Source: Actinomycetes bacterium (GTDB lineage Bacteria > Actinomycetota > Acidimicrobiia > Acidimicrobiales > Microtrichaceae). From it: DNA of 64,000 nt. The notes beneath the pieces are model-generated. The model had not been told where the DNA came from, searched no databases, and saw only the letters and a list, made by a program, of their open reading frames with translations. Below, piece after piece: positions 1 through 64,000 of this stretch. A program made the position numbers and the translations under genes. The stretch is from contig JAAEPF010000032.1 of the NCBI GenBank assembly GCA_024222295.1, positions 1 to 64,000 of the forward strand. Direction: 5' to 3'. Numbering within the stretch: the stretch's first letter is position 1; each line of letters starts with the position of its first letter.

Positions 1-2
1 CG

Positions 3-341
3 GGCGGCAATAGCACTGCTGACGAGGGACCAAGCGATGACAGGGCGGTGGATGACAGGGCGGTGGATGACAGGGCCGTGGATGACACGACCCAGTCCGA
101 CTTCGTCCGAAGCCTGTTGCGTGACGGCCTGTTTCCGGCCATGCGGGTCGACCCGGTGGTGCTGCGGGCGTTCCTTCGCATGTTCAACCTGCTGCAACCA
201 CCGGACTCGCTCCTGTCCGACGCGGACGTGATCGGTCGTGTCATGCAGGTCTACCAGGACCGCGACTCGCGTCCCGAGGAACCACCTCTTGGCCCCGACC
301 GCGACGCGCTGCTGGATGCGGTGCCAGGAGCACCGAACTGA
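3..341 (+). CDS. C-terminal end of a probable FAD-dependent oxidoreductase (partial)
   Basis: The reading frame is open from the left window edge to the TGA, so this is the 3' end of a longer gene. The visible 112 residues begin with a low-complexity acidic linker (DDRAV three times). A conserved-looking tail follows, with FLRMFNLLQPPD, a DADVIGRVMQVYQDRD stretch and LGPDRDALL. From memory this tail resembles the extreme C-terminus of actinobacterial FAD oxidoreductases of the polyprenyl-methoxyphenol hydroxylase type. The FAD-binding half is outside the window, so the family call is tentative. A GTG at 48 could be mistaken for a start, but nothing there resembles a ribosome binding site and the frame continues upstream. 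It converges on the sulfur carrier gene. Confidence 0.4.
   Translation, partial: GGNSTADEGPSDDRAVDDRAVDDRAVDDTTQSDFVRSLLRDGLFPAMRVDPVVLRAFLRMFNLLQPPDSLLSDADVIGRVMQVYQDRDSRPEEPPLGPDRDALLDAVPGAPN
36..80 (+). repeat. 15-bp in-frame tandem repeat, three copies
   Basis: The unit GATGACAGGGCGGTG occurs three times in a row, the last copy with one change. It encodes DDRAV x3 followed by DDT, in frame with the partial oxidoreductase. It probably forms a flexible linker and could vary in copy number by slippage. Confidence 0.85.
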
Positions 342-363
342 ATCCGGTACCTGCGGGTACCGG

Positions 364-639
364 TCAACCGCCGGCGACGGCCGGGATGATCGAGAGCGTT
401 TCGCCGTCGGGAACAGCTGTCTCGACCCCGTCGAGATAACGCACGTCGTCATCGGCCACGAACACGTTGACAAAGCGGCGAAGCGAGCCGTCTTCATCGA
501 ACAGGCGGTCGTTGAACCCCGGGTGGGCGACCTCGAGGGCTGCGAGTGCCTCGGCGACGGTCGACCCCTCTACGTCCACCTGCGATGCTCCGCCGGTGAG
601 TGTGCGGAGGGTGGTGGGGATGCGGATGCTGATGCTCAT
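364..639 (-). CDS. CysO/MoaD-like ubiquitin-fold sulfur carrier protein
   Basis: This 91-residue protein ends in the diglycine tail VAGG that sulfur carriers need for C-terminal adenylation and thiocarboxylation. The stretch RRFVNVFVADDDVRYLDG, followed by DGETLSIIPAVAGG, closely resembles mycobacterial CysO, which delivers sulfide to the cysteine synthase CysM. MoaD and ThiS share the fold but match these segments less well. An AGGAGA motif lies a few bases before the ATG. No cysM or Mec+ hydrolase gene is adjacent, so the cysteine role is inferred from sequence similarity alone. The gene is divergent from the GpgS gene. Confidence 0.8.
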   Translation of the reverse strand: MSISIRIPTTLRTLTGGASQVDVEGSTVAEALAALEVAHPGFNDRLFDEDGSLRRFVNVFVADDDVRYLDGVETAVPDGETLSIIPAVAGG

Positions 640-890
640 CGTGTTTCTCCTGGCGAAACTGACCGCTGGATCGTATGCGAGCCACTAAACACCCGCGACA
701 TCGACAAGATTCCCAACAGGGGAACATCGCGCGCCACAGTTCCGTTGGAAACCGTGCGGGTGCACCGCCTGTATGCGCACCGCGATGGTAAGGGGCGCCC
801 CGGGCGGTACCGTGTTCACATGCGCCGTGCGATGCAGGGCGTCACACCACAACCCGGACTCGCCAACGCGGATCCGCCAAGGAGCACTTC

Positions 891-1823
891 ATGGTTGCCG
901 TTGACACGGACCACATGGAGCCAGGTGCGATCCGCACCCGACATCACCGCTACTACCCGATCCCGCGCCTGATCGAGGCGAAGGGAGCCACCACCGTTTC
1001 GGTATGCCTTCCTGCCCGCAACGAGGAGTCGACCGTCGGCGAGATAGTGGCGACGGTGCGACACGACCTTCTTGATGCGGGCGTGATCGACGAACTCCTC
1101 GTGGTCGATGACCACTCGACCGATTCCACCGCGAGCGTGGCCAGCCGGGCGGGCGCCCGGGTGGTTGCCGCCGCCGACATCCTCCCCGAGTACGGCGAGG
1201 GACATGGCAAGGGTGAAGTGCTCTGGAAGTCCCTGCTCGAGACCACAGGCGACGTGGTGCTCTGGTGCGACAGCGATCTGCGCGAGTTCCACCACCGATT
1301 CGTCACCGGGTTGCTGGGTCCGTTGCTCTGCGAGGACGACGTCGACTTCGTGAAGGGCTTCTACCGGCGCCCCGAGTCAGATGGCGAAGGTGGTGGCAGG
1401 GTCACCGAACTCGTTGCGCGACCCTTGCTCTCCCTGTTGTTCCCCGAGCTGACCGGCATCAAGCAGCCACTGTCGGGTGAATACGGCGGCAGACGGGAGG
1501 TGCTCGACAAACTCCCGTTCGTGGAGGGCTACGGCGTGGAGATGGGCTTGCTCGTGGACCTCGCCCGTCGGTTCGGCACCGACGGGATCGTGCAGGTCGA
1601 CCTCGACGTGCGCCACCACCGCAACAGGCCACTCGAGGAGCTGTCACCGCAGGCGGCCGCAATCATGCAGACCGCTCTTCGCCGAGTGCACCGCGACCTC
1701 GTGCCCGTGGTCGCCGACCTGGTGCGCGGAGCCGAGTCGACCGAGATCGAAGCTGCGGAGCGCCCTCCGATGATCGAGGTCGCCGAGTACCTGGCGCGCA
1801 TCCCGGCTGCCGTCGGAGCCTGA
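891..1823 (+). CDS. gpgS: Glucosyl-3-phosphoglycerate synthase (GT81)
   Basis: GpgS transfers glucose from UDP-glucose to 3-phosphoglycerate. This is the first step toward glucosylglycerate, an osmolyte and, in mycobacteria, the primer of methylglucose lipopolysaccharides. The 310-residue protein has the GT-A features VSVCLPARNEE (about 36-46), VVDDHSTDS (71-79) and the metal-binding CDSD (126-129). A C-terminal segment GYGVEMGLLVDLARRFG is typical of the family. The ATG at 891 has AAGGAG at 879-884. It sits tail to tail with glycerate kinase three bases away. The partner phosphatase GpgP is not visible in the window. Confidence 0.85.
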   Translation: MVAVDTDHMEPGAIRTRHHRYYPIPRLIEAKGATTVSVCLPARNEESTVGEIVATVRHDLLDAGVIDELLVVDDHSTDSTASVASRAGARVVAAADILPEYGEGHGKGEVLWKSLLETTGDVVLWCDSDLREFHHRFVTGLLGPLLCEDDVDFVKGFYRRPESDGEGGGRVTELVARPLLSLLFPELTGIKQPLSGEYGGRREVLDKLPFVEGYGVEMGLLVDLARRFGTDGIVQVDLDVRHHRNRPLEELSPQAAAIMQTALRRVHRDLVPVVADLVRGAESTEIEAAERPPMIEVAEYLARIPAAVGA

Positions 1824-1826
1824 GCC

Positions 1827-2825
1827 TCAACCACCGCCGGACAGCATCTGCTCCACTTCGGTGGCGGCCTCGAACAGGCAACCCCCGGCATCGCCGAGAG
1901 CCTGTTCCTCGCCGTAGGTCTCAACGAGTGACACCGTCGGTATCCGTTCGGTGGCCGAGTCGAACGCTTGCCCGACAACAGCCACCACTGGCACCCGCGC
2001 ATGCCGGGCGGTGTCCAGCACACCACCAACGACCTTGCCATCGAATGACTCCTCGTCGAGAAACCCCTCACCCGTGACCACGGCGTCGACACCTTCGAGT
2101 GCCTCGTCGAATCCCAGGCGATCCGCAACGAGGTCGAAGCCGGACTCGAGTTCGGCCCCCGCACACGCGAGCCCGCCGGCCAGACCTCCGGCGGCCCCGG
2201 CCCCCGGCAGCGACGTCACATCGACCCCGTAGTCATCCTCGTACACGCCGACCAGGGCCTCGAGGCGTCGCTGGAGCAGCTCCACCTGGGCCTCGGTGGC
2301 GCCCTTTTGGGGAGCGAACACACGCGCCGCGTCCACGAAGCCGATGGCCACATCACAGGCGACGGTGATCCGCACGCCACGAAGGCGGTGCAGTGGGAAC
2401 AGCGCCCGGAGCGCGCCAAGGCCCCCGTCGGTGGTTGCCGAACCGCCGACTGCCACGATCACTTCCTTCGCGCCCGACTCGACTGCTGTGGAGATCAGCT
2501 CGCCCGTGCCATGTGTTGACGCGGACACCGGGTCGTTTCCCTCGGCGCCGCCCACCAGTTCCAGTCCGGAGGCACGTGCCATCTCGATCACGGCAGTCCC
2601 ACCCGACAGCCGCCACGGCGCCTGTACCGGATCACCCAGCGGGTCGGACACGACGGTGGCCTTGTTGGCGCCGCCGAGTACTTCGAGGGTGCCCTCGCCT
2701 CCATCGGCCAGCGGCATCTCGGTCACCTCGTGGCCCGCCCGGCGCAGCCCTGCGCCGAGCGCAGCAGCCGCCTGCGCGGCTGTGAGGGTCCCGCGGAACT
2801 TGTCGGGAGCCACCAGGATTCGCAC
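1827..2825 (-). CDS. Glycerate kinase (GarK/GlxK family)
   Basis: This enzyme phosphorylates D-glycerate with ATP, probably to 2-phosphoglycerate as in the GarK family. The 332-residue length is near the family norm of about 370. Characteristic segments are the start MRILVAPDKFRGTLTA, the ADGGEGTLEVL motif near residue 41, VAVGGSATTDGGLGAL near 145 and GAGAAGGLAGGLACAGAELESGFD near 210. It lies between gpgS and a GT20 gene on the opposite strand. A plausible role, inferred from that context, is salvage of glycerate released when glucosylglycerate is hydrolysed. General glycerate metabolism is equally possible. Confidence 0.9.
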   Translation of the reverse strand: MRILVAPDKFRGTLTAAQAAAALGAGLRRAGHEVTEMPLADGGEGTLEVLGGANKATVVSDPLGDPVQAPWRLSGGTAVIEMARASGLELVGGAEGNDPVSASTHGTGELISTAVESGAKEVIVAVGGSATTDGGLGALRALFPLHRLRGVRITVACDVAIGFVDAARVFAPQKGATEAQVELLQRRLEALVGVYEDDYGVDVTSLPGAGAAGGLAGGLACAGAELESGFDLVADRLGFDEALEGVDAVVTGEGFLDEESFDGKVVGGVLDTARHARVPVVAVVGQAFDSATERIPTVSLVETYGEEQALGDAGGCLFEAATEVEQMLSGGG

Positions 2826-2907
2826 TCCGCAACCCTACGACTCGCCGGGATCAGCGTCGCCCAGGCCCGACGCATGGAGGGCACGGCGTGGCTCCTATGG
2901 TGGGACC

Positions 2908-4287
2908 ATGGCCGATGCAAGCAGCCGACCGGTGGTTATCGCGTCCAATCGCGGCCCGCTCTCGTTCAGCCTCGTCGATGGCGAGCCGGTTGGCCGCCGT
3001 GGCTCCGGTGGGCTGGTGTCGGGGCTGGCTCCGCTGGTCGAGTCCGGCCAGGCGCGGTGGATCGCCGCGGCCATGTCCGACGCCGATCGCGCAGCGGCTG
3101 GCGACGACGGGATCGTCGAAGCCGATGGCCTGACGGTGCACATGTTGGACATCGACCCCGAGGTTCATCGTCGCTACTACGACGAGGTGTCGAATTCGAC
3201 GCTGTGGTTCGTGCACCACGGGCTGTACGACCTGGTCCGCAGCCCCGCCTTCGATGTCGGTTGGTGGGAGGCGTGGGAGTCCTACCGCCAGGTCAACGCT
3301 GCATTCGCGGACGCAATCGTGGCCGACGCACCCCCCGGGGCGACCGTGCTCGTGCAGGACTACCATCTGTGCCTGGTGGCACGGAGAGCACGCGTGGAGC
3401 GCGACGACTTGCGCTTCGTGCACTTCCACCACACGCCTTTCGCCGGGCCGGACGGCCTGCGAGTACTACCGCCGGTGGTACGCAGCGAGTTGCTCGAGGG
3501 CCTGGCCAGCCACGACGCCTGCGGATTCCACACCAAGCAGTGGGAGTCCAACTACCGCCAGTGCCAGGAGGCCTTCGGTGGGATCGAGGGCAGTACATTC
3601 GCCGCCACGATCAACTCCGACATGGACGACCTGCGCAATGTGGCCAGGTCGAAGGCGTGCGAGACCGCACTCGCGGAACTGGCACCGGTGATGGCCGACC
3701 GCGCCGTCATCGCACGTGTCGATCGGATGGAGCTGTCGAAGAACATCGTGCGCGGGTTCGCCGCCTACAACCGCCTGCTGGAGCGCCGCCATGACTTGCA
3801 CACCAAGGTGGTGTTCCTGGCCTGCTGTTATCCGTCGCGCCTGGGCGTGGAGGACTACCGCCGCTACCACGACGAGGTGATCGAGGCGGTCGAGGCCGTC
3901 AACGAGCGCTGGGGCACCGACGACTGGACCCCCGTCGTGCTGATGACCGAGGACGACTTCCCGCGGTCGGTGGCCGTGCTGCGCAGCTACGACGTGCTGT
4001 TGGTCAACCCGATCCGCGACGGCCTCAATCTGGTCGCCAAGGAGGGGCCGGTGCTCAACGAGCGCGACGGCCAGCTGGTGCTGTCCACCGAGGCCGGAGC
4101 GTGGACCGAGCTGGCCGACGCAGCGGACCCCGTCTTCCCATTCGATGTGGAGGCGACCACCGACACGCTCGAGGCAGCGCTGGAGCGCGAGCCGGAACAG
4201 CGAGCGTTCAGGGCAAGCGAACTGGCCGAGTCAGCGGCGCTACGCACCCCACAGGACTGGTTGGAGGACCAGCTACGGGCGGTGTGA
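2908..4287 (+). CDS. GT20 trehalose-6-phosphate synthase-like glycosyltransferase
   Basis: The 459-residue protein is an OtsA-family retaining glycosyltransferase. Visible signatures are VIASNRGPLSF at the N-terminus, the GSGGLVSGL glycine loop, VLVQDYHLCLV, FVHFHHTPFAGPD, DRMELSKNIVRGF (sugar-nucleotide site) and NPIRDGLNLVAKEGPVLN (acceptor/donor loop). The usual product is trehalose-6-phosphate from UDP- or GDP-glucose plus glucose-6-phosphate. Relatives make glucosylglycerol-phosphate or act on pseudo-sugars, and I cannot separate these by eye. The start is the ATG at 2908, because upstream in-frame sequence runs antisense through glycerate kinase. No trehalose-phosphatase gene is adjacent. 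It probably works with gpgS in compatible-solute synthesis. Confidence 0.8.
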   Translation: MADASSRPVVIASNRGPLSFSLVDGEPVGRRGSGGLVSGLAPLVESGQARWIAAAMSDADRAAAGDDGIVEADGLTVHMLDIDPEVHRRYYDEVSNSTLWFVHHGLYDLVRSPAFDVGWWEAWESYRQVNAAFADAIVADAPPGATVLVQDYHLCLVARRARVERDDLRFVHFHHTPFAGPDGLRVLPPVVRSELLEGLASHDACGFHTKQWESNYRQCQEAFGGIEGSTFAATINSDMDDLRNVARSKACETALAELAPVMADRAVIARVDRMELSKNIVRGFAAYNRLLERRHDLHTKVVFLACCYPSRLGVEDYRRYHDEVIEAVEAVNERWGTDDWTPVVLMTEDDFPRSVAVLRSYDVLLVNPIRDGLNLVAKEGPVLNERDGQLVLSTEAGAWTELADAADPVFPFDVEATTDTLEAALEREPEQRAFRASELAESAALRTPQDWLEDQLRAV

Positions 4288-4308
4288 GCACCGGGTGACC
4301 CCGATGGG

Positions 4309-4914
4309 TCAGCCCGGCACCGTGGTGGTCGTCTCGCCGGCGGCGGTGGTGGTCGTTTCGCCGGTGCCGGACACAACACCCTGCGCGTCGGGTCCAACCA
4401 CCACGATCACACCGACCCCCGCAGGCTGCCCGTCAACGAGGGGCTGAGCCGGGATCGGCTGCACCTGCTCCGGCGGAAGGCCGAACAGCGAGGCGACGGC
4501 CGTGGCGTTGGGCTGGAATCCCTCCGCGTAATAGACCACCGTGAGCGATACATCAGCGATGGCGTCCGTGGGATCAGTCGGCTGGTTGGTGTAGCCCTGC
4601 GCAGCCAGGAATGCGGCCGTGTCACCGGCAAGCCCGGAGATGCCGGCACCGTTGGCCGCGAGCACCGGTACGTCGGCGGGCGCGACTGTGGTTGGCACCG
4701 TTGTGGTGGTGTCGTCGGCGGGGGCGGTGGTATCTGAACTCTCGCCGCCCTCGCCGATGTCGACGCTCTGGTCGTCCTGGTCGAATCCGACGGTGCCACC
4801 GGCCGCGAGAAGGATGGCGCCGAGCACCACGGCGACGATCACGAGGATGAATCCCCTCGATGCCGGGTCGGGACCGGAGGGGGCAGGCCTGCGCCTGCGC
4901 TGCGCGGAGGTCAT
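4309..4914 (-). CDS. Membrane-anchored LytR_C-domain protein
   Basis: The 201-residue protein has a basic N-terminus (QRRRRPAP) and one transmembrane segment at about 24-44 (FILVIVAVVLGAILLAAGG). A Thr/Asp-rich linker follows, then a LytR_C domain at about 85-180, recognisable by VLAANGAGISGLAGDTAAFLAAQGY and the TVVYYAEGF strand. LytR_C domains occur at the C-terminus of LCP cell-wall ligases and alone as here. The alone form has no assigned reaction. A second Thr-rich tail (TTTTAAGETTTTVPG) ends the protein. It is probably exported and faces the cell wall. Confidence 0.75.
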   Translation of the reverse strand: MTSAQRRRRPAPSGPDPASRGFILVIVAVVLGAILLAAGGTVGFDQDDQSVDIGEGGESSDTTAPADDTTTTVPTTVAPADVPVLAANGAGISGLAGDTAAFLAAQGYTNQPTDPTDAIADVSLTVVYYAEGFQPNATAVASLFGLPPEQVQPIPAQPLVDGQPAGVGVIVVVGPDAQGVVSGTGETTTTAAGETTTTVPG

Positions 4915-4964
4915 GGCAGAACTGTAGCTTGCACCCGTACCGCAGGAGCTAGATGGAGCGATAG

Positions 4965-5657
4965 ATGGAAAAGGTCATCCACTTGCTGCGCACCCGGCCG
5001 TCACAGGGGCGCAGCGAGCTCGCCGAGGCGGTGATGGGTGCCATGGCCGCGATCGAAGCGACGGGGGGCTCCGACACGACGGTGCACCTAGTCGACGACA
5101 CGGTCACGATCGACGGGCCGATGCCCTGCCCCGATGGGGAGCTTCCCTTGCGCGCAGCCGTGTCCACCTGGGTGGCCGCGCACGACCTGAGCGACGTTGC
5201 CGCTGTGCTCGAGCCTCTGGCCGAACGCTGCGATGGCTACCTGGTGACCGAGGCGGTCTACTCCGAGTACGGGCAACGCCGCGGTGAGCTTCGAGACTGG
5301 CCCGCAGGTGAGCGCACACCGGGCATCTGCACCGTCGCGGTGGTCGCGCGCAACCCTGCGCTCGACCACCGGACATTCCGCGAGCTCTGGTACGGGCGGC
5401 AGTCTCCGATGTCAGAGGCGGCCCAGCCGAGGCTGCGCTACGTGCGCAACACGGTGGTCGACCCGATCACGCCGGGTGCAGCGCCACTAGACGGGATCGT
5501 CATGGAGAGCTGGCCCTCCCAGGATGTGGTGGACGACCTCATCGCCTTCCACAATGACGACGCGGAAAACCTCACCGTGATGATGGACACCGTGTCGCGG
5601 CTGTTCGACATGTCGAGCCTGCGCTCGGTCGCCATGGCCGAGTACCTGATGCACTGA
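4965..5657 (+). CDS. EthD-domain protein
   Basis: This 230-residue protein belongs by appearance to the EthD dimeric alpha-beta barrel superfamily. It has two ferredoxin-like halves, with segments such as MEKVIHLLRTRPSQ and the late repeat of that pattern beginning TVAVVARNPALDHRTFRELWYGRQ. EthD proteins accompany ether and steroid degradation systems, but many are of unknown function. No cytochrome P450 or ferredoxin gene is nearby, so the substrate cannot be inferred. The ATG follows a GGAGCG motif at close spacing. Confidence 0.65.
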   Translation: MEKVIHLLRTRPSQGRSELAEAVMGAMAAIEATGGSDTTVHLVDDTVTIDGPMPCPDGELPLRAAVSTWVAAHDLSDVAAVLEPLAERCDGYLVTEAVYSEYGQRRGELRDWPAGERTPGICTVAVVARNPALDHRTFRELWYGRQSPMSEAAQPRLRYVRNTVVDPITPGAAPLDGIVMESWPSQDVVDDLIAFHNDDAENLTVMMDTVSRLFDMSSLRSVAMAEYLMH

Positions 5658-5688
5658 CAGCGTTGCGCCGACTCGTTCAGCGAGCCTC

Positions 5689-6192
5689 TCAGAAGGCTGC
5701 GTTGAACCAGACCCACTCCGCGTCCGGGTAGACCGTCTCGCAGGGGATGGTGTCGCCGTCGGCGTCCATGTGCGAGGGCAGTCCCCACATCAGGTAGTAG
5801 GACAGCGCGTCGTAAGTGTCGTAGCCGGCGTCGGCGAGGTCGCGGCAGAACAGTCCCGCGGGCTGCTCGAGCACGTCGCCGACGCCTCTCGGCCCCGGCG
5901 CGGCCGTCGCCGGGGGCGCCTGTGTAGTCAGAGCGGCCGTGGTCGGTGCGACAGTGGTACTGGACGAGGAGCTCGAGGTGGTGGCGTCGGCCGCGACGTC
6001 ATCGCCGGGGTCCTTGTCGGGGTCTGAGCTGCGGCCCATCAGGAAGGCTCCAGTGATGAGTCCACCGATGAGGATGACTCCGAGAGCCGACAGGATCGCG
6101 ATCAGCAGCCCCCTGCTGGCACCGTCCGGCGGTGGCGCCGGGGTCTGGAACTCCGGGGGCGGAGGACCTCCGGGCGTGGCTGGCTGGTTCAT
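5689..6192 (-). CDS. Membrane-anchored protein with excalibur-like C-terminal motif
   Basis: The 167-residue protein starts with a proline-rich cytoplasmic segment. A transmembrane helix at about 28-50 (GLLIAILSALGVILIGGLITGAF) and a Ser/Thr/Ala linker follow. The extracellular tail has two cysteines and an acidic MDADGDTIPCE motif like the calcium-binding loop of excalibur domains (DxDxDGxxCE). The gene has a strong AGGAGG and begins 18 bases after the M23 lipoprotein gene on the same strand, so the two are likely cotranscribed. A cell-wall-associated role is inferred. Confidence 0.6.
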   Translation of the reverse strand: MNQPATPGGPPPPEFQTPAPPPDGASRGLLIAILSALGVILIGGLITGAFLMGRSSDPDKDPGDDVAADATTSSSSSSTTVAPTTAALTTQAPPATAAPGPRGVGDVLEQPAGLFCRDLADAGYDTYDALSYYLMWGLPSHMDADGDTIPCETVYPDAEWVWFNAAF

Positions 6193-6210
6193 GTCGACAC
6201 CTCCTGTGCC

Positions 6211-6945
6211 TCAGCAACTCAGTGGATCGATCTCCTCCGAGGGTGCCGTGTCGGTTCCGTCTCTCCACGCGTCGAGATGTGGTTGCGGCCATACCTCCCC
6301 GCGACGGCGTTCCCAGTCGCCGGGCCCGCACGGGGCGGACAGACCGAAGTGCAGGTGGCAGCCGGTGCCACGGGCGTTGCCCGAGTCACCCACGGCGCCT
6401 ACGCGCTGACCGGCGCTGACCCGCGTGCCGGCGTCGATACCGGGCGCCACCTCTGCGAGGTGGCTGCCGTAGTAGCGCACGCCATCGTCGCCCACGAGCG
6501 ACACCAGCCGTCCGCTGCGGGTGGCGCCGTTGTCGGTTCCAGAACTCCACTCGTCGGCGTGTGACACCTCGTCGATCACGCCGCTGGTGACGGCGACCAC
6601 GTCCGATCCACACGGGGCGAAGATGTCCGCCGCAAGGTAGTCGTGGTGGCTCGGGTCATAGGAAGCAGCACCGGCGGGCTGCACCGGAAAGACGTGCGGG
6701 TACGGCACCTGGACTGTCGCTGTCGTCGTGACGGTCGTGGTCGACGATGGCGCTGTCGCAACGGTCATCGCAGCGGTTGTCGTGGGAGCGGTCGTGGTCG
6801 ACCTGGTGGTGGCAGTAGTGGAAGACCCTGGCCCGGCTGCGGTCGTTGGAGCCGTCTGCTCGGAGCCGCCGCAACCTGCCGCCAACACCAGCGTGGCCAA
6901 GGGTGCTGCCAGGAGCGCACCGAGGACCGTTGCTCTCCGCTCCAT
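6211..6945 (-). CDS. M23-family metallopeptidase-like lipoprotein
   Basis: The 244-residue protein has a lipoprotein signal peptide ending in VLAAGC, then a long Thr-rich linker, then an M23 (LytM/DD-endopeptidase) domain. Zinc-ligand segments are visible: HHDYLAADIFAP (H-x-x-x-D region) and CHLHFG (HxH), with GARVSAGQ-like turns between. Active family members cleave peptide cross-links in peptidoglycan. The domain is compact but keeps its metal ligands, so activity is plausible. It is the first gene of a pair with the excalibur-like gene downstream. Confidence 0.8.
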   Translation of the reverse strand: MERRATVLGALLAAPLATLVLAAGCGGSEQTAPTTAAGPGSSTTATTRSTTTAPTTTAAMTVATAPSSTTTVTTTATVQVPYPHVFPVQPAGAASYDPSHHDYLAADIFAPCGSDVVAVTSGVIDEVSHADEWSSGTDNGATRSGRLVSLVGDDGVRYYGSHLAEVAPGIDAGTRVSAGQRVGAVGDSGNARGTGCHLHFGLSAPCGPGDWERRRGEVWPQPHLDAWRDGTDTAPSEEIDPLSC

Positions 6946-7120
6946 ACCCCAATTCTACCGGATCCTTGCATCAACAATCGATGAGAGACCCAGCTCGTCT
7001 CGTGCTGGCCGACCAGCCGTCGGCGCAGCCCGCACACCGCACGATCACTCCGCCAGCAGACCGGATACGAGCTGGTGCCGGACGCTCCGGCACGGTGTCC
7101 GGCCTGCTGCCGGGAGGGCC

Positions 7121-7519
7121 TCAGCCCAGGAGTTCCTCGTCTCCGTACACGACCAGCCCGTACAGGACGAGAGCGGCCAGGACGACGCCGATGAACGCCG
7201 GGATCGGGTATGCGTACAACCAGAGGAAGTTCGACACTAGGCCGACGGATGCGGCGGCAACTCCCGTCCAACGAGCCCACTGGGCCCGTTGGAACACCGC
7301 GAGACCGGCGAGGAACACCAGAATGCCGACCAGCAGGTAGATCCAGCCCCACAGACCGAGATCGGTGTTGTAGTAGAACGCGTCGACCACAGTGTCGGAT
7401 CGGTCGAGAGCCCAAAGGCCGTCTAGGAACAGCTTGATCCCCAGCAGCAGCAGCATGATCCCCGAAAAGACGATCCAGCCGCGCCCGGCTTCCCTTGCAC
7501 GTGGACTTGCAGTGGTCAT
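7121..7519 (-). CDS. Four-helix membrane protein (DUF7144-like)
   Basis: The 132-residue protein has four predicted transmembrane segments: WIVFSGIMLLLLGIKLFLDGLW, WIYLLVGILVFLAGLAVF, WTGVAAASVGLVSNFLWLYAY and IGVVLAALVLYGLVVYG. The loop GLWALDRSDT and the closing YPIPAF...VVYGDEEL match a widespread actinobacterial membrane family recorded, as I recall it, as DUF7144. Its function is unknown. The ATG is preceded by an AGGGG motif. Confidence 0.7.
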   Translation of the reverse strand: MTTASPRAREAGRGWIVFSGIMLLLLGIKLFLDGLWALDRSDTVVDAFYYNTDLGLWGWIYLLVGILVFLAGLAVFQRAQWARWTGVAAASVGLVSNFLWLYAYPIPAFIGVVLAALVLYGLVVYGDEELLG

Positions 7520-7908
7520 TTGGTGGCCCCTTTTGTTGGCCCCAGCACCGCAACCTTATTTCGGAGCTCGGGCAGGCAGGTGGAAATGGCTCGTCAGGCC
7601 AGAACAGGTGTGTCGGAACTTCTCGCAGTGAACCGGATACTCAGGATCCGTTGAGAAGGGATCGGGGATAGATGGGTCACGACGTGTTGGCTACACGCAC
7701 CGCGCACACAGCGCGCGCGGGAACCGAGATGCGTACAGGTCAGCTGGACGGTTAACGGCTCAGAACCTTGGCGTTGCTGGGGGTTGCCAACAGGATGTGG
7801 CAGATCGTGTTCTCTCGTACTTCACAAGGACTCGTAGAAGCCGAGATCTCTATTGCAGGACCGGCAGGGTATTCGTGGTTGAAGATCTGTGCCGAACCAT
7901 CGTGGTGT
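7520..7908. other. Non-coding stretch with a gene-end remnant
   Basis: No convincing gene is seen in this interval. The right half is visibly less GC-rich than neighbouring genes. The only recognisable content is a 56-bp copy of the 3' end of the SnoaL-like gene near 12.8 kb (7626-7681). Short open frames here lack a plausible start and protein-like composition. Confidence 0.6.
7626..7681 (-). repeat. Dispersed copy of the SnoaL-like gene 3' end
   Basis: This segment aligns with 12806-12862 with a one-base gap and a few substitutions. It shares CGGATACTCAGGA and ATCGGGGAT blocks. Read on the minus strand it gives RDPSIPDPF, the same residues that close the SnoaL-like protein, but the stop codon region has diverged. 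No other part of that gene is recognisable upstream, so it is a remnant or a mobile fragment. Confidence 0.75.
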
Positions 7909-8586
7909 TCAGCAGCCATCCTGCAGGATTATCTCCGGGATGGGAGGAGTGAACGATTCTGGTGATTCGCACGGGTTCGGGTCAGACACGGGGTCCAAGC
8001 CGCCCACGAGGCTAACCCAGTTGCCGTCCCTCATTGCCAGAATGAACTTGGTGTCGCCTTCTGTACCAGCCGCGTAGCCGTCGGCGCACGCGTAGTTGGT
8101 CAGGGTGGTGCTCGGGTCACCGCCTAGAGCATCAACAAGATCTACCGCCGTGCATCCCGGATCCCCGGAGTCCGGTGAGGAGGTGGTGGTGCTGGCAGCT
8201 GAGGTGACGGTGGTGGAGGCGGATGAGCCGCAAACAGTCTTGCCGTCGGCGACCGCCTTCTTCAGAGCTGCCTCCGTCTCAGGACCCAACTCCCCGTCGG
8301 CTGAGAGACCGGCATCCTTTTGGAACTGCAGGAGCGCCGCATCAGATTGCGACCCAAGAATTCCGTCAACCTGACCGTCGTAGCAACCGACGTCGGCGAG
8401 TTCCTGTTGTATCTCCTTGTCAAAGCGAGCCGTAGCGGCCGATTCTGAGGACCCGCCGGAGCCGCTTGACTCCTTGGAGGTAGTTGTTGTCGATGTATCG
8501 GTTGAGTCATCGGAAGAACAAGAGACAGCGCCCAACAGGAGCAAGCCGAAGAACAATGAAGAAATGACACGCCCGGACCTGGTCAT
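7909..8586 (-). CDS. Lipoprotein with peptidoglycan-binding domain
   Basis: The 225-residue protein has a lipobox (LLLGAVSC) and a Ser/Thr linker. A PG_binding_1 domain at about 55-110 follows (IQQELADVGCYDGQVDGILG, then DAALLQFQKDAGLSADGELGPETEAAL). A second linker leads to a C-terminal region of about 80 residues with four cysteines (CTAVDLVDALGG, YACADGYAA). The C-terminal part is unassigned. Base use is less GC-rich than the flanking core genes: positions 8461-8520 contain 30 G+C of 60. The protein is likely tethered to the membrane outer face and docks on the wall. Confidence 0.75.
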   Translation of the reverse strand: MTRSGRVISSLFFGLLLLGAVSCSSDDSTDTSTTTTSKESSGSGGSSESAATARFDKEIQQELADVGCYDGQVDGILGSQSDAALLQFQKDAGLSADGELGPETEAALKKAVADGKTVCGSSASTTVTSAASTTTSSPDSGDPGCTAVDLVDALGGDPSTTLTNYACADGYAAGTEGDTKFILAMRDGNWVSLVGGLDPVSDPNPCESPESFTPPIPEIILQDGC

Positions 8587-8717
8587 ATCGTAACCCTCTT
8601 CTTAGTAGCTAGACGAAACAGTCTTGCACAACTCGGTAAGCCGTGGGCCCATTTTCGCGAATTCGGGTGGTCGTGTAGACCCATTTCGGACCACATGCGG
8701 TCAGCCACCCCCGAAGA

Positions 8718-9203
8718 TCAGGAAGTGGCTCTCACGTAGTACACACTGTCCCCCGGCGCATTAGGAATGTCCGGAACGATACAGCAGGACTCTCCCTGAA
8801 TCTGTGCGAGATCTGGATATTCATTGCGGTCGTAGCTCTGCCCGTTGGCTTGGAGGTAACCCGGCGTAACTGGACCGGCGTAGAGCAGTGCGGTGACAGT
8901 TCCAACCGGAACGGCGTCCGGGGATGCAAAGGCTTTGACTGCAACCCATTTGTTGTTCTCACACTGATAGAACTGGCCTGCGTCGCCTACCAGCGGAACT
9001 GAACTTCCGTTGGAGATACATGGTTGACCATCTCTGGCTACGAGGAACGGGTTGATATCCAATGGGTTGACAATTGGCGGGTTCCCAGCCGCATCAGCAG
9101 ACACTCCCCCAAGTGCGATGGCTGTCAGGAGAGCCGTTGCAATAGCGGTCATCGCAGTTTTGATCTCATGCTCCTTCCGAATGGCCAAACATATGCCGTC
9201 CAC
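8718..9203 (-). CDS. Secreted protein with tail-collar-like motif
   Basis: The protein has a signal peptide (ATALLTAIALGGVSADA) and a mature part of about 120 residues. The segment TPGYLQANGQSYDRNEYPDLAQI followed by VPDI resembles the phage tail-collar/microcystin-dependent-protein pattern (GWLxCDGxxxxRxxYPxL, then LPD). The coordinates give the longest ATG-started frame. An AAGGAG at 9171-9176 fits neither ATG well. It sits six bases before an in-frame ATC at 9162-9164, which would give a classic MKTAMTAIATALL signal peptide. The start is therefore uncertain. No phage genes adjoin it. Confidence 0.55.
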   Translation of the reverse strand: MDGICLAIRKEHEIKTAMTAIATALLTAIALGGVSADAAGNPPIVNPLDINPFLVARDGQPCISNGSSVPLVGDAGQFYQCENNKWVAVKAFASPDAVPVGTVTALLYAGPVTPGYLQANGQSYDRNEYPDLAQIQGESCCIVPDIPNAPGDSVYYVRATS

Positions 9204-9445
9204 CTATTGACTGCGTCAAGCCACGCTCAAGAATGCGGCCAGATTTCTTGACATTTGGCGAGCGAAAGGAGGTCAGTCGACAGCACAGCGAGTCCGGTCC
9301 GCATGAGGTTGCCGAACCCCTCTGATCGGTTCCGAGCTCCAGCTCGCTGCACGGCTTCGTTCACAGCTGCAGGGTCCCAAGGCGTGTACCGGTGACGAGG
9401 TGGCTCGGGACCCCATGAATCCAGCTCTCTTCTAGGATTGGCGCC

Positions 9446-10534
9446 ATGCCCAACACAGTTGTGTCAAGCAGTAGACGCCGGCGAAGCCTTGCAGGCTATG
9501 TGGTGTCGGCGGTTGTTGGAGTTGCGTTGGCCGCGGTTGGTTGGGCGGTGTTCAAACGACGCAGGGACCTGTTCTCCACCCGACGGGACGCCTATTCCAG
9601 GCGCCCGGCGCGACCGTTGCGCCCAGCCCTGATCGTCAACCGCTGGAGTGGCGACGGCAAGGCCGAGAAGACCGGACTCGCGGAAGCCGCCGAGGCGGCG
9701 GGTGTCAACGTCATAATGCTCGAGCCTGGAGATGACATCGTGCAGCTTGCCGAGACAGCCGTTGACGAGGGCGCCGATGCCATCGGTGCAGCGGGCGGCG
9801 ATGGCTCACTGGGACTCGTCGCAGGGGTCGCGGTTCGGCGTGGAGTTCCGTTCTTCTGCATACCCGTGGGCACTCGCAACCACTTCGCGCTGGACCTCGG
9901 CCTGGACCGGGACGACCCGATCGCCGCCCTCGGCTCCATCACCGACGGCGAGGAGTTGCTGATTGATATCGGGATGGCCGACGAACGACCTTTCCTGAAC
10001 AACGTCAGCTTCGGCATCTACGCCTCCGCTGTGCACCGGGACGAGTACCGCGCGAACAAGGAGGAGACTCTCTCCCAGGTCGCCGCAGAGTTCAGGCGAG
10101 GGGAAGACACAGGCAGCGATCTCCGCTTCTCGGGTCCCCGCGGCGGCCAGGCCGAGAAGGTGGCTGTTGCGCTGGTATCCAACGGCGCGTACATCTTCTC
10201 CGGACCACCGGACTTCGGTCGTCGTCCCAGCCTCGCGAGCGGGATGCTGGGCATCAACGCAGCTGGAAAGGGCACCCGGCCGGACGGCCGACCGGTCTCG
10301 TCAGTCCGGACCTGGCAGTCCGAAAGCCTGCGGATCGAGGCTGACGGCCAGATACTCGCAGGGCTCGACGGGGAGGCCGTCAACTTCGACTCGCCGCTGG
10401 AGCTGTCCGTGCGTCCGAAGTCGTTGCGTGTCCTCGTACCCAGGGGCACCAGCCCCGGGTACAGGTCGGTTGGTGAAGCCGTGAGGGCCAGCATCGACGG
10501 GCTCGCCGCCCTCGGCGGTGCCGTTGGATCCTGA
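9446..10534 (+). CDS. Diacylglycerol/sphingosine-kinase-family protein
   Basis: The 362-residue protein has an N-terminal transmembrane helix (about 16-36) and a DAGK catalytic fold. The nucleotide-binding loop is GAAGGDGSLGLVAGVA (about 114-129), and PVGTRNHFALDLG and the substrate-side LNNVSFGIYA follow. The family phosphorylates lipid alcohols such as diacylglycerol, or modifies related lipids. The standard GGDGT is GGDGS here, which is common. A membrane-anchored lipid kinase is the best call, with the substrate unknown. Confidence 0.75.
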   Translation: MPNTVVSSSRRRRSLAGYVVSAVVGVALAAVGWAVFKRRRDLFSTRRDAYSRRPARPLRPALIVNRWSGDGKAEKTGLAEAAEAAGVNVIMLEPGDDIVQLAETAVDEGADAIGAAGGDGSLGLVAGVAVRRGVPFFCIPVGTRNHFALDLGLDRDDPIAALGSITDGEELLIDIGMADERPFLNNVSFGIYASAVHRDEYRANKEETLSQVAAEFRRGEDTGSDLRFSGPRGGQAEKVAVALVSNGAYIFSGPPDFGRRPSLASGMLGINAAGKGTRPDGRPVSSVRTWQSESLRIEADGQILAGLDGEAVNFDSPLELSVRPKSLRVLVPRGTSPGYRSVGEAVRASIDGLAALGGAVGS

Positions 10535-10584
10535 CGCCACCGCTCCGTGGCTGTGAGCCTCGAGCCCCGGTCGGTTCGGGGGCG

Positions 10585-11553
10585 TCATGCGGGGGACGCG
10601 GCCGGGGCGACTGGCATGTCGTGGGCCGAGAGCCGGGCCGCGCGGGGCGACACACCGATGACCCGTTTGAAAGCACGACTGAAGGCGGCTTCGGAGTCGT
10701 AGCCAACCTCTCCGGCAACTGTGGCGACGTTGGAATCGGTGCGCTGGAGCAAGTCGAGGGCGACGTGCATGCGCCAGCGGGTGACGTAGCGCATGGCCGA
10801 CTCGCCGACGAGATCGGTGAATCGTGCAGCGAACGCCGATCGCGACATGGCCACCTCGTCGGCCAGCGTGGCCACTGTCCAGTCGTGTTGGGGGTTGCGG
10901 TGCACGCTTGCGATGGCGGCACCGATCTGCTGGTCGCGCAGCGCCCCCAGCCAGCCGGTCTGGGCCGCGGGGTCGCGCTCGATCCAGGTTCGGATGGCCT
11001 GGATCACCACGATGTCGCACAGACGACTCACCACCGCCTCGCCCCCCGGGCGGGCCTGTTGGGTCTCCTCGGCCATGAGCTCGAGGGTGGCCCGCATCCA
11101 GTCTGCCCGGGTGGAGCGGGAGGCCTCGATGTGGATGACCGGCGGCAGCGAGCCCACCAGTTGGCGTGCAGCCGGGTGCTCGAGGCGGATGCCGCCGCAG
11201 ACCAGGTCGGTGCGCTGACCCCCACCACCGTGGCGCAGAACGGCGTACTGGTCGGTGACGTAGTCGTGAGGGAGGTCGAACACGCTCGGCGTGTCTGTCT
11301 CTTCGATGCCCCAGCCCCGGTGTCCTGTGCCGTGGGGGACCAGCACGAGGTCACCGGTGCGCAGCGTGAGGGTGTCGCCCTCGACCTCGAGGGTGAGCTC
11401 GCCACCGAGCACGGCGTGGAACCACACGCAGTCGGGCATGGGCGGCAACTCGAGACCCCACGGCTCGGTGAGCTCGGACGGGCAGTAGAAGATCCCCGAC
11501 ATCTGGATGTACCGGAGGGCCTCCCCGATGGCTGGAACAGCGGTATCGGTCAT
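10585..11553 (-). CDS. AraC-family transcriptional regulator with cupin sensor
   Basis: The 322-residue protein has an N-terminal cupin domain (about 15-190), with LELPPMPDCVWFHAVLGGELTLEVEG and DLVLVPHGTGHRGW. The C-terminal AraC double helix-turn-helix includes WTVATLADEVAMSRSAFAARFTDLVGESAMRYVTRWRM and VATVAGEVGYDSEAAFSRAFKRVIGVSPRAAR. The start is the ATG at 11553; upstream in-frame sequence has no RBS. It is divergent from the 11667-12661 gene pair and probably controls it. The effector is unknown. Confidence 0.85.
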   Translation of the reverse strand: MTDTAVPAIGEALRYIQMSGIFYCPSELTEPWGLELPPMPDCVWFHAVLGGELTLEVEGDTLTLRTGDLVLVPHGTGHRGWGIEETDTPSVFDLPHDYVTDQYAVLRHGGGGQRTDLVCGGIRLEHPAARQLVGSLPPVIHIEASRSTRADWMRATLELMAEETQQARPGGEAVVSRLCDIVVIQAIRTWIERDPAAQTGWLGALRDQQIGAAIASVHRNPQHDWTVATLADEVAMSRSAFAARFTDLVGESAMRYVTRWRMHVALDLLQRTDSNVATVAGEVGYDSEAAFSRAFKRVIGVSPRAARLSAHDMPVAPAASPA

Positions 11554-11666
11554 GGACCCAGTGTGATCGCTGCAGCTACGAGCCGTCCAGCATGCTGGAC
11601 GTTTGAGCAAGAATTACGATCGTTCAGTCATTCATTAACCACCGTTGCTAGTTCATTCTGGTCTCC

Positions 11667-12185
11667 ATGCACACAACTGACAGCACCCAATCACCCACCA
11701 CAATCCACCGACCGGACCCGGAGCGGATCCACCGAGCCATCAGGAAGCGGTCGTTCGCCACGCTGGCAACTGCGTCGGCGGCTGGTCGGCCCCACGTGGC
11801 CGGCGTCCTGTTCGATGTCGCCGACGACACGCTGTACGTCAACACCCTGCGCACCAGCCGAAAGGCCCGCAACGTGCTGGCCAACCCCCGAGTGGCGGTC
11901 GTGATCCCTATCCGCCGGTTGCCGGTCGGCCCCCCGTCCACAGTGCAGTTCCAGTCCGAGGCCAGCGTGCTCGAGCTCGACGATCCCGGGATCCAGCGCC
12001 TGGTTGCCGACGGGCACCTGGGATCAATCACCGGTCACGGCGAGCTCGACATGCCCGACGGCTGCTTCTTGGAAATCCCGGTTCCGGATCGTCTGGTCAC
12101 CTACGGGCTCGGCATGTCGCTGCGCCGATTCGTCACCGACCCCATGAACGCCGGTGGACTGGTCGATTCCGAGGCGGGACGATGA
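11667..12185 (+). CDS. Pyridoxamine 5'-phosphate oxidase-fold protein
   Basis: The 172-residue protein shows the split-barrel flavin/F420-binding fold: RSFATLATASAAGRPHVAGVLFDVADDTLYVNTLRTSRKARNVLANPRVAVVIP. This fold binds FMN, F420 or haem, and the cofactor cannot be decided from sequence by eye. It is divergent from an AraC regulator and overlaps the next gene by ATGA, so it is translationally coupled to a DUF1772 membrane protein. The pair may handle one small-molecule oxidation under AraC control. Confidence 0.75.
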   Translation: MHTTDSTQSPTTIHRPDPERIHRAIRKRSFATLATASAAGRPHVAGVLFDVADDTLYVNTLRTSRKARNVLANPRVAVVIPIRRLPVGPPSTVQFQSEASVLELDDPGIQRLVADGHLGSITGHGELDMPDGCFLEIPVPDRLVTYGLGMSLRRFVTDPMNAGGLVDSEAGR

Positions 12186-12661
12186 TGGGAGGCTGGGAGC
12201 TGGCACTGGTCCTCGCCGGCCTGCTCGGAGCGGCGATGAGCGGTGGCGCGTTCTTCGCGTTCTCCAACTTCGTGATGCCGGCGCTGGCCAAGCTGCAGCC
12301 CGGCAATGGCGCCGCTGCCATGCAGGCCATCAATGCCGCAGCACCGACGCCGGCCTTCGTGGCTGCCATCGCCACCGCCGGTTTGGCCGGGGTGCCGGTC
12401 GTGGCGGCCAACCTCGACCGCCTCGACGAGGGCGCGGTGCGGTACGTCGCGGTCGGAGCCGCCATGTCGCTCGGCTCGTTCCTCATCACCGTCGCCGGCA
12501 ACGTGCCCCGCAACAACGCCCTCGATGCGGTCGACGCCGACAGCCATGAGGGTCAGTCGTACTGGAGGCGCTACCTAGCCAGCTGGACCAGGCTGAACAC
12601 GCTCCGCACCCTGACCTCGCTTACCAGCGTGGTGACCTACGCCCTCGCGCTCTCTGCGTGA
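12182..12661 (+). CDS. DUF1772 membrane protein
   Basis: The 159-residue protein has four hydrophobic segments with the DUF1772 landmarks: SGGAFFAFSNFVMPAL in helix 1, ITVAGNVPRNNALDAV after helix 3, and the WTRLNTLRTLTSLTSVVTYALAL end. Members include fungal anthrone oxygenases such as HypC, but most bacterial copies are uncharacterised. It shares an ATGA overlap with the preceding gene, indicating coupled expression. Confidence 0.8.
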   Translation: MMGGWELALVLAGLLGAAMSGGAFFAFSNFVMPALAKLQPGNGAAAMQAINAAAPTPAFVAAIATAGLAGVPVVAANLDRLDEGAVRYVAVGAAMSLGSFLITVAGNVPRNNALDAVDADSHEGQSYWRRYLASWTRLNTLRTLTSLTSVVTYALALSA

Positions 12662-12805
12662 CATCTCCGGTTTGCGGGTTCCTTTCACCCACACGATGCT
12701 CGTCGCCGAGTCTGTCGACCGTCTAGAGGTCAGTTTCGATGGCGAGCTGTGAGAACTACGAGATGATGCCCAACCGCAACCTCGCATTGACCAGCCGCCG
12801 GTCGA

Positions 12806-12862
12806 CAGTGAAACGGATACTCAGGACTCGTTGAAGAAAGGATCGGGGATCGATGGGTCGCG
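12806..12862 (-). repeat. Dispersed repeat covering the SnoaL-like gene 3' end
   Basis: This is the second copy of the 56-57 bp repeat also found at 7626-7681. Here it spans the last codons and stop of the SnoaL-like gene plus 15 bases beyond it. Confidence 0.75.
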
Positions 12863-13333
12863 CAACTTTGCAGCGGCGCCGGCACCTGTCAACGGCAGAC
12901 CTTCGGGATCTACGAGGCCCAGTTGCACCAGCAGGTTGGCCTGATCCCAGTGAATATGTTCATAGGCCACTTTTCCGTCTTCTAACCCTACGATCACCAC
13001 GAAGGCCACCTCGGCAAACTTCCCGGTCGGCTTGACCCCGGGCAGGATATGGTCCATTACCGCAGTATGGGTGAACGAGATGATCATCTCATCTACGAGA
13101 CAGTCAGTGCTCTGTGTCCGTGAAAGTGTCTCGAACACCGCATCCGGCGGGAAGAACTGGCCGATAAGCCTTCTGGAGTAGAAGGTCCTGACCCCATCAA
13201 ATCCCTGTGCCCCAAGCATGGTGGGCACATTCACGAGGTGAGGTGTGGAAGTCATGGTGGCCATCGTTCGATCAAGGTCACCGGCCAGTTCTGCCTCCAT
13301 GTGTTCGTCAAAGATCTCAACTGGCGACTTCAT
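12821..13333 (-). CDS. SnoaL-like (NTF2-fold) protein
   Basis: The 170-residue protein has the NTF2/SnoaL pattern: an N-terminal helix (MKSPVEIFDEHMEAELAGDLDRTMATMT), FYSRRLIGQFFPPDA, and beta strands CLVDEMIISFTHTAVMDHILPG and AYEHIHWDQANLLVQLGLVD. The fold serves as cyclase, isomerase or a binding protein. The nearest architecture I recall is the ester-cyclase/carboxymethylenebutenolidase-associated subgroup, but no substrate can be named. It is a single gene, convergent with the DUF1772 gene. Confidence 0.7.
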   Translation of the reverse strand: MKSPVEIFDEHMEAELAGDLDRTMATMTSTPHLVNVPTMLGAQGFDGVRTFYSRRLIGQFFPPDAVFETLSRTQSTDCLVDEMIISFTHTAVMDHILPGVKPTGKFAEVAFVVIVGLEDGKVAYEHIHWDQANLLVQLGLVDPEGLPLTGAGAAAKLRDPSIPDPFFNES

Positions 13334-13555
13334 GATGACTCCTCAAGTGGTTGGGACAGCGGGTCGTTCAACGTAGCGCCAGATCGAGCCGGCCACGCCT
13401 GGCTATGACCAGTCCCCACACACCGGCTCGGCTGTTCGTCGAGACCCCGGGGATCCCCCGGCTCACCCCATCGCCGTCGGGGCCGCCCAACCGATGGTCC
13501 GCGCTACGGGGTGGGTCGCAGCGGGTCCGCGGAGGTCGACGCTGCCCCCCAGCTG

Positions 13556-13955
13556 TCAATCCGCAGGAGGGTCGAAGCGACGCCGGTCGAGAACCGCCAG
13601 GTGACACCCGATGGAGCGGAGCAGGACCAGGTCGTCCTCTCCGGCCGCGTGTCCCGCGATGAGATGCTGGACGACGGCGTCGGCGATGTCGGCCAGTCCT
13701 CTCAGGCAACCGACCTTCTGGAAATCGCCGGCCAACCCCGCGCTCAGATGGGGCGCCAGGCGGACGTAGTCGACTAGGTCGGAGCCGAACAGCACCAGGG
13801 AAAAGCGTCCCCAGCCGAGGTCGTCGATCCCGATCCCGAAACCCATCCGCGGCGAGGGTGCCGATGACGGGGCTGACCTCGGGGTGGGCGACGAGCACCT
13901 GGGGGGCGATGACCGTACCGAGTGGGCCCGGCCCTGTGCGCGGTGTGGCCTGCGC
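13556..13955 (-). pseudogene. Frameshifted EAL-domain-like remnant
   Basis: Directly after the TetR stop, the same frame reads VLVAHPEVSPVIGTLAADG. A shift of frame near 13840 continues with FGIGIDDLGWGRFSLVLFG, SDLVDYVRLAPHLSAGL and GEDDLVLLRSIGCHLA. In order these match the EAL-phosphodiesterase signatures IDDFGxGxSSL, VDxLKID and the late LRxLGC motif. The N-terminal half with the EAL residues is missing, so no cyclic-di-GMP hydrolysis is expected. The assignment rests on motif order only. Confidence 0.4.
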
Positions 13956-14555
13956 TCAGCTGACCGCGGTGGGCTCGAGCGAGGCGAGCAGTGTCTTGGC
14001 TGCGTTGATTGTTCTACGGTCCGACTTCGTTGTCTGGGCGAGTCCGAGGACGCGGAAGCGTTCCGCGTTGTCGATGAGCAACAGGAGGGCATGGGCGACG
14101 GTGGCGCGCTCTTTGGTGGACGACTCCGGGTATCGGGCGGCCAGACCTTCGAGGAGTCGGCGCTCGAGAGCGTCGTAGGCGCGTTTGACTTCGGCTTTGG
14201 CGTAATCGTCGTGATGGGCCAGGGTGAGGACTTCGTCGAAGAGGACCATCGCAGCGGAATCGGCTCGGTGTCGTCCGATCACGTCGGTGACAATGGCAAG
14301 TGGCACGTCGGCTGGCTCGTATTCGGCGCCGATACTTTCGAGCAGTTCGATGTAGTAGTCGCAGCTGCGCTCGACCGCTGCGCTGATGACGGCGTCCCGG
14401 TTGCCCAGGAAGTGGCTGATCGCGGACCGTTGCATGCCGGCCTCGGCGGCCACTTTGGCCATGGTCGTCTCGGCAAGGCCGAACTGGACGATGCACCGCT
14501 GCACGGCGTCGACGATCTCTTCTCGACGGACTTCAGCCATGCTCGGGCGTCCCAC
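13956..14555 (-). CDS. TetR-family repressor of the sulfatase locus
   Basis: The 199-residue protein has an N-terminal helix-turn-helix (IVDAVQRCIVQFGLAETTMAKVAAEAGMQRSAISHFLGNRDAVISA) and an all-helical ligand domain. I chose the GTG at 14555 because AAGGTGG precedes it at suitable spacing; an ATG at 14540 is the alternative. The gene is divergent from the sulfatase and only 22 bases from a perfect palindrome (14578-14593), the likely operator. The ligand may be the sulfatase substrate or product, which is inference. Confidence 0.85.
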   Translation of the reverse strand: MGRPSMAEVRREEIVDAVQRCIVQFGLAETTMAKVAAEAGMQRSAISHFLGNRDAVISAAVERSCDYYIELLESIGAEYEPADVPLAIVTDVIGRHRADSAAMVLFDEVLTLAHHDDYAKAEVKRAYDALERRLLEGLAARYPESSTKERATVAHALLLLIDNAERFRVLGLAQTTKSDRRTINAAKTLLASLEPTAVS

Positions 14556-14577
14556 GGCCACCACCTTACAGAGTTTC

Positions 14578-14607
14578 TTGACAACACTGTCAATCATCAC
14601 ATAGGTT
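14578..14607 (+). promoter_or_regulatory. Sulfatase promoter with TetR operator palindrome
   Basis: TTGACA-ACAC-TGTCAA (14578-14593) is a perfect inverted repeat. Its left arm is also a consensus -35 box, and TAGGTT at 14602-14607 is a fair actinobacterial -10 with an 18-base spacer. A repressor bound here would block -35 recognition. Confidence 0.6.
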
Positions 14608-14692
14608 GATGGGCCAGCAAGACAAACAATGTTCCGGAAGCAGGGGCCGACGGCAGTGCCTTCGATCACCAACGCCCAAAGGAGTGGTGAAG

Positions 14693-16267
14693 ATGCCACG
14701 ACGAGTTCTGTTCATCACCGACGACATGCAGCGTTGGGACACCATCGGCGCGTGGAACGGGCCCCATTCGCAGTACGCGCTGACACCCGTGCTCGACGGG
14801 CTGGCCCGCGACGGGGTGCAGTATTGGCGGGCGTACAACCAGAACCCGTTGTGCATGCCGTCGCGGTCGACGATGTTGACCGGGCAGTACCCGCGTACGC
14901 ACGGGTCGTGGAACAACGGCATCGCCCTGTCGCACGAGTCGAACACGGTGGCGCAGTACCTGAAGGAGAACACGAGTTTCCGGACCGCGCTGATCGGCAA
15001 GCCGCATTTCGAGCCGTACTCGTCCGCGCACTCCCTGGAAACTGCGCTGGGGGCGAGCAACACCTACGGCCCGGCTCGAGGCTTCGACACCATGATCACT
15101 GCGGGCCATGACCTGGTTCCGCTGCAGGGCCACTACGTCCAGTGGCTCAAGCGCCACTACCCCGAACATCTCAGCGACTACTACGACCTCTTGAACGTGC
15201 CGAAGAACCCGGGTGAGCACTCGACGATGAACGTCACCGGCGGAGGTGACACCGGTGCGCCGTTCGTGAAGGACAACCCGATCCCAACGGAGCTGTACCA
15301 CACCGACTGGGTCGCCGATCACACCATCCGGTGGGTCGACTCGATGGACCCCGAGGACGACTGGTTCTGCTGGATGAGCTTCCCCGACCCGCACCATCCC
15401 TACGACCCGCCGGCATCGGAGAAGCACCGCGTCAACTGGCGCGACATCGAAGTCGACGAGCTCTACGGCGAGTCCAACGCGCAACGCGAGGCATGGCTCG
15501 ATGCCAAGCCCAAGCACTGGAAGTGGTGGTGGACCGGCGAGAAGTTCGTGTCCTTCGAGGCGCTCGAGGGCTACAGCTACATCGACCTACTCGACAACCC
15601 CGACAAGATCCGCGAGATCAACGCCAACATCCACATCGAGAACGCGATCATGGACGACGCCATCGGACGGGTGCTCGACCACCTCGAGGCCAAAGGCTGG
15701 CTCGACGACACCGACATCATCTTCACACCCGACCATGGCGGCTTGGACGGCGACAACGGCCTGCTCCTCATCGGACCCGCCCTGGTCGACAGCATCACCC
15801 GCTGCACCGCACTCTGGAAGCCAGCGCCCTCGCGCAACGTCGCGCCCGCCGACGTCAACGCTCCAGTCGGGCTCATCGACATCCCCGCCACGATCTGTCA
15901 GATCGCCGGGGTCGACGTGCCCGAGTGGATGGAGGGGCGACCGCTCCCCGTCTCGGAGGACGACGCCGCAGCACAGGGGCGTGATCACGTGTTCACCCAG
16001 TACGAGAGCTACACACCGGATGCTCAGATCAAGATGAACGCGGTCTACGCCGACGGCTGGATCTGCAACGTCTACGAACGAACCGAAACCTACGACGGCA
16101 ACGAAGGCGAGCTCTACAACGTCGAAGAGGACCCACGCCAACGCAACAACCTCTGGAACGATCCCGCCGAGAGGACGCGGATCGCCGAGATGAGCGACCT
16201 GATCTACAACGACCTCCTCAACCGCCCACTGCTGCACCCACTACCCGAACCCGGCGCCCTCATCTGA
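14693..16267 (+). CDS. Type I sulfatase
   Basis: The 524-residue protein is a formylglycine-dependent sulfatase of the alkaline-phosphatase fold. Metal ligands appear in LFITDDMQRWD near the N-terminus. The cysteine to be converted to formylglycine lies in NPLCMPSRSTMLTGQYP, which keeps the C-x-P-S-R core. FPDPHHPYDPP and the C-terminal DHGGLDGDNGLLLIGP complete the site. No signal peptide is seen, so it is probably cytoplasmic. The ATG at 14693 has AAAGGAG eight bases upstream. The neighbouring SulP transporter and antiporter suggest handling of an organosulfate and its released sulfate. No formylglycine-generating enzyme gene is in the window. Confidence 0.85.
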   Translation: MPRRVLFITDDMQRWDTIGAWNGPHSQYALTPVLDGLARDGVQYWRAYNQNPLCMPSRSTMLTGQYPRTHGSWNNGIALSHESNTVAQYLKENTSFRTALIGKPHFEPYSSAHSLETALGASNTYGPARGFDTMITAGHDLVPLQGHYVQWLKRHYPEHLSDYYDLLNVPKNPGEHSTMNVTGGGDTGAPFVKDNPIPTELYHTDWVADHTIRWVDSMDPEDDWFCWMSFPDPHHPYDPPASEKHRVNWRDIEVDELYGESNAQREAWLDAKPKHWKWWWTGEKFVSFEALEGYSYIDLLDNPDKIREINANIHIENAIMDDAIGRVLDHLEAKGWLDDTDIIFTPDHGGLDGDNGLLLIGPALVDSITRCTALWKPAPSRNVAPADVNAPVGLIDIPATICQIAGVDVPEWMEGRPLPVSEDDAAAQGRDHVFTQYESYTPDAQIKMNAVYADGWICNVYERTETYDGNEGELYNVEEDPRQRNNLWNDPAERTRIAEMSDLIYNDLLNRPLLHPLPEPGALI

Positions 16268-16362
16268 CCAAATGAGACGACGCACCGCGTCGGGGTACCC
16301 ATCCGCCTTCCGGTCGAGTCGGCTCGTCGTCACGGGACTCCCACGGGTAGCCGAGTGCCCCT

Positions 16363-16695
16363 GACGAGTTCGCCAACCTGTGAGACGACGACACGCCCAT
16401 GCTCTTCGGGGCCGTGTACACCAGATCCGAGGTCGCGCAGATGGACTACGACGCCGCCAAGTCGAAGTACGACGACTGAGGGCTGATCGACAACTCCGAC
16501 TCGGCGACCGCAAGAGTTCGGTGAGCACCTCGACTGCGGTCAGATCGGCCTCGTTGTCGTGGCCGCCGCCAACGTCAGCTCGAAGGTCGATGGGGTACTG
16601 GAGCGGGCCAACCAGGTCGCTACGAAGGGGCTGCAGGGAGTGACGCCGAAATCAACAAGGAAATCGCCGAGGCCGTACACGACACGGCCAGCTGA
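16363..16695 (+). pseudogene. Decayed small gene, DUF1269-like (tentative)
   Basis: Fragments in different frames read in order DEFANL, a stop, DDDTPMLFGAVYTRSEVAQMDYDAAKSKYDD, a stop, then GQIGLVVVAAANVSSKVDGVLERANQVATK. After a further shift comes DAEINKEIAEAVHDTAS and a stop. The order and spacing look like one small alpha/beta protein of a DUF1269-like family broken by at least two stops and a frameshift. The rest of 16268-16740 holds nothing else I can recognise. Confidence 0.45.
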
Positions 16696-16740
16696 TCGAC
16701 GTCGCGTTGTCCCGCTGCGGTCGAGGGAGGGAGCCACGAG

Positions 16741-18489
16741 ATGGTCTTGAAACAACCGGAGGAGAAGGGCGCTCTGCGGCGTTACCTGCCGATCGTCGAT
16801 TGGTTGCCGAAGTACGACTGGGGCGGGTGGCTTCGTTACGACCTGCTCGCGGCGCTCACGGTGTGGGCGCTGCTCGTTCCCGAGGCGATGGCCTATGCCG
16901 GGATCGCCGGGGTGTCACCCGAGGTCGGGCTGGTCACCGCCCCGTTGGCGTTGCTCGGCTATGCGATCTTCGGGTCGTCCAAGCAGCTGTTCGTCGGGCC
17001 GAGCTCGACGGTAGCGATCATCTCAGCGTCGGTGGTCGCGCCGTTGGCCGGCGAGGACGGCGGCCTGTACCTCGCGCTCACGGTCTGGTTGGCGATCTTC
17101 ACCGGTGTCTTCTTCGTCGCGCTCGGTCTGGCGCGGATGGGGTGGATCGCCAACTTCATGGCGTCGTCGGTGTTGGCCGGGTTCATGGTCGGCCTGGCGA
17201 TCGTGATCGCCGTCGGCCAGCTCGACAAGATCCTCGGCATCGAGTCCGAGGGCGGCAACGTCCTGCAGGAACTGGAGTCGATGATCGACCAGTTCGGCGA
17301 CTGGGACTGGCCGACGATCCTCGTCGGAGTGGGGGCGCTGGCGGCGTTGTTCCTGATCGAGAAGTTCCTTCCGAGGACCCCCGGTGCGTTGGTCGTGATG
17401 CTGTCGGCGATCGCATTGTCGGCGATCCTCGACTGGGAAGGGGGTGGGATCCACGTGGTCGGTGAGATCCCCGCCGAGCTACCGAGCCTGTCGCTGCCGG
17501 AGGTTCCCGAAGGTGATGTGCTCGGTGATCTGATCGGCGGCGCATTGGCGGTGGTCGTCGTGGCGTTCGCCGAATCGTACGCGGCGGCGAAGTCGTACGC
17601 GACCAGGTTCGGGTACCAGATCGACGCGAACCAGGAGATGGTCGGTCTCGGAGCGGCGAACCTCGGTGCCGGGTTGAGCGGTGGGTTCGTCGTCGACGGC
17701 AGCCTCTCCAAGACCGCCGCCGGCGTCGAGGCCGGCCAGAAGACGCAGATGACCAGTGTGATCGCGGCGGTCTTCGTGTTGATCACGATCGTCGCGTTGA
17801 CCTGGTTGTTCGAGCCGCTGCCCGAGGCGGTGCTCGGAGCGATCGTCATCCACGCCGTGTGGAAGCTGATCGACTTCACCGAGTTCAAGAGCCTGTGGCG
17901 GATCCGCAAGATCGACCACTGGCTCGCCGTCGCCGCGTTCTTGGGTGTCGTGCTGATCGACATCCTGCCCGGCATCGTGATCGGGGTGATCTTGTCGCTG
18001 GTCGCGCTGATCTACCGGTCGAGCTTCCCGGAGGGCAGCGAGCTCGGCCGGGTGCCGGTCGATGACACCCACTACGACTACGTCTCCGTCGATGCCAACC
18101 CCGACGCCGAGACCTTGCCGAAGGTGGTCGTCTACCGCCAGACCGGCTCGCTGATCTTCTCCAACGCCGAGGCGTTCTCCCAGCAGGCCCGCGAGCTGCT
18201 GTGGCGCCGCACCGATCCGCCCGCCGAGCTGCTGATCGTCGACTGCGAGCAGATGGCCGACCTCGACACCACCGGCGCCGAGGGCGTCGTCGCCCTGTTC
18301 GACGAACTGCGCGACGCGGACGTCGACATGTGGCTCACCCGACTCCACGGTGACGCCCGCATCACCGCCGAGAAGGCCGGCGTCGTCGAGGCCATCGGCG
18401 ACGAGCGCATCCTGCCCAATCTCCGCAGCGCCGCGTCGCAGGTGCTGGAGCGGTACCCCGATCTCGCCGGCCCGAGCACCGACGATTGA
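16741..18489 (+). CDS. SulP-family anion transporter with STAS domain
   Basis: The 582-residue protein is a SLC26/SulP carrier. The membrane domain begins with DLLAALTVWALLVPEAMAYAGIAGV (TM1 signature) and SSKQLFVGPSSTVAIIS (TM3). Later comes ESYAAAKSYATRFGYQIDANQEMVGLGAANLGAGLSGGFVVDGSLSKTA, the conserved TM8-TM9 region. A C-terminal STAS domain spans about 445-565 (LLIVDCEQMADLDTTGAEGV). SulP proteins move sulfate, bicarbonate or dicarboxylates. The sulfatase upstream makes sulfate a likely substrate. The gene ends 52 bases before the antiporter gene. Confidence 0.9.
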   Translation: MVLKQPEEKGALRRYLPIVDWLPKYDWGGWLRYDLLAALTVWALLVPEAMAYAGIAGVSPEVGLVTAPLALLGYAIFGSSKQLFVGPSSTVAIISASVVAPLAGEDGGLYLALTVWLAIFTGVFFVALGLARMGWIANFMASSVLAGFMVGLAIVIAVGQLDKILGIESEGGNVLQELESMIDQFGDWDWPTILVGVGALAALFLIEKFLPRTPGALVVMLSAIALSAILDWEGGGIHVVGEIPAELPSLSLPEVPEGDVLGDLIGGALAVVVVAFAESYAAAKSYATRFGYQIDANQEMVGLGAANLGAGLSGGFVVDGSLSKTAAGVEAGQKTQMTSVIAAVFVLITIVALTWLFEPLPEAVLGAIVIHAVWKLIDFTEFKSLWRIRKIDHWLAVAAFLGVVLIDILPGIVIGVILSLVALIYRSSFPEGSELGRVPVDDTHYDYVSVDANPDAETLPKVVVYRQTGSLIFSNAEAFSQQARELLWRRTDPPAELLIVDCEQMADLDTTGAEGVVALFDELRDADVDMWLTRLHGDARITAEKAGVVEAIGDERILPNLRSAASQVLERYPDLAGPSTDD

Positions 18490-18541
18490 TGCCGGCGGCG
18501 CACGTTGCCCAGCGCCCGGTGCCGCAGGGTGGGGTGGTGGA

Positions 18542-19825
18542 GTGAGTTACTGGCTGCTGGCCGTCACCACGGTGTTCGTGCTGTATGCGCTGTTCTCGCA
18601 GCGGTTGAGCAGGACGATGGTCACCGGACCGATGGTCTTCGTCACCGCCGGCATGATCGTCGGCTCCGACGGCCTCGGCGCGATCGACGTCGAGCCGAAG
18701 TCGGAAGCCGTCACCCTGCTGCTCGAGGTGACCTTGGCCATCGTGTTGTTCAGCGACGCCACCACCGTCAACAGCAGCTCGTGGCGCAACGAGGCCTACG
18801 TCCCCGGCCGCCTGTTGCTCATCGCCCTTCCGCTCACCATCGCCGTCGGGCTCGGCTCGGCGGTCCTGTTGTTCACCGAGCTCGGGATCTGGGAGGTCGC
18901 GCTCATCGGCGCGATTCTCGCCCCCACCGACGCGTCACTCGGTCAGGCCGTCATCTCGAATCCACGCGTGCCGCAACGGATCCGTCAAGGTCTCAACGTA
19001 GAGAGCGGGCTCAACGACGGCATCGCCCTCCCCCTCGTGCTCGTGTTCCTCGCCGCCGCCGAGGAATCGGCCACGGGAGGGTCGATCGGCCAGGTACTCG
19101 GGTTCATCGGCCAAGAAGTCCTCATCGCCGCTGTGGTCGGCATCGGCTTCGGCTGGCTCGGCGGCAAGGCGCTCATCGAGTCGGCCCGCCGGGGATGGAT
19201 CTCGACGATGTGGACACAGGTCGCAGCGCTCGGCCTCGCCGGCGTCGCCTACGGGCTCGCCGTCCCCCTCGACGGCAGCGGCTTCATCGCCGCCTGGCTC
19301 ACCGGACTCGTCCTCGGCGCCGTCACCAGAAAAGAGCTCGACGACGACGTGAGCGAGTTCTCCGAATCACTCGGATCCGTGCTAACGCTGGTCAGCTTCC
19401 TCGTCTTCGGCGCCGTACTCCTCGGCCCGGCACTCGGAAACCTCACCTGGCAGATCGCGGTCTACGCCGTCCTGTCCCTCGCCGTCGTCCGGATGGTCTC
19501 CGTCGCCGGGGCGATGTTCGGCTCTCGGCTGAGCCGGCCATCGGTGCTCTACCTCGGCTGGTTCGGACCCCGCGGGCTGGCCTCGATCATCTTCGCCGGC
19601 ATCGTCATCGAAGACGCGGTCCTGCCCGGATCGGACACGATCATCGACGTCGTGATGATCACCGTCGCGCTGAGCGTGTACGCACACGGTGCCACCAGCT
19701 GGTACGGGTCGGAGCGGTACGCAGACTGGTACCTCCGGGAAGAGTCGGCAGACCCCGACATTCCCGAAGCCGCCGGTGCACCCACGACGCCCGCCCGGAA
19801 CCTGCTCGACCCGCCCGACCGCTAG
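18542..19825 (+). CDS. CPA1-type cation:proton antiporter
   Basis: The 427-residue protein has about twelve transmembrane segments and the CPA1 transport-core motifs GAILAPTDASLGQAVISN (discontinuous helix TD motif) and LNVESGLNDGIALPLVLVFLA (ND pair). FGPRGLASIIFAGIVIED follows. The best start is the GTG at 18542, preceded by GGGGTGG. It follows the SulP gene closely and may be cotranscribed, supplying Na+ or H+ balance for anion transport; that link is inference. The C-terminal tail is short and lacks a TrkA domain. Confidence 0.85.
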   Translation: MSYWLLAVTTVFVLYALFSQRLSRTMVTGPMVFVTAGMIVGSDGLGAIDVEPKSEAVTLLLEVTLAIVLFSDATTVNSSSWRNEAYVPGRLLLIALPLTIAVGLGSAVLLFTELGIWEVALIGAILAPTDASLGQAVISNPRVPQRIRQGLNVESGLNDGIALPLVLVFLAAAEESATGGSIGQVLGFIGQEVLIAAVVGIGFGWLGGKALIESARRGWISTMWTQVAALGLAGVAYGLAVPLDGSGFIAAWLTGLVLGAVTRKELDDDVSEFSESLGSVLTLVSFLVFGAVLLGPALGNLTWQIAVYAVLSLAVVRMVSVAGAMFGSRLSRPSVLYLGWFGPRGLASIIFAGIVIEDAVLPGSDTIIDVVMITVALSVYAHGATSWYGSERYADWYLREESADPDIPEAAGAPTTPARNLLDPPDR

Positions 19826-20349
19826 CCCATCACACAAAGAGCACTCACGGCCTCGATCACACGAATCGACGGGGTGACCGCAACGCCGGGCGGCTCGCGG
19901 CTTGCAGTAAGCACCCTCACCGCCCAGACACCCCTCGTCACCTCGCCTCTGACAACCTCACCCACTCGGTAACCGGCGAAGCCATGGTGACAGCGAGGGT
20001 GTGAAAGAGAGTGATTAGGTCGGTTGGCCGGCGGTGTCCAGAAATGGCCTCTGAAATGGGGAAACGTTGTGACTTCCACAACGCAGTGGACCGTCGGGGA
20101 CTCCAACCCCGCATCTACGAACCAGTCGCCGGGCGGACGACCGCGCCGGTGAGATCGTGACCTATCCCGGGCTTCGATCTCGCTCCGGAGCCACAGTCTC
20201 ACCCTGCTCGTTGGCAAGTCGACTACCGGCGTCGGGAAGTCTGCGTAACGCCATGCGCAGGCCGACACGTTGCTCGAGTGTGACAAGCCGAGAATCGACG
20301 CGGCCTCGGCGGCACCGACCAAGTCATCTACGTCGACACGCCGACCCAC
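19822..20349 (-). CDS. Small helix-turn-helix DNA-binding protein, C-terminus doubtful
   Basis: The first 60 residues (VDDLVGAAEAASILGLSHSS, then DFPTPVVDLPTSRVRLWLRSEIEAR) match the actinobacterial family of excisionase/MerR-like HTH proteins. Those are normally about 65-75 residues and end in a basic RGRP tail, which is present here near residue 72. The reading frame then runs on to 19822 with protein-unlike sequence, so the original stop may have been lost. The start is a GTG without a clear RBS. Such genes are frequent beside integrated elements. Confidence 0.45.
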   Translation of the reverse strand: MGRRVDVDDLVGAAEAASILGLSHSSNVSACAWRYADFPTPVVDLPTSRVRLWLRSEIEARDRSRSHRRGRPPGDWFVDAGLESPTVHCVVEVTTFPHFRGHFWTPPANRPNHSLSHPRCHHGFAGYRVGEVVRGEVTRGVWAVRVLTASREPPGVAVTPSIRVIEAVSALCVMG

Positions 20350-20413
20350 GTTCGAATGATACGACTGGGTTGCGACCTTGGACGTGAGGCGCCTCTACTC
20401 GAATACATTCAGT

Positions 20414-20444
20414 GGCCCCGGCGGTGCGCTGACACCCCGGGGCC
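20414..20444. terminator. GC-rich hairpin downstream of the Ntn amidase gene
   Basis: GGCCCCGG (20414-20421) pairs perfectly with CCGGGGCC (20437-20444) across a 15-base loop. It lies about 60 bases past the stop of the minus-strand amidase gene. No T-run follows, so termination is only possible, not shown. Confidence 0.35.
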
Positions 20445-20504
20445 TGGCCAAGACCTACTTGGGAGTTCCTGACATGGTTGGGATTACGCCCGCGCTTCCC
20501 TTTC

Positions 20505-21485
20505 TCAGTAGGTCACCGGCGCGAACTCGAAGGGCTCCGCGGCCTCCAATTTGTCGGTCAGATCCCCTGCCGAAGCGGTTGACTGACTCAAGCCGAGGCG
20601 GCGGGCGCCGGAACCCTCGGTCACGTCCACGCTTTGTAGGTCAACCCACACGACACTTGGCGAGTAGGCGGAATCGAAGTAGTAACGCCGGTCCTTGTGG
20701 TCAGCCATTGTCCGCCAGTGCGTCGATGACAGATACGGCGAGTCAATATTCGGTTCGCGAAACGGGACCGATACGTTTCTGATGATCGCAAGTGCCGCAG
20801 CAGCTGCTGTGGGTGCATCCGGCATGGGTACAGCTGAGTCCGTGTAGTACTTGGCCCTAACGAACCGATCAGATGCCCTGCCAGTTCCTGGCAACATTAC
20901 GTCGCCTCCGAGCTGTTCCCAGTAGGTCGAGATCGATAGCTGTTCGGCGTACGGGGGTGAGTTCGTCATCACCGAGTAGGCCGCGGAGTGGTGTATCTGG
21001 AGTCGCCCGTCCAAGTACTCGAAAATCGCCGAATCGCCAGTCTCGTCGCTGATCGACATATGCAGCGTCGTTGATCGGTCCTGGCCCGGCACATCCGCCG
21101 TTCTCACGACAAACGGTTCAGCTTCGAGGGCCGCCACTGCCTCTGCGACCGTGGAGAACGAGTCGAGGACGTACTGGGCCCACGCTGCGAGGGACAGGGT
21201 GGGCGCAGACCCGTCCAAGACTGGATACTGGGATTCCGTCAGCCAGAGCATGTTCGCGACGAGTCCGGCCTCGTTCAAACCGTCGGTGGAAACAGAGTCG
21301 TAGGCCGAGGTCACCACGCTTCCGTACCGCGACTTCCACTCGCAGCTGGCCGGGCCCGCTGCACCGTGCCGCTCCATACCTCTTGGAAACAGCCAGATCT
21401 CCGTGCCCATTCGCTCGGCCCAATCCATTGATCTGGCCGTGATGACCCGCTGGTCATCACCTGTGTAGACGACTCTTGTGCACAC
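20505..21485 (-). CDS. Choloylglycine hydrolase-family Ntn amidase
   Basis: The family cleaves linear amides (conjugated bile salts, penicillin V, acyl-homoserine lactones) with an N-terminal cysteine nucleophile. Here GTG at 21485 is followed at once by TGC. AAAGGA stands six bases upstream, so the protein starts M-C-T-R-V-V-Y and loses only Met to expose Cys. Supporting motifs are ITARSMDW and TDGLNEAGLVANMLWL. Length is 326 residues, normal for the family. Longer in-frame upstream sequence should not be used as the start. No export signal is present, so it is probably cytoplasmic. The substrate is unknown. Confidence 0.85.
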   Translation of the reverse strand: MCTRVVYTGDDQRVITARSMDWAERMGTEIWLFPRGMERHGAAGPASCEWKSRYGSVVTSAYDSVSTDGLNEAGLVANMLWLTESQYPVLDGSAPTLSLAAWAQYVLDSFSTVAEAVAALEAEPFVVRTADVPGQDRSTTLHMSISDETGDSAIFEYLDGRLQIHHSAAYSVMTNSPPYAEQLSISTYWEQLGGDVMLPGTGRASDRFVRAKYYTDSAVPMPDAPTAAAAALAIIRNVSVPFREPNIDSPYLSSTHWRTMADHKDRRYYFDSAYSPSVVWVDLQSVDVTEGSGARRLGLSQSTASAGDLTDKLEAAEPFEFAPVTY

Positions 21486-21595
21486 GAAGGGTCCTTTCGA
21501 CACCGACACGATAGGAGCAGCTTTGCGAGAAGCGCTCGCGAGCTGACGGGTCCCACTCAGGGGTGCACTTCGAGCGGCGGTGCCGGCCAGAGTGA

Positions 21596-21769
21596 TGCCA
21601 TCTGACGCTCGGTCACGCGGACGATCGCAGGATGCGCGAGGTCTACAGCCGCGCTCAGATGTCATCGAAGCGGGCGCTCGCCCAGGTGCTCGACGAAGCG
21701 TTCGAGAATGTCTGGCCCACCACTGGCCCACCGGATTCCGATATGCGTAAAGCCGAGGGGGACAGTTGA
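21596..21769 (+). pseudogene. C-terminal stub of a tyrosine recombinase (integrase)
   Basis: After a stop at 21593-21595 the frame reads CHLTLGHADDRR, then MREVYSRAQMSSKRALAQVLDEAFENVW, ending at a TGA. This is the box-II end of phage-type integrases: LGH carries a catalytic His, and Y in VYSRAQ is the nucleophile position. The usual VYSHAQ is VYSRAQ here. Everything upstream (core-binding and box I) is gone. It lies 37 bases from a tRNA-Thr 3' fragment, the usual neighbourhood of an integrase gene. Confidence 0.6.
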
Positions 21770-21806
21770 CCGGGCCGGAACCGTTGGGGTTACTGGCCGG
21801 TCAGTT

Positions 21807-21854
21807 GAGCCCGAGACAGGAATCGAACCTGCGACCCGATGTTTACAAGACAGC
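21807..21854 (-). other. tRNA-Thr 3'-end fragment (putative attachment-site scar)
   Basis: These 48 bases match the 3' part of the intact tRNA-Thr at 25812-25859 at 45 positions, without gaps. The match covers the acceptor 3' strand, T arm, variable loop and part of the anticodon arm. The three differences fall together at 21837-21839. The D arm and 5' acceptor strand are absent, so it cannot be a functional tRNA. Such fragments arise when elements integrate into tRNA 3' ends. Confidence 0.75.
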
Positions 21855-22023
21855 ATCCTCGCATATGCGTCCTATCTAGTCGGACGTAATCGACTGGTGC
21901 CGCTGGTGTCTCGTCGGACGGTATGCGATCGGATCGCATCGCATAGGTCACCGTTGTCCGGTCAGAGGCCGGTCAAACGTCCAACCCTCCTGAACACCGC
22001 ACCGCCGACCGGGTGGAGCCTGA

Positions 22024-22218
22024 CCCTACGGCGATGCGGTTGACCACGAGAACCAGCCGCTAATCGAACGCCGGACCACCCCCACCGGACTGCGGCCCCG
22101 CGTCATACACGTAGACGCCGTAGATGAGCGTGTAGAGGAGCTGCAGCTGGCCGCGAACCGCTGGAACAGCCACATGGTCGCTTTCACTGCGACGCTGGTG
22201 CGCACCCCGCGCCCCTGA
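22024..22218 (+). other. Unrecognised open fragment
   Basis: Between stops the frame encodes about 64 residues with protein-like composition, including GLRPRVIHVDAVDERVEEL and QLAANRWNSHMVAFTATL. There is no suitable start codon or RBS, and the surrounding DNA holds other remnants, so this is probably the 3' end of a decayed gene. I do not recognise the family. The rest of 21855-22378 shows nothing else. Confidence 0.3.
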
Positions 22219-22378
22219 GCGGCACAACTCACAAGATCTGAACGGAGTACCCCAGGCCATAGATCAGACCGACGGGGTCGAACCCGAGAGCCTCCAGTAG
22301 CTCGAGCTGCTCCGCCCGTGCTCGCATGGCAGAGAAGCAGGACCTCGTCGATCGACTAGACGAGCCGTACAGCATCGT

Positions 22379-22702
22379 GCAATCCAGGAACGGGCGACGC
22401 TGTTCGTCGGCCCCACCGAAGAGGTCTACGAGGGAATGGTCGTCGGTGAGAACGTTCGTGCCTAGGACATGGACGTGAACATCACCCGTGAGAAGCAGTT
22501 GACCAACATGCGCGCCGCAGGTTCGGGCAACACCCAGAAGCTCACGCCTCCAACCCGTTTCTCCCTGGAGAGGGCGCTGGAGTTCGTCGCCTCCGATGAA
22601 TGCGTCGAGGTCACACCCGAGGCGATCCGCCTCCGCAAGGTGCAACTCGACGCGGGCAAGCGCGCCCGCTCCTTGAAGGCACACAAGGCGGCGCGTGCCT
22701 GA
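22379..22702 (+). pseudogene. typA: 3' remnant of typA/bipA
   Basis: The frame reads AIQERATLFVGPTEEVYEG and MVVGENVRA, then a TAG at 22463, then DMDVNITREKQLTNMRAAG, LTPPTRFSLERALEFVASDE and VEVTPEAIRLRKVQLDAG. This is the C-terminal domain of the ribosome-associated GTPase TypA/BipA. The TAG replaces the residue normally found between A and DMDVN. The GTPase and the rest of the protein are missing upstream, so this is a dead copy. A functional typA would be expected elsewhere. Confidence 0.85.
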
Positions 22703-22802
22703 TCCAGGCGTCCCTCGCCCAAGTCACTGATCCGCGCCGGTCGCGGGTGGATCGAGCAGGAGCGGCGGGCACACCGAGGGGCGAGCAGTAGCCTCTGGAC
22801 CC

Positions 22803-24374
22803 ATGTCGGCCGCGATCACAGCGCCCCGCTCGGTGGCTGTGATCGCGTTCGCCTGCCTGTTCGCAGGGTGCGTGGGGGACGGCGGAGTCAACGGGGACGA
22901 CGCAGGCGGTACCCCCACGACCGTCGAGTCGGCTCCGACCTCGACCTCCACGAGCACAACGTCAACCACCTCCTCGGTTCCACCGGATCTGTCCCAGGTC
23001 GCCCCGGAACCCGACGGGACCCTCTCGCCGCCGGCAGGAGTCCGCCGGCCATGGAGTGCGACTGTGCCCGGACTGCTCACGTTCCGCGGCAACCCGACCC
23101 GCAGCTACTACGGCAAGGGCCCAGTGCCTGCCGCGCCGGAGATCCGTTGGACGTATCCCGCCTCGGGCGCCATGTGCGCCGATTCGACTGTTGGTGACGA
23201 GACGAAACAGTGGTGCGGCACGGGGTGGACGGGCCAGCCCGCGGTGTTCAACCGTGACGGTCGGCAGTGGGTGGTCTTCGGGGCATACGACCGCGCGGTG
23301 CACTTCGTCGACAGCACTGACGGCAGCGACATCCTCACTCCCTTCGCTACCGGCGACTTGATCAAAGGTTCGGTCACGGTCGACCCCGACGGCTTCCCAC
23401 TCGTCTACACCGGCAGCCGTGACAACCACTTCAGGGTCCTCGCGATCGACCGTGGGGGCGAGGCCGTGGAGTTGTGGCGGCTCTCGGCCACCGATGTCGG
23501 CCCGACCCTCTGGAACAACGACTGGGACGGCTCCGCGCTCGTGCTGGATGACTGGCTGATCGTGGGTGGTGAGAACAGCCAGTTGCATGTCGTGCAGCTG
23601 AACCGTGGATATGACGCCGAAGGTCGGGTCACGGTCGCCCCGCAGCTCATCTTCAACACACCGGGATGGGACGACCAGGTGATTGCGGACCTCGCAGGGA
23701 ACCGGGCGAACGAGATGTCGATCGAGAACTCTGTGGCCGTCTGGGGCGACACCGTGTACTTCGCCAACTCGGGTGGCCTCGTGCAGGGTTGGGACCTGGC
23801 GCCGTTGCGAATGGGCGGCACGCCGACACGCACCTTCCGCTTCTGGACCGGCGACGACACCGACGCCTCGGTCGTGATCGACGAGGACGGCTTCCTCTAC
23901 GTGGCGGTCGAGTTCGAACGCGCGAACGCGCAGGGTCGTTTCCTGGGCCAGCTGATGAAGCTGGACCCGCGCAGGCCCGATGATCCATACGTCTGGTCCT
24001 ACAAGGACCAGGGCGACATTCCTGCAGGCTTCTGGGCGACACCGGCATTGCTCGACACCGTCGTTATCGCCCCGACCGATGGCGGTGAGGTGCTCGCACT
24101 GGACCGCATGACCGGAGAGAAGCTGTGGAGCTTCGAGTTGACCGGACCCACATGGCAATCGCCGGTGGTGGTCGACGAGAAACTCGTGCAGGGAGACTGC
24201 AACGGCACCTTGCACGGTTACGACGTGAGCAATGAAAGGATCCAGCCTCCCGAACTGTGGTCGGTGGACGTCGGTGGATGCATCGAGTCGACACCTGCTC
24301 TGTGGGAGGGCCGCCTGTTCGTGGGTACCCGCGGCGGCCGCTTCTTCTCCCTCGGAGACATCACACCACCCTGA
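22803..24374 (+). CDS. PQQ-type beta-propeller lipoprotein
   Basis: The 523-residue protein has a lipoprotein signal (FACLFAGC) and a Ser/Thr-rich spacer (about 35-62). A propeller with repeated blades follows, such as VLALDRMTGEKLWSFELTG and TPALWEGRLFVGTRGGRFFSL, typical of PQQ-like (WD-type) repeats. No calcium or quinone ligands are evident, so a binding or scaffold role on the cell surface is more likely than a dehydrogenase. It lies between the typA remnant and the tRNA-Thr locus, inside the possible element boundaries. Confidence 0.75.
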   Translation: MSAAITAPRSVAVIAFACLFAGCVGDGGVNGDDAGGTPTTVESAPTSTSTSTTSTTSSVPPDLSQVAPEPDGTLSPPAGVRRPWSATVPGLLTFRGNPTRSYYGKGPVPAAPEIRWTYPASGAMCADSTVGDETKQWCGTGWTGQPAVFNRDGRQWVVFGAYDRAVHFVDSTDGSDILTPFATGDLIKGSVTVDPDGFPLVYTGSRDNHFRVLAIDRGGEAVELWRLSATDVGPTLWNNDWDGSALVLDDWLIVGGENSQLHVVQLNRGYDAEGRVTVAPQLIFNTPGWDDQVIADLAGNRANEMSIENSVAVWGDTVYFANSGGLVQGWDLAPLRMGGTPTRTFRFWTGDDTDASVVIDEDGFLYVAVEFERANAQGRFLGQLMKLDPRRPDDPYVWSYKDQGDIPAGFWATPALLDTVVIAPTDGGEVLALDRMTGEKLWSFELTGPTWQSPVVVDEKLVQGDCNGTLHGYDVSNERIQPPELWSVDVGGCIESTPALWEGRLFVGTRGGRFFSLGDITPP

Positions 24375-24690
24375 TGCGCAGTTGCCTGACCGCGGCTCAG
24401 CCGGCCGGATTCTCCCCGGGGCGGATGTGGCGCCACTCCCTGCGGATCTCGCCCACATCGCACTGATTGCACAGAAAGTGATCGACGTATCCGACGATCG
24501 ATAGTTGGCTACCGCGCGACTTGTCGATCACAGGTCGCTTCTCCAGTGCCGCCTCCCCCCTATGCGTGGCCGTGGGCCATCGGGGATGATGGATTTCGGG
24601 CGGAACCGCATCCGCAAGACGCGCCGCGGTCGAACCACACAACGATGGGGCCTCCCGTCACGAAGTAGCGACCCGAATGGAGCTGGGGAG
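24375..24690. other. Intergenic stretch upstream of the DUF4397 gene
   Basis: No supported gene lies here. A minus-strand open frame at 24397-24642 includes VGYVDHFLCNQCDVGEIRREW, which is mildly protein-like with a CxxC pair. It has no RBS and no family I know. The segment must contain the promoter of the gene at 24691, but I see no clear -35/-10 pair. Confidence 0.35.
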
Positions 24691-25530
24691 ATGAAACGAC
24701 TTATCGCCACCGCACTTACCGTGGCTGCAGTTCTGACGATTGCGCTGATCAGTGGCCCGGCCGGAGCCCAGACCACGACGGATGTGTACGTAGTGCACGG
24801 ACTGAATCTGGACGGTCAGACAGCGCAGACGGACGGTGGCACGAATGTCACCGTATGTGCCAACGGCGCCGAGCTGATCGGTGACTTCGAGTTCGGCCAG
24901 ATCGTCGGCCCGACGGCGCTGACCAGCGGCACAGCCGTCGACATCGTCGTCTACGGCGGAGCCAACGTCGACTGCGCCGACCCGGGCCAGGCCAATGCGC
25001 TGATCACCCAGAGCGTCACACCCACCGGCGGCGCCGTTGCCCTGGTCGCCACATCGGCTGCCAACACGCTCGCCCTGACGCCATACCCGCTGAACTCGGA
25101 CTGCGTCGACGAGGGTTCCGGTCGCCTAACCGCTGCCCACGCCTCGGGTGATACCCCTGAGGTGACAGTGCTCGTCGCTGGCGACCCGGTCGGCAACCTG
25201 ACCTTCGGCAACTCACTCGACGCCGACCTGCCCGCCGCCTCCTACGACGTGCAGGTGAACCTGGGCGACACAGCGGTGGTCGGCCCGGCCTCAATCCCGG
25301 TTGCGGCTCAGGCCAATACGCTCGTGTTCGTGGTCGGGAATATCGCTGGCGATGACGGCTCCACTCCTGTCGTGCCCCTTGTTGGCGAGGACCAGCTCGA
25401 GCAGTGCGAGACGACAACCACGACGACAACCGCAGGTGACACGACAACCACGGTCGCCCCTGCGCCCAGTGCTGTCGCCCCGGCCACCGCTACCCAGTCT
25501 GGCGCAGCTCCCCTCGCCATCACGGGCTGA
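24691..25530 (+). CDS. Secreted DUF4397-like protein ending in LAITG
   Basis: The 279-residue protein has a Sec signal peptide (KRLIATALTVAAVLTIALISGPAGAQ). A DUF4397-like beta domain carries DVYVVHGLNLDGQTAQTDGG, PVGNLTFGNSLDADLPAASYDVQV and VAAQANTLVFVVGNI. A Thr/Ala linker ends in APLAITG and an immediate stop. LAxTG is the motif used by actinobacterial class E sortases, but the hydrophobic helix and basic tail that should follow are missing. The GGGGAG before ATG 24691 supports this start over longer upstream frames. Confidence 0.75.
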   Translation: MKRLIATALTVAAVLTIALISGPAGAQTTTDVYVVHGLNLDGQTAQTDGGTNVTVCANGAELIGDFEFGQIVGPTALTSGTAVDIVVYGGANVDCADPGQANALITQSVTPTGGAVALVATSAANTLALTPYPLNSDCVDEGSGRLTAAHASGDTPEVTVLVAGDPVGNLTFGNSLDADLPAASYDVQVNLGDTAVVGPASIPVAAQANTLVFVVGNIAGDDGSTPVVPLVGEDQLEQCETTTTTTTAGDTTTTVAPAPSAVAPATATQSGAAPLAITG

Positions 25531-25594
25531 CGCGAATCCCTGCTCGCCCCCACTCTGTTCTCTAGGTGGTGAGAAACCGCGATGCACGCGAAAC

Positions 25595-25611
25595 GGCTGA
25601 ACCGCTCAGCC
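25595..25611 (+). terminator. Possible terminator hairpin after the DUF4397 gene
   Basis: GGCTGA (25595-25600) pairs with TCAGCC (25606-25611) around a 5-base loop, 65 bases past the stop codon. It is followed by a short pyrimidine run (CCTTCT). The stem is short, so this is tentative. Confidence 0.35.
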
Positions 25612-25812
25612 CCTTCTGCTGCGCTGGGTTCCAAGCCGCGCACCGGGGGGAGGATCCCTCGTTTGGTTGAGGGCCCCAAGTAGCCGTCGGCCACCGTCCG
25701 TCGAAGAGTCCGGGACTACGTGGCTACATCCAGGGCTACATCGTGGTCCAGGCCAGCGGTCGACGGGCGAGCACGCCGGTGCTGAATCGCACCATTACTG
25801 GGTTCTCGCTAG

Positions 25813-25885
25813 AGCCCGAGACAGGAATCGAACCTGCGACCTGCTGTTTACAAGACAGCTGCTCTGCCAACTGAGCTACTCGGGC
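25813..25885 (-). tRNA. tRNA-Thr (anticodon TGT)
   Basis: Read on the minus strand, the 73 bases fold as a cloverleaf. The acceptor is GCCCGAG/CTCGGGC, the D arm starts TAGCTCAGTTGGCAGAGCA, the anticodon stem GCTGT/ACAGC surrounds loop CTTGTAA, and the T loop is TTCGATT. The anticodon TGT reads ACA and related threonine codons. CCA is not encoded. A partial copy of its 3' half lies at 21807-21854, and a copy of its upstream DNA lies at 26976-27034. Confidence 0.95.
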
Positions 25886-25936
25886 GGGGCTTCCGCGTTA
25901 TGCACCGCGGGATGCTCCGCGGATTGTAAACGAGGT
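25878..25936 (-). repeat. tRNA-Thr upstream repeat, copy A
   Basis: These 59 bases cover the first eight bases of tRNA-Thr and its upstream flank. They match 26976-27034 at 53 positions without gaps. The distal part reads CCGCGGATTGTAAACGAGG on the plus strand; its reverse strand contains TACAAT, a good -10-like hexamer. The segment is rich in CCGCGG, giving hairpin potential. Confidence 0.8.
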
Positions 25937-26179
25937 CCTTCCGGCTCCCCGATCTCGTGGGTGAGGGCGATCGTGCTTACCGAAGCATGGCGCAGTCGCA
26001 GAACGCACGGGGTCGGCGGGCCTTCGCGATTCCGACTGGCCTCTGGCGCGCGGAGGACTTTCGGATCTACCCGGGCGGCCCCGCAATCGGCCTCTGTTAG
26101 GTCCTAGCTGCACGAGGTCAACATCTGCCGAACTGGCCAGGGAACAGCGCCGTATCACAGGCGGGCTACGTTACGGCGG

Positions 26180-26710
26180 GTGTCCGAGAGCCGAAGCATT
26201 AATGACCAACTCGCGGCGGCGTTGGACGAGGCTCTGAAGCCGCACCAGGACTGGGCGGGAACCTGGACCTTGTCCAAGGCCGGAAACGCTCTTGATTGGC
26301 TGCAGAGCGCCGATGCGGTATTCCGAGAGCTGTCCGACGGCGAGGTGGGTCTGCTCGACGTAGTAGTCCTCGACGCTGCCGAGGTCCGCCAGCGTCGGGC
26401 GGAAGGCGTTCTGACCGCCGCAGACGCTCAGCTGGAAACCGCAGAGGAGCTCTTTGGAGAACTGAACCGCGACGGCAATAGCGACTCCGAGACAGGAGCA
26501 CGTCTCTGGTTCCAGACGCAGCTGCTCGTGATCGGGGCAGCTGTATGCGGTGAGGTACTCGGCTGGAGCCCGTGTGGCCACTACGGCCAATTGGAGTCGG
26601 AGGTTGTGGCGGTCAGCTCCTTCAGAGGCCCCCGGATAGATGACTTGGTTCCCTCTGATGCACCGGAAGACAACCACCCGCGAGATCGGGGTACTGATCA
26701 GCGTCGATGA
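26180..26710 (+). CDS. Hypothetical protein
   Basis: A GTG-started frame encodes 176 residues with an acidic, helical composition (NDQLAAALDEALKPHQDW, DAVFRELSDGEVGLLDVVVLD, AADAQLETAEELFGEL). A long opposite-strand frame overlaps it, but that one has a low-complexity, arginine/cysteine-rich translation typical of antisense. I recognise no family. The C-terminal third past residue 130 looks less protein-like and may be read-through of a degraded end. Confidence 0.4.
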   Translation: MSESRSINDQLAAALDEALKPHQDWAGTWTLSKAGNALDWLQSADAVFRELSDGEVGLLDVVVLDAAEVRQRRAEGVLTAADAQLETAEELFGELNRDGNSDSETGARLWFQTQLLVIGAAVCGEVLGWSPCGHYGQLESEVVAVSSFRGPRIDDLVPSDAPEDNHPRDRGTDQRR

Positions 26711-27063
26711 GAACCTCGAGTGGCCGTGGCAACGCGCAAGCTCAGCAAGGATGCGCCCGCAGCTGCACTGGAGGTGGGAACGAGGCACGTGGAGCTGAGC
26801 AGCTCGACCCCCTCTTGATCGCATCAGCCTCCCAAGCAGAAGGTCTGTAGTACCGCAGTCGGGCACCTCACGGACCAGCGTTCCACGTTGACCCATCCCG
26901 CGTTCCCAAACCTGGCTGGCAATGCCTGCCACCTTGCTTGTTAGCCCCACGGAGGAAGCAAACCGCGGACCTCCCACTCGGGCGGGACTTCCGCGGTTTA
27001 CACCGCGGAAAGCTCCGCGGATTGTAAACGAGGTTCGAACGTTGTCCTCAGCCGGCCATCGCC
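26711..27063. other. Gene-poor stretch holding repeat copy B
   Basis: I find no supported gene. The only recognisable feature is the second copy of the tRNA-Thr upstream repeat at 26976-27034. Open frames across it are antisense-like. Confidence 0.5.
26976..27034 (-). repeat. tRNA-Thr upstream repeat, copy B (tRNA body absent)
   Basis: Ungapped match to 25878-25936 with six differences. The copy starts with ACTCGGGC, equal to the first bases of tRNA-Thr, but the tRNA does not continue to the left. Here the palindrome TCCGCGG-TTTACA-CCGCGGA is better preserved than in copy A. Confidence 0.8.
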
Positions 27064-27282
27064 TCAATTGGCATGCCGGCCCACCCGGATCCAGTACCAG
27101 GGCAGCGCGAGCAGGTTCGGAGCTGAAACGGCCACCAGTAGGGCAATCGTGGTTGTCCCGGGGTCGGCCATCAGGACGATCGGCAAGATCATGGAAGCAA
27201 GCAGCAGGCCGAGCAGCGGCAGGCGAATCGCGTAGTTGCGATACCGACCGGACAACGTCAGGAGGCCGCCGCTCGTGGGCAA
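27064..27282 (-). CDS. Small two-helix membrane protein, possibly a 3' fragment
   Basis: A TTG-started frame of 72 residues holds two hydrophobic segments (LPLLGLLLASMILPIVLM and IALLVAVSAPNLLALPWYWI). Just upstream, in another frame on the same strand, an ATG at about 27379 opens MKLAMSWLIAASVMLVPNADA, a convincing membrane or signal segment. The original gene may therefore have been longer and is now frameshifted. No family is recognised. Confidence 0.35.
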   Translation of the reverse strand: MPTSGGLLTLSGRYRNYAIRLPLLGLLLASMILPIVLMADPGTTTIALLVAVSAPNLLALPWYWIRVGRHAN

Positions 27283-27571
27283 GAGCGCTCCGGCCCTCGT
27301 GGTCCCCGCACGATGGCATCCGCGTTGGGAACCAGCATCACCGATGCGGCGATCAGCCAGGACATGGCGAGCTTCATGCCACGAAGCCAGACGGAACCGG
27401 TGACAGCGCCGCGTTCACCCCCTCGATCATTCATCTGTCCGGGCTCCCTGGAGTTGCACAGCCAGCAGCAACCACGGCTGGTCCGCGCCCTGCTTGTCGG
27501 CTGGATCGTTCATCGGCAAGCCGGGTCCACTACCTGAGGGGGCAGACCGCGAAGGGAACTGGTGCCGGGGC

Positions 27572-28477
27572 TCAGAGGCCCAGATGCTGGATCAGGAACG
27601 CCGACCAGAGAGGGTCGACCTCCGATCGGTACTTGTTGTAGAGCCCCAGCGCGTGTGTGCCCTCGCCGTAGTAGTAGGCCGAACCCGCGTCCACGCCCGC
27701 AGCGAGAGCGAGGGCCTCGGTCTGCATGGTGCACTCGAAGGGCACGGCGGCATCGAACTCAGAGGCGAGGTGGTGGACCGGAGCATCCGACGAGTCAATG
27801 TCCTCTGGGAGGTACTGGCAACCCGATGCCGCCAGTGCGGCTGCGACCGACGAGTCAAAGGCGAGGTCGGTGCCCACCGTGCCGGGGTCATCGGAGCGCT
27901 GGGCGACATTCACCGCCGTGACCGCACCGGCGGACGTTCCACCGACCGCCACGCGGGTCGGGTCGGCCCGGAGCAACAGGGCGTTGGCGCGCACCCAGCG
28001 GATAGCGGCCTGCGCATCGTGCTGCGCAGCGATGATCGCCGCCGTGCAACGCGCCGTCTCCTGCTCGAGCTCCGTGGGGTCGGTGATCTCGCCGTCCTGC
28101 AACTCCTGACACCGGTTGCCCGGGTCCACCCGGTAGTTGATCGACAGAGTGACGTACCCGCGCTTGGCCCACGCCGCCGCAAGGGGCGAGAGGCTGGACT
28201 TGTCCCCGCCCTTGAATCCGCCCCCGTGGATCCACACGATCACGGGTCGCTCGGCCAGAGTGTCCAACACCGGCTCGGTCCAGTCGAGAACGAGGTCGAC
28301 AGGCTGGCCCGACACCAGGTCAGGAGCGCTCGCGTACACGACGTCGTACGTGGTCCGGGTGCTCGCGAACACCTCCTCGGCATACCGCTCGGTGCCGAGC
28401 GGTGCCGGCGCCCGGTTCGTGCACGCTGTCGCCAGCAACGCCGTCACCACGAGAAGCAGTGGAGTCAATCTGCGCAT
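27572..28477 (-). CDS. Carboxylesterase-type alpha/beta-hydrolase lipoprotein
   Basis: The 301-residue protein has a lipobox (VVTALLATAC) and the hormone-sensitive-lipase/BD-FAE layout. The oxyanion motif is VIVWIHGGGFKGGD (about 79-92), the nucleophile elbow is VGGTSAGAV (about 177-185), a late Asp lies in SSDAPVHHLASEFDAAVPF, and His is in GEGTHALGLYNKY. It is likely an esterase acting at the cell surface. Four extra cysteines suggest disulfides. It is a stand-alone gene. Confidence 0.85.
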   Translation of the reverse strand: MRRLTPLLLVVTALLATACTNRAPAPLGTERYAEEVFASTRTTYDVVYASAPDLVSGQPVDLVLDWTEPVLDTLAERPVIVWIHGGGFKGGDKSSLSPLAAAWAKRGYVTLSINYRVDPGNRCQELQDGEITDPTELEQETARCTAAIIAAQHDAQAAIRWVRANALLLRADPTRVAVGGTSAGAVTAVNVAQRSDDPGTVGTDLAFDSSVAAALAASGCQYLPEDIDSSDAPVHHLASEFDAAVPFECTMQTEALALAAGVDAGSAYYYGEGTHALGLYNKYRSEVDPLWSAFLIQHLGL

Positions 28478-28588
28478 CAGCCAATCTCCTGTCGCCTCAG
28501 GCCCGCGGGGCCCGCCATGCCGGTCCCTTCGCCCCGGACCGTTGGTGGAAGGGTAACTGCTGGTCCGCCGACGGTCACGGCCGACCCG

Positions 28589-30283
28589 TCAGGCGAGCAC
28601 GCCCTGGCCGGCGAGATATTCGTGCACGAGGGGCACGACCGAGGCACCCTCGCCGGCAGCGGCAGCCACCCGCTTCATCGAGCCCGAACGCACGTCGCCA
28701 ACCGCGAACACGCCGGGAACGGTGGTGGCGAGGTTCGGGGGCGGCGTGCTGTCGACCCACAGCTCCTGGGGCACATTGCTGCCCGTCAGAACGAAGCCAC
28801 GGTCATCGACCGCCACCGCGGGCGGCAGCCACTCGGCGTGCGGAGTGGCGCCCAGCAGGAGGAACAGCCCGGCAGCGGGCCGCTCCCGGCGCTCGCCCGT
28901 GCCGACGTCCTCGGTCGTGATCGACTCGAGCCACACATCGCCGCCACCGCCCACAACCCTTGTCGAGCCCTCGACGGTGATCCGCGGCGTGTTCTCTGTC
29001 TCGGTGATCAGGTACTGAGACATCGTGTCGGACAGGTCCGCTCGGCGGATCAGGATCGTGACCGAGTGGGCGAAGCGCGCGATGTGGATTGCAGCCTGTC
29101 CGGCGGAGTTGCCACCTCCCACCACGAATGCGTCCTTGCCCTCGAGCTCGCGTGCGGCGGTGAGGGCAGCGCCGTAGTAGACGCCGCGGCCGAGCCGGTC
29201 CTCGACCGACTCCACACCGAGCTTGCGTTACTCGACGCCGGACGACACGACCACAGCCCTGGCACGCACGTCACCACAGGCGGTGCGCAGCAGATGGGGT
29301 TCCCCGTTGCCGGGCACCAGGTCCTCGACCTCCCAGCCGATGTAGAAACGCGTGCCGAACCGCTGGGCCTGGAACCGCGCCCGAAGGCCCAGGCGCTTGC
29401 CCGAGATCCCCTGGGGGAAACCCAGGTAGTTGCGGATCATCGAGCTCGTCGACGCCTGACCGCCGATCGCCCCCGACTCGAGCACCACGGTGCTGAGCCC
29501 CTCCGAGCTGCCGTAGACGGCGGCGGCCAGTCCTGCCGGGCCTGCTCCCACAACGGCGAGGTCGACAACACCGTCGAAGGACTTCTCGGACATCGAGGAG
29601 TAGATCGACGATGCCAGGTCGCGAACGGAACTCACGGCCATCGGCTCCCGCTGCATCAGCCACACGACCGGCAGGTCGGCGCCGGGCAGCACCGACAGCG
29701 CCTCCCGACCCACCTCGGAGTCGGGTGGGTACACCTCGCTCGAGGCACCCATCCGATCCATGAAGTCCTGGAGGTCCTGCACCAGGGCATCCACCCCCGG
29801 TGCGATGATCCTCGCCACGACCACCTCCGGGTCCACCGCCGTGGAGTTCCACTCGGACAGCAGGTCGGTGATCGAGTTGTGGAACTCCTCGTCGCGCACG
29901 CCCTGGGGCATGATCAGGTAGCTGTCGAAGGTGCCCCGCGACATCTCCGGACGCCACACGGGGCCCTGCTCGAGGTAGCGCTCCACGGGCGGCGCCACCA
30001 CGCGGCGAGCAGTCGGCGAGGCCGCCCTCCACTGAGCCATCGCATCGCGTAGGTCCGTGTCGGGCAGCAGGCTGTCGGACACGAACATTGCGACCGGCAC
30101 CCCTGCACCGATGGCCGAGTTTGCCTCGTCGAGGGCCTCGGCACAGGACCGGGCGGTGCGCAGGTCGTACTCGCGCCCGTAACGCCAGAACGCGTCACGG
30201 AGATCTTCGCAGTGCTCCTCGGAGACGAGCACGATGACCGGGGAGCCCCTTTCGGGGCCAGACTCATTGCTCACGGGCGGCAT
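28589..30283 (-). pseudogene. Thioredoxin-reductase-like FAD oxidoreductase interrupted by one in-frame TAA
   Basis: One frame runs from 30283 to 28589 and is broken only by TAA at 29228-29230. The break reads VVSSGVE-stop-RKLGVESVEDRLGRGVYYG, where relatives have GVxYRxLGV, so a Tyr codon has probably mutated. Domains are a receiver-like segment (about 14-130), a thioredoxin-like segment (about 155-235), FAD binding (VVGAGPAGLAAAVYG and IGGQASTSSMIRNYLGFP) and NADPH binding (FVVGGGNSAGQAAIHIARFA). The redox CxxC of true thioredoxin reductases is replaced by GVYYGAAL. The C-terminal GVFAVGDVRSGSMKRVAAAAGEG is intact. The rest looks under selection, so the stop is recent, a sequencing error or read through. 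Confidence 0.85.
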
Positions 30284-30332
30284 CGTAAGCCAACAGCGCC
30301 ACGGTCAGCGGCCGTGCCGCCGGTCGGCAAAG

Positions 30333-30809
30333 ATGGCCACCATGGCCTACCGGGACTTCGTCAACTGGCTCTCCTCCACCAAGGTAGGGGGATGGCTCAC
30401 ACGCCAGACCGCGGCGCGCATCGATCCGTGGATCTACCGAAAAACCAACGGGCGCTGGGTGATGGCGGGTCGACCCACGATTCCCCAGGTGATCCTCACC
30501 ACGACCGGCCGCAAGTCGGGCCAGAAGCGCGACGTGCAGCTGGCGGCCCTGCACGACGGCGACGACTTCGTGGTGGTGGCATCCAACTTCGGCCAGGAGC
30601 ACCATCCGGGCTGGATGTACAACCTCGAAGCCGACCCCAAGGCCTGGGTCAACTCCGACGGGGTCGACTTCGAGGTCAATGCCCACTCGATGAGCGCGGA
30701 GGAGAAAGAGGAGATCTGGCCGCGACTGCACGAGATCGTGCCCCAGTTCCGCACATATCTCACCCGCACCGACCGCGACATCCGGATCTTCAGGCTGAGT
30801 CCCACCTGA
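30333..30809 (+). CDS. Deazaflavin (F420)-type nitroreductase family protein
   Basis: The 158-residue protein matches the Ddn/DUF385 family: VILTTTGRKSGQKRDVQLAALHDGDDFVVVASNFGQEHHPGWMYNLEADPKAWV. These split-barrel proteins use reduced F420 to reduce quinones, nitro compounds or enones. Two ATGs at 30333 and 30342 are possible starts. It begins 49 bases from the flavoprotein gene and is divergent from it. F420 use is inferred from family membership. Confidence 0.85.
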   Translation: MATMAYRDFVNWLSSTKVGGWLTRQTAARIDPWIYRKTNGRWVMAGRPTIPQVILTTTGRKSGQKRDVQLAALHDGDDFVVVASNFGQEHHPGWMYNLEADPKAWVNSDGVDFEVNAHSMSAEEKEEIWPRLHEIVPQFRTYLTRTDRDIRIFRLSPT

Positions 30810-30870
30810 CGCTGCCCGCCCCGGCGGCCGGTCGCACGGACCGCACCGCGACCCCTGCAAGACTGGCCGG

Positions 30871-32214
30871 GTGGGAGCCCCGGTAACCCCAGACCGCACG
30901 ACGATCCGCAAGGTCGTCACCTGGTCGGTGGCGGCCGCCGCTGTGCTGGCGTTCGTCGGGATCATCGCGTTCTGGCCGACGGGTGAAGCGCCGTCGCTCG
31001 GGTTCCCCCAGGACGACTACTTCGACGCGACGGTCACGAAGATCTCGGTGGACGAATGCCAGAGCCTCGAGATCGTGTCTGCCGTCGACTGCTCCATCGC
31101 CACCTTCGAACTCACCTCCGGCCCCGATGCGGGAGCCACCGGGCAGTTCGTCGTGGCGGCTGACGACCTCGACCTGCCGAGCGTGGCAGAGGGCGACGCC
31201 GTGATCGTGCTCGATGTGCCGACCTCGCCCGAGCCGTACCGCTACGTATTCGTGGACTTCCAGCGCACCAGCTCGCTGTGGGTACTCGCAATCCTCTTCG
31301 TTGTAGTCGTGGTGGCATTCGGGCGCTGGCACGGCGTGCGGGCGTTGCTCGGGCTGGCAGCAGGCGGACTAATCCTGATCGCCTTCGTGGTTCCGTCGCT
31401 GCTGCGGGACAACCCTGCCGTATGGGTCGCGCTCGCCGGCACGGTCGCGATCGCCGTACTCGCGCTGTACCTGGCGCACGGATTCGACTTCTCCACCACG
31501 GTCGCGCTCGCCGGCACCCTCGTGGCCCTGCTCGTTACCACCCTGTTGGCCCTGGTGGCCTCGTCGTTCGCGAACCTGACTGGCCTCGGCGACGAAGACG
31601 CCCAGGTGCTGCGAATCACCGCCGACGCCCTCGACCTGCGAGGTCTGCTGGTCGCTGGAATCGTCGTGGGCGCGCTCGGCGTCATCGACGACGTGACGGT
31701 CACCCAGGTGTCGACAGTGGCAGCGCTGCGGCGGGCGGACCCCACGATGGGCCCATGGGCGCTCTACAGCGAGGCCGTGAGGGTGGGACGCGACCACATC
31801 GCGTCGACGGTCAACACCCTCGTGCTCGCCTACGCGGGCGCGGCTCTGCCTCTCGTACTGCTCTTCGCACAGGGCAGCGCTCCGGTTGCACGGATCCTCA
31901 CCGGTGAGGTCGTGGCAGTGGAGATCATCCGGATGCTCGTGGGTTCCATCGGCCTGGTCTTGTCGGTGCCGATCACAACCGCACTTGCTGCGGCAACGCT
32001 CGAACCCTCCGATGTCGGGCACCACGACCACGGCGGTCACGTCCACGGCGCACCGGCAAGCCACGTCACTGTTCCCGCCGACTCGAGCAAGCCGGAGTCG
32101 GGCGAAACCACGCCGCCAGGTGGCAACGGGCCGAAGGCGGCAACGCCCCCGGATGCCGACGACGCCGCCTGGGAGGAGTTCTCGGGCGACGACCGGGACT
32201 TCTGGGACGGCTAA
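30871..32214 (+). CDS. YibE/F-family membrane protein
   Basis: The 447-residue protein has one N-terminal helix, an extracytoplasmic domain of about 100 residues with two cysteines (ECQSLEIVSAVDCSI), then seven or so helices. Hallmarks are VDFQRTSSLWVLAILFVVVV, GIVVGALGVIDDVTVTQVSTVAALRRADP and GRDHIASTVNTLVLAYAGAALPLVLLF. The C-terminal cytoplasmic tail is His-rich then acidic. YibE/F has no established function; transport is often suggested. The start is a GTG with a weak RBS. Confidence 0.85.
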   Translation: MGAPVTPDRTTIRKVVTWSVAAAAVLAFVGIIAFWPTGEAPSLGFPQDDYFDATVTKISVDECQSLEIVSAVDCSIATFELTSGPDAGATGQFVVAADDLDLPSVAEGDAVIVLDVPTSPEPYRYVFVDFQRTSSLWVLAILFVVVVVAFGRWHGVRALLGLAAGGLILIAFVVPSLLRDNPAVWVALAGTVAIAVLALYLAHGFDFSTTVALAGTLVALLVTTLLALVASSFANLTGLGDEDAQVLRITADALDLRGLLVAGIVVGALGVIDDVTVTQVSTVAALRRADPTMGPWALYSEAVRVGRDHIASTVNTLVLAYAGAALPLVLLFAQGSAPVARILTGEVVAVEIIRMLVGSIGLVLSVPITTALAAATLEPSDVGHHDHGGHVHGAPASHVTVPADSSKPESGETTPPGGNGPKAATPPDADDAAWEEFSGDDRDFWDG

Positions 32215-32330
32215 CCCTGGCGCCAGGCCTCGGCGATGGGCCCCTCGGCCCAAAGTGTTGGGTCGGAAGGCCCGTCAGCCCCAGCATTCTCCTCATTGGA
32301 GGAGGCTGAGGCACTCCTCACCATGGAGGC

Positions 32331-33374
32331 ATGACCCGCAACACCCCCCGCATACTCCTCGCAGCATTCGCCACCGCCGCCATGGTGCTGGCCATCGGTG
32401 CCGCAGGTTCCAGCACCGCCGCCGCCGATGGCACCACCACGACGGCACCGGCACCCGAGCGTGTACCCACCACGGCTGCACCCACCACAGCGGTACCCAC
32501 CACGGCAGCGCCGACCACCGCAATTCCCACCACAGCGGTACCCACACCGACTGTGGCACCGACAACAGCGCCACCCACCACGGCTGCACCCACCACGGCT
32601 GCACCAGCGGCTGGGCCTGCGAAGGGCCAGGAGCAGCCGGCGGCCACCACCACGACCGCCGCTCCTGCACCCCTGATCCAGGCGGCCGTCCAGGAGCAGG
32701 CTCCGAAGCCGAACGGCACCCTGAAGTCGCTCTGCGAGGCCAACGGCGAGAACTACTGGAAGGTCATCGTGAAGGTGCCCGGCCAGTTCCGGCTCAAGAT
32801 CGGCAGGACCAAGGTCAACCTCGGCCACCTCGAGCTCGGCACCTACGGCGTGCCCGCCAACAGCGCCGGTCAGCACATCACCACCCCGGCTACCAACGGC
32901 AAGGACAGGACCACCCTGCAGGTTCACCACAAGGACAAGTGGAAGAAGACGAACCGCCGCAGCGCCAACCACAAGCCCTGCGCGGCGCCCACGACGACTA
33001 CGTCCACCACCACTTCCACGACTACAACCTCCTCCACGACCACCACCTCGACGACCACAACGACCTCCACGACGGTGCCCGAGACAACGAGCACCACCTC
33101 CACGACGGTGCCCGAGTCGACAACCACGACTCCGCCGCCAACCGTGCTTCCCGCCGCGGCAGTCGCAGCCGAGGCCAGTACTGCGCCAGAGGCGAGCGCA
33201 GAGGCAGTGGGGCTACCGCAGGCAGCCGTCGCCGGAGCGAGCCAGGAGCGTGGTTCCAACCAGGAAACGCTGGCCTTCACGGGCTCGGACAACTCACTCG
33301 CCCTTGCAGGCCTCGCCCTTCTCGCCATCGGCGTGGGAGTCGTCGCCACAACGCGGCGTCACCAAGGAACCTGA
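32331..33374 (+). CDS. LAxTG surface protein with Thr/Pro-rich repeats
   Basis: The 347-residue protein has a signal peptide (RILLAAFATAAMVLAIGAAG) and a PTTAAPTTAVPTTA-type repeat region at about 45-90. A globular segment with two cysteines covers about 125-220 (SLCEANGENYWKVIVKVPGQ and LELGTYGVPANSAGQHITTPAT). A long TTST linker and a complete sorting signal follow: LAFTG, a hydrophobic helix (LALAGLALLAIGVGVVA) and TTRRHQ. Anchoring by a class E sortase is likely. The repeats probably carry sugars and span the wall. No sortase gene is in the window. Confidence 0.75.
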   Translation: MTRNTPRILLAAFATAAMVLAIGAAGSSTAAADGTTTTAPAPERVPTTAAPTTAVPTTAAPTTAIPTTAVPTPTVAPTTAPPTTAAPTTAAPAAGPAKGQEQPAATTTTAAPAPLIQAAVQEQAPKPNGTLKSLCEANGENYWKVIVKVPGQFRLKIGRTKVNLGHLELGTYGVPANSAGQHITTPATNGKDRTTLQVHHKDKWKKTNRRSANHKPCAAPTTTTSTTTSTTTTSSTTTTSTTTTTSTTVPETTSTTSTTVPESTTTTPPPTVLPAAAVAAEASTAPEASAEAVGLPQAAVAGASQERGSNQETLAFTGSDNSLALAGLALLAIGVGVVATTRRHQGT

Positions 33375-33468
33375 ACAGTCGTACAAGCGCAACACATTGG
33401 GGGGTCCGAGGGCCTGCTGGACGAGACCGACCTCCTCCAGCAGGCCTTCTTGCGTATCGTGGGAGACG

Positions 33469-34161
33469 ATGGACAAGCCAGGTTTCGAACGCCTCTACGG
33501 CCTCCTCGGTGAGGCTGGCCCCACGCTGCCCGACACCGAGCCCCCCGACTCGCTGTGGGGCCGTATCGAAGCCGAGGCCGACGTCGAGATCGTCGGTGCC
33601 GGCAGCATCGTGGAGTACTCGGTCGGTGCCGACGACACGCTCTTGGCCACCGGTTCCGACTGGGAACGGTTCGCCCTCGACAACGACGCACCGGAGATGG
33701 TCGACCCGGATCCATCACGCACCCTGTGGAGCTACATCGCTGACGACAGAGCCCGCGACCTGTGGCAGCTGGTCGTGTCGCGCGTCCGCAGCACGGGATC
33801 GGCGGCGACGGTGCCGTTCCGCTGCGATGCGCCCGACACGCGGCGCTGGTTCGAGATGACGGTCACACCTGCGGCCGACGGTCGGGTCGACTTCCGCTCG
33901 GTGCTGCTGTTCGAGGAGCGTCGCCCCGACGTCGCCCTGATGGACCGCTCGACTGAGCGTGACGGATCCGCACCGATGGTCAGGGTCTGCTGCTGGTGCG
34001 GCCGGGGCGATGACGGCAGCGGATGGGTATCAGTCGATGAGCTCGTGTACCGCAACCGCATGCTCGAGCAGCCACCGGCTCCCGAAGTCGAACACGTCAT
34101 CTGCGACAACTGTGTCCGACAGATGACCGCGGAAGCCGACCGGCTCAGCACCGGGCCGTAG
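33469..34161 (+). CDS. PAS-like sensor protein with C-terminal CxxC pairs
   Basis: I place the start at ATG 33469; longer upstream frames overlap the preceding gene antiproductively. The 230-residue protein has a PAS-like region at about 30-155 (VGAGSIVEYSVGADDTLLATGSDWERF, ATVPFRCDAPDTRRWFEMTVTPAADGRVDFRSVLLFEER). The last 60 residues hold CCWCGRGDDGSGWVSVDELV and HVICDNCVRQM, two CxxC motifs suited to one zinc. Similar stand-alone PAS proteins sense small signals, but no output domain is visible. Function is unknown. Confidence 0.6.
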   Translation: MDKPGFERLYGLLGEAGPTLPDTEPPDSLWGRIEAEADVEIVGAGSIVEYSVGADDTLLATGSDWERFALDNDAPEMVDPDPSRTLWSYIADDRARDLWQLVVSRVRSTGSAATVPFRCDAPDTRRWFEMTVTPAADGRVDFRSVLLFEERRPDVALMDRSTERDGSAPMVRVCCWCGRGDDGSGWVSVDELVYRNRMLEQPPAPEVEHVICDNCVRQMTAEADRLSTGP

Positions 34162-34193
34162 GGATCGGCGGGTCGCGTCCATAGCGCGGCAGC

Positions 34194-34580
34194 ATGAGAA
34201 TCGTTCGGTCACAGCCGATGCACACCCGCTTGTTGGCCGGATGCGCGGCCGCTGTCGCTCTGCTCGCTACCCGGCGGCACCGACCCCGCCCCCGCCAACG
34301 CAGACGAGTCCTATGTCGGCACCTACTCCAACTCGTACGTCGGCGAAGTCGAGGTCGTGTCCACCGACGACGGCCTCGTGTTGCTCATGGGACCCGCACC
34401 ACTCGAGTTCCCACTCGAGCATGCCGACGCGGATACGTTCGTCTACCTCGACGCTCCGGAGCTGCCCGACTACCCGCCCTCGCGGAGTTCGTGGTGCCGG
34501 CCGACTCCGACCTGGCGACCACGGTCACGCTGTCGTCACTCAACGGCGGCGGGTTGGGCACGCTCGAGCGGAGCACCTGA
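34194..34580 (+). pseudogene. Broken remnant of a beta-lactamase-family protein C-terminal domain
   Basis: A signal-peptide start (MHTRLLAGCAAAVALLA) is followed in a second frame by ADESYVGTYSNSYVGEVEVV, STDDGLVLLMGPAPLEFPLE and HADADTFVYLDAPELPDYP. In the first frame again comes LAEFVVPADSDLATTVTLSS then LNGGGLGTLERST and a stop. The YxGTYxNxYxGxxxV, DTF and GxGTxxR pattern is that of the DUF3471 domain that closes many serine beta-lactamase-like hydrolases. The catalytic domain is absent and at least two frameshifts remain, so the gene is dead. Confidence 0.6.
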
Positions 34581-34589
34581 CCGTCGGAC

Positions 34590-35057
34590 CTACGGGGCAA
34601 CGGGCTCAAGGACCTGGCGCCGGCGGTGCTCGAACACCAAGGACGTGCGCTCGTCCACGACACCGGGCGCTCGGGCTATCCGGTCAAGCACCGATGAACG
34701 CAGCACGTCCACACTCGGCACGGACAGGTGGACCAACGCGTCCTCGATGCCGGTGACCAGGGTGACGGACAGCGTCTCCGGAAGCTCCCACATGGCTTCA
34801 ACGAAGCCATCCACCACCTCACTCGTCTTGGGCCTCAGCCTGACAGCGACCATGGCCTGAACGGGGCGGCCGAGTGCTGCTGGGTCGACCTCTGCGGAGT
34901 AGCCGCTGATGACCCCGCTGCGCTCCAGCTCCCTGACCCGGTCCAGGCAGGTGGACGGCGCCACACCGACCGCCTCGGCGAGGGCCTTGTTGGTCTGCCG
35001 TGCATCTGACTGGAGTTGAGCCAGGATCCGAGCGTCTGTGCGGTCAATATTCGTCAT
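34590..35057 (-). CDS. Lrp/AsnC-family regulator
   Basis: The 155-residue protein has the Lrp layout. The HTH is DRTDARILAQLQSDARQTNKALAEAVGVAPSTCLDRVRELERSGVISGYSAEVDPAALG, and the RAM ligand domain is MVAVRLRPKTSEVVDGFVEAMWELPETLSVTLVTGIEDALVHLSV. ATG 35057 is the best start. It is divergent, 104 bases away, from the indolepyruvate oxidoreductase gene, so it probably controls that gene in response to an aromatic amino acid or keto acid. That pairing is recurrent in bacteria. Confidence 0.88.
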   Translation of the reverse strand: MTNIDRTDARILAQLQSDARQTNKALAEAVGVAPSTCLDRVRELERSGVISGYSAEVDPAALGRPVQAMVAVRLRPKTSEVVDGFVEAMWELPETLSVTLVTGIEDALVHLSVPSVDVLRSSVLDRIARAPGVVDERTSLVFEHRRRQVLEPVAP

Positions 35058-35161
35058 CACGGGGATTTTAGCGAATCTATGAATGATTTGGTCGCCAGTT
35101 CTCGCACTATTCGACACAATTGTATCCACTCACCGAATCATCGGCATCGAAGGATGGGACA

Positions 35162-38100
35162 ATGGCGCTCACGGAGTACGAACTCACCGACCGCACCACC
35201 CTCGATCGCGGCACCGTGTTCTGCACCGGCGTGCAGGCCCTGGCGCGGCTTCCCGTCGAGCAACTGCGGGTCGACAGGGCAAACGGACTCAACACGGCCG
35301 CGTTTGCGTCCGGCTACCCGGGCAGTCCCCTGGCCGGGTACGACATCGAACTACGCCGCAGCATCGATACAGCACCCGACCTTCCGATCGTGCACCGGCC
35401 TGCGGTCAACGAGGAACTGGGCGTCACCGCTGTCATGGGCAGCCAATTGGCTGCCAGTCGAGCCGACGCCACCTACGACGGAGTCGTGGGCCTCTGGTAC
35501 GGCAAGGCGCCCGGCCTCGACCGCTCCTCCGATGCGCTACGCCACGCGGTGTTCGCCGGCACCTCGCCGGCCGGCGGCGCGGTCGCGATCGTGGGCGACG
35601 ACCCGGCTGCGAAGTCCTCCACGCTGCCGTCATCGTCGGATGCCACCTTTGTGGACCTGCACCTCCCGATCCTCTACCCCGCTGATGTCGGCCAGGCGCT
35701 CGACCTCGGCCGTCACGCCATCGCGCTCTCACGTGCGTCGGGCCTCTGGGTGGGGCTCAAGATCGTCAGCTCAGTTGCTGACGGCACCGCCAACGTGGCA
35801 CTAGACCCGCACCGGGTTTCGCCTGTGATGCCGACCATCGACGGTGCGCCATACCTGTGCCGCCCCGACGGGCTGCTACTGGGCGCGCACTCCCTCGAGA
35901 TCGAGCAGGAACTCCGCGGGGTCCGCAGCGACCTCGCCGTCAGCTACGGGGCCCTCAACGAACTCAACCGACTCACCGTGCCCTGCGACGACGCGTGGCT
36001 CGGGATCATCGCCTCCGGGGTCACACACCGCGAGCTGATGGAAGCCCTGCGACGGCTCGGCCTGGACGAGGCCCGACTCGCTGCGAACGGCATACGGATC
36101 ATGGAGATGCAGATGCCCATTCCGTTCCACGCCAGCGAGGTGCGCGAGTTCGCCCGCGGCCTCGAAGAGGTGATGGTTGTCGAGGAGATGAACCCCACCC
36201 TGGCCAGGCTGGTTCGCGACTGCCTCTACAACTCGGGCCACCAGCCTCATGTGACCGGCAAGTACGACCGCGCGGGGCGGCCCCAGTTCCCGAGTCACGG
36301 TCCGCTCACCGCGGACCGCATGCTGGAGCCGTTGCGCACGGCGCTCGAGTCACGCCTGGGAGGCGTGCTCAATCCACCGGAGCGCCGACGGGCGCAGATT
36401 CCTGTCTCGATCAACGATGCCCGCACACCCTTCTTCTGCTCGGGCTGCCCACACAACCAATCCACCCGCACACCCGAGGGCACGATCGTGGGGGCCGGAA
36501 TCGGTTGCCACACCATGGCGATGCTGAGCGATGACCCGCGGCTGGGCGAGATCGTCACGATCAGCGCCATGGGCGGAGAGGGCGCCCCGTGGATCGGGAT
36601 GTCGCCGTTCGTCGAGTCCGGCCACCTCACCCAGAACCTCGGCGACGGTACCTACTTCCACAGCGGCCAGCTGGCGGTTCAGGCCGCAGTCGACGCGGGC
36701 GTCAACATCACCTACAAGGTTCTTCTCAACGGACACGTGGCCATGACCGGCGGACAGCGCCCTCCGGGCCAGCTCGATGCCGCAGCGCTCAGCGGCGTGC
36801 TGCTCGCTCAGGGTGTGGCCCGCGTGATCGTGACCGCTGATGACACCGCTCGCCTGGCACCGCTCACCTTCCCGGGCGGAGTCGACCTCTGGGACCGCAG
36901 CCGGATCATCGAGGCCCAGGAAGTGCTGGCGTCGACTCCCGGGGTCACTGTGCTCGTGCACGACCAGCCGTGTGCGGCCGAGTTGCGCCGCGCCCGACGG
37001 CGCGGCGCAGAGCCCACCCCCGACCGGCGACTCATGATCCACGAGGGAGTGTGCGAGGGCTGTGGCGACTGTTCGGAGAAGAGCTCCTGCCTCTCGGTTC
37101 AGCCCGTCGACACACCCCTTGGCCCCAAGACCCGCATCGACCAGACAGGGTGCAATCTCGACTACGCCTGCCTCGACGGTGACTGCCCCTCGTTTCTCAC
37201 AGTGCGCGCTGCTCCCCGTCGCTGGTGGCACCGCTTCCGCGCACCGGAGCCTGCGCCCACCGGGCCACCGGTTCCACAGGCTCCCCCCACCGACATCGGC
37301 GCGCCCCCGAGGGCTGAAACCGTCTCGGCGCGGATCCGTTTCGCAGGCATCGGTGGAACCGGCGTGGTGACGGTGTCACAGGTGATCGGCACCGCCGCGA
37401 TGCTCGACGGGCTCGACGTACACGGGCTCGACCAGACCGGGCTCTCCCAGAAAGCAGGTCCGGTGGTCTCCGACCTGCTCATCAGCTCACGCGGAGCCGA
37501 GACGGCCACAAATCACCTCGGTGACGGCCAGGCCGACGCCCTCATTGCACTCGACTCGATCGTGGCGGCGTCCAACGACGCCCTCGCCGCGGCTTCGCCC
37601 GACCGCACGGCGCTCGTGGGGTCGACCAGCGAAACACCCACCGCCTCCATGATCACGCATCCCGATGCATCACGCGACGAGTCTTCCGTCGTGCGCGAGC
37701 GGATCGAGGCAGCATGCATAGCCGGCGCCTCCTGGGCAGATGCCGCACGATGCGCCGAGACGCTCGTGGGTGAGCCGGCTACTGCCAACATGTTCGTTGT
37801 CGGCATGGCGTGGCAGGCCGGCCTGCTGCCTGTCTCGCTCAGCTCGGTTCTGTCTGCCATCGACGTCAACAGCGTCGCGGTCCAGGCCAACCGGCACGCG
37901 TTCGCGTGGGGTCGCCTGGCGGTTTCAGACCCGCCGGCCCTGCAGCGCGCGATCAACGCCGCGACAACGGCCAGTAACGCCCCACCTCGACCGTCTCCAG
38001 CGCTCGAGATGAAGCTCGCCGACCTGACACAGCTCGGAGCCCCACGGCGCACACTCGATGCGGTGGCCCTGCGGTGCGCTGCTCTCGTGGACTACCAGTC

Positions 38101-38647
38101 TGAGCGCCTCGCCACTCGATACATCGACCTGGTGCTGAGGGCTGCGGAGCGTGAACAGGAAGTGGCGCCAGGTCGATGGGAACTGACCGACACCGTCACC
38201 GAACAACTCCACCGGGTGCTGGCCTACAAGGACGAGTACGAGGTGGCCCGACTGCTGACGGACGCGCAGGTGCTTCGCGACGCCGCCCGGTTGGTCGACG
38301 GGCCGGCACGTGTGTCGTGGAACCTGCACCCGCCCACGCTGCGCGACCGCGGGCTGGGCCACAAGATTGAGCTCGGCCCGTGGGCGATGCCTGCCCTGAA
38401 GCTGCTGGCCCGGTCGCGACGGCTGCGCGGCACATGGCTCGATCCGTTCGGTCGTGCCGAGGTTCGGCGCGCAGAGCGGGGTCTCGCCGAGGAGTACGCC
38501 GCTGCGCTCGAGAAGGCCCTGGCTGGGCTCGGACCCCACACGTTCGAGTCGACGCTGGAGCTGGCACAACTACCGCGGCAGGTGCGCGGCTACGAGGACC
38601 GCAAGCTCACCGCCCTAAAGGCCGTTCGCAAGCAGCTTGGTGGCTGA
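35162..38647 (+). CDS. Fused indolepyruvate ferredoxin oxidoreductase
   Basis: This single chain of 1161 residues oxidatively decarboxylates aryl or branched 2-oxo acids to acyl-CoA with ferredoxin as acceptor. The N-terminal pyrimidine-binding domain has FASGYPGSPLAGYDIELRR. A TPP-binding domain holds FFCSGCPHNQST and GIGCHTMAML, then MGGEGAPWIGMSPF. A 4Fe-4S insert is at about 635-680 (CEGCGDCSEKSSC, then CNLDYACLDGDCPSF). The gamma domain is RFAGIGGTGVVTVSQVIGTAA, DQTGLSQKAGPVVSDLL. AAGGATGG precedes ATG 35162. The fused form is known in aerobic bacteria. It likely serves Phe/Tyr/Trp or branched-chain breakdown. Confidence 0.9.
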   Translation: MALTEYELTDRTTLDRGTVFCTGVQALARLPVEQLRVDRANGLNTAAFASGYPGSPLAGYDIELRRSIDTAPDLPIVHRPAVNEELGVTAVMGSQLAASRADATYDGVVGLWYGKAPGLDRSSDALRHAVFAGTSPAGGAVAIVGDDPAAKSSTLPSSSDATFVDLHLPILYPADVGQALDLGRHAIALSRASGLWVGLKIVSSVADGTANVALDPHRVSPVMPTIDGAPYLCRPDGLLLGAHSLEIEQELRGVRSDLAVSYGALNELNRLTVPCDDAWLGIIASGVTHRELMEALRRLGLDEARLAANGIRIMEMQMPIPFHASEVREFARGLEEVMVVEEMNPTLARLVRDCLYNSGHQPHVTGKYDRAGRPQFPSHGPLTADRMLEPLRTALESRLGGVLNPPERRRAQIPVSINDARTPFFCSGCPHNQSTRTPEGTIVGAGIGCHTMAMLSDDPRLGEIVTISAMGGEGAPWIGMSPFVESGHLTQNLGDGTYFHSGQLAVQAAVDAGVNITYKVLLNGHVAMTGGQRPPGQLDAAALSGVLLAQGVARVIVTADDTARLAPLTFPGGVDLWDRSRIIEAQEVLASTPGVTVLVHDQPCAAELRRARRRGAEPTPDRRLMIHEGVCEGCGDCSEKSSCLSVQPVDTPLGPKTRIDQTGCNLDYACLDGDCPSFLTVRAAPRRWWHRFRAPEPAPTGPPVPQAPPTDIGAPPRAETVSARIRFAGIGGTGVVTVSQVIGTAAMLDGLDVHGLDQTGLSQKAGPVVSDLLISSRGAETATNHLGDGQADALIALDSIVAASNDALAAASPDRTALVGSTSETPTASMITHPDASRDESSVVRERIEAACIAGASWADAARCAETLVGEPATANMFVVGMAWQAGLLPVSLSSVLSAIDVNSVAVQANRHAFAWGRLAVSDPPALQRAINAATTASNAPPRPSPALEMKLADLTQLGAPRRTLDAVALRCAALVDYQSERLATRYIDLVLRAAEREQEVAPGRWELTDTVTEQLHRVLAYKDEYEVARLLTDAQVLRDAARLVDGPARVSWNLHPPTLRDRGLGHKIELGPWAMPALKLLARSRRLRGTWLDPFGRAEVRRAERGLAEEYAAALEKALAGLGPHTFESTLELAQLPRQVRGYEDRKLTALKAVRKQLGG

Positions 38648-38691
38648 GCAGCATCCGCACCGGTGCTGTGACACCCATCACGCGCGGATCG

Positions 38692-38733
38692 TGAGACACC
38701 GGATCGGGGCCCTGAGACACCGGATCGGGGCCC
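38692..38733 (+). repeat. 21-bp tandem repeat, two copies
   Basis: TGAGACACCGGATCGGGGCC plus one C occurs twice in direct succession and a third partial TGAGA follows. It lies in the 153-base gap between the oxidoreductase stop and the SipW operon, and could be a regulatory site pair or a slippage product. Confidence 0.8.
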
Positions 38734-38800
38734 TGAGATTTACCCGTCCATGGCCGTTTCATCGCTCAAGATGCGCGGTGAGGATCCGAGAGATTCGGCC

Positions 38801-39250
38801 ATGGAAAACACTCAAACCCCCACACAGGTACGACGGAACCGCGTCAAGAGGTCGCACCGATCGAACCGCTCATGGCGAGCGGTTGGCATCGGTGCTGCTG
38901 TATTGATGGCCTTCGTACTCACCGCATCAGCTGCCACCCTCGGTGGTCTCGGAAGCTCCGGACTCGGCGCTGACGACACCGTGGTCGCCAGCTGCGACAA
39001 CGATGGCGTGACCATCGACTACACGGTGGTCTACGACGCCACCGACGGTCGCTTCGAGGTCGACTCCGCTGACATCAGCGGCATCGCTGCGGCCTGCGTC
39101 GGCCAGACACTCGACGTCGCCCTGCGCGATGGCAGCGGCACCCTCCTCGACAGCGGCAGCGGCACTGTTTCCGGCGCCAGCGAGTCGATCTCGATGACGA
39201 ACGTGTCGGCCGAGGCAGTCGAAGCCGCCAGCGTCGCCATCTACAGCTGA
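38801..39250 (+). CDS. Exported protein with SipW-type signal
   Basis: The 149-residue protein has a long basic N-region (QVRRNRVKRSHRSNRSWR), a hydrophobic segment (AVGIGAAVLMAFVLTASA) and ATLGGLGSSGLGADD after it. This resembles the signal class processed by SipW peptidases before TasA/camelysin-type fibre proteins. The mature part is an all-beta domain of about 95 residues with two cysteines (VVASCDNDGVTIDYTVVYD, ISGIAAACVGQTLDVALRDG). It is first in a three-gene set with a second exported protein and the peptidase. An ATG at 38771 is a longer alternative start. It is likely a structural surface subunit, by inference. Confidence 0.6.
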   Translation: MENTQTPTQVRRNRVKRSHRSNRSWRAVGIGAAVLMAFVLTASAATLGGLGSSGLGADDTVVASCDNDGVTIDYTVVYDATDGRFEVDSADISGIAAACVGQTLDVALRDGSGTLLDSGSGTVSGASESISMTNVSAEAVEAASVAIYS

Positions 39251-39280
39251 GCCTGACGGACCAGTTGTAGAGAGTCTCAG

Positions 39281-40006
39281 GTGCGCACACGCAAGATCAG
39301 CAGGGCCGATCGGAGCAGCATGCTCCGATCGGCCCTCGCCGTGCTCGCAGTGCTGTCCGCAGCGCTTGGGCTCCATCTCGCATCGGCCGCTCAACTGCCG
39401 CTCGCAACGTCACAGGTGTTCGCCCAGGACGTGCCCGGAACCATCCCGGTGTCACAGCCCCTGGCCCTGGACGACATGGGCGGCTTTCAGAACCTCAGCG
39501 GCCGCGTCGCCGAGATCGGGGGGCCGTGGCTGGTGCACCGCGGCTGGTTCCAAGTCTGGAACGGTGGCGCCCGGCGAATCGGCTGGGAAGACGCCGGCAT
39601 TGCCTCGCTCGACGTGTCGGCGCAGCGGGTGCGCGTAACCTCCAACGTCGCCACCAGCGGTCGCTTCGACATGGCCGTCGCCGCACGAGTCAACAACAAC
39701 GGACGACGGGGCATCCACGCGGTCTGGAGGGGCGACCAGGCCGGCCAACTGCAGATCGTGTTCGTGCGAGGCGGTACCCGCACGGTGCTCGCAGCACAGA
39801 CCGGCTTGCCGACCGGACCCGGTCTGCTGACCCTCGAGGTCGACGGCACGCAGGTCACCGCCTCGATCCACGGCTCCACCATCTCGGCCACCCTCACCCC
39901 CGCCCAGGACAACGCCCTGGGCGGTACGCGTGCCGGCATCTGGGCATACGGCTCCAACTCATGGAATGACCCCTTCACGGACTTCGTCGTGGAGTCATTG
40001 CCATGA
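39281..40006 (+). CDS. Exported lectin/LamG-like beta-sandwich protein
   Basis: The 241-residue protein starts at a GTG and has an export signal (MLRSALAVLAVLSAALGLHLASAAQ). The mature domain resembles the concanavalin-A-like/glucanase sandwich: SGRVAEIGGPWLVHRGWFQVW, RVTSNVATSGRFDMAVAARVNNNGRRGIHAVWRG, TLEVDGTQVTASIHG, with terminal FTDFVVESLP. Such domains bind sugars or form surface layers; no catalytic residues are evident. Its stop overlaps the signal peptidase start by ATGA, so production of the two is coupled and it is a likely substrate. Confidence 0.6.
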   Translation: MRTRKISRADRSSMLRSALAVLAVLSAALGLHLASAAQLPLATSQVFAQDVPGTIPVSQPLALDDMGGFQNLSGRVAEIGGPWLVHRGWFQVWNGGARRIGWEDAGIASLDVSAQRVRVTSNVATSGRFDMAVAARVNNNGRRGIHAVWRGDQAGQLQIVFVRGGTRTVLAAQTGLPTGPGLLTLEVDGTQVTASIHGSTISATLTPAQDNALGGTRAGIWAYGSNSWNDPFTDFVVESLP

Positions 40007-40683
40007 GTCCTCACGACCCACCCACGAGCGACTGCACGAAGACGGCCGACGAGCCGCCGGCCGGCAGCATCGCAGCCCCGTGGATGCCCGAGCACTCAGC
40101 CGGCGCGCACCCCAACCGTCGCAAGACCGACCCCGCCAACGCCACGGCCAGCACCGAGGTGCGGTGCAACCGCCCCGAACCGCACCAGCGCGAGTCGCGC
40201 CGCGTGTTCTCCCGCGTGGCCGCCCTGCTCTGTGCCGTCGTCATCGCTGCTCTGGCCGTTGCACACGCCAGTGGCTACCTCACGACCGTCATCGTGGCGG
40301 GCAACTCGATGGAGCCCGCCATGCACGGTGGCGACCTGGCGATCGCGAGTGCCCCCGGCGAGTACAACGTGGGCGACGCTGTGGTGCTGGTCGTACCAGA
40401 GGGCGAACCCGGCGCCGGCCAGAGGGTGGTTCACCGCATCATCTCGACCGACGACGGAGTGATCCGCACCCAGGGCGACAACCGCGACACCGCTGACATG
40501 TGGGCGATCACGACCGCTGACATCAAGGGCCGGGTCGCCGTCGTGCTCGACTCGGCAGGCCTGCTCCATTTCCTGCAGAACCCGTTGGTGATCGGCGGTC
40601 TGGCCGCCGTCGTCACGCTTGCGTTCCTGGCACCCTCGCTGGCACCATCCGGCGGCGACCAGCCGCGCAGGCGACGCGGATAG
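40003..40683 (+). CDS. SipW-type signal peptidase I
   Basis: The 226-residue protein has a hydrophilic N-terminal extension of about 65 residues, then a membrane helix (VAALLCAVVIAALAVAHAS) and the S24/S26 peptidase fold. The nucleophile Ser is in VAGNSMEPAMHGGDLAI. RVVHRIISTDDGVIRTQGDNRDTADMWAI contains the SipW/archaeal-type VVHRI box, where His replaces the Lys of standard bacterial enzymes. A second helix (PLVIGGLAAVVTLAFLAPSL) and a basic tail follow. It shares an ATGA overlap with the preceding exported-protein gene, so it appears dedicated to this operon. Confidence 0.88.
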   Translation: MSPHDPPTSDCTKTADEPPAGSIAAPWMPEHSAGAHPNRRKTDPANATASTEVRCNRPEPHQRESRRVFSRVAALLCAVVIAALAVAHASGYLTTVIVAGNSMEPAMHGGDLAIASAPGEYNVGDAVVLVVPEGEPGAGQRVVHRIISTDDGVIRTQGDNRDTADMWAITTADIKGRVAVVLDSAGLLHFLQNPLVIGGLAAVVTLAFLAPSLAPSGGDQPRRRRG

Positions 40684-40734
40684 CGGTGCCAGACGGATAC
40701 GACCCCTCGCGGGACCGGGTCACCTGAGGCTCCG

Positions 40735-42321
40735 CTACGGAACCTGGATGATTCCCGCGGCCCCTCCGAGGGTGCCGGACACGATCGAGCCGAACGGTCC
40801 GACCTCAGTTGCGGCGTAGGCGGAGTTGTCGCTGCTGGACTGCGTGAGGGGGATGCGGAACACGCTGGCCCCGGTGTGCCAGTCCATGCCCTCGAGGGTC
40901 CAGAATCCGTTGCGCGCACCCCAGCAGTAGGCGTAGCCGGTGGCTGTGCTCATCGACGGGATTCCGTTGGGGCAGCTGACGGTCTGGTTGACCCACACCG
41001 AATCGAGTGTGCGCGTGGCCGGGTCCCAACGGAACTTCTCCGCCCCGTGGGGGGCGATACTCGGGTTGCCGGAGTTGAACACTGCGAGCTTGTCGCCCGC
41101 CACGTCGAACGGGGGACCGTATGCGTTGCTCACGGTCATCACGTCGTGGGCACGGCCGGTGAGCGACTGCTCGGTGATCGAGCGGGTGGCATCGGGGTCG
41201 CCGAAGGTGATCGGGGCGTCGCCCGCCAGGCGACGGTCCTCACCGGGCAGCCCGGACCAGTCCGCCGGGATCTCATCTCGCCAGAACACGTTGAGGTGCA
41301 TCAACACCTGGCCATCTGCGATTGCCACGAGCTTGTCGTCGGAGCCCGATCCGAGCAGGGTCGGGGTGGTGCCGGAGCCCGGACCCAGCCGGCCGGGTGC
41401 AGGCACCGCCGGACCGCTGTCGTAGGCCACACTCCAGGCACCATCGGCCTCGTCGAGGGTGAGCGAGGTGCCGGTCCACTGCACCCGGAACATGTGGGAC
41501 TCCGTCACCACGTAGATGCCCCCGTCCTCGTCGATGGCGATCGAGTTGGACACCGTGTGGCCTCCGGGCAGCACGAGCGTCTGAAAGCCGGTGAAGTCTC
41601 GCTCGACGGACATCACCACGCCCGTCTTGGAGATCACGATGATGGTGCCGTCGTAGGTGAGGCTCATGCCGACGATCACATCGTCGACCGTTAGGACGCC
41701 ATCGGGGATCTCGAACGTATCGTCGAGTACGACGCCAGAAGTCGGGTCTCCCGCAACGGCATCGCGGAACCGACGCACCTGCGCCTGGCCGGCGGCGAAG
41801 AAGTGGCCGTTCACGTCCACGAAGGAGTAGGCGGTCGAGATCGCGTTCTCGATGCCGCCGGAAAGGTCGGGCAGCAGCGGGAGTTCGGACACCTTCTGCA
41901 GGCCGGCCTCACTGTGCACCGACTTGTGCACGCCGAACCACGCCGAGCCCCAAACCGGGTAGGACCCGTCCGCGTAGGACGGGCCGTACGCCATCGTGAT
42001 GGCGCCCGGTGAGCCGGAAATCCTGTCGACGAACGTGGTGTCGTTGCGAGTCGGCCCGGGCAGCTCGGAAGACGCCTGCTGGTACGAGCTCTGGTGGCTG
42101 ATCGGCCATGGAGAATCCGCGAGGAAGGGATTGGCCGGCGGTTGGGTGTCATGCGGACCCGGAACCGGGTCCGGAGCCCATGGGTCCTCCGGGATGTCGG
42201 GTGGCGGATTGGTGCAGGCACCGGCGACCAGTGCCACCAGTGCCACCAGTGCCGCGATGACCAGCAATGCCTTGGTACGCCCGCCAGGCATAGGTCCATT
42301 CCCAGTGGATGTGTTGCTCAT
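40735..42321 (-). CDS. Large lipoprotein, probable beta-propeller
   Basis: The 528-residue protein has a lipobox (ALVALVAGAC) after a short basic lead. Alternating strands and turns follow, such as VDDVIVGMSLTYDGTIIVISKTGVVMSVERD, GGHTVSNSIAIDEDGGIYVVTESHMFRV and VSCPNGIPSMSTATGYAYCWGARNGFWTLEGMDW. The spacing suggests a propeller. I know no named family. ATG at 42291 (MPGGRTK) is an alternative start that gives a more usual signal. It converges with the signal peptidase gene. Surface location is supported; function is unknown. Confidence 0.65.
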   Translation of the reverse strand: MSNTSTGNGPMPGGRTKALLVIAALVALVALVAGACTNPPPDIPEDPWAPDPVPGPHDTQPPANPFLADSPWPISHQSSYQQASSELPGPTRNDTTFVDRISGSPGAITMAYGPSYADGSYPVWGSAWFGVHKSVHSEAGLQKVSELPLLPDLSGGIENAISTAYSFVDVNGHFFAAGQAQVRRFRDAVAGDPTSGVVLDDTFEIPDGVLTVDDVIVGMSLTYDGTIIVISKTGVVMSVERDFTGFQTLVLPGGHTVSNSIAIDEDGGIYVVTESHMFRVQWTGTSLTLDEADGAWSVAYDSGPAVPAPGRLGPGSGTTPTLLGSGSDDKLVAIADGQVLMHLNVFWRDEIPADWSGLPGEDRRLAGDAPITFGDPDATRSITEQSLTGRAHDVMTVSNAYGPPFDVAGDKLAVFNSGNPSIAPHGAEKFRWDPATRTLDSVWVNQTVSCPNGIPSMSTATGYAYCWGARNGFWTLEGMDWHTGASVFRIPLTQSSSDNSAYAATEVGPFGSIVSGTLGGAAGIIQVP

Positions 42322-42492
42322 CAGCCGCCCCCGCTGCCGTCGTCTGTGTCAGTCGCCGAACCGAAACTACCTCACTGGCAAGCTAGTCGCGCGGTCCACC
42401 ACCCGGCAAGGAAACCATCGCCGGCATGAGCGCCCGCTCGGACCGACGGCCGCGGCTGCTGTCGCCATCGGCGTCGGTGGGCTCCTGTGGCG

Positions 42493-43839
42493 CTAGTGCT
42501 CGGTCGTCTCGGGCTGCTCGAAGAGGTGCGCGTTGTGCAGGAAGCCGTGAACGCTGAACGGCCGGGTCGCCTCGTCGTGGTGCGGGGGAAACACCAGCCA
42601 GGCTGCACCTGCACCGACAAGGCACATGAGACCCGAGATGGTGAACGCAAGCGGGAAGTCCCCGGCGTCTCCGAACCAACCGCCGAGGATCGGGAACAGG
42701 ATCCCTCCCGCGCCATAGGACAGGAACACCCACGGGTAGTTGTCGCCCACCACCTCGTTTCCGAACTCGTCGGCGGTCAGGGCCGGGAACAGAGCGAAGT
42801 TCCCACCGAAGTTGAACCCGATCAGCGCTGCAGCCGCGTAGAGCGTGTACTCGTTGCCGGCCATGGTCGTGAACGCGAGGAGAAACAGCCCTTGGGTCGC
42901 GGCCATCACGACCACCGAGCGTCGGCGACCGATGCGGTCACTCAACGTGCCCCACACGAGCCGACCGACACCGTTGGCGATGCTGAAGAACACCGCCATG
43001 GCCGTGCCTGCGATCGCACTGGCCTCCGATTCGGATACGCCACCGTCCACCAGCGCCTCGATCGGGTAGAGCTTCATCAGGCCGATCGCCATCAGGCCCG
43101 CCCCGGCGCTCACCATGAACGTGAGTGAGATCAGGTGGAACTGCGGGGTGCGCAACATCTCGCGCGGAGTGAAGGGCTCGCCCCCGACCCCGGCCGCCTC
43201 TGCAGGCGCGAACCCCGCGGGTTGCCACCCCTTGGGCGGCATCCTCATCGTCAGGCTGCCCACAGCCACGATGACGGCGAAGGCCACCCCATAGAGGCGG
43301 AACGTGCCGTCCAGCCCGACCCGGCCGATCAGGTCACCCCACGAACCGGCGAGCTTGATCCAGGCCAGCGCTCCGAAGCCGAATCCTGCCACGGCGACGC
43401 CGGTGATCATGCCCTTGTGGTCCGGGAACCACCGCATCCCGACCGCGATCGGCACAACGTAGCCCAGGCCGATTCCGGCGCCGGCGATCAGTCCGATGCC
43501 GATGAGCACTGCTGCGAACTGAGTGCCGCCACCGATGCTGGCCACCAGGTACCCGATACCCAGGGTGACACCCCCACCGAGGGCCAGCCGCCGCGGGCCC
43601 CACGAATTGAGCTTGCGGCCGGCGAAGACCATCACCAGGGCGAAGGTGGCCAGGCTCACCGAGAACACGACCTGGGTCTGTACCTTCGACCATCCCGCGT
43701 CACGCAGGTCAGGGGTGAACACCGACCACGAATAGATGGCACCAAGGCACAGCTGGATGAGAACCGCTCCGACTGCGACCAGCCACCTGCTGGACCCGAC
43801 TCCGGCGCCCGTGTCTTCTACACCCGCGCTGCTGCTCAT
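42493..43839 (-). CDS. OFA-family major facilitator transporter
   Basis: The 448-residue protein has twelve transmembrane segments and the oxalate/formate antiporter family marks: VAVGAVLIQLCLGAIYSWSVFTPDL in TM1, GAGIGLGYVVPIAVGMRWFPDHKGMITGVAVAGFGFGAL across TM4-5, and IANGVGRLVWGTLSDRIGRRRSVV between TM8 and TM9. Family members exchange small carboxylates. The substrate here is not predictable, as no oxalate or formate enzymes adjoin. ATG at 43839 follows a GGGGA motif. Confidence 0.85.
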   Translation of the reverse strand: MSSSAGVEDTGAGVGSSRWLVAVGAVLIQLCLGAIYSWSVFTPDLRDAGWSKVQTQVVFSVSLATFALVMVFAGRKLNSWGPRRLALGGGVTLGIGYLVASIGGGTQFAAVLIGIGLIAGAGIGLGYVVPIAVGMRWFPDHKGMITGVAVAGFGFGALAWIKLAGSWGDLIGRVGLDGTFRLYGVAFAVIVAVGSLTMRMPPKGWQPAGFAPAEAAGVGGEPFTPREMLRTPQFHLISLTFMVSAGAGLMAIGLMKLYPIEALVDGGVSESEASAIAGTAMAVFFSIANGVGRLVWGTLSDRIGRRRSVVVMAATQGLFLLAFTTMAGNEYTLYAAAALIGFNFGGNFALFPALTADEFGNEVVGDNYPWVFLSYGAGGILFPILGGWFGDAGDFPLAFTISGLMCLVGAGAAWLVFPPHHDEATRPFSVHGFLHNAHLFEQPETTEH

Positions 43840-43905
43840 CAAGTCCCCGTTCCGTCCAGACGTTCTGCACGCAACGATATGCCGGGTCGCGGCCGTTGAG
43901 CGCGG

Positions 43906-44862
43906 TCAGCCGCGCCGACGCGCCACCTCATAGGTCGCGATGGCGCCGGCGGATGCCACGTTGAGCGACGCCAGGCGACCGTGCAGCGGGATGGACGCGA
44001 TCAGGTCACAGCGTTCGCGGACCAGACGCGACAGCCCACTGCCCTCGGCGCCCAGCACGAGGCACACCCCGTCCGCGCCGACCTCGAGATCGTGTATCGA
44101 CGTGTCTCCTCCGGCATCGAGGCCGACCACCCAGACCCCGGCGGCCTTCATCTCCTCGATTGCAGAGGGCAACCCGCCGACCAGCGCCATGGGCAGGTAC
44201 TCGACCGCACCGGCCGCCGCCTTGGTGACCGTGGGAGTCACCCGTGCCGCACGGTGCCTCGGGATGACCACACCGGACACACCGGCGCACTCCGCGATGC
44301 GCAGCAGCGCGCCGAGGTTGCCGGGATCGGTCACCCCATCGAGCGCCAGCAGGAATGGCCGGTCCGATCCCGCATCACACAAGTGCGCCAGTTCCTCACC
44401 CGGTATCTGCTCCGCCATGGCCACGACGCCCTGCGGGGCGTCGGTGCGCGACATCTGGTCCAGCTTCGAGCGGCTCACGGTCTTCACCGGCACGCGCAGC
44501 TCGCCGGCCAGCCCCACGATGTCCTGCACCACATCGGCGCGTTCGACCTCGCTGCCCAGGTAGACCTCGCGCGCCCGCCTGCGGCCGGCCAGCAACAACT
44601 CCCGTACGGCCTGGCGGCCCTCCACCTGCGTGCCGTCCAGACCCTTGGGGCGCTGGCCACCGCTGCCCTTGCCAGCACCACTGCCCTTCCCAGTACCACT
44701 GCCCTTCCCAGCATTGCTGCGCTTGCCACCATCGCGGCTGTCAGGCCTCGACCCACGCTTCGGCCCCTTGCCGGGCGAGCCAGCCCTACGCTTCGGCGGC
44801 CGCTTGGGGCCGCGACCCGGGCGGGCACCCTTGGCGCCAGCGCGCTTGTCGCGCCCGCTCAC
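43906..44862 (-). CDS. rlmB: SpoU-family rRNA 2'-O-methyltransferase (RlmB type)
   Basis: The 318-residue protein has a very basic N-terminal extension of about 75 residues including GKGSG repeats. The substrate-binding domain is VEGRQAVRELLLAGRRRAREVYLG and the SPOUT catalytic domain follows: LALDGVTDPGNLGALLRIAECAGVSGVVIPRHRAARVTPTVTKAAAGAVEYLP, GAEGSGLSRLVRERCD and IPLHGRLASLNVASAGAIATYE. RlmB methylates G2251 of 23S rRNA. Its GTG start overlaps the ispF stop (GTGA). In relatives cysS often lies between ispF and this gene; it is absent here. Confidence 0.9.
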   Translation of the reverse strand: MSGRDKRAGAKGARPGRGPKRPPKRRAGSPGKGPKRGSRPDSRDGGKRSNAGKGSGTGKGSGAGKGSGGQRPKGLDGTQVEGRQAVRELLLAGRRRAREVYLGSEVERADVVQDIVGLAGELRVPVKTVSRSKLDQMSRTDAPQGVVAMAEQIPGEELAHLCDAGSDRPFLLALDGVTDPGNLGALLRIAECAGVSGVVIPRHRAARVTPTVTKAAAGAVEYLPMALVGGLPSAIEEMKAAGVWVVGLDAGGDTSIHDLEVGADGVCLVLGAEGSGLSRLVRERCDLIASIPLHGRLASLNVASAGAIATYEVARRRG

Positions 44863-45344
44863 CGTGATTCCCCGTCTGTCAGCAGCGCCGACGCGAAACA
44901 GGCGATGCCCTCGCCGCGACCGAGGCCCCCTATGCCTTCTGCCCGGCGTCCCTTCACGGTCACCGGCGCGCCAACCACGCCCGAGAGGCGCTGCTGCATC
45001 TCGTCTCGACGCGTCGCGAGCTTCGGACGCTCGGCCACCACCGAGCAGTCGACATTTGCGATGGCCCAGCCCGCAGCGCGCACCTGCACCACCACTTCGG
45101 TGAGCAACTCGATGCTGTCGGCGCCGGCAAAGCGTTCGTCGGTGTCCGGGAAGTGCGACCCGAGGTCGCCCAGCCCCGCGGCACCGAGCAACGCCTCGGC
45201 CACGCAGTGGGCCACGACGTCGGCATCGGAGTGGCCGACCAGTCCGGGACCATCCGGGAACGCCACCCCACCCAGCACCAGAGCGCGCGTCTCGTCGTCG
45301 GAGAACGCATGGATGTCGAATCCGTTGCCGATGCGCACCTTCAC
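44859..45344 (-). CDS. ispF: 2-C-methyl-D-erythritol 2,4-cyclodiphosphate synthase
   Basis: The 161-residue enzyme forms the cyclodiphosphate in the MEP isoprenoid pathway. It has the metal site in GNGFDIHAFS (D-x-H) and LVGHSDADVVAHCVAEALLGAAGLGDLGSHFPDTDERFAGADS. The C-terminal KGRRAEGIGGLGRGEGIACFA is a variant of the usual KATTTEGLGFTGR loop. The start is GTG at 45344, one base after the ispD stop. It overlaps rlmB at its 3' end. The gene order ispD-ispF-rlmB forms an operon. Confidence 0.95.
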   Translation of the reverse strand: MKVRIGNGFDIHAFSDDETRALVLGGVAFPDGPGLVGHSDADVVAHCVAEALLGAAGLGDLGSHFPDTDERFAGADSIELLTEVVVQVRAAGWAIANVDCSVVAERPKLATRRDEMQQRLSGVVGAPVTVKGRRAEGIGGLGRGEGIACFASALLTDGESR

Positions 45345-45345
45345 C

Positions 45346-46035
45346 TCAGTTGCCTCCTCGCTCGGCTTGCAGCCCGGCCCGTTGCATCAGGGCTTGCGCG
45401 ATCACCAGGTCCTCCGGCGTGGTCACCTTGCGGTTCGCCGACTCGCCGTCAACGAACTCGACCGTACCGCCCGCCTCCGCGACCAGGGCGGCGTCGTCGG
45501 TTGCCTCGCCGCCGCCTCGCACGGCGTCCCGCAGCGTCGCTGCCACGAAACCCTGGGGTGTCTGGATTGCCACGAGGTTGTCACGGTCCACCAGAGTGCC
45601 TTCGCGGTCGCGGATCGTGTCCGCCAGCGGCACCACGGGCACAGCCCCATCGGCACCACCGTCGACCGCCGCTGTCACCCTCGTGAACAGTCCGGGGGTC
45701 GCGAGTGGTCGCGCCCCATCGTGCACCAGGATCACCTCGGCTTCGTCGGGGACGGCCTCGACGCCTGCGCGACTCGACTCCGAGCGTGTGGAGCCCCCCG
45801 ACACGACCACATCCGCTCCGGGGACCATCGCTCTGCAAGCCTCGACCTCGTCGGCCGGCACGACCACGACGACGCCATCACAGGCCTGCGCGGCCGTTGT
45901 CACCGAGTGGCCCAGCACCGTTGAGCCACCGAGCTCCGCGAACTGCTTGGGAGCGCCGAAACGACGACCTGATCCTGCGGCGACCACCACGCACCACACA
46001 CGGGCAGGTGCCCCGGATGACGCTGCGTTGTCCAT
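45346..46035 (-). CDS. ispD: 2-C-methyl-D-erythritol 4-phosphate cytidylyltransferase
   Basis: The 229-residue enzyme transfers CMP to methylerythritol phosphate. Signatures are WCVVVAAGSGRRFGAPKQFAELGGSTVLGHSV (CTP-binding loop), VVSGGSTRSESSRAGVEAV, VLVHDGARPL and IQTPQGF. The start is ATG 46035; the longer upstream frame lacks an RBS and would run toward the divergent Crp gene. Usually a CarD-type gene stands upstream in actinobacteria. Here a Crp/Fnr regulator is divergent instead. Confidence 0.93.
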   Translation of the reverse strand: MDNAASSGAPARVWCVVVAAGSGRRFGAPKQFAELGGSTVLGHSVTTAAQACDGVVVVVPADEVEACRAMVPGADVVVSGGSTRSESSRAGVEAVPDEAEVILVHDGARPLATPGLFTRVTAAVDGGADGAVPVVPLADTIRDREGTLVDRDNLVAIQTPQGFVAATLRDAVRGGGEATDDAALVAEAGGTVEFVDGESANRKVTTPEDLVIAQALMQRAGLQAERGGN

Positions 46036-46125
46036 CGCGCGAACGGTAGCCGTCCTGCGTTCGAACTCAGGTGTTGGCACCCACGAACTGCCTGCAAGCA
46101 CCGCTGCCTCCTAGAGTGGGCTGCC

Positions 46126-46794
46126 ATGGATTCAGGGGACGCTTCACATCTGCTGGGCGACGTCGAGCTCTTCGACCGTTTCGACGCCGACGACCAGCAG
46201 CGCCTGGCGGATGCAGCCGAGTTGCTTCAGCTCGTGCGCAACGACGTGGTGTTCGAAGAGGGCGCCGAGGCGGACGCTTGCTTCGTCATGGTTGAGGGCC
46301 GCGTCGCCATCGCCAACAAGAGCGTCGACGGACGCGAGTCGATGGTCGCCATCATGCAGCGAGGGGACCTGTTCGGAGAGATGGGGCTGTTCGACGAGCT
46401 CGGGCGGTCCGCCGAAGCCCGAGCCCTGGAAGACAGCGAAGTGCTACGCGTCTCCTACGAGGTGCTGCGCAACATCTGGGAAGACCACCCTGAGCTGCTC
46501 TGGTCGGTGGTCCGCCTGCTGTCGAAGCGAATCCGCTCGACCGACGAAGCGCTCGCCGACTCGTTCTTCCTCGACGTCACCGGCCGCACCGCCAAGCACC
46601 TGCTTGAGATGGCCGGCGACAACGAGTCCTTCGAGATCCCCATCACCCAGGAAGAACTGGCCGGACTCGTCGGGGCGTCTCGCGAACGCGTCAACAAGGC
46701 AATCGCCAGCTTCCTGAAGCTCGGGTGGGTCGAGACCGACGGCTCGGGCTACCGCATCCTCAAGCGCCGCGAGCTCGAGATCCGCTCCCACTGA
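46126..46794 (+). CDS. Crp/Fnr-family transcriptional regulator
   Basis: The 222-residue protein has a cyclic-nucleotide-binding domain (about 12-125; VELFDRFDADDQQRLADAAEL, VMVEGRVAIANKSVDGRESMVAIMQRGDLFGEMGLFDELGRSAEARAL). The C-terminal winged helix reads IPITQEELAGLVGASRERVNKAIASFLKLGWVETDGSGYRILKRREL. FGEMGLF with the following R-x-A resembles the phosphate cassette of cAMP-binding members. No iron-sulfur cysteines are seen, so it is Crp-like rather than Fnr-like. It is divergent from ispD. Its target set is unknown. Confidence 0.88.
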   Translation: MDSGDASHLLGDVELFDRFDADDQQRLADAAELLQLVRNDVVFEEGAEADACFVMVEGRVAIANKSVDGRESMVAIMQRGDLFGEMGLFDELGRSAEARALEDSEVLRVSYEVLRNIWEDHPELLWSVVRLLSKRIRSTDEALADSFFLDVTGRTAKHLLEMAGDNESFEIPITQEELAGLVGASRERVNKAIASFLKLGWVETDGSGYRILKRRELEIRSH

Positions 46795-46825
46795 CATCGG
46801 GCCCGGCCAGGGCGACCGGCCTCGG

Positions 46826-47497
46826 TCAGAGGCCGTCGAGGAACGCCAGGGCCTTGTCCCAGGCGTCGGCAGCGTCATCCGCGCGGTGGGTCGGGCGCGA
46901 TGGGTCGTGCACGAACCCGTGCTCGGCTCCTTCATACGCCACCACATTCACTCCGCTGGAAGCGAGCGCCTCGACCTTGTCGGCCGGGGTCCACTCGTCC
47001 GCGGTGCCCACCACCGCCATCACCTCACAGCTCCCGCGCGATGCGAGGGCGTCAAGAGGCTGGCCCTGCCCTCCACCGGCCCAGTCGGCGGGTACCTCGA
47101 TCATTCCGTAGAAGCTGACGATCCGGTCGAAGCGGCCGGTGGAGGACGCCTTGAGCGCGTACATCCCACCCATGCAGAACCCGATGAGGCCCACCTGTGC
47201 GCACCCGGTGGCGTCAGCCACCGCCACGGCATCCGCGAGCAGGGCGTCGTCACGCAGTTCCTTGAGCGCCGCCGAACGCGCCGGGAAGCCCTCGGGATCC
47301 TCGGCCCCCGGCAGCTCGGCACCACCGAAAGGATCGAAGGTGCCCACCGACCAACCGGTGCGCGCAGCCAGGTCGTGGCACATGTCCGTGAATAGGGGCC
47401 TCAGCCCCCAGATGTCGGGCACGATCACGAGCCCGCGGTCGGCACCGTCGGTACGCACCACATGTGCGGGGGTCGAAGAGGGAAGCACTGCGTCCAT
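46826..47497 (-). CDS. Dienelactone hydrolase family protein
   Basis: The 223-residue alpha/beta hydrolase has the family's cysteine nucleophile elbow VGLIGFCMGGMYALKA (about 98-113). A late acidic residue lies in VGTADEWTP and His in YEGAEHGFVHDP. Dienelactone hydrolases open lactones in chlorocatechol and related ring-cleavage routes, but most single copies act on unknown esters. It is a single gene between disA and the Crp gene. Confidence 0.8.
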   Translation of the reverse strand: MDAVLPSSTPAHVVRTDGADRGLVIVPDIWGLRPLFTDMCHDLAARTGWSVGTFDPFGGAELPGAEDPEGFPARSAALKELRDDALLADAVAVADATGCAQVGLIGFCMGGMYALKASSTGRFDRIVSFYGMIEVPADWAGGGQGQPLDALASRGSCEVMAVVGTADEWTPADKVEALASSGVNVVAYEGAEHGFVHDPSRPTHRADDAADAWDKALAFLDGL

Positions 47498-47564
47498 GGG
47501 CGTGATCCTAAGTGCTCACCGCACCGCCGCCTGCCTGCGGACGGGCTTGCCGGGGCGGTGCCGG

Positions 47565-48638
47565 TCAGGAGTAGCGGTCGAGGATCGACGACTCCGCGAT
47601 GCGCGCCAGCGCTTCTTTCACGGTGCGCGCCATGTGCTCACTGACGCCCTGGATGTCGCTCAGCTCCTCGACCGTGCTGCGCGACAGCTTCTCCAGCGTG
47701 CCGCAGTGCTCTACCAGCTTCGTGGCCGTCGCCTCGGGCAGCCGTGGAATCCGCGCGAGCATCCGGTGGCCGGCGGGCTGGATGGACGAGTCAAGGTCAT
47801 CGGTCTGGCCGGCAAGGTGCAGCGCGGCCGCGACCGCCTCCTGGTCAAGCAGGTCGTCGATGTCCATTTCCGACAGCGTCTCGATCGCTTGCTCCAGATC
47901 CCACGAGGCGTCGGGCTGGAGGTAGTCGAGCACCACGAGGCGGCGCTCGTCCTCGACACCGGCCATCAGCTCGCGCAGCTGCAGGCGGACCAGTCGACCG
48001 TCGGTGCCGAGCTCCACGAGGTACTGCTCGATCTCCTCGGAGATGCGAGCCACGAGCTCCGCTCGCTGGAGCAGGCTGACGACGTCGCGCAGCATCACCT
48101 GGTCCTCGACTTCGAGTGCAGTGAGGCTGGTCGACTCCTCGTTGAGGCGGGCCTTGTATCGCTCGAGGGTCTGCAGGGCCTGGTTGCAGCGGCTGAGGAT
48201 CGAGGGGATCGGCTCGAGCTGGTAGCGCTCGGTCTTGGTGTAGATCGTGACCACTGCCATGTCCTCGGAAACCGAGATCACCGGCACCCCGATGCTCCGG
48301 GCGACGCGCTCCGCTGTGCGGTGCCGGGTTCCGGTCTCCTCGGTCGGCACGTTGGGGTTGGGCACGAGGTGCACGTTCGCCCGGGCTATGTAACTGGAGT
48401 CGGGTGTGAGCACAATCGCACCGTCGGTTTTTGCCAACTCCGACAGTTTCTGGGGTGAGAACGCTGTGTTGACGAGGATTCCGCCCGAGGAGATGTTGAG
48501 CACCTCCGGGCCGTCTCCGAGCACGATCAGGGCACCCATCCCGGCCTTGAGGATGCGGTCCAGACCCTCGCGCAACGGCCGACCGGGCGCGACCTCACCA
48601 AGGGCTGTCATCAACTCCTTGTTCCGGCGCTCGGCCAC
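47565..48638 (-). CDS. disA: Diadenylate cyclase / DNA-integrity scanning protein
   Basis: The 357-residue protein makes cyclic di-AMP from two ATP. The DAC domain carries both active-site motifs: DGA in KTDGAIVLTPD (about 72-74) and RHR in ETGTRHRTAERVARSIG (about 105-107). A helical spine and a C-terminal helix-hairpin-helix DNA-binding domain (LPEATATKLVEHCGTLEKLSRSTVEELSDIQGVSEHMARTVKEAL) follow. It follows radA on the same strand, the usual order, and the two are likely cotranscribed. Known biology links both to recombination intermediates. Confidence 0.95.
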   Translation of the reverse strand: MAERRNKELMTALGEVAPGRPLREGLDRILKAGMGALIVLGDGPEVLNISSGGILVNTAFSPQKLSELAKTDGAIVLTPDSSYIARANVHLVPNPNVPTEETGTRHRTAERVARSIGVPVISVSEDMAVVTIYTKTERYQLEPIPSILSRCNQALQTLERYKARLNEESTSLTALEVEDQVMLRDVVSLLQRAELVARISEEIEQYLVELGTDGRLVRLQLRELMAGVEDERRLVVLDYLQPDASWDLEQAIETLSEMDIDDLLDQEAVAAALHLAGQTDDLDSSIQPAGHRMLARIPRLPEATATKLVEHCGTLEKLSRSTVEELSDIQGVSEHMARTVKEALARIAESSILDRYS

Positions 48639-48693
48639 GGCCTCATTCTAGGGGCCAGATGGGCAAACCCGTCCGGCGAACCCGCAGGACCCG

Positions 48694-50055
48694 TCAGTAG
48701 AGGTCGAGAACCGCCATCGCGGCGTCGAGCGTGGGCACCCGCATCACTTCGATGCCCGGGTGTGAAGCGGGAGCAGACTTCGGTACCACGGCGGTGGTGA
48801 ACCCGTGGCGGGCTGCCTCGGCCAGCCGCTGCTCGATACGGTTGACCCGCCGTAGTTCGCCGCCGAGCCCGACCTCTCCGCAAAGCACGAACTGCTCGGG
48901 GCATCCGCGCTTGTAGTGCGAAGACACGACAGCGGCGCAGATCCCGAGGTCGGCGCCCGGCTCGGTCACCTTCACCCCGCCCGCGACCATCGCGTAGACA
49001 TCCATGTCCATCACCTTCAGCTCCTCGTGTCGTTGGAGCACGGCCATGAGCAACTCCAACCGGCCGCCATCGAGACCTTGGACCGATCGCTTCGGATAAG
49101 CCATCTGGCGCTGGTTGACCAGCGCCTGCACCTCGACCAGCAGCGGACGCTGGCCCTCCATGGCGGGGACGACCACCGAACCCGGCAGGCCGGCGCGCCG
49201 GTCGGACAGGAACAGCGCGGAAGGGTCCGACACGGACTCCAGGCCCCCGGAGGCCATCGAGAACAGCCCGATTTCCTGGGTGGACCCGAAGCGGTGCTTC
49301 ACGGCGCGCAGCACGCGGAGCTCACCGTGGCGGTCGCCTTCGAGCTGCAACACGGTGTCGACCACGTGCTCGAGCACGCGGGGCCCTGCGAGCGCGCCCT
49401 CCTTGGTGACATGGCCCACGATCACCACTGTGACCCCCAGCGCCTTCGCCGCACCGACGATCCGATGGGCACAGTCACGAACCTGGGTGACCGAGCCAGG
49501 AGCCGACTCGGTCGACGGATCCGTCAGCGTCTGGATCGAGTCGATCACACAGAGCGCGGGAGGGTCAGCCTCGAGCGTGCCGAGAACGCGCGGGAGCGAG
49601 TTTTCCGACACCAGCATGATCCGCTCGTCGAGCGCGTCGAGCCGCGCGGCACGGGCCGCTACCTGGCTGGCCGACTCCTCGCCGGTGACGTAGAGGCACT
49701 GCGAACCCTGTGAGGCCTGCGCCGCCAGCATCTGCAGCACGAGGGTGGACTTGCCCACGCCGGGCTCACCGCCCAGCAGTGTCACGCTGCCCGGGGCCAG
49801 GCCACCACCGAGCACCCGGTCGAGCTCGCCCAGCCCGGTCGACTCGAGCGAGGCGCTGTCGCTGGCGACCTCGGTGATCGGCACCGCCGTGCCTCCGCCG
49901 AGCTCGAGTGGAGCTACCGGCGCGAGAGACGGACGGGCCGTGCTGGCCTGCTCGTCGAGGGTGTTCCAATCGCCGCACGCGTCGCAACGGCCGGACCACT
50001 TCGGATGCTCGGCGCCACACTCGCTGCACCGGTACACGGATCTCGCCTTTGCCAC
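48694..50055 (-). CDS. radA: DNA repair protein RadA
   Basis: The 453-residue protein has an N-terminal zinc finger (YRCSECGAEHPKWSGRCDACGDWN), a RecA-type ATPase with Walker A GGEPGVGKSTLVLQMLA, and a C-terminal LonC-like domain ending VMRVPTLDAAMAVL. RadA promotes branch migration and D-loop extension in recombination. The RadA-specific motif, normally KNRFG, reads KHRFG here (AVKHRFGSTQEIGLFSM). Everything else looks intact. It lies just upstream of disA. Confidence 0.95.
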   Translation of the reverse strand: MAKARSVYRCSECGAEHPKWSGRCDACGDWNTLDEQASTARPSLAPVAPLELGGGTAVPITEVASDSASLESTGLGELDRVLGGGLAPGSVTLLGGEPGVGKSTLVLQMLAAQASQGSQCLYVTGEESASQVAARAARLDALDERIMLVSENSLPRVLGTLEADPPALCVIDSIQTLTDPSTESAPGSVTQVRDCAHRIVGAAKALGVTVVIVGHVTKEGALAGPRVLEHVVDTVLQLEGDRHGELRVLRAVKHRFGSTQEIGLFSMASGGLESVSDPSALFLSDRRAGLPGSVVVPAMEGQRPLLVEVQALVNQRQMAYPKRSVQGLDGGRLELLMAVLQRHEELKVMDMDVYAMVAGGVKVTEPGADLGICAAVVSSHYKRGCPEQFVLCGEVGLGGELRRVNRIEQRLAEAARHGFTTAVVPKSAPASHPGIEVMRVPTLDAAMAVLDLY

Positions 50056-50091
50056 ATGGACGAACCTATTCGAGCGGTGTGACAGCCGGGA

Positions 50092-50676
50092 TCAGACCCG
50101 AGTCCAGGTCTGTGTCACCGTGCCCACGTCCGGATCCGTGAACGTGATCGTGAGCGTGTTGCCCTCGATTCCGTAGTCGAAGGATCCGTCGGAGACCACG
50201 TCAATGGCCGGGATGTCGATGCCGGGGATGTCGAATGAGCCATCGGAGACGGCCCCGGATACCTCCACCACGCCATCGCCTGTCACCGCCCAGGTGCCGG
50301 TGGTGTTGAGTGTGGCCGAAACCGACATAGCGCCTGCGGCACAAGTGGCGGTACCGCCCGAGGTGAACGTGCCATCGCCGTTGAACGTGAGGGTGATCGG
50401 TCCACTGCAGGTGATCCCTGCCGGCATGCCCAGGTTGGACAGGTTCGCCGCGAGCGTCTCACTGGCATCCGCTGTCCACTGGCCGACCAGCCCCTCGTCA
50501 ATGCCCGTTTCCGGTTCCGTGGTCGTGGTCGTGGTCGAGGTCGTGCTCGACGACTCATCGCCACCGGACCCTGCGTCGCTGCTCGTGTCGGTGCCCGAGC
50601 CACCCTCATCGTCCGAACCACATCCGCACAGCAACAGCACGAAGGCAGCACCTATGGCGGCAATGTTCCTCTTCAT
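50092..50676 (-). CDS. Secreted lipoprotein, META/lipocalin-like beta domain
   Basis: The 194-residue protein starts at ATG 50676 with a lipobox (FVLLLCGC) and has an acidic Ser/Thr spacer. A beta-rich domain follows, with GLVGQWTADASETLAANLSNLG, GPITLTFNGDGTFTSGGTATC and LTITFTDPDVGTVTQTWTRV. The W-x-x-x pattern and repeated strands suggest a lipocalin/META-type barrel. No named family is certain. It is divergent from the methyltransferase gene. Confidence 0.6.
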   Translation of the reverse strand: MKRNIAAIGAAFVLLLCGCGSDDEGGSGTDTSSDAGSGGDESSSTTSTTTTTTEPETGIDEGLVGQWTADASETLAANLSNLGMPAGITCSGPITLTFNGDGTFTSGGTATCAAGAMSVSATLNTTGTWAVTGDGVVEVSGAVSDGSFDIPGIDIPAIDVVSDGSFDYGIEGNTLTITFTDPDVGTVTQTWTRV

Positions 50677-50709
50677 CGCAGACTCCGGTTCCTGTGCGAT
50701 CCTGATCGC

Positions 50710-51807
50710 ATGACAGACAACGGTAGCGACACCCCAGCCGGATACGACGCTGACGCCGCCGCGATGTTCGCCTTCAGGGTGTGGACGTACAAGCAGGGCG
50801 AGTTGGTGGCATTGATGATCCACCTCGGGGACCGCTTGGGGCTCTACAAGTCACTGGACGGTGCGGGGCCGTGCACCGCAGCAGAACTCGGCGAGCGCAC
50901 CGGGCTCAACGAGCGGTGGCTCCTCGAGTGGCTGCGGGGCCAGGCCGCTGCTGGCCTGCTCGACAGCCCTGACGGTGACTCCTTCGAGTTGGCCGCGGAA
51001 GGCGCCGCGGTGCTGGCCGATGAAGACCACAGCCTGCTGTTCGCCGCCGGGGCGTTCCAGGGAGGAGCTGCCACGCCCGACGTGGTCGACAAACTGGCCA
51101 CGGCCTTCAGTACCGGCATCGGGCTCACCTACGACGAACTCGGGGAGTCGGCGGCCCATGTGGTGGAGCGGATGCTCGCACCGTGGTCGAAGCTCGCCCT
51201 CGTGCCCGAACTGATCCCGCGCATTGCCGGACTGCAGGAGAAGCTGCAGTCCGGTGCCTACGCAGCCGACGTGGGGTGCGGAGCGGGCACCGCGATCATG
51301 ACCTTGGCCGAGGCCTTTCCCGGGTCGAGATTCGAGGGCTGGGATCCGAGCCAGCAGGCGATCCACCGAGCACGCACGCTTGCAGCCGAGGCCGGACTCG
51401 ACAACGTCGAGTTCCATGTGGCCGAAGCGGCCGAACTGCACGAGGACCCCACATTCGACCTGGTGCTCACCTTCGACTGCCTGCACGACATGACGCGGCC
51501 GGCGGAGGCCGCCGCGGCCGTGCGCAGGGCCCTGCGACCCGACGGCCTTTGGCTGATCAAGGAAGTGAAGGCCGGCGACAGCTGGGAGGCAAACCAGAAG
51601 AACCCGGTGCTGGCGATGATGTACGCCACCTCGGTACTGGCCTGCATGTCATCGGCGCTCTCGGAACCGGGCGGCGCAGGCCTCGGTACGCTCGGCCTGC
51701 CTCCCGCCAGGCTCGAGGAGATGTGCCGTGAAGCGGGATTCACCGGCGAGTTCGAGAGCCACGACATCGGAGACCCCGCCAACCTGTACTACGAGGTCCA
51801 CCCCTAG
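50710..51807 (+). CDS. SAM-dependent methyltransferase with N-terminal winged helix
   Basis: The 365-residue protein begins with a winged-helix segment (LGLYKSLDGAGPCTAAELGERTGLNERWLLEWLRGQAAAGLLD). A Rossmann methyltransferase domain follows: motif I DVGCGAGTAIMTLAEAFPGSRFEGWDPS, then FDLVLTFDCLHDMTRPAEAAAAVRRALRPDGLWLIKE. This layout resembles small-molecule methyltransferases with an S25-like regulatory fold. The acceptor is unknown. ATG 50710 is divergent from the lipoprotein gene. Confidence 0.8.
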   Translation: MTDNGSDTPAGYDADAAAMFAFRVWTYKQGELVALMIHLGDRLGLYKSLDGAGPCTAAELGERTGLNERWLLEWLRGQAAAGLLDSPDGDSFELAAEGAAVLADEDHSLLFAAGAFQGGAATPDVVDKLATAFSTGIGLTYDELGESAAHVVERMLAPWSKLALVPELIPRIAGLQEKLQSGAYAADVGCGAGTAIMTLAEAFPGSRFEGWDPSQQAIHRARTLAAEAGLDNVEFHVAEAAELHEDPTFDLVLTFDCLHDMTRPAEAAAAVRRALRPDGLWLIKEVKAGDSWEANQKNPVLAMMYATSVLACMSSALSEPGGAGLGTLGLPPARLEEMCREAGFTGEFESHDIGDPANLYYEVHP

Positions 51808-51828
51808 GTCAGCCAGACGGGCGCGGCG

Positions 51829-52545
51829 TCACCGCCGTCGACGGAACGCCAGGACCGCCAGCACAAGGGCCACGAGAACCAGCAAGACAGCACCTGCGGA
51901 CAGCGCCAGCACCACCGGCCTCGTCTCGCCGGCCTCGGCTGCGACCGTGCCCGACGACGGCTCGCCACCGGCGAGATCGAATGTGGAGCTGTCGGAGGTG
52001 CCATCGGCCAGCTCCACGCTCACCTCGAGGGTGCCGGCCCCCGCAGCGGTCGCCCCCTCTGCCGCGAGCTCCTCGGGAGTGCGCCCGAGTGGCAGGCCAC
52101 CCAACACCGCAGCAAGTGCGTCATCGGAGAACTGGGCCGGATCGCCACTCACCGCCACATCCAGCGACACCGACCGGGAGGTCGACCCGAAGGACTCGTG
52201 CACCGATGTGTCGGCGTTGCTGAACACGCCCTCGCCCGCTACCTGGTCGAGCACCGCCGACAGCTCTGCCGAGTCCGCGAAATCCTGCTCCGCGGACACC
52301 GTGACCGTTCCGTCGTCGCCGGTGTCAGGGCCCTGGACGTCCCATCCCGTGGAGTCGAGGTCCGCGACCTGCAGCCCCGACGCGCCACCCACCGCCTCGG
52401 CGGCAGCGGGATCGAGCACTGCTGTGACGGTGACCGTACCCGAACCGTTGTCGGTCACGGCGACCGACACATCGACCGTGGTCTGGCACGCCGAAGCCAC
52501 AAGCACGGCGACCAGAACTGTTGGCAGAGCGCGAAGCAGCGCCAC
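51829..52545 (-). CDS. LppM-like (DUF3153) membrane lipoprotein
   Basis: The 238-residue protein begins at a GTG with a lipobox (LVAVLVASAC). A beta-rich domain of about 150 residues follows (VDVSVAVTDNGSGTVTVTAVLDPAAAEAV, GEGVFSNADTSVHESFGSTSRSVSLDVAVS). A C-terminal transmembrane helix (VVLALSAGAVLLVLVALVLAVLAF) and RRRR close it. This lipid-anchor plus C-terminal helix layout matches mycobacterial LppM. It starts 18 bases after the clpC stop and is probably cotranscribed with it. Exact start is uncertain because the RBS spacing is short. Confidence 0.6.
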   Translation of the reverse strand: MALLRALPTVLVAVLVASACQTTVDVSVAVTDNGSGTVTVTAVLDPAAAEAVGGASGLQVADLDSTGWDVQGPDTGDDGTVTVSAEQDFADSAELSAVLDQVAGEGVFSNADTSVHESFGSTSRSVSLDVAVSGDPAQFSDDALAAVLGGLPLGRTPEELAAEGATAAGAGTLEVSVELADGTSDSSTFDLAGGEPSSGTVAAEAGETRPVVLALSAGAVLLVLVALVLAVLAFRRRR

Positions 52546-52562
52546 GGTCCTTCTGCGCTGCG

Positions 52563-55106
<2,544 letters not shown>

Positions 55107-55344
55107 TGCACTGCCTCCAAGAAAGTGTCTTTCCACTCTAACGCCCGCACGTGACAACTCGTTCCCGCGCAATGGCCCGATCTGTGGGATTTCGTAGCGG
55201 CGGGCCCTCACTGGGCCCCGATCGGTGTCCGGTGGCCGATCGCGGCCCGTTCCGCCACTCGGCCAGATGTCACAGGTAGCGTCGGGGCACCCGGATCCAG
55301 CACCGGAAGGCGACCCGTCCCGGCATTCCGGCCAGGAGGCCACA

Positions 55345-56802
55345 GTGACCGACAGCAGTGAGGCAAATTCCCAGGCCGTGACGCCGGCGGCAGCCGAAGG
55401 TCGCGCCGCTCCGAGCGACGAGCAGGAGCACTGGTGGACCAAGTGGCTCGTGCTGATCTTCGTGGTGACGCTGCTCGCGGGCATCCTCTTCGGCTACGAC
55501 CAAGGCGTCATCGCCGGTGCCCTGAATGGCATGACAAAGGAGTTCGACCTCAGCTCGACCATGAAGGAGGTAATCACCTCCTGGGTCACGCTCGGGGCCC
55601 TGTTCGGTGCTCTCGTGGCCGGCATGCTGGCCGACCGCCTCGGCCGCCGCACCGCGATACTGCTGGCCGCCGCACTGTTCACCGCCGGCGCGCTGCTTGA
55701 ATCGCTCGCTCCCGACACTGCCGTGCTCGTCGTGGGTCGACTGGTGGTCGGCTTCGGCGTCGGTGTGGCCTCCGTTGCGGCACCCCTCTACGCAGCGGAG
55801 ACCGCGCCCACCCACCTGCGCGGCCGCTTCGTGTCGTCCTACCAACTCGCGATCACCATCGGCATCTTCGTGGCCTACGTGGTCGACTGGGCGCTGACCA
55901 ACTCCGACAGCTGGCGGGTGATGCTCGGCGTGTCGGCAGTTCCGGCAGTCCTGCTGCTCATCGCCGCATGGCCTCTGCGTGACACTCCCCGCTGGTACAT
56001 GAAGGCTGGGCGTCGTGACGATGCCCGCGAGGCACTGCTTAGGATCCGCGACGCCGATCAGGTCGAAAATGACCTCGACGGCATCCAGTCCGCCCTCGAC
56101 AAGGGAGAGGAGGCGAGCTGGAAGGAGGTCTTCGGCAAGGACCTGCGCAAGCCCCTCTCGATCGCCATCGGCCTCGCCGTGTTCCAGCAGTTCACCGGGA
56201 TCAACGCGATCATCTACTACGCCAACGAGATCTTCGCCGATGCCGGGTTCAACACCCCACAGGAACAGGCGGCTGCCACGACGTGGTCGATCGGCGCCGT
56301 CAACGTGGTCGCCACCTTCATCGCAATCGCCTACATCGACCGTTTCGGCCGCAAGCCCCTGTTGCAGGCGGGCCTCGTCGGCATGGGGCTCAGCCTGACC
56401 GTGGTCGGCATTTCGTTCCTGTTCCTCGATGACAGCTCCACTCACGCCTCCGACGCCGGAATCGTCACCCTCGTGGCGCTGGTGGTGTTCATCGCAAGCT
56501 TCGCCTTCTCGCTGGGTCCGGTCACGTGGACGGTTATCAACGAGGTGTTCCCCAATCGGGTGCGCGGCCGGGCGGTATCGGTGGCGACCGCCGTCAACTG
56601 GCTCAGCGCCTGGGTGGTCAGCCAGTTCTTCCTCACACTTGTCGACTTGATAGGTCCATCGGCCACGTTCTGGCTGTTCGCCACGTTCAGCGCCATTGCA
56701 TTCGTGTGGATATGGCTGCGGGTGCCGGAGACGAAGGGCAAGTCGCTCGAGGAGATCGAGGCGATGCTGCTGCCTAGTGAACAGCAGCCCGAAGGCAGCT
56801 GA
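55345..56802 (+). CDS. Sugar porter-family MFS transporter
   Basis: The 485-residue protein starts at GTG 55345 with AGGAGG five bases before it. Twelve helices carry sugar-porter signatures: [15 protein letters not shown] in TM1, [11 protein letters not shown] after TM2, [42 protein letters not shown] after TM6, [17 protein letters not shown] in TM7 and [12 protein letters not shown] after TM12. Family members import hexoses or pentoses with H+. The exact sugar is unknown. Confidence 0.9.
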
Positions 56803-56875
56803 ACGCTCCGACCGCTCGGCCGGCGGCGCAGTACCCGAAACTGGTCACCGGTGCCCTGCGGGGTAACCTTCGCCA

Positions 56876-57868
56876 GTGGCTGGCCCCAATCCCCTGTCGG
56901 TACTGCCGTCAATGGCTCAGGACCTGGCCCGCGTCGAGTCGGACCTTCTCGACTCGGTCCGCTCCGACGAGGAGTTCCTCACCGAGATCGCCTCACACCT
57001 GATCACTGCGGGTGGAAAACGTGTGCGGCCCGGATTCTGCATCGCCTCGGCAGCCACCACCCGTGAGGCCGACGCACCGGCCTCCGCTGAGTCGGTAACT
57101 GGTGGGGTTGCAGTCGAGCTGGTCCACCTCGGATCGCTGTACCACGACGACGTGATGGACGAAGCAGAGGTTCGCCGCACGGTCGACAGCGTCAACGCAC
57201 GCTGGGGCAACCTGCGCGCGATCCTCGCCGGTGACTTCCTGCTGGCCAGGGCTTCGGAGCTCGCAGCCGGACTCGGGGTCGAGGTGGCCGGCCTGCTTGC
57301 GGCCACCATCAGCCGGCTGTGCGAAGGCCAGCTGCTCGAACTGCAGCACGCCCACGACCTCGGTCGCACCGAAGACGCCTACATGCGCTCGATCGAAGGC
57401 AAGACCGCATCGCTGCTCGCCGCGGCATGCCGGATCGGCGCCCTGGTCGACGGAGCACCCGAGAGCCATGTCGAGGCACTCACCGTGTTCGGGCGGTCCT
57501 ACGGAATGGCATTCCAGCTCGTGGACGACGTGCTCGATCTGGTCGCCACCGAGGAGCAGCTCGGCAAGCCCGCCGGCCACGACCTCGAAGCGGGCGTCTA
57601 CACGTTGCCTGTGCTGCACACACTCGCCGGATCCGAGGGCGAGGAGCTGCGCGAACTTCTCAGCCCACCGCTGGATGACCCGGCCCGCGCCAAGGCCCTT
57701 GACCTCGTACGCAGTGGCGACGGGGTTGCTGTGACCATCGCAGCCGCTCGATCCCAGGCATCCGACGGCCGCGCTGCGCTAGGCGAACTACCTCCGAGCC
57801 CCGGGGTCACCGGCCTCAGGGCAGCCGCCGACTACCTGCTCGACAGTGTCGAGGCCGCAGCTGGCTGA
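56876..57868 (+). CDS. Polyprenyl diphosphate synthase
   Basis: The 330-residue GTG-started enzyme condenses isopentenyl diphosphate onto allylic primers to make the quinone side chain or another long prenyl chain. ITAGGKRVRPGFCIASA, the first aspartate-rich motif HLGSLYHDDVMDEAEVRR and the second MAFQLVDDVLDLVATEEQLGKPAGHDLEAGVYTLPVL are all present. The residues before DDVMD (LGSLY) include bulky Tyr near the chain-length floor, but product length cannot be fixed by eye. It is a trans-prenyltransferase. Confidence 0.88.
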   Translation: MAGPNPLSVLPSMAQDLARVESDLLDSVRSDEEFLTEIASHLITAGGKRVRPGFCIASAATTREADAPASAESVTGGVAVELVHLGSLYHDDVMDEAEVRRTVDSVNARWGNLRAILAGDFLLARASELAAGLGVEVAGLLAATISRLCEGQLLELQHAHDLGRTEDAYMRSIEGKTASLLAAACRIGALVDGAPESHVEALTVFGRSYGMAFQLVDDVLDLVATEEQLGKPAGHDLEAGVYTLPVLHTLAGSEGEELRELLSPPLDDPARAKALDLVRSGDGVAVTIAAARSQASDGRAALGELPPSPGVTGLRAAADYLLDSVEAAAG

Positions 57869-57883
57869 GCTGCGGCCTCCCGG

Positions 57884-58186
57884 TCACATGAACTTGGTGA
57901 TTGCGGAAACGTCGTAGCGGTTGATCTCGGTGCCGGTCACCTTGAGTCCGGCCATCCCGCCGAGGAACTCGATCATGTGTGGCGCCGACATGTGCGCTGT
58001 GAGCGCCTCGTCGTTGTCCCACTCCTCATAGACACGGAAGACGCCGGGATCCGAGGTGTGCGCCCAGAAGCCATAGGTGACGTTGCCGTCCTCGGCGAGG
58101 GTGGCCTCGACAAGCGGACCGAAAAGTGCCACTGCCGCGTCGTGGTCGGATGCTTCGACGGTGATGAGTCCTGAGATGACGATCAT
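57884..58186 (-). CDS. Antibiotic biosynthesis monooxygenase (ABM) domain protein
   Basis: The 100-residue protein is a single ABM dimeric alpha-beta barrel: MIVISGLITVEASDHDAAVALFGPLVEATLAEDGNVTYGFWAHTSDPGVFRVYEEWDNDEALTAHMSAPHMIEF. Start is ATG 58186. Relatives include YgiN-like quinol monooxygenases and many proteins without known substrate. It is convergent with the prenyl synthase and near a second ABM-type gene on the other strand. Confidence 0.8.
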   Translation of the reverse strand: MIVISGLITVEASDHDAAVALFGPLVEATLAEDGNVTYGFWAHTSDPGVFRVYEEWDNDEALTAHMSAPHMIEFLGGMAGLKVTGTEINRYDVSAITKFM

Positions 58187-58261
58187 GGGGCCGAACCATA
58201 CCGGTTGGTGAATCCGGGGCCGCAACGGGCATCGCGGTGGCACCGGCGCCAGAATGACGAA

Positions 58262-58600
58262 GTGATAGCAGTCATCTCCCACGCATGGACCTCCGACGCC
58301 GACAGCGCGGCCGACGGCTACGTGTCAGGCATCGAACGTTTCGGGGAGTTCCACGAACGCCAACCCGGTTTCCGGGGACGGGTGCTCGTGCGCAGCCAGA
58401 GCGACGACACCCATTTCACCAACATCCGGTTCTTCGACGACGTGTCCGCCTACGAGGCGATGATCCACGTGCCGGGATACGCGGACCACATCAACGGGCT
58501 CGCCGAGCACCTGCGACCCCACGAGGGGGCTCCCGGCAAGGACTACGCCGACGTGGTGGTGCACGAGTGGCCCGACGACCCCTCGGGGGCTGCATCGTGA
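58262..58600 (+). CDS. ABM-like small monooxygenase-fold protein
   Basis: The 112-residue protein begins at GTG 58262. Its fold marks are VIAVISHAWTSDADSAADGY, ERFGEFHERQPGFRGRVLVRSQSDDTHFTNIRFFDDVSAYEAMIHVPGYADHI. It overlaps the next gene by GTGA, so it is translationally coupled with an alpha/beta hydrolase. A joint catabolic step is possible, but the substrate is unknown. Confidence 0.65.
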   Translation: MIAVISHAWTSDADSAADGYVSGIERFGEFHERQPGFRGRVLVRSQSDDTHFTNIRFFDDVSAYEAMIHVPGYADHINGLAEHLRPHEGAPGKDYADVVVHEWPDDPSGAAS

Positions 58601-59292
58601 GTTACCTGCTGGTGCACGGCGCCTTCCGCGGCGGCTGGGCATGGGGTGAAGTCCCGCGACTGCTGCGTGAACGGGGCAACGACGTGCTCGCCCCGAGCCT
58701 GCTCGGCATGGGAGAGCTGGCACCCCCACCCAAGGATCGCGGGATCGTCACGCTCGATGACTGGCGCCGCCAGCTGGCTGGGCTCGCCGAGCTGGAGGAG
58801 CTGAGCGAGGTCGTGGCCGTCGGTCATTCACAGGGAGGGCTGGCGGTGCGCTCGGCAGCGGATGCGCTCGGGGACCGTCTGGCGGCGATCGCCTACCTCG
58901 ACGCACCAATCGCGCGAGCCGGCCAGAGAGGGGTCGACCTCTCGGGTCCCAAGGCGCCCGGCCAATTGCCACCGCGTGACATGTGGATCGAGGCCGTGCC
59001 ACTGGGGCCCGACAGCGGGCTCGACGAGACGCAGCTGGCATGGGTCAACGAGCGACTCGGGCCGACGCCCGTCGCCCCATCGCTCGACCCGGTCGAGGGG
59101 CCCGAGCCGACGGTGCCCACACACGTGGCGTTCTGCACCGGCACCCCAGAGGGCTTTCCATCGACGGTCACCCGGGCCACGATGGACGTCGCGCAGCAAC
59201 CGTACGAGCTGTTCGACGCGCCGCACGACGTCGCGGTGGCGGCGCCTGTTGCCGTCGCCACCTGGTTGGAGCGGATCAGACCGGGTCGGTGA
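58597..59292 (+). CDS. Alpha/beta hydrolase
   Basis: The 231-residue protein has the hydrolase start SYLLVHGAFRGGWAWGEVPRLLRERGNDVLAPSLLGMGE. The nucleophile elbow is VVAVGHSQGGLAVRSA and the late His lies in YELFDAPHDVAVAAP. The fold is close to salicylate-esterase or haloalkane-type small hydrolases. It starts at GTG inside the stop of the upstream ABM-like gene. Substrate unknown. Confidence 0.8.
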   Translation: MSYLLVHGAFRGGWAWGEVPRLLRERGNDVLAPSLLGMGELAPPPKDRGIVTLDDWRRQLAGLAELEELSEVVAVGHSQGGLAVRSAADALGDRLAAIAYLDAPIARAGQRGVDLSGPKAPGQLPPRDMWIEAVPLGPDSGLDETQLAWVNERLGPTPVAPSLDPVEGPEPTVPTHVAFCTGTPEGFPSTVTRATMDVAQQPYELFDAPHDVAVAAPVAVATWLERIRPGR

Positions 59293-59309
59293 TCCCGGCC
59301 ACCGTTCGC

Positions 59310-60377
59310 TCAGCCGGCCGCGTAGGCCGGAAACGGACCAGCTGCGACCACGACATCGACCGATTCACCCTCGGTCAGCTCCGCAGGTCCTGCGACCTCC
59401 GCCCGCACCGACTTGCCACCCACGACCACCTCGTAGGCCGTGGCCGGCCCGCGGTACTCGACCGCCGACACGACGCCTCCCCCTTCGGGGTCGCGGCGCA
59501 GGACGAGTTGCTCAGGCCGCAGCACGACCCGTACCTGGCCGTCGTGGCTGCCGGCCAGCGCCAGCCGACCCAGCGAGGTGGTCGCCGACGCCCCATCGGC
59601 GCGGCCCTCGATGACGTTGACCTCACCGACCATCCGGGCGGTCCACTCGTCGACCGGTCGCTCATACACCTCGCGGGGCCGGCCCTGCTGCACGGAGCGG
59701 CCGCGGCGCATCACAGCCACTTCGTCGCCGAGCACGAACGCCTCGTCGCGGTCGTGGGTGACCAACACCGTCGTCACACCCACCTCCGCCAGCAACCGGT
59801 GCACATCCGCACGGACGCGACTGCGCAGCGCTGCGTCCAGGTTGCTGAACGGCTCGTCCAGCAGGAGCACGTCGGGCCGCTGCGCGAGTGCCCTTCCAAG
59901 GGCCACACGTTGCTGCTGACCGCCGCTCAGCTGCGAGGGCATCCGGGCTCCCAGGCCCTCGAGTCCCACCAGTGCGAGCGTGTCACCCACCACACTGCCA
60001 TCGCGACGCCTGGGAGCCGGTAGTCCGAAAGCGATGTTTGACGCCACGTCGAGATGGGGGAACAACGCCCAGTCCTGGAACACCATTGCGACACGCCGCT
60101 GCTCCGGGACGACATTGGTGCCACCGCCAGTGAGCAACCGGCCCTCGATGCTCACCGAGCCGGCCGACGGAACCTCCAGGCCGGCGACCACGCGCAGCAG
60201 CGTGGTCTTGCCGCAGCCGCTCGGCCCGAGCAGGGACAACACACAACCGCTGGGCACCTCGGCCGCGAAGCCATCGAGCACCACGTTGCCGCCGAAGGCG
60301 AATTCGACTCCCTCGACGAGCAGGCCGGGCTGGTTGCCGGCGGGCGTCGTGGCGGGCTCAGGCGCCACCGGGCTCAT
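59310..60377 (-). CDS. ABC transporter ATP-binding protein (Fe3+/polyamine type)
   Basis: The 355-residue ATPase has Walker A LLGPSGCGKTTLLRVVAGLE, the signature LSGGQQQRVALGRALAQRPDVLLLDEPFSNLDAALR with Walker B, a switch HDRDEAFVLGDEVAVMRRG, and a C-terminal TOBE domain. This layout matches FbpC/PotA/CysA subunits. No permease or binding-protein gene is in the window, so it is an orphan ATPase here. Its 5' end overlaps the lysS stop by 20 bases, an unusual operon partner. Confidence 0.9.
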   Translation of the reverse strand: MSPVAPEPATTPAGNQPGLLVEGVEFAFGGNVVLDGFAAEVPSGCVLSLLGPSGCGKTTLLRVVAGLEVPSAGSVSIEGRLLTGGGTNVVPEQRRVAMVFQDWALFPHLDVASNIAFGLPAPRRRDGSVVGDTLALVGLEGLGARMPSQLSGGQQQRVALGRALAQRPDVLLLDEPFSNLDAALRSRVRADVHRLLAEVGVTTVLVTHDRDEAFVLGDEVAVMRRGRSVQQGRPREVYERPVDEWTARMVGEVNVIEGRADGASATTSLGRLALAGSHDGQVRVVLRPEQLVLRRDPEGGGVVSAVEYRGPATAYEVVVGGKSVRAEVAGPAELTEGESVDVVVAAGPFPAYAAG

Positions 60378-61809
60378 CGGCCTCGGGGCGCAGTGTCGGG
60401 AACAACACGACGTCGCGGATCGTGTGCACGTCGGCGAGCAGCATCACGAGTCGGTCGATTCCGATTCCGAGGCCCACGGTGGGTGGCAGGCCGTAGTCGA
60501 GCGCACGCAGGTAGTCGGTGTCGACCGCCATCGCCTCGTCGTCGCCGGCATCGCGCAATGCGGCCTGGTCCTCGAAGCGACTGCGCTGCTCCGCGGGATC
60601 GGTGAGCTCGGAGAACCCGTTGCAGAGCTCGCGGCCCACCACGATTGCCTCGAACCGCTCCACCAACGAGGGGTCGTCACGGTGCGCCCGCGAGAGCGGC
60701 GACACCTCGGCCGGGTAGTCGGTCACGAAGACCGGGTCCCAGAGATCGTGCTCGGTTGTCTTCTCGTAGAGCTCGAGCAGCAGCTTGCCAGGCCCCCACG
60801 CATCCTCGTGTGGAACGCCATTGGAGTCACACAGCGAGCGCAGCTCCTCGACCGACGTGTGCACCGACACCTCGGTGCCGACGCGCTCGGAGGTGAGCTC
60901 GGCCAGCGGGCGGCGCGCCCAGGGCGTGGAGAGGTCGACCTCGCGGCCGTCGTAGGTCACCGTGGTCGATCCGCAGAGCGTCTGGGCCAGGTGGGCAACC
61001 AGCGTCTCGGTCAGCTCCATGTGAACCGAGTAGTCGCCGTAGGCCTCGTAGCACTCGAGCATCGTGAACTCGGGATTGTGCCGGTTGGAGATGCCCTCGT
61101 TGCGGAATACGCGGGCCACTTCGAAGACCTTCTCGAAGCCGCCGACCACCAGCCGCTTCAGGTACAGCTCAGGAGCGATGCGCAGGTACAGGTCCATGTC
61201 GAGCGCGTTGTGGTGGGTGGTGAACGGTGTGGCCAGGGCGCCGCCCGGTATCGGGTGGAATACCGGGGTCTCCACCTCGAGGTAGCCGCGCTCCTCCATG
61301 AACCGCCGCGTCAGCGACAGCAACTCCGAGCGGAGCCGGAACGTGCGGCGGGCCTCCTCGGTCACCCACAGATCGACGTAGCGCTGGCGGTAGCGCATGT
61401 CGACATCGGAGATGCCGTGGAACTTGTCGGGAAACACCCGGCGGGTGGGGGCGAGCAGTGTCCACTCATCGACGCGCACGGACAACTCGCCGCGACGCGT
61501 TGTCATCACCTCACCGCGCACACCGATCCAGTCACCCAGGTTGAGCTGGCAGAAGTCCTCGAAGTCGGGCGTGGCCTTGGAAGGCGCGAAGAGCTGGATG
61601 CGACCACTCGAGTCGGCGAGCGTGCCGAAGGCCAGCTTGCCCTGAACCCGGCGCAACATCAGCCGACCGGCGATCGATACGACCTCACCCGTCTCGGTGC
61701 CGGGTTCGAGCCCGGAGTGCTGCTCCTCGAGCCCGGCGGCGGTCGCGTCGACCTCGAAGGCGTAGGGCTGTTCGAAGCCGTCAGTGCGTGCGATGTCGGG
61801 GTCAGTCAC
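60358..61809 (-). CDS. lysS: Lysyl-tRNA synthetase (class II)
   Basis: The 483-residue enzyme has an OB-fold anticodon domain (EVVSIAGRLMLRRVQGKLAFGTLADSSGRIQLFA). Class II motifs follow: motif 2 RVFRNEGISNRHNPEFTMLECYEAYGDYS and motif 3 TVGLGIGIDRLVMLL. LysS-specific FHGISDVDMRYRQRYVDLW is present. I start it at GTG 61809, which overlaps the coaX stop by eight bases. It is ordinary in length and order. Confidence 0.95.
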   Translation of the reverse strand: MTDPDIARTDGFEQPYAFEVDATAAGLEEQHSGLEPGTETGEVVSIAGRLMLRRVQGKLAFGTLADSSGRIQLFAPSKATPDFEDFCQLNLGDWIGVRGEVMTTRRGELSVRVDEWTLLAPTRRVFPDKFHGISDVDMRYRQRYVDLWVTEEARRTFRLRSELLSLTRRFMEERGYLEVETPVFHPIPGGALATPFTTHHNALDMDLYLRIAPELYLKRLVVGGFEKVFEVARVFRNEGISNRHNPEFTMLECYEAYGDYSVHMELTETLVAHLAQTLCGSTTVTYDGREVDLSTPWARRPLAELTSERVGTEVSVHTSVEELRSLCDSNGVPHEDAWGPGKLLLELYEKTTEHDLWDPVFVTDYPAEVSPLSRAHRDDPSLVERFEAIVVGRELCNGFSELTDPAEQRSRFEDQAALRDAGDDEAMAVDTDYLRALDYGLPPTVGLGIGIDRLVMLLADVHTIRDVVLFPTLRPEADEPGGA

Positions 61810-62587
61810 TGTCCTGGTTCTTCCGCCAGATGAGCCGCAGGCCGTGCAGCGTGAGCCATGGCTCCTCGTACTCGATGCACTCGGTGACCGGTGCAATGAG
61901 GCTCGCCAGCCCGCCGGTGCTCACGACTGTCGCCTCGCCGAGAGTGGCCTCGATGCGCCGGCACATCCCGTCGACCATCGACGAGTAGCCGTAGACCGCG
62001 CCCGACTGCACCGACTCCACGGTGGTCTTGCCGATCACGCTGCGCGGCTCGGTGAGCTCGACCTGGCGAAGGGCGGCGGCCCGTCCGAACAGCGCATCCA
62101 TCGAGATCTCGATGCCGGGGAAGATCGCGCCGCCCAGGTACTCGCCCTTGTCGGAGATGACGTCGAAGGTGGTGGCAGTGCCGAAGTCCACCACGATCGT
62201 CGGACCGCCGTAGAGATCGTGCGCTCCGACCGCGTTGGCGATGCGGTCGGCACCGACCTCCTTGGGGTTGTCGTAGAGCACCGGCATCCCGGTTCGCACA
62301 CCCGCACCCAGCACCACCGGTTCGATGTCGAGGTATCGCTCACAGACCCTGCGGAGTTCGAAGGTGACCGTCGGGACTCCGGACGACACCGCCATACCTG
62401 CCACATCGGAGGTGAGGTCGAGGCCCTTCGTGGCCAGCAACTCCCGCAGCATCAACGCCAGCTCGTCGCTGGTGCGCTCGGTGTGGGTGGCGAGGCGCCA
62501 GTGGTCGAGCAGCTCGTGGCTGCGGTCACCGGAGTCGTAGAGCCCGATGACCGTCTGTGTGTTGCCGACGTCTATGACGAGCAGCAA
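61802..62587 (-). CDS. coaX: Type III pantothenate kinase
   Basis: The 261-residue CoaX phosphorylates pantothenate at the start of CoA synthesis. It begins at TTG 62587 with GAGGGAG five bases before, and reads LLLVIDVGNTQTVIGLY. The ATP-binding loops are DVGNT, ADRIANAVGAHDLYGGPTIVVDFGTATTFDVISDKGEYLGGAIFPG and VVSTGGLASLI. Longer ATG starts have no RBS. It is upstream of lysS with overlapping ends. Confidence 0.93.
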   Translation of the reverse strand: MLLVIDVGNTQTVIGLYDSGDRSHELLDHWRLATHTERTSDELALMLRELLATKGLDLTSDVAGMAVSSGVPTVTFELRRVCERYLDIEPVVLGAGVRTGMPVLYDNPKEVGADRIANAVGAHDLYGGPTIVVDFGTATTFDVISDKGEYLGGAIFPGIEISMDALFGRAAALRQVELTEPRSVIGKTTVESVQSGAVYGYSSMVDGMCRRIEATLGEATVVSTGGLASLIAPVTECIEYEEPWLTLHGLRLIWRKNQDSD

Positions 62588-62720
62588 TTCGGCTCCCTCG
62601 TTGGGTGGTGGCTGGATCGTACGGCGCCCGATGGCTCCGAGTGCTCCAAGCATGGCCCCGCAGGCCACGCCGCGCCCACTTCGTTGCCGGCGCCGCAGGG
62701 GCCGCCGGACCTGCGCCGAC

Positions 62721-63599
62721 TCAGCCCAGGTCGAGGCCTATGTCGAGCACCGGTGCCGAGTTGGTGATAGCACCGACCGAGATCTGGTCGACTCCCGTCG
62801 CCGAGTAGGCGCCGACGGTGTCGAGCGTCACCCCGCCCGACACCTCGAGCAACGTGCGTCGGACCGCTCCGGTCTGGATCCGGGCAGCCTCCTCGACGCA
62901 ACTGCGCACCGTCTGCGGCGACATGTTGTCGAGCAGCACCGCGTCGGCACCACATGTGATTGCTTCTCTGCACTGCTCGAGGGTGTCGCACTCCACGTGC
63001 ACCGTCCTGCCGGGCCAGCGGTCCCTCGCGACGTCGATGGCCTCTGCGATTCCGATCCCGCCGAGGTGGTTGTCCTTGATGAGCATCCAGTCCGACAGGT
63101 TGCCGCGGTGGTTGCGGCCGCCCCCGGCGCGAACGGCCGCCTTGGCCAGGCTGCGCAGGCCGGGGATCGTCTTGCGGGTATCCCAGATCCGCGCCGACCC
63201 GCCGGCGGCGGCCGCCTCCACGTACGTGGCCGTGAGGGTTGCGATGCCGCTGAGGAGACCCAGGAAGTTGAGCGCCGTGCGTTCGGCGGTGACGATCGAG
63301 GGGAGCAGACCCGTCACCTCACCGAACGGCTCCCCCGCCGCCAGGGCTGCGCCCTCGGACGCCATCCACCGCAGATCGACCGCGGGATCGATCGCCAGGA
63401 ATGCTTCTTGCGCACACCGCGTACCAGCCAGGCGCCCATCGGAGCGCGGCACGAATCGGGCTGTGGCAGTGCGGTCGTCCAGCACGCCTGCTGTCAGGTC
63501 ACCGAGCGGAAGGAGGTCCTCCTCGATGGCCCGGCGCACCGCGTCACGCACTGCGGGCGCGGGCGGATGCAGCCAGCGGTCACCGGACTCGCGACTCAC
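62721..63599 (-). CDS. nadC: Nicotinate-nucleotide pyrophosphorylase (carboxylating)
   Basis: The 292-residue enzyme converts quinolinate and PRPP to nicotinate mononucleotide. Signatures are AERTALNFLGLLSGIATLT, IWDTRKTIPGLRSLAKAAVRAGGGRNHRGNLSDWMLIKDNHL, VHVECDTLEQ and VSGGVTLDTVGAYSATGVDQISVGAI. The GTG start overlaps the upstream small-protein stop (GTGA). It belongs to a nadB-small protein-nadC operon for de novo NAD synthesis. Confidence 0.95.
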   Translation of the reverse strand: MSRESGDRWLHPPAPAVRDAVRRAIEEDLLPLGDLTAGVLDDRTATARFVPRSDGRLAGTRCAQEAFLAIDPAVDLRWMASEGAALAAGEPFGEVTGLLPSIVTAERTALNFLGLLSGIATLTATYVEAAAAGGSARIWDTRKTIPGLRSLAKAAVRAGGGRNHRGNLSDWMLIKDNHLGGIGIAEAIDVARDRWPGRTVHVECDTLEQCREAITCGADAVLLDNMSPQTVRSCVEEAARIQTGAVRRTLLEVSGGVTLDTVGAYSATGVDQISVGAITNSAPVLDIGLDLG

Positions 63600-63835
63600 G
63601 GGTGGCCCTGGCCCCGCGTGGCCACATCGGAGCTGGCGTGGTGGCCGAAGTCGACGGGGTCCTCTTCATCGGAGTCATCGTGCAGGACCGGCGCGCTGTC
63701 CTCGATGCCCTCGAAGCCGAGGTCCTCGACTTCGTGACCCGCAGTTCCGAGCGCGGAGGTCACGTCGATGCGGGGCGCGTCGTCGCCGTTCGCCTCTTCG
63801 GACTCGTCGACTCTGGGCTCGTCGTCTTCACTCAC
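63596..63835 (-). CDS. Small acidic protein between nadB and nadC
   Basis: The 79-residue protein begins at a GTG 21 bases after the nadB stop and overlaps nadC by GTGA. It is strongly acidic and low in hydrophobic residues (EDDEPRVDESEEANGDDAP, LGFEGIEDSAPVLHDDSDEEDPVDFG). It is probably disordered. I know no family. Tight coupling on both sides makes it a real gene and suggests a role with NAD synthesis, though this is inference. Confidence 0.6.
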   Translation of the reverse strand: MSEDDEPRVDESEEANGDDAPRIDVTSALGTAGHEVEDLGFEGIEDSAPVLHDDSDEEDPVDFGHHASSDVATRGQGHP

Positions 63836-63856
63836 CGAAGCGAGGCTACCGGCACA

Positions 63857-64000
63857 TCAACCGGCTGGCGCCACGAGGCGGACCCGACCCGCCTCGGTGG
63901 ACTCGGGGTGGTCCTCGCGCCAATGGGTGCCCCGGGACTCCTCACGCGCCAGCGCCGCGGACACGAGCAGGTGACTCAACTCGACGAGGTTCGTCGCCTC
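63857..64000 (-). CDS. nadB: L-aspartate oxidase C-terminus (partial)
   Basis: The last 47 residues are present and run off the right edge. They include EATNLVELSHLLVSAALAREESRGTHWREDHPE. The SRGTHWRxDxP segment is the conserved C-terminal helix of NadB, which oxidises aspartate to iminoaspartate for quinolinate synthesis. Its position before nadC supports the call. Confidence 0.88.
   Translation of the reverse strand, partial: EATNLVELSHLLVSAALAREESRGTHWREDHPESTEAGRVRLVAPAG

Follow-up and report, generated by a model that had tools for sequence, protein, structure and literature searches.

A compact operon from the class Acidimicrobiia encodes two exported proteins, P1 and P2, followed by a signal peptidase of the archaeal/ER type (S26B), and gene linkage gives good support to the dedication of this peptidase to the operon's own proteins. 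The operon lies in a window of 64,000 nucleotides, which is the whole stretch of DNA that was analyzed. Our best reading, made by analogy, is that the operon is a counterpart of tapA-sipW-tasA without being a member of that group. We judge the chances to be about even that this dedicated secretion operon builds a donor-strand fiber from P1, with the P2 lectin docked on it by its tail. A literature search that covered part of the published work returned no account of a P1-P2-S26B operon.

Operon layout and identity of the signal peptidase

The three open reading frames expected from the sequence-only reading, two for exported proteins and then one for a peptidase with a VVHRI box and an ATGA overlap, were all present (Table 1), with a spacing of 30 nt between P1 and P2. 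Across 30 operons, the overlap of the upstream gene's stop with the peptidase start was exactly 4 nt in 18 and no more than 11 nt in 27; this count takes in L099 and L100, where the upstream gene is another S26B, and L087, where the ORF is doubtful. Because the arrangement recurs across the phylum, with the exact 4-nt overlap in 18/30 operons, it is beyond what chance would give.

Table 1. Features of the P1-P2-S26B operon, in window coordinates.
Feature	Coordinates	Strand	Description and basis
P1 ORF	38801..39250	+	149 aa, exported small beta-sandwich, proposed fiber subunit
P1 signal peptide	38801..38932	+	From sequence and alignment; cleavage most likely ASA|ATLGG, after residue 44 (inferred)
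P1 conserved mature N-terminal tail	38933..38974	+	ATLGGLGSSGLGAD; proposed donor strand, from low pLDDT and conservation
P1 folded domain	38975..39247	+	Predicted 7-strand beta-sandwich with two invariant cysteines; pLDDT mostly >90
P2 ORF	39281..40006	+	GTG start, 241 aa, exported, lectin-like; predicted CBM66/concanavalin-like fold, family A5
P2 N-terminal tail	39389..39427	+	AQLPLATSQVFAQ; weak match to P1 tail, low pLDDT
ATGA stop/start overlap, P2/peptidase	40003..40006	+	P2 ends CCA-TGA with the peptidase ATG inside it; exactly 4 nt
S26B (archaeal/ER-type) signal peptidase I	40003..40683	+	N- and C-terminal hydrophobic segments; from TIGR02228, SEC11 alignment and tree
Predicted catalytic Ser102 (GNSMEP)	40306..40308	+	Alignment to SEC11C
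Predicted catalytic His144 (VVHRI), replacing the LepB lysine	40432..40434	+	Alignment to SEC11C

Two features flank the operon. Upstream, about 60 bp before the P1 start, positions 38700-38738 hold two exact 18-bp copies of CGGATCGGGGCCCTGAGA set 21 bp apart, with no further copy in the window (0.02 expected); the repeat is possibly regulatory or a local duplication. Downstream and outside the operon, a convergent gene (40735-42321, minus strand) encodes an exported protein of 528 aa that resembles a lipoprotein and has a beta-propeller (SBBP) match below threshold.

The peptidase scored 56.1 bits against TIGR02228 (archaeal-type signal peptidase I), passing the cutoff of 51.85, and 18.6 bits against the SipW equivalog NF046067, failing the cutoff of 190. 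Its nearest solved relatives were SEC11C and SEC11A of the ER signal peptidase complex, which aligned with it over GNSMEP, VVHRI and GDNRD. By these profile matches and alignments, the window peptidase is an S26B enzyme of the archaeal/ER type, and SipW proper is excluded. In the peptidase called SipW-type earlier, the Ser (NSMEP) and His (VVHRI) boxes are in place, and the assignment to SipW itself failed on the NF046067 score.

The window's own genome contained two S26B genes, both beside P1 genes, and one separate LepB; no camelysin was found in it. In the second P1 and S26B cluster of this genome (G000:C17:204.7-207.0 kb; L014:8669-11033, minus strand), P1 is joined by an exported protein that is rich in Thr and has a long poly-Thr linker, by S26B, and by a second, diverged P1 whose gene overlaps that of S26B.

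Linkage of P1 with S26B and distribution of the family

Loci were gathered by P1 alone, irrespective of any peptidase, and 57 distinct ones were left after re-fetches were removed. S26B was found within ~2 kb of P1 at 50/57 loci, or 50 of the 52 that could be assessed; at five (L067, L075, L077, L083 and L115) the contig ended less than 0.9 kb downstream of P1. The two loci at which S26B was truly absent near P1 were L015, whose genome has P1 and S26B clustered together at L016, on a different contig, and L069, whose genome (68% complete) gave no TIGR02228 match at E 1e-8. At the level of genomes, the class sample had S26B in 12/13 of those with P1 versus 71/283 of those without (Fisher p = 1.3e-6).

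A quick maximum-likelihood tree of 52 P1-linked and 31 other S26B sequences required a single label change between the two sets, a value matched by 0/500 shuffles. In this tree, the separating branch had a support of 49, the linked set contained near relatives, and the unlinked rows were the top TIGR02228 matches. The dedication of the peptidase that had been proposed from the window thus held up in locus linkage, in genome co-occurrence and, across a weak branch, in the grouping of P1-linked peptidases; P1 homologs were not routinely found without a neighboring peptidase.

Search profile A1, built from eight relatives, detected P1 genes in 13/296 genomes of the class and in 7/296 of a phylum-wide draw. 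A DNA-pattern scan of 84,980 species with a 10-row P1 alignment (A4) returned 43 loci, and a contig scan with the single P1 protein as query returned no match. The scan loci came mostly from Acidimicrobiia and other Actinomycetota, and also from Cellulomonas, Aeromicrobium massiliense, a Microbacteriaceae, Thermoleophilia and Nitriliruptorales; two P1 records are placed in Chloroflexi/Dehalococcoidia by their record titles. Given the 13/296 and 7/296 genomes and the 43 scattered loci, we consider the P1 family widespread but sparse.

Several individual loci deserve mention. The operon at L118 (JACZUI010000015.1), titled 'Acidobacteria bacterium isolate B15T1B8,' matches that of G243:C74, from the window's class; the Acidobacteria title is probably a misassignment, and L105 (B69T1B8) may likewise be mistitled. 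The usual gene order is co-directional; at L063 and L066, S26B is oriented away from a group made up of three P1 genes in tandem and the gene of a large exported protein. Two different tandem S26B genes stand behind P1 and a lectin-type partner at L099 and L100.

P1, its N-terminal tail and the middle gene

Searches of P1 against Pfam and NCBIfam gave no above-threshold match, and no model in them describes the family; across the 39 members there were three library matches, each to a single member (E 0.002-0.007). Judged by these searches, P1 is a family described by neither database. In its 39-member alignment (A2), two cysteines are invariant, and the signature A-A-S/T-L-G-G-(L/I/V)-(T/S)-S-x-x-L-G-A-(G/D) is followed by C-D-x-D-G-V. 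The AF2 model of P1 (pLDDT 87) found nothing below E 0.05 in Foldseek, and VIA-align reached Z values up to 6.9 with Ig-like domains from GH2 enzymes and an adhesin repeat, a resemblance that may reflect just a common arrangement. The fold matches listed for P1 included neither TasA nor camelysin nor pilins, though a relative of these kinds could lie outside that list. The top profile match was FimG (E 0.13-0.19, not significant), the sole sequence hint of a donor-strand pilin, and pilin ancestry of P1 was kept as a lead only.

The mature N-terminus of P1 stands apart from the folded domain. In the AF2 model of the monomer, mature residues 1-12 are predicted to be disordered, with pLDDT below 50. 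At 2.14 bits versus 1.73 for the remainder (cysteines included), the first 14 mature residues form the most conserved stretch outside the two cysteines, and positions +11 to +14 (L-G-A-G) reached ~2.5 bits each. This tail, with hydrophobic residues at mature positions 3, 6 and 11, occupies the same place as the donor strand of TasA; that strand follows the signal peptide immediately, as residues 28-38, and its hydrophobic residues are given as F29, I32 and F39 (PMC9674648). As expected of a donor-strand subunit, P1 has an N-terminal extension that is conserved and, in the predicted monomer, left free; this is consistent with, and not proof of, a donor strand. The segment differs from the SipW-like signal that had been claimed for P1, as it reads AASLGG(L/I)(T/S)SxxLGA(G/D) and not the SipW-cognate F-x-D...N-x-F-x-A-G-T.

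To a degree, the tail is shared with the partner proteins. With a tail profile made from P1 only, partner proteins of other folds outscored 100 further genes of their own loci that encode hydrophobic N-termini (p = 1e-6, AUC 0.78). The profile gave no score for 7/29 partner ORFs, at least one of which is spurious, and the strict tail pattern was absent from 11/50 linked loci, six being Cellulomonas; the motif is for these reasons a tendency and not a rule. The window P2 tail scored -1.3 in the P1-tail HMM, inside the control range. Profile-profile alignment of P1 with the lectin family covered just the tail segment (TLgGLGSSGLGA / QL-PLATSQVFA) at P = 0.09, a suggestive but not significant sign of a relationship between the two tails.

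P2 had no above-threshold match in Pfam or NCBIfam and none among PDB sequences. Its predicted model (pLDDT 85.5) superimposed on the CBM66 of the SacC levanase with Z 19.6 and rmsd 2.2 over 158/205 residues (Foldseek E ~1e-7), and P2 is accordingly predicted to have a CBM66-like, concanavalin-like lectin fold. The lectin/LamG-like sandwich seen in the sequence-only reading proved correct as a predicted fold. A search with P2 alone recovered almost no relatives, though its structural family is common in such operons: the gene between P1 and S26B is usually carbohydrate-binding-like (CBM66-like or CBM96). A CBM66-like lectin is the middle gene in the window, L059, L060, L062, L064, L065, L068 and others, CBM96 was found in 9/10 of the other partner proteins scanned, and the middle gene of L073 is an RTX protein. 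This variety in the P2 slot suggests a conserved system on which binding heads can be exchanged. Strong lectin-family matches in the class sample numbered 8 loci, 7 of them with P1 and S26B and one (G169:C140) alone; the latter lectin gene has no adjacent S26B, and a peptidase is encoded elsewhere in the same genome.

Proposed mechanism, alternatives and known systems

We propose that P1 and P2 would be exported by Sec and that the operon's S26B would cut their signal peptides, a step that we infer from the linkage, the peptidases' own subgroup and the paired motif. Cleavage would expose the mature N-terminus, in P1 ATLGGLGSSGLGA, which is disordered in the predicted monomer. This tail would act as a donor strand entering the beta-sandwich of the next P1, giving a thin extracellular fiber on which P2, with its lectin fold and related tail, may dock as initiator, tip or decoration and bind polysaccharide. 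Polymerization of P1 is suggested by analogy, and the cleavage specificity, the position of P2 and its ligand binding are likewise presumed. In its general form, the proposal is of an Actinomycetota donor-strand fiber with subunits non-homologous to TasA/camelysin, in which S26B frees the tail and exchangeable tail-bearing lectin or CBM heads plug in; we offer this tentatively, at somewhat under an even chance.

The main rival keeps the dedicated S26B operon and supposes that its substrates are soluble or surface carbohydrate-binding proteins that do not polymerize, the conserved N-terminus serving only as an extended peptidase recognition site. Linkage, tree and paired-motif evidence would be equally expected if this were so, the motif is common to partners of several unrelated folds, and the fold and sequence matches listed for P1 include no significant fiber-subunit relative. 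Signal peptidase I, however, generally reads the -3 to +1 region. Conservation in P1 runs past this region to +11 to +14, and the equivalent stretch of TasA is the donor strand (PMC9674648). The reach of tail conservation is the one point that disfavors non-polymerizing secretion, which we regard as a serious possibility that nonetheless falls clearly on the improbable side.

A second alternative, that P1 is a very diverged TasA or camelysin and the operon an ordinary SipW/TasA locus, is unlikely. It would fit the archaeal-type peptidase encoded alongside P1 at 50/52 assessable loci, the position of the tail immediately behind the cleavage site and its [F/L]-x-A-G element at similar spacing, the small beta-sandwich, and the stop/start overlap as in tapA-sipW. 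Yet PF12389 (Peptidase_M73/camelysin) matched 0/39 P1 family members and nothing in the window's own genome, while a positive control in B. subtilis was detected; profile-profile comparison (hhalign) of P1 with camelysin-type proteins of the same class gave a probability of 0.1%; and P1, with its two invariant cysteines, is about half as large as TasA. The earlier statement that neither substrate is TasA- or camelysin-like holds at this level.

Camelysin-type proteins of the class also accompany a different S26B group. The SipW-type signal pattern occurred at 0/50 P1-linked versus 10/29 unlinked loci, and the P1-type pattern at 39/50 versus 2/29. Several unlinked S26B genes had neighbors with classic SipW-cognate signals (e.g., AFTDTTSNPNNAWDAGT), and 3/8 neighbors of unlinked S26B scored above the PF12389 cutoff. 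At L137, L143, L145, L147, L151, L159, L160 and L162, SipW/camelysin-type operons place S26B beside proteins with AFTDTTSN..N.W.AGT tails, and some operons of this type in the class include an additional exported protein of 400-500 aa. From the separate signals, the tree groups and the lack of P1-camelysin profile similarity, we conclude that true SipW/camelysin operons and the P1 system coexist in the class.

A chance or housekeeping neighborhood of exported proteins and a signal peptidase, of the kind that L015 and L069 (P1) and G169:C140 (lectin) might suggest by having no adjacent peptidase, is very hard to credit against linkage at 50/52 assessable loci across the phylum and beyond, gene overlap in most operons, and a tree group of the peptidases' own.

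Signal-peptidase-I-released donor-strand fibers are known from Bacillus, where the archaeal-type SipW is dedicated to them, and from archaea. If the donor-strand reading of the P1 operon is true, it would add a second such fiber system, one whose subunits belong to an undescribed family and whose carbohydrate-binding heads are exchangeable, and the design would have arisen or diverged on more than one occasion. It would also offer a handle on polysaccharide adhesion by little-studied soil and water bacteria and would name a protein family, P1, left unannotated in current databases. Hosts include Acidimicrobiia, Cellulomonas, Aeromicrobium and others, and culturable Cellulomonas such as C. pakistanensis carry P1 and S26B.

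In Bacillus, SipW processes the TasA fiber proteins. Like tapA-sipW-tasA of B. subtilis and sipW-calY of B. cereus, the operon encodes an archaeal/ER-type peptidase with presumed exported beta-sandwich substrates. It further resembles tapA-sipW-tasA in the conserved tail after the cleavage site of both the major and the second protein, although the window P2 tail is weak, and in the stop/start overlap of the second protein with the peptidase gene. The tapA and sipW genes overlap stop to start (PMC10151520), and the TapA N-terminus resembles the TasA donor strand and is proposed as a fiber starter (PMC9674648). Unlike TasA and camelysin, P1 fails in Pfam and in profile comparison, has two invariant cysteines, and carries the tail motif LGG-x-x-S-x-x-LGA, whereas the TasA/camelysin type is F-x-D...N-x-F-x-A-G-T. 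The second protein here has a predicted lectin/carbohydrate-binding fold, unlike that of tapA-sipW-tasA, and the window peptidase is not a member of the SipW equivalog and groups separately from the camelysin-linked S26B.

Archaeal threads (Saci_0406) and archaeal bundling pili are built of beta-sandwich subunits that are processed by signal peptidase I and use a conserved strand at the N-terminus for donor-strand complementation (PMC9715654); neither sequence nor significant fold matches link them to P1, and the gene cluster and hosts differ. For P2, the closest well-aligned fold to the predicted model is the CBM66 of B. subtilis SacC (PDB 4AZZ, 4B1M), from which P2 differs in having 14-16% identity, no attached enzyme and an extra N-terminal tail. 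CBM96 (PF24517) takes the P2 position in many relatives, several with a similar N-terminal tail, and is absent from the window operon. Finally, the peptidase shares the Ser-His S26B catalytic signature of SEC11C/SEC11A and archaeal signal peptidase I (TIGR02228); unlike those enzymes, it is bacterial and encoded beside two likely substrates, in a cell that also has an ordinary LepB.
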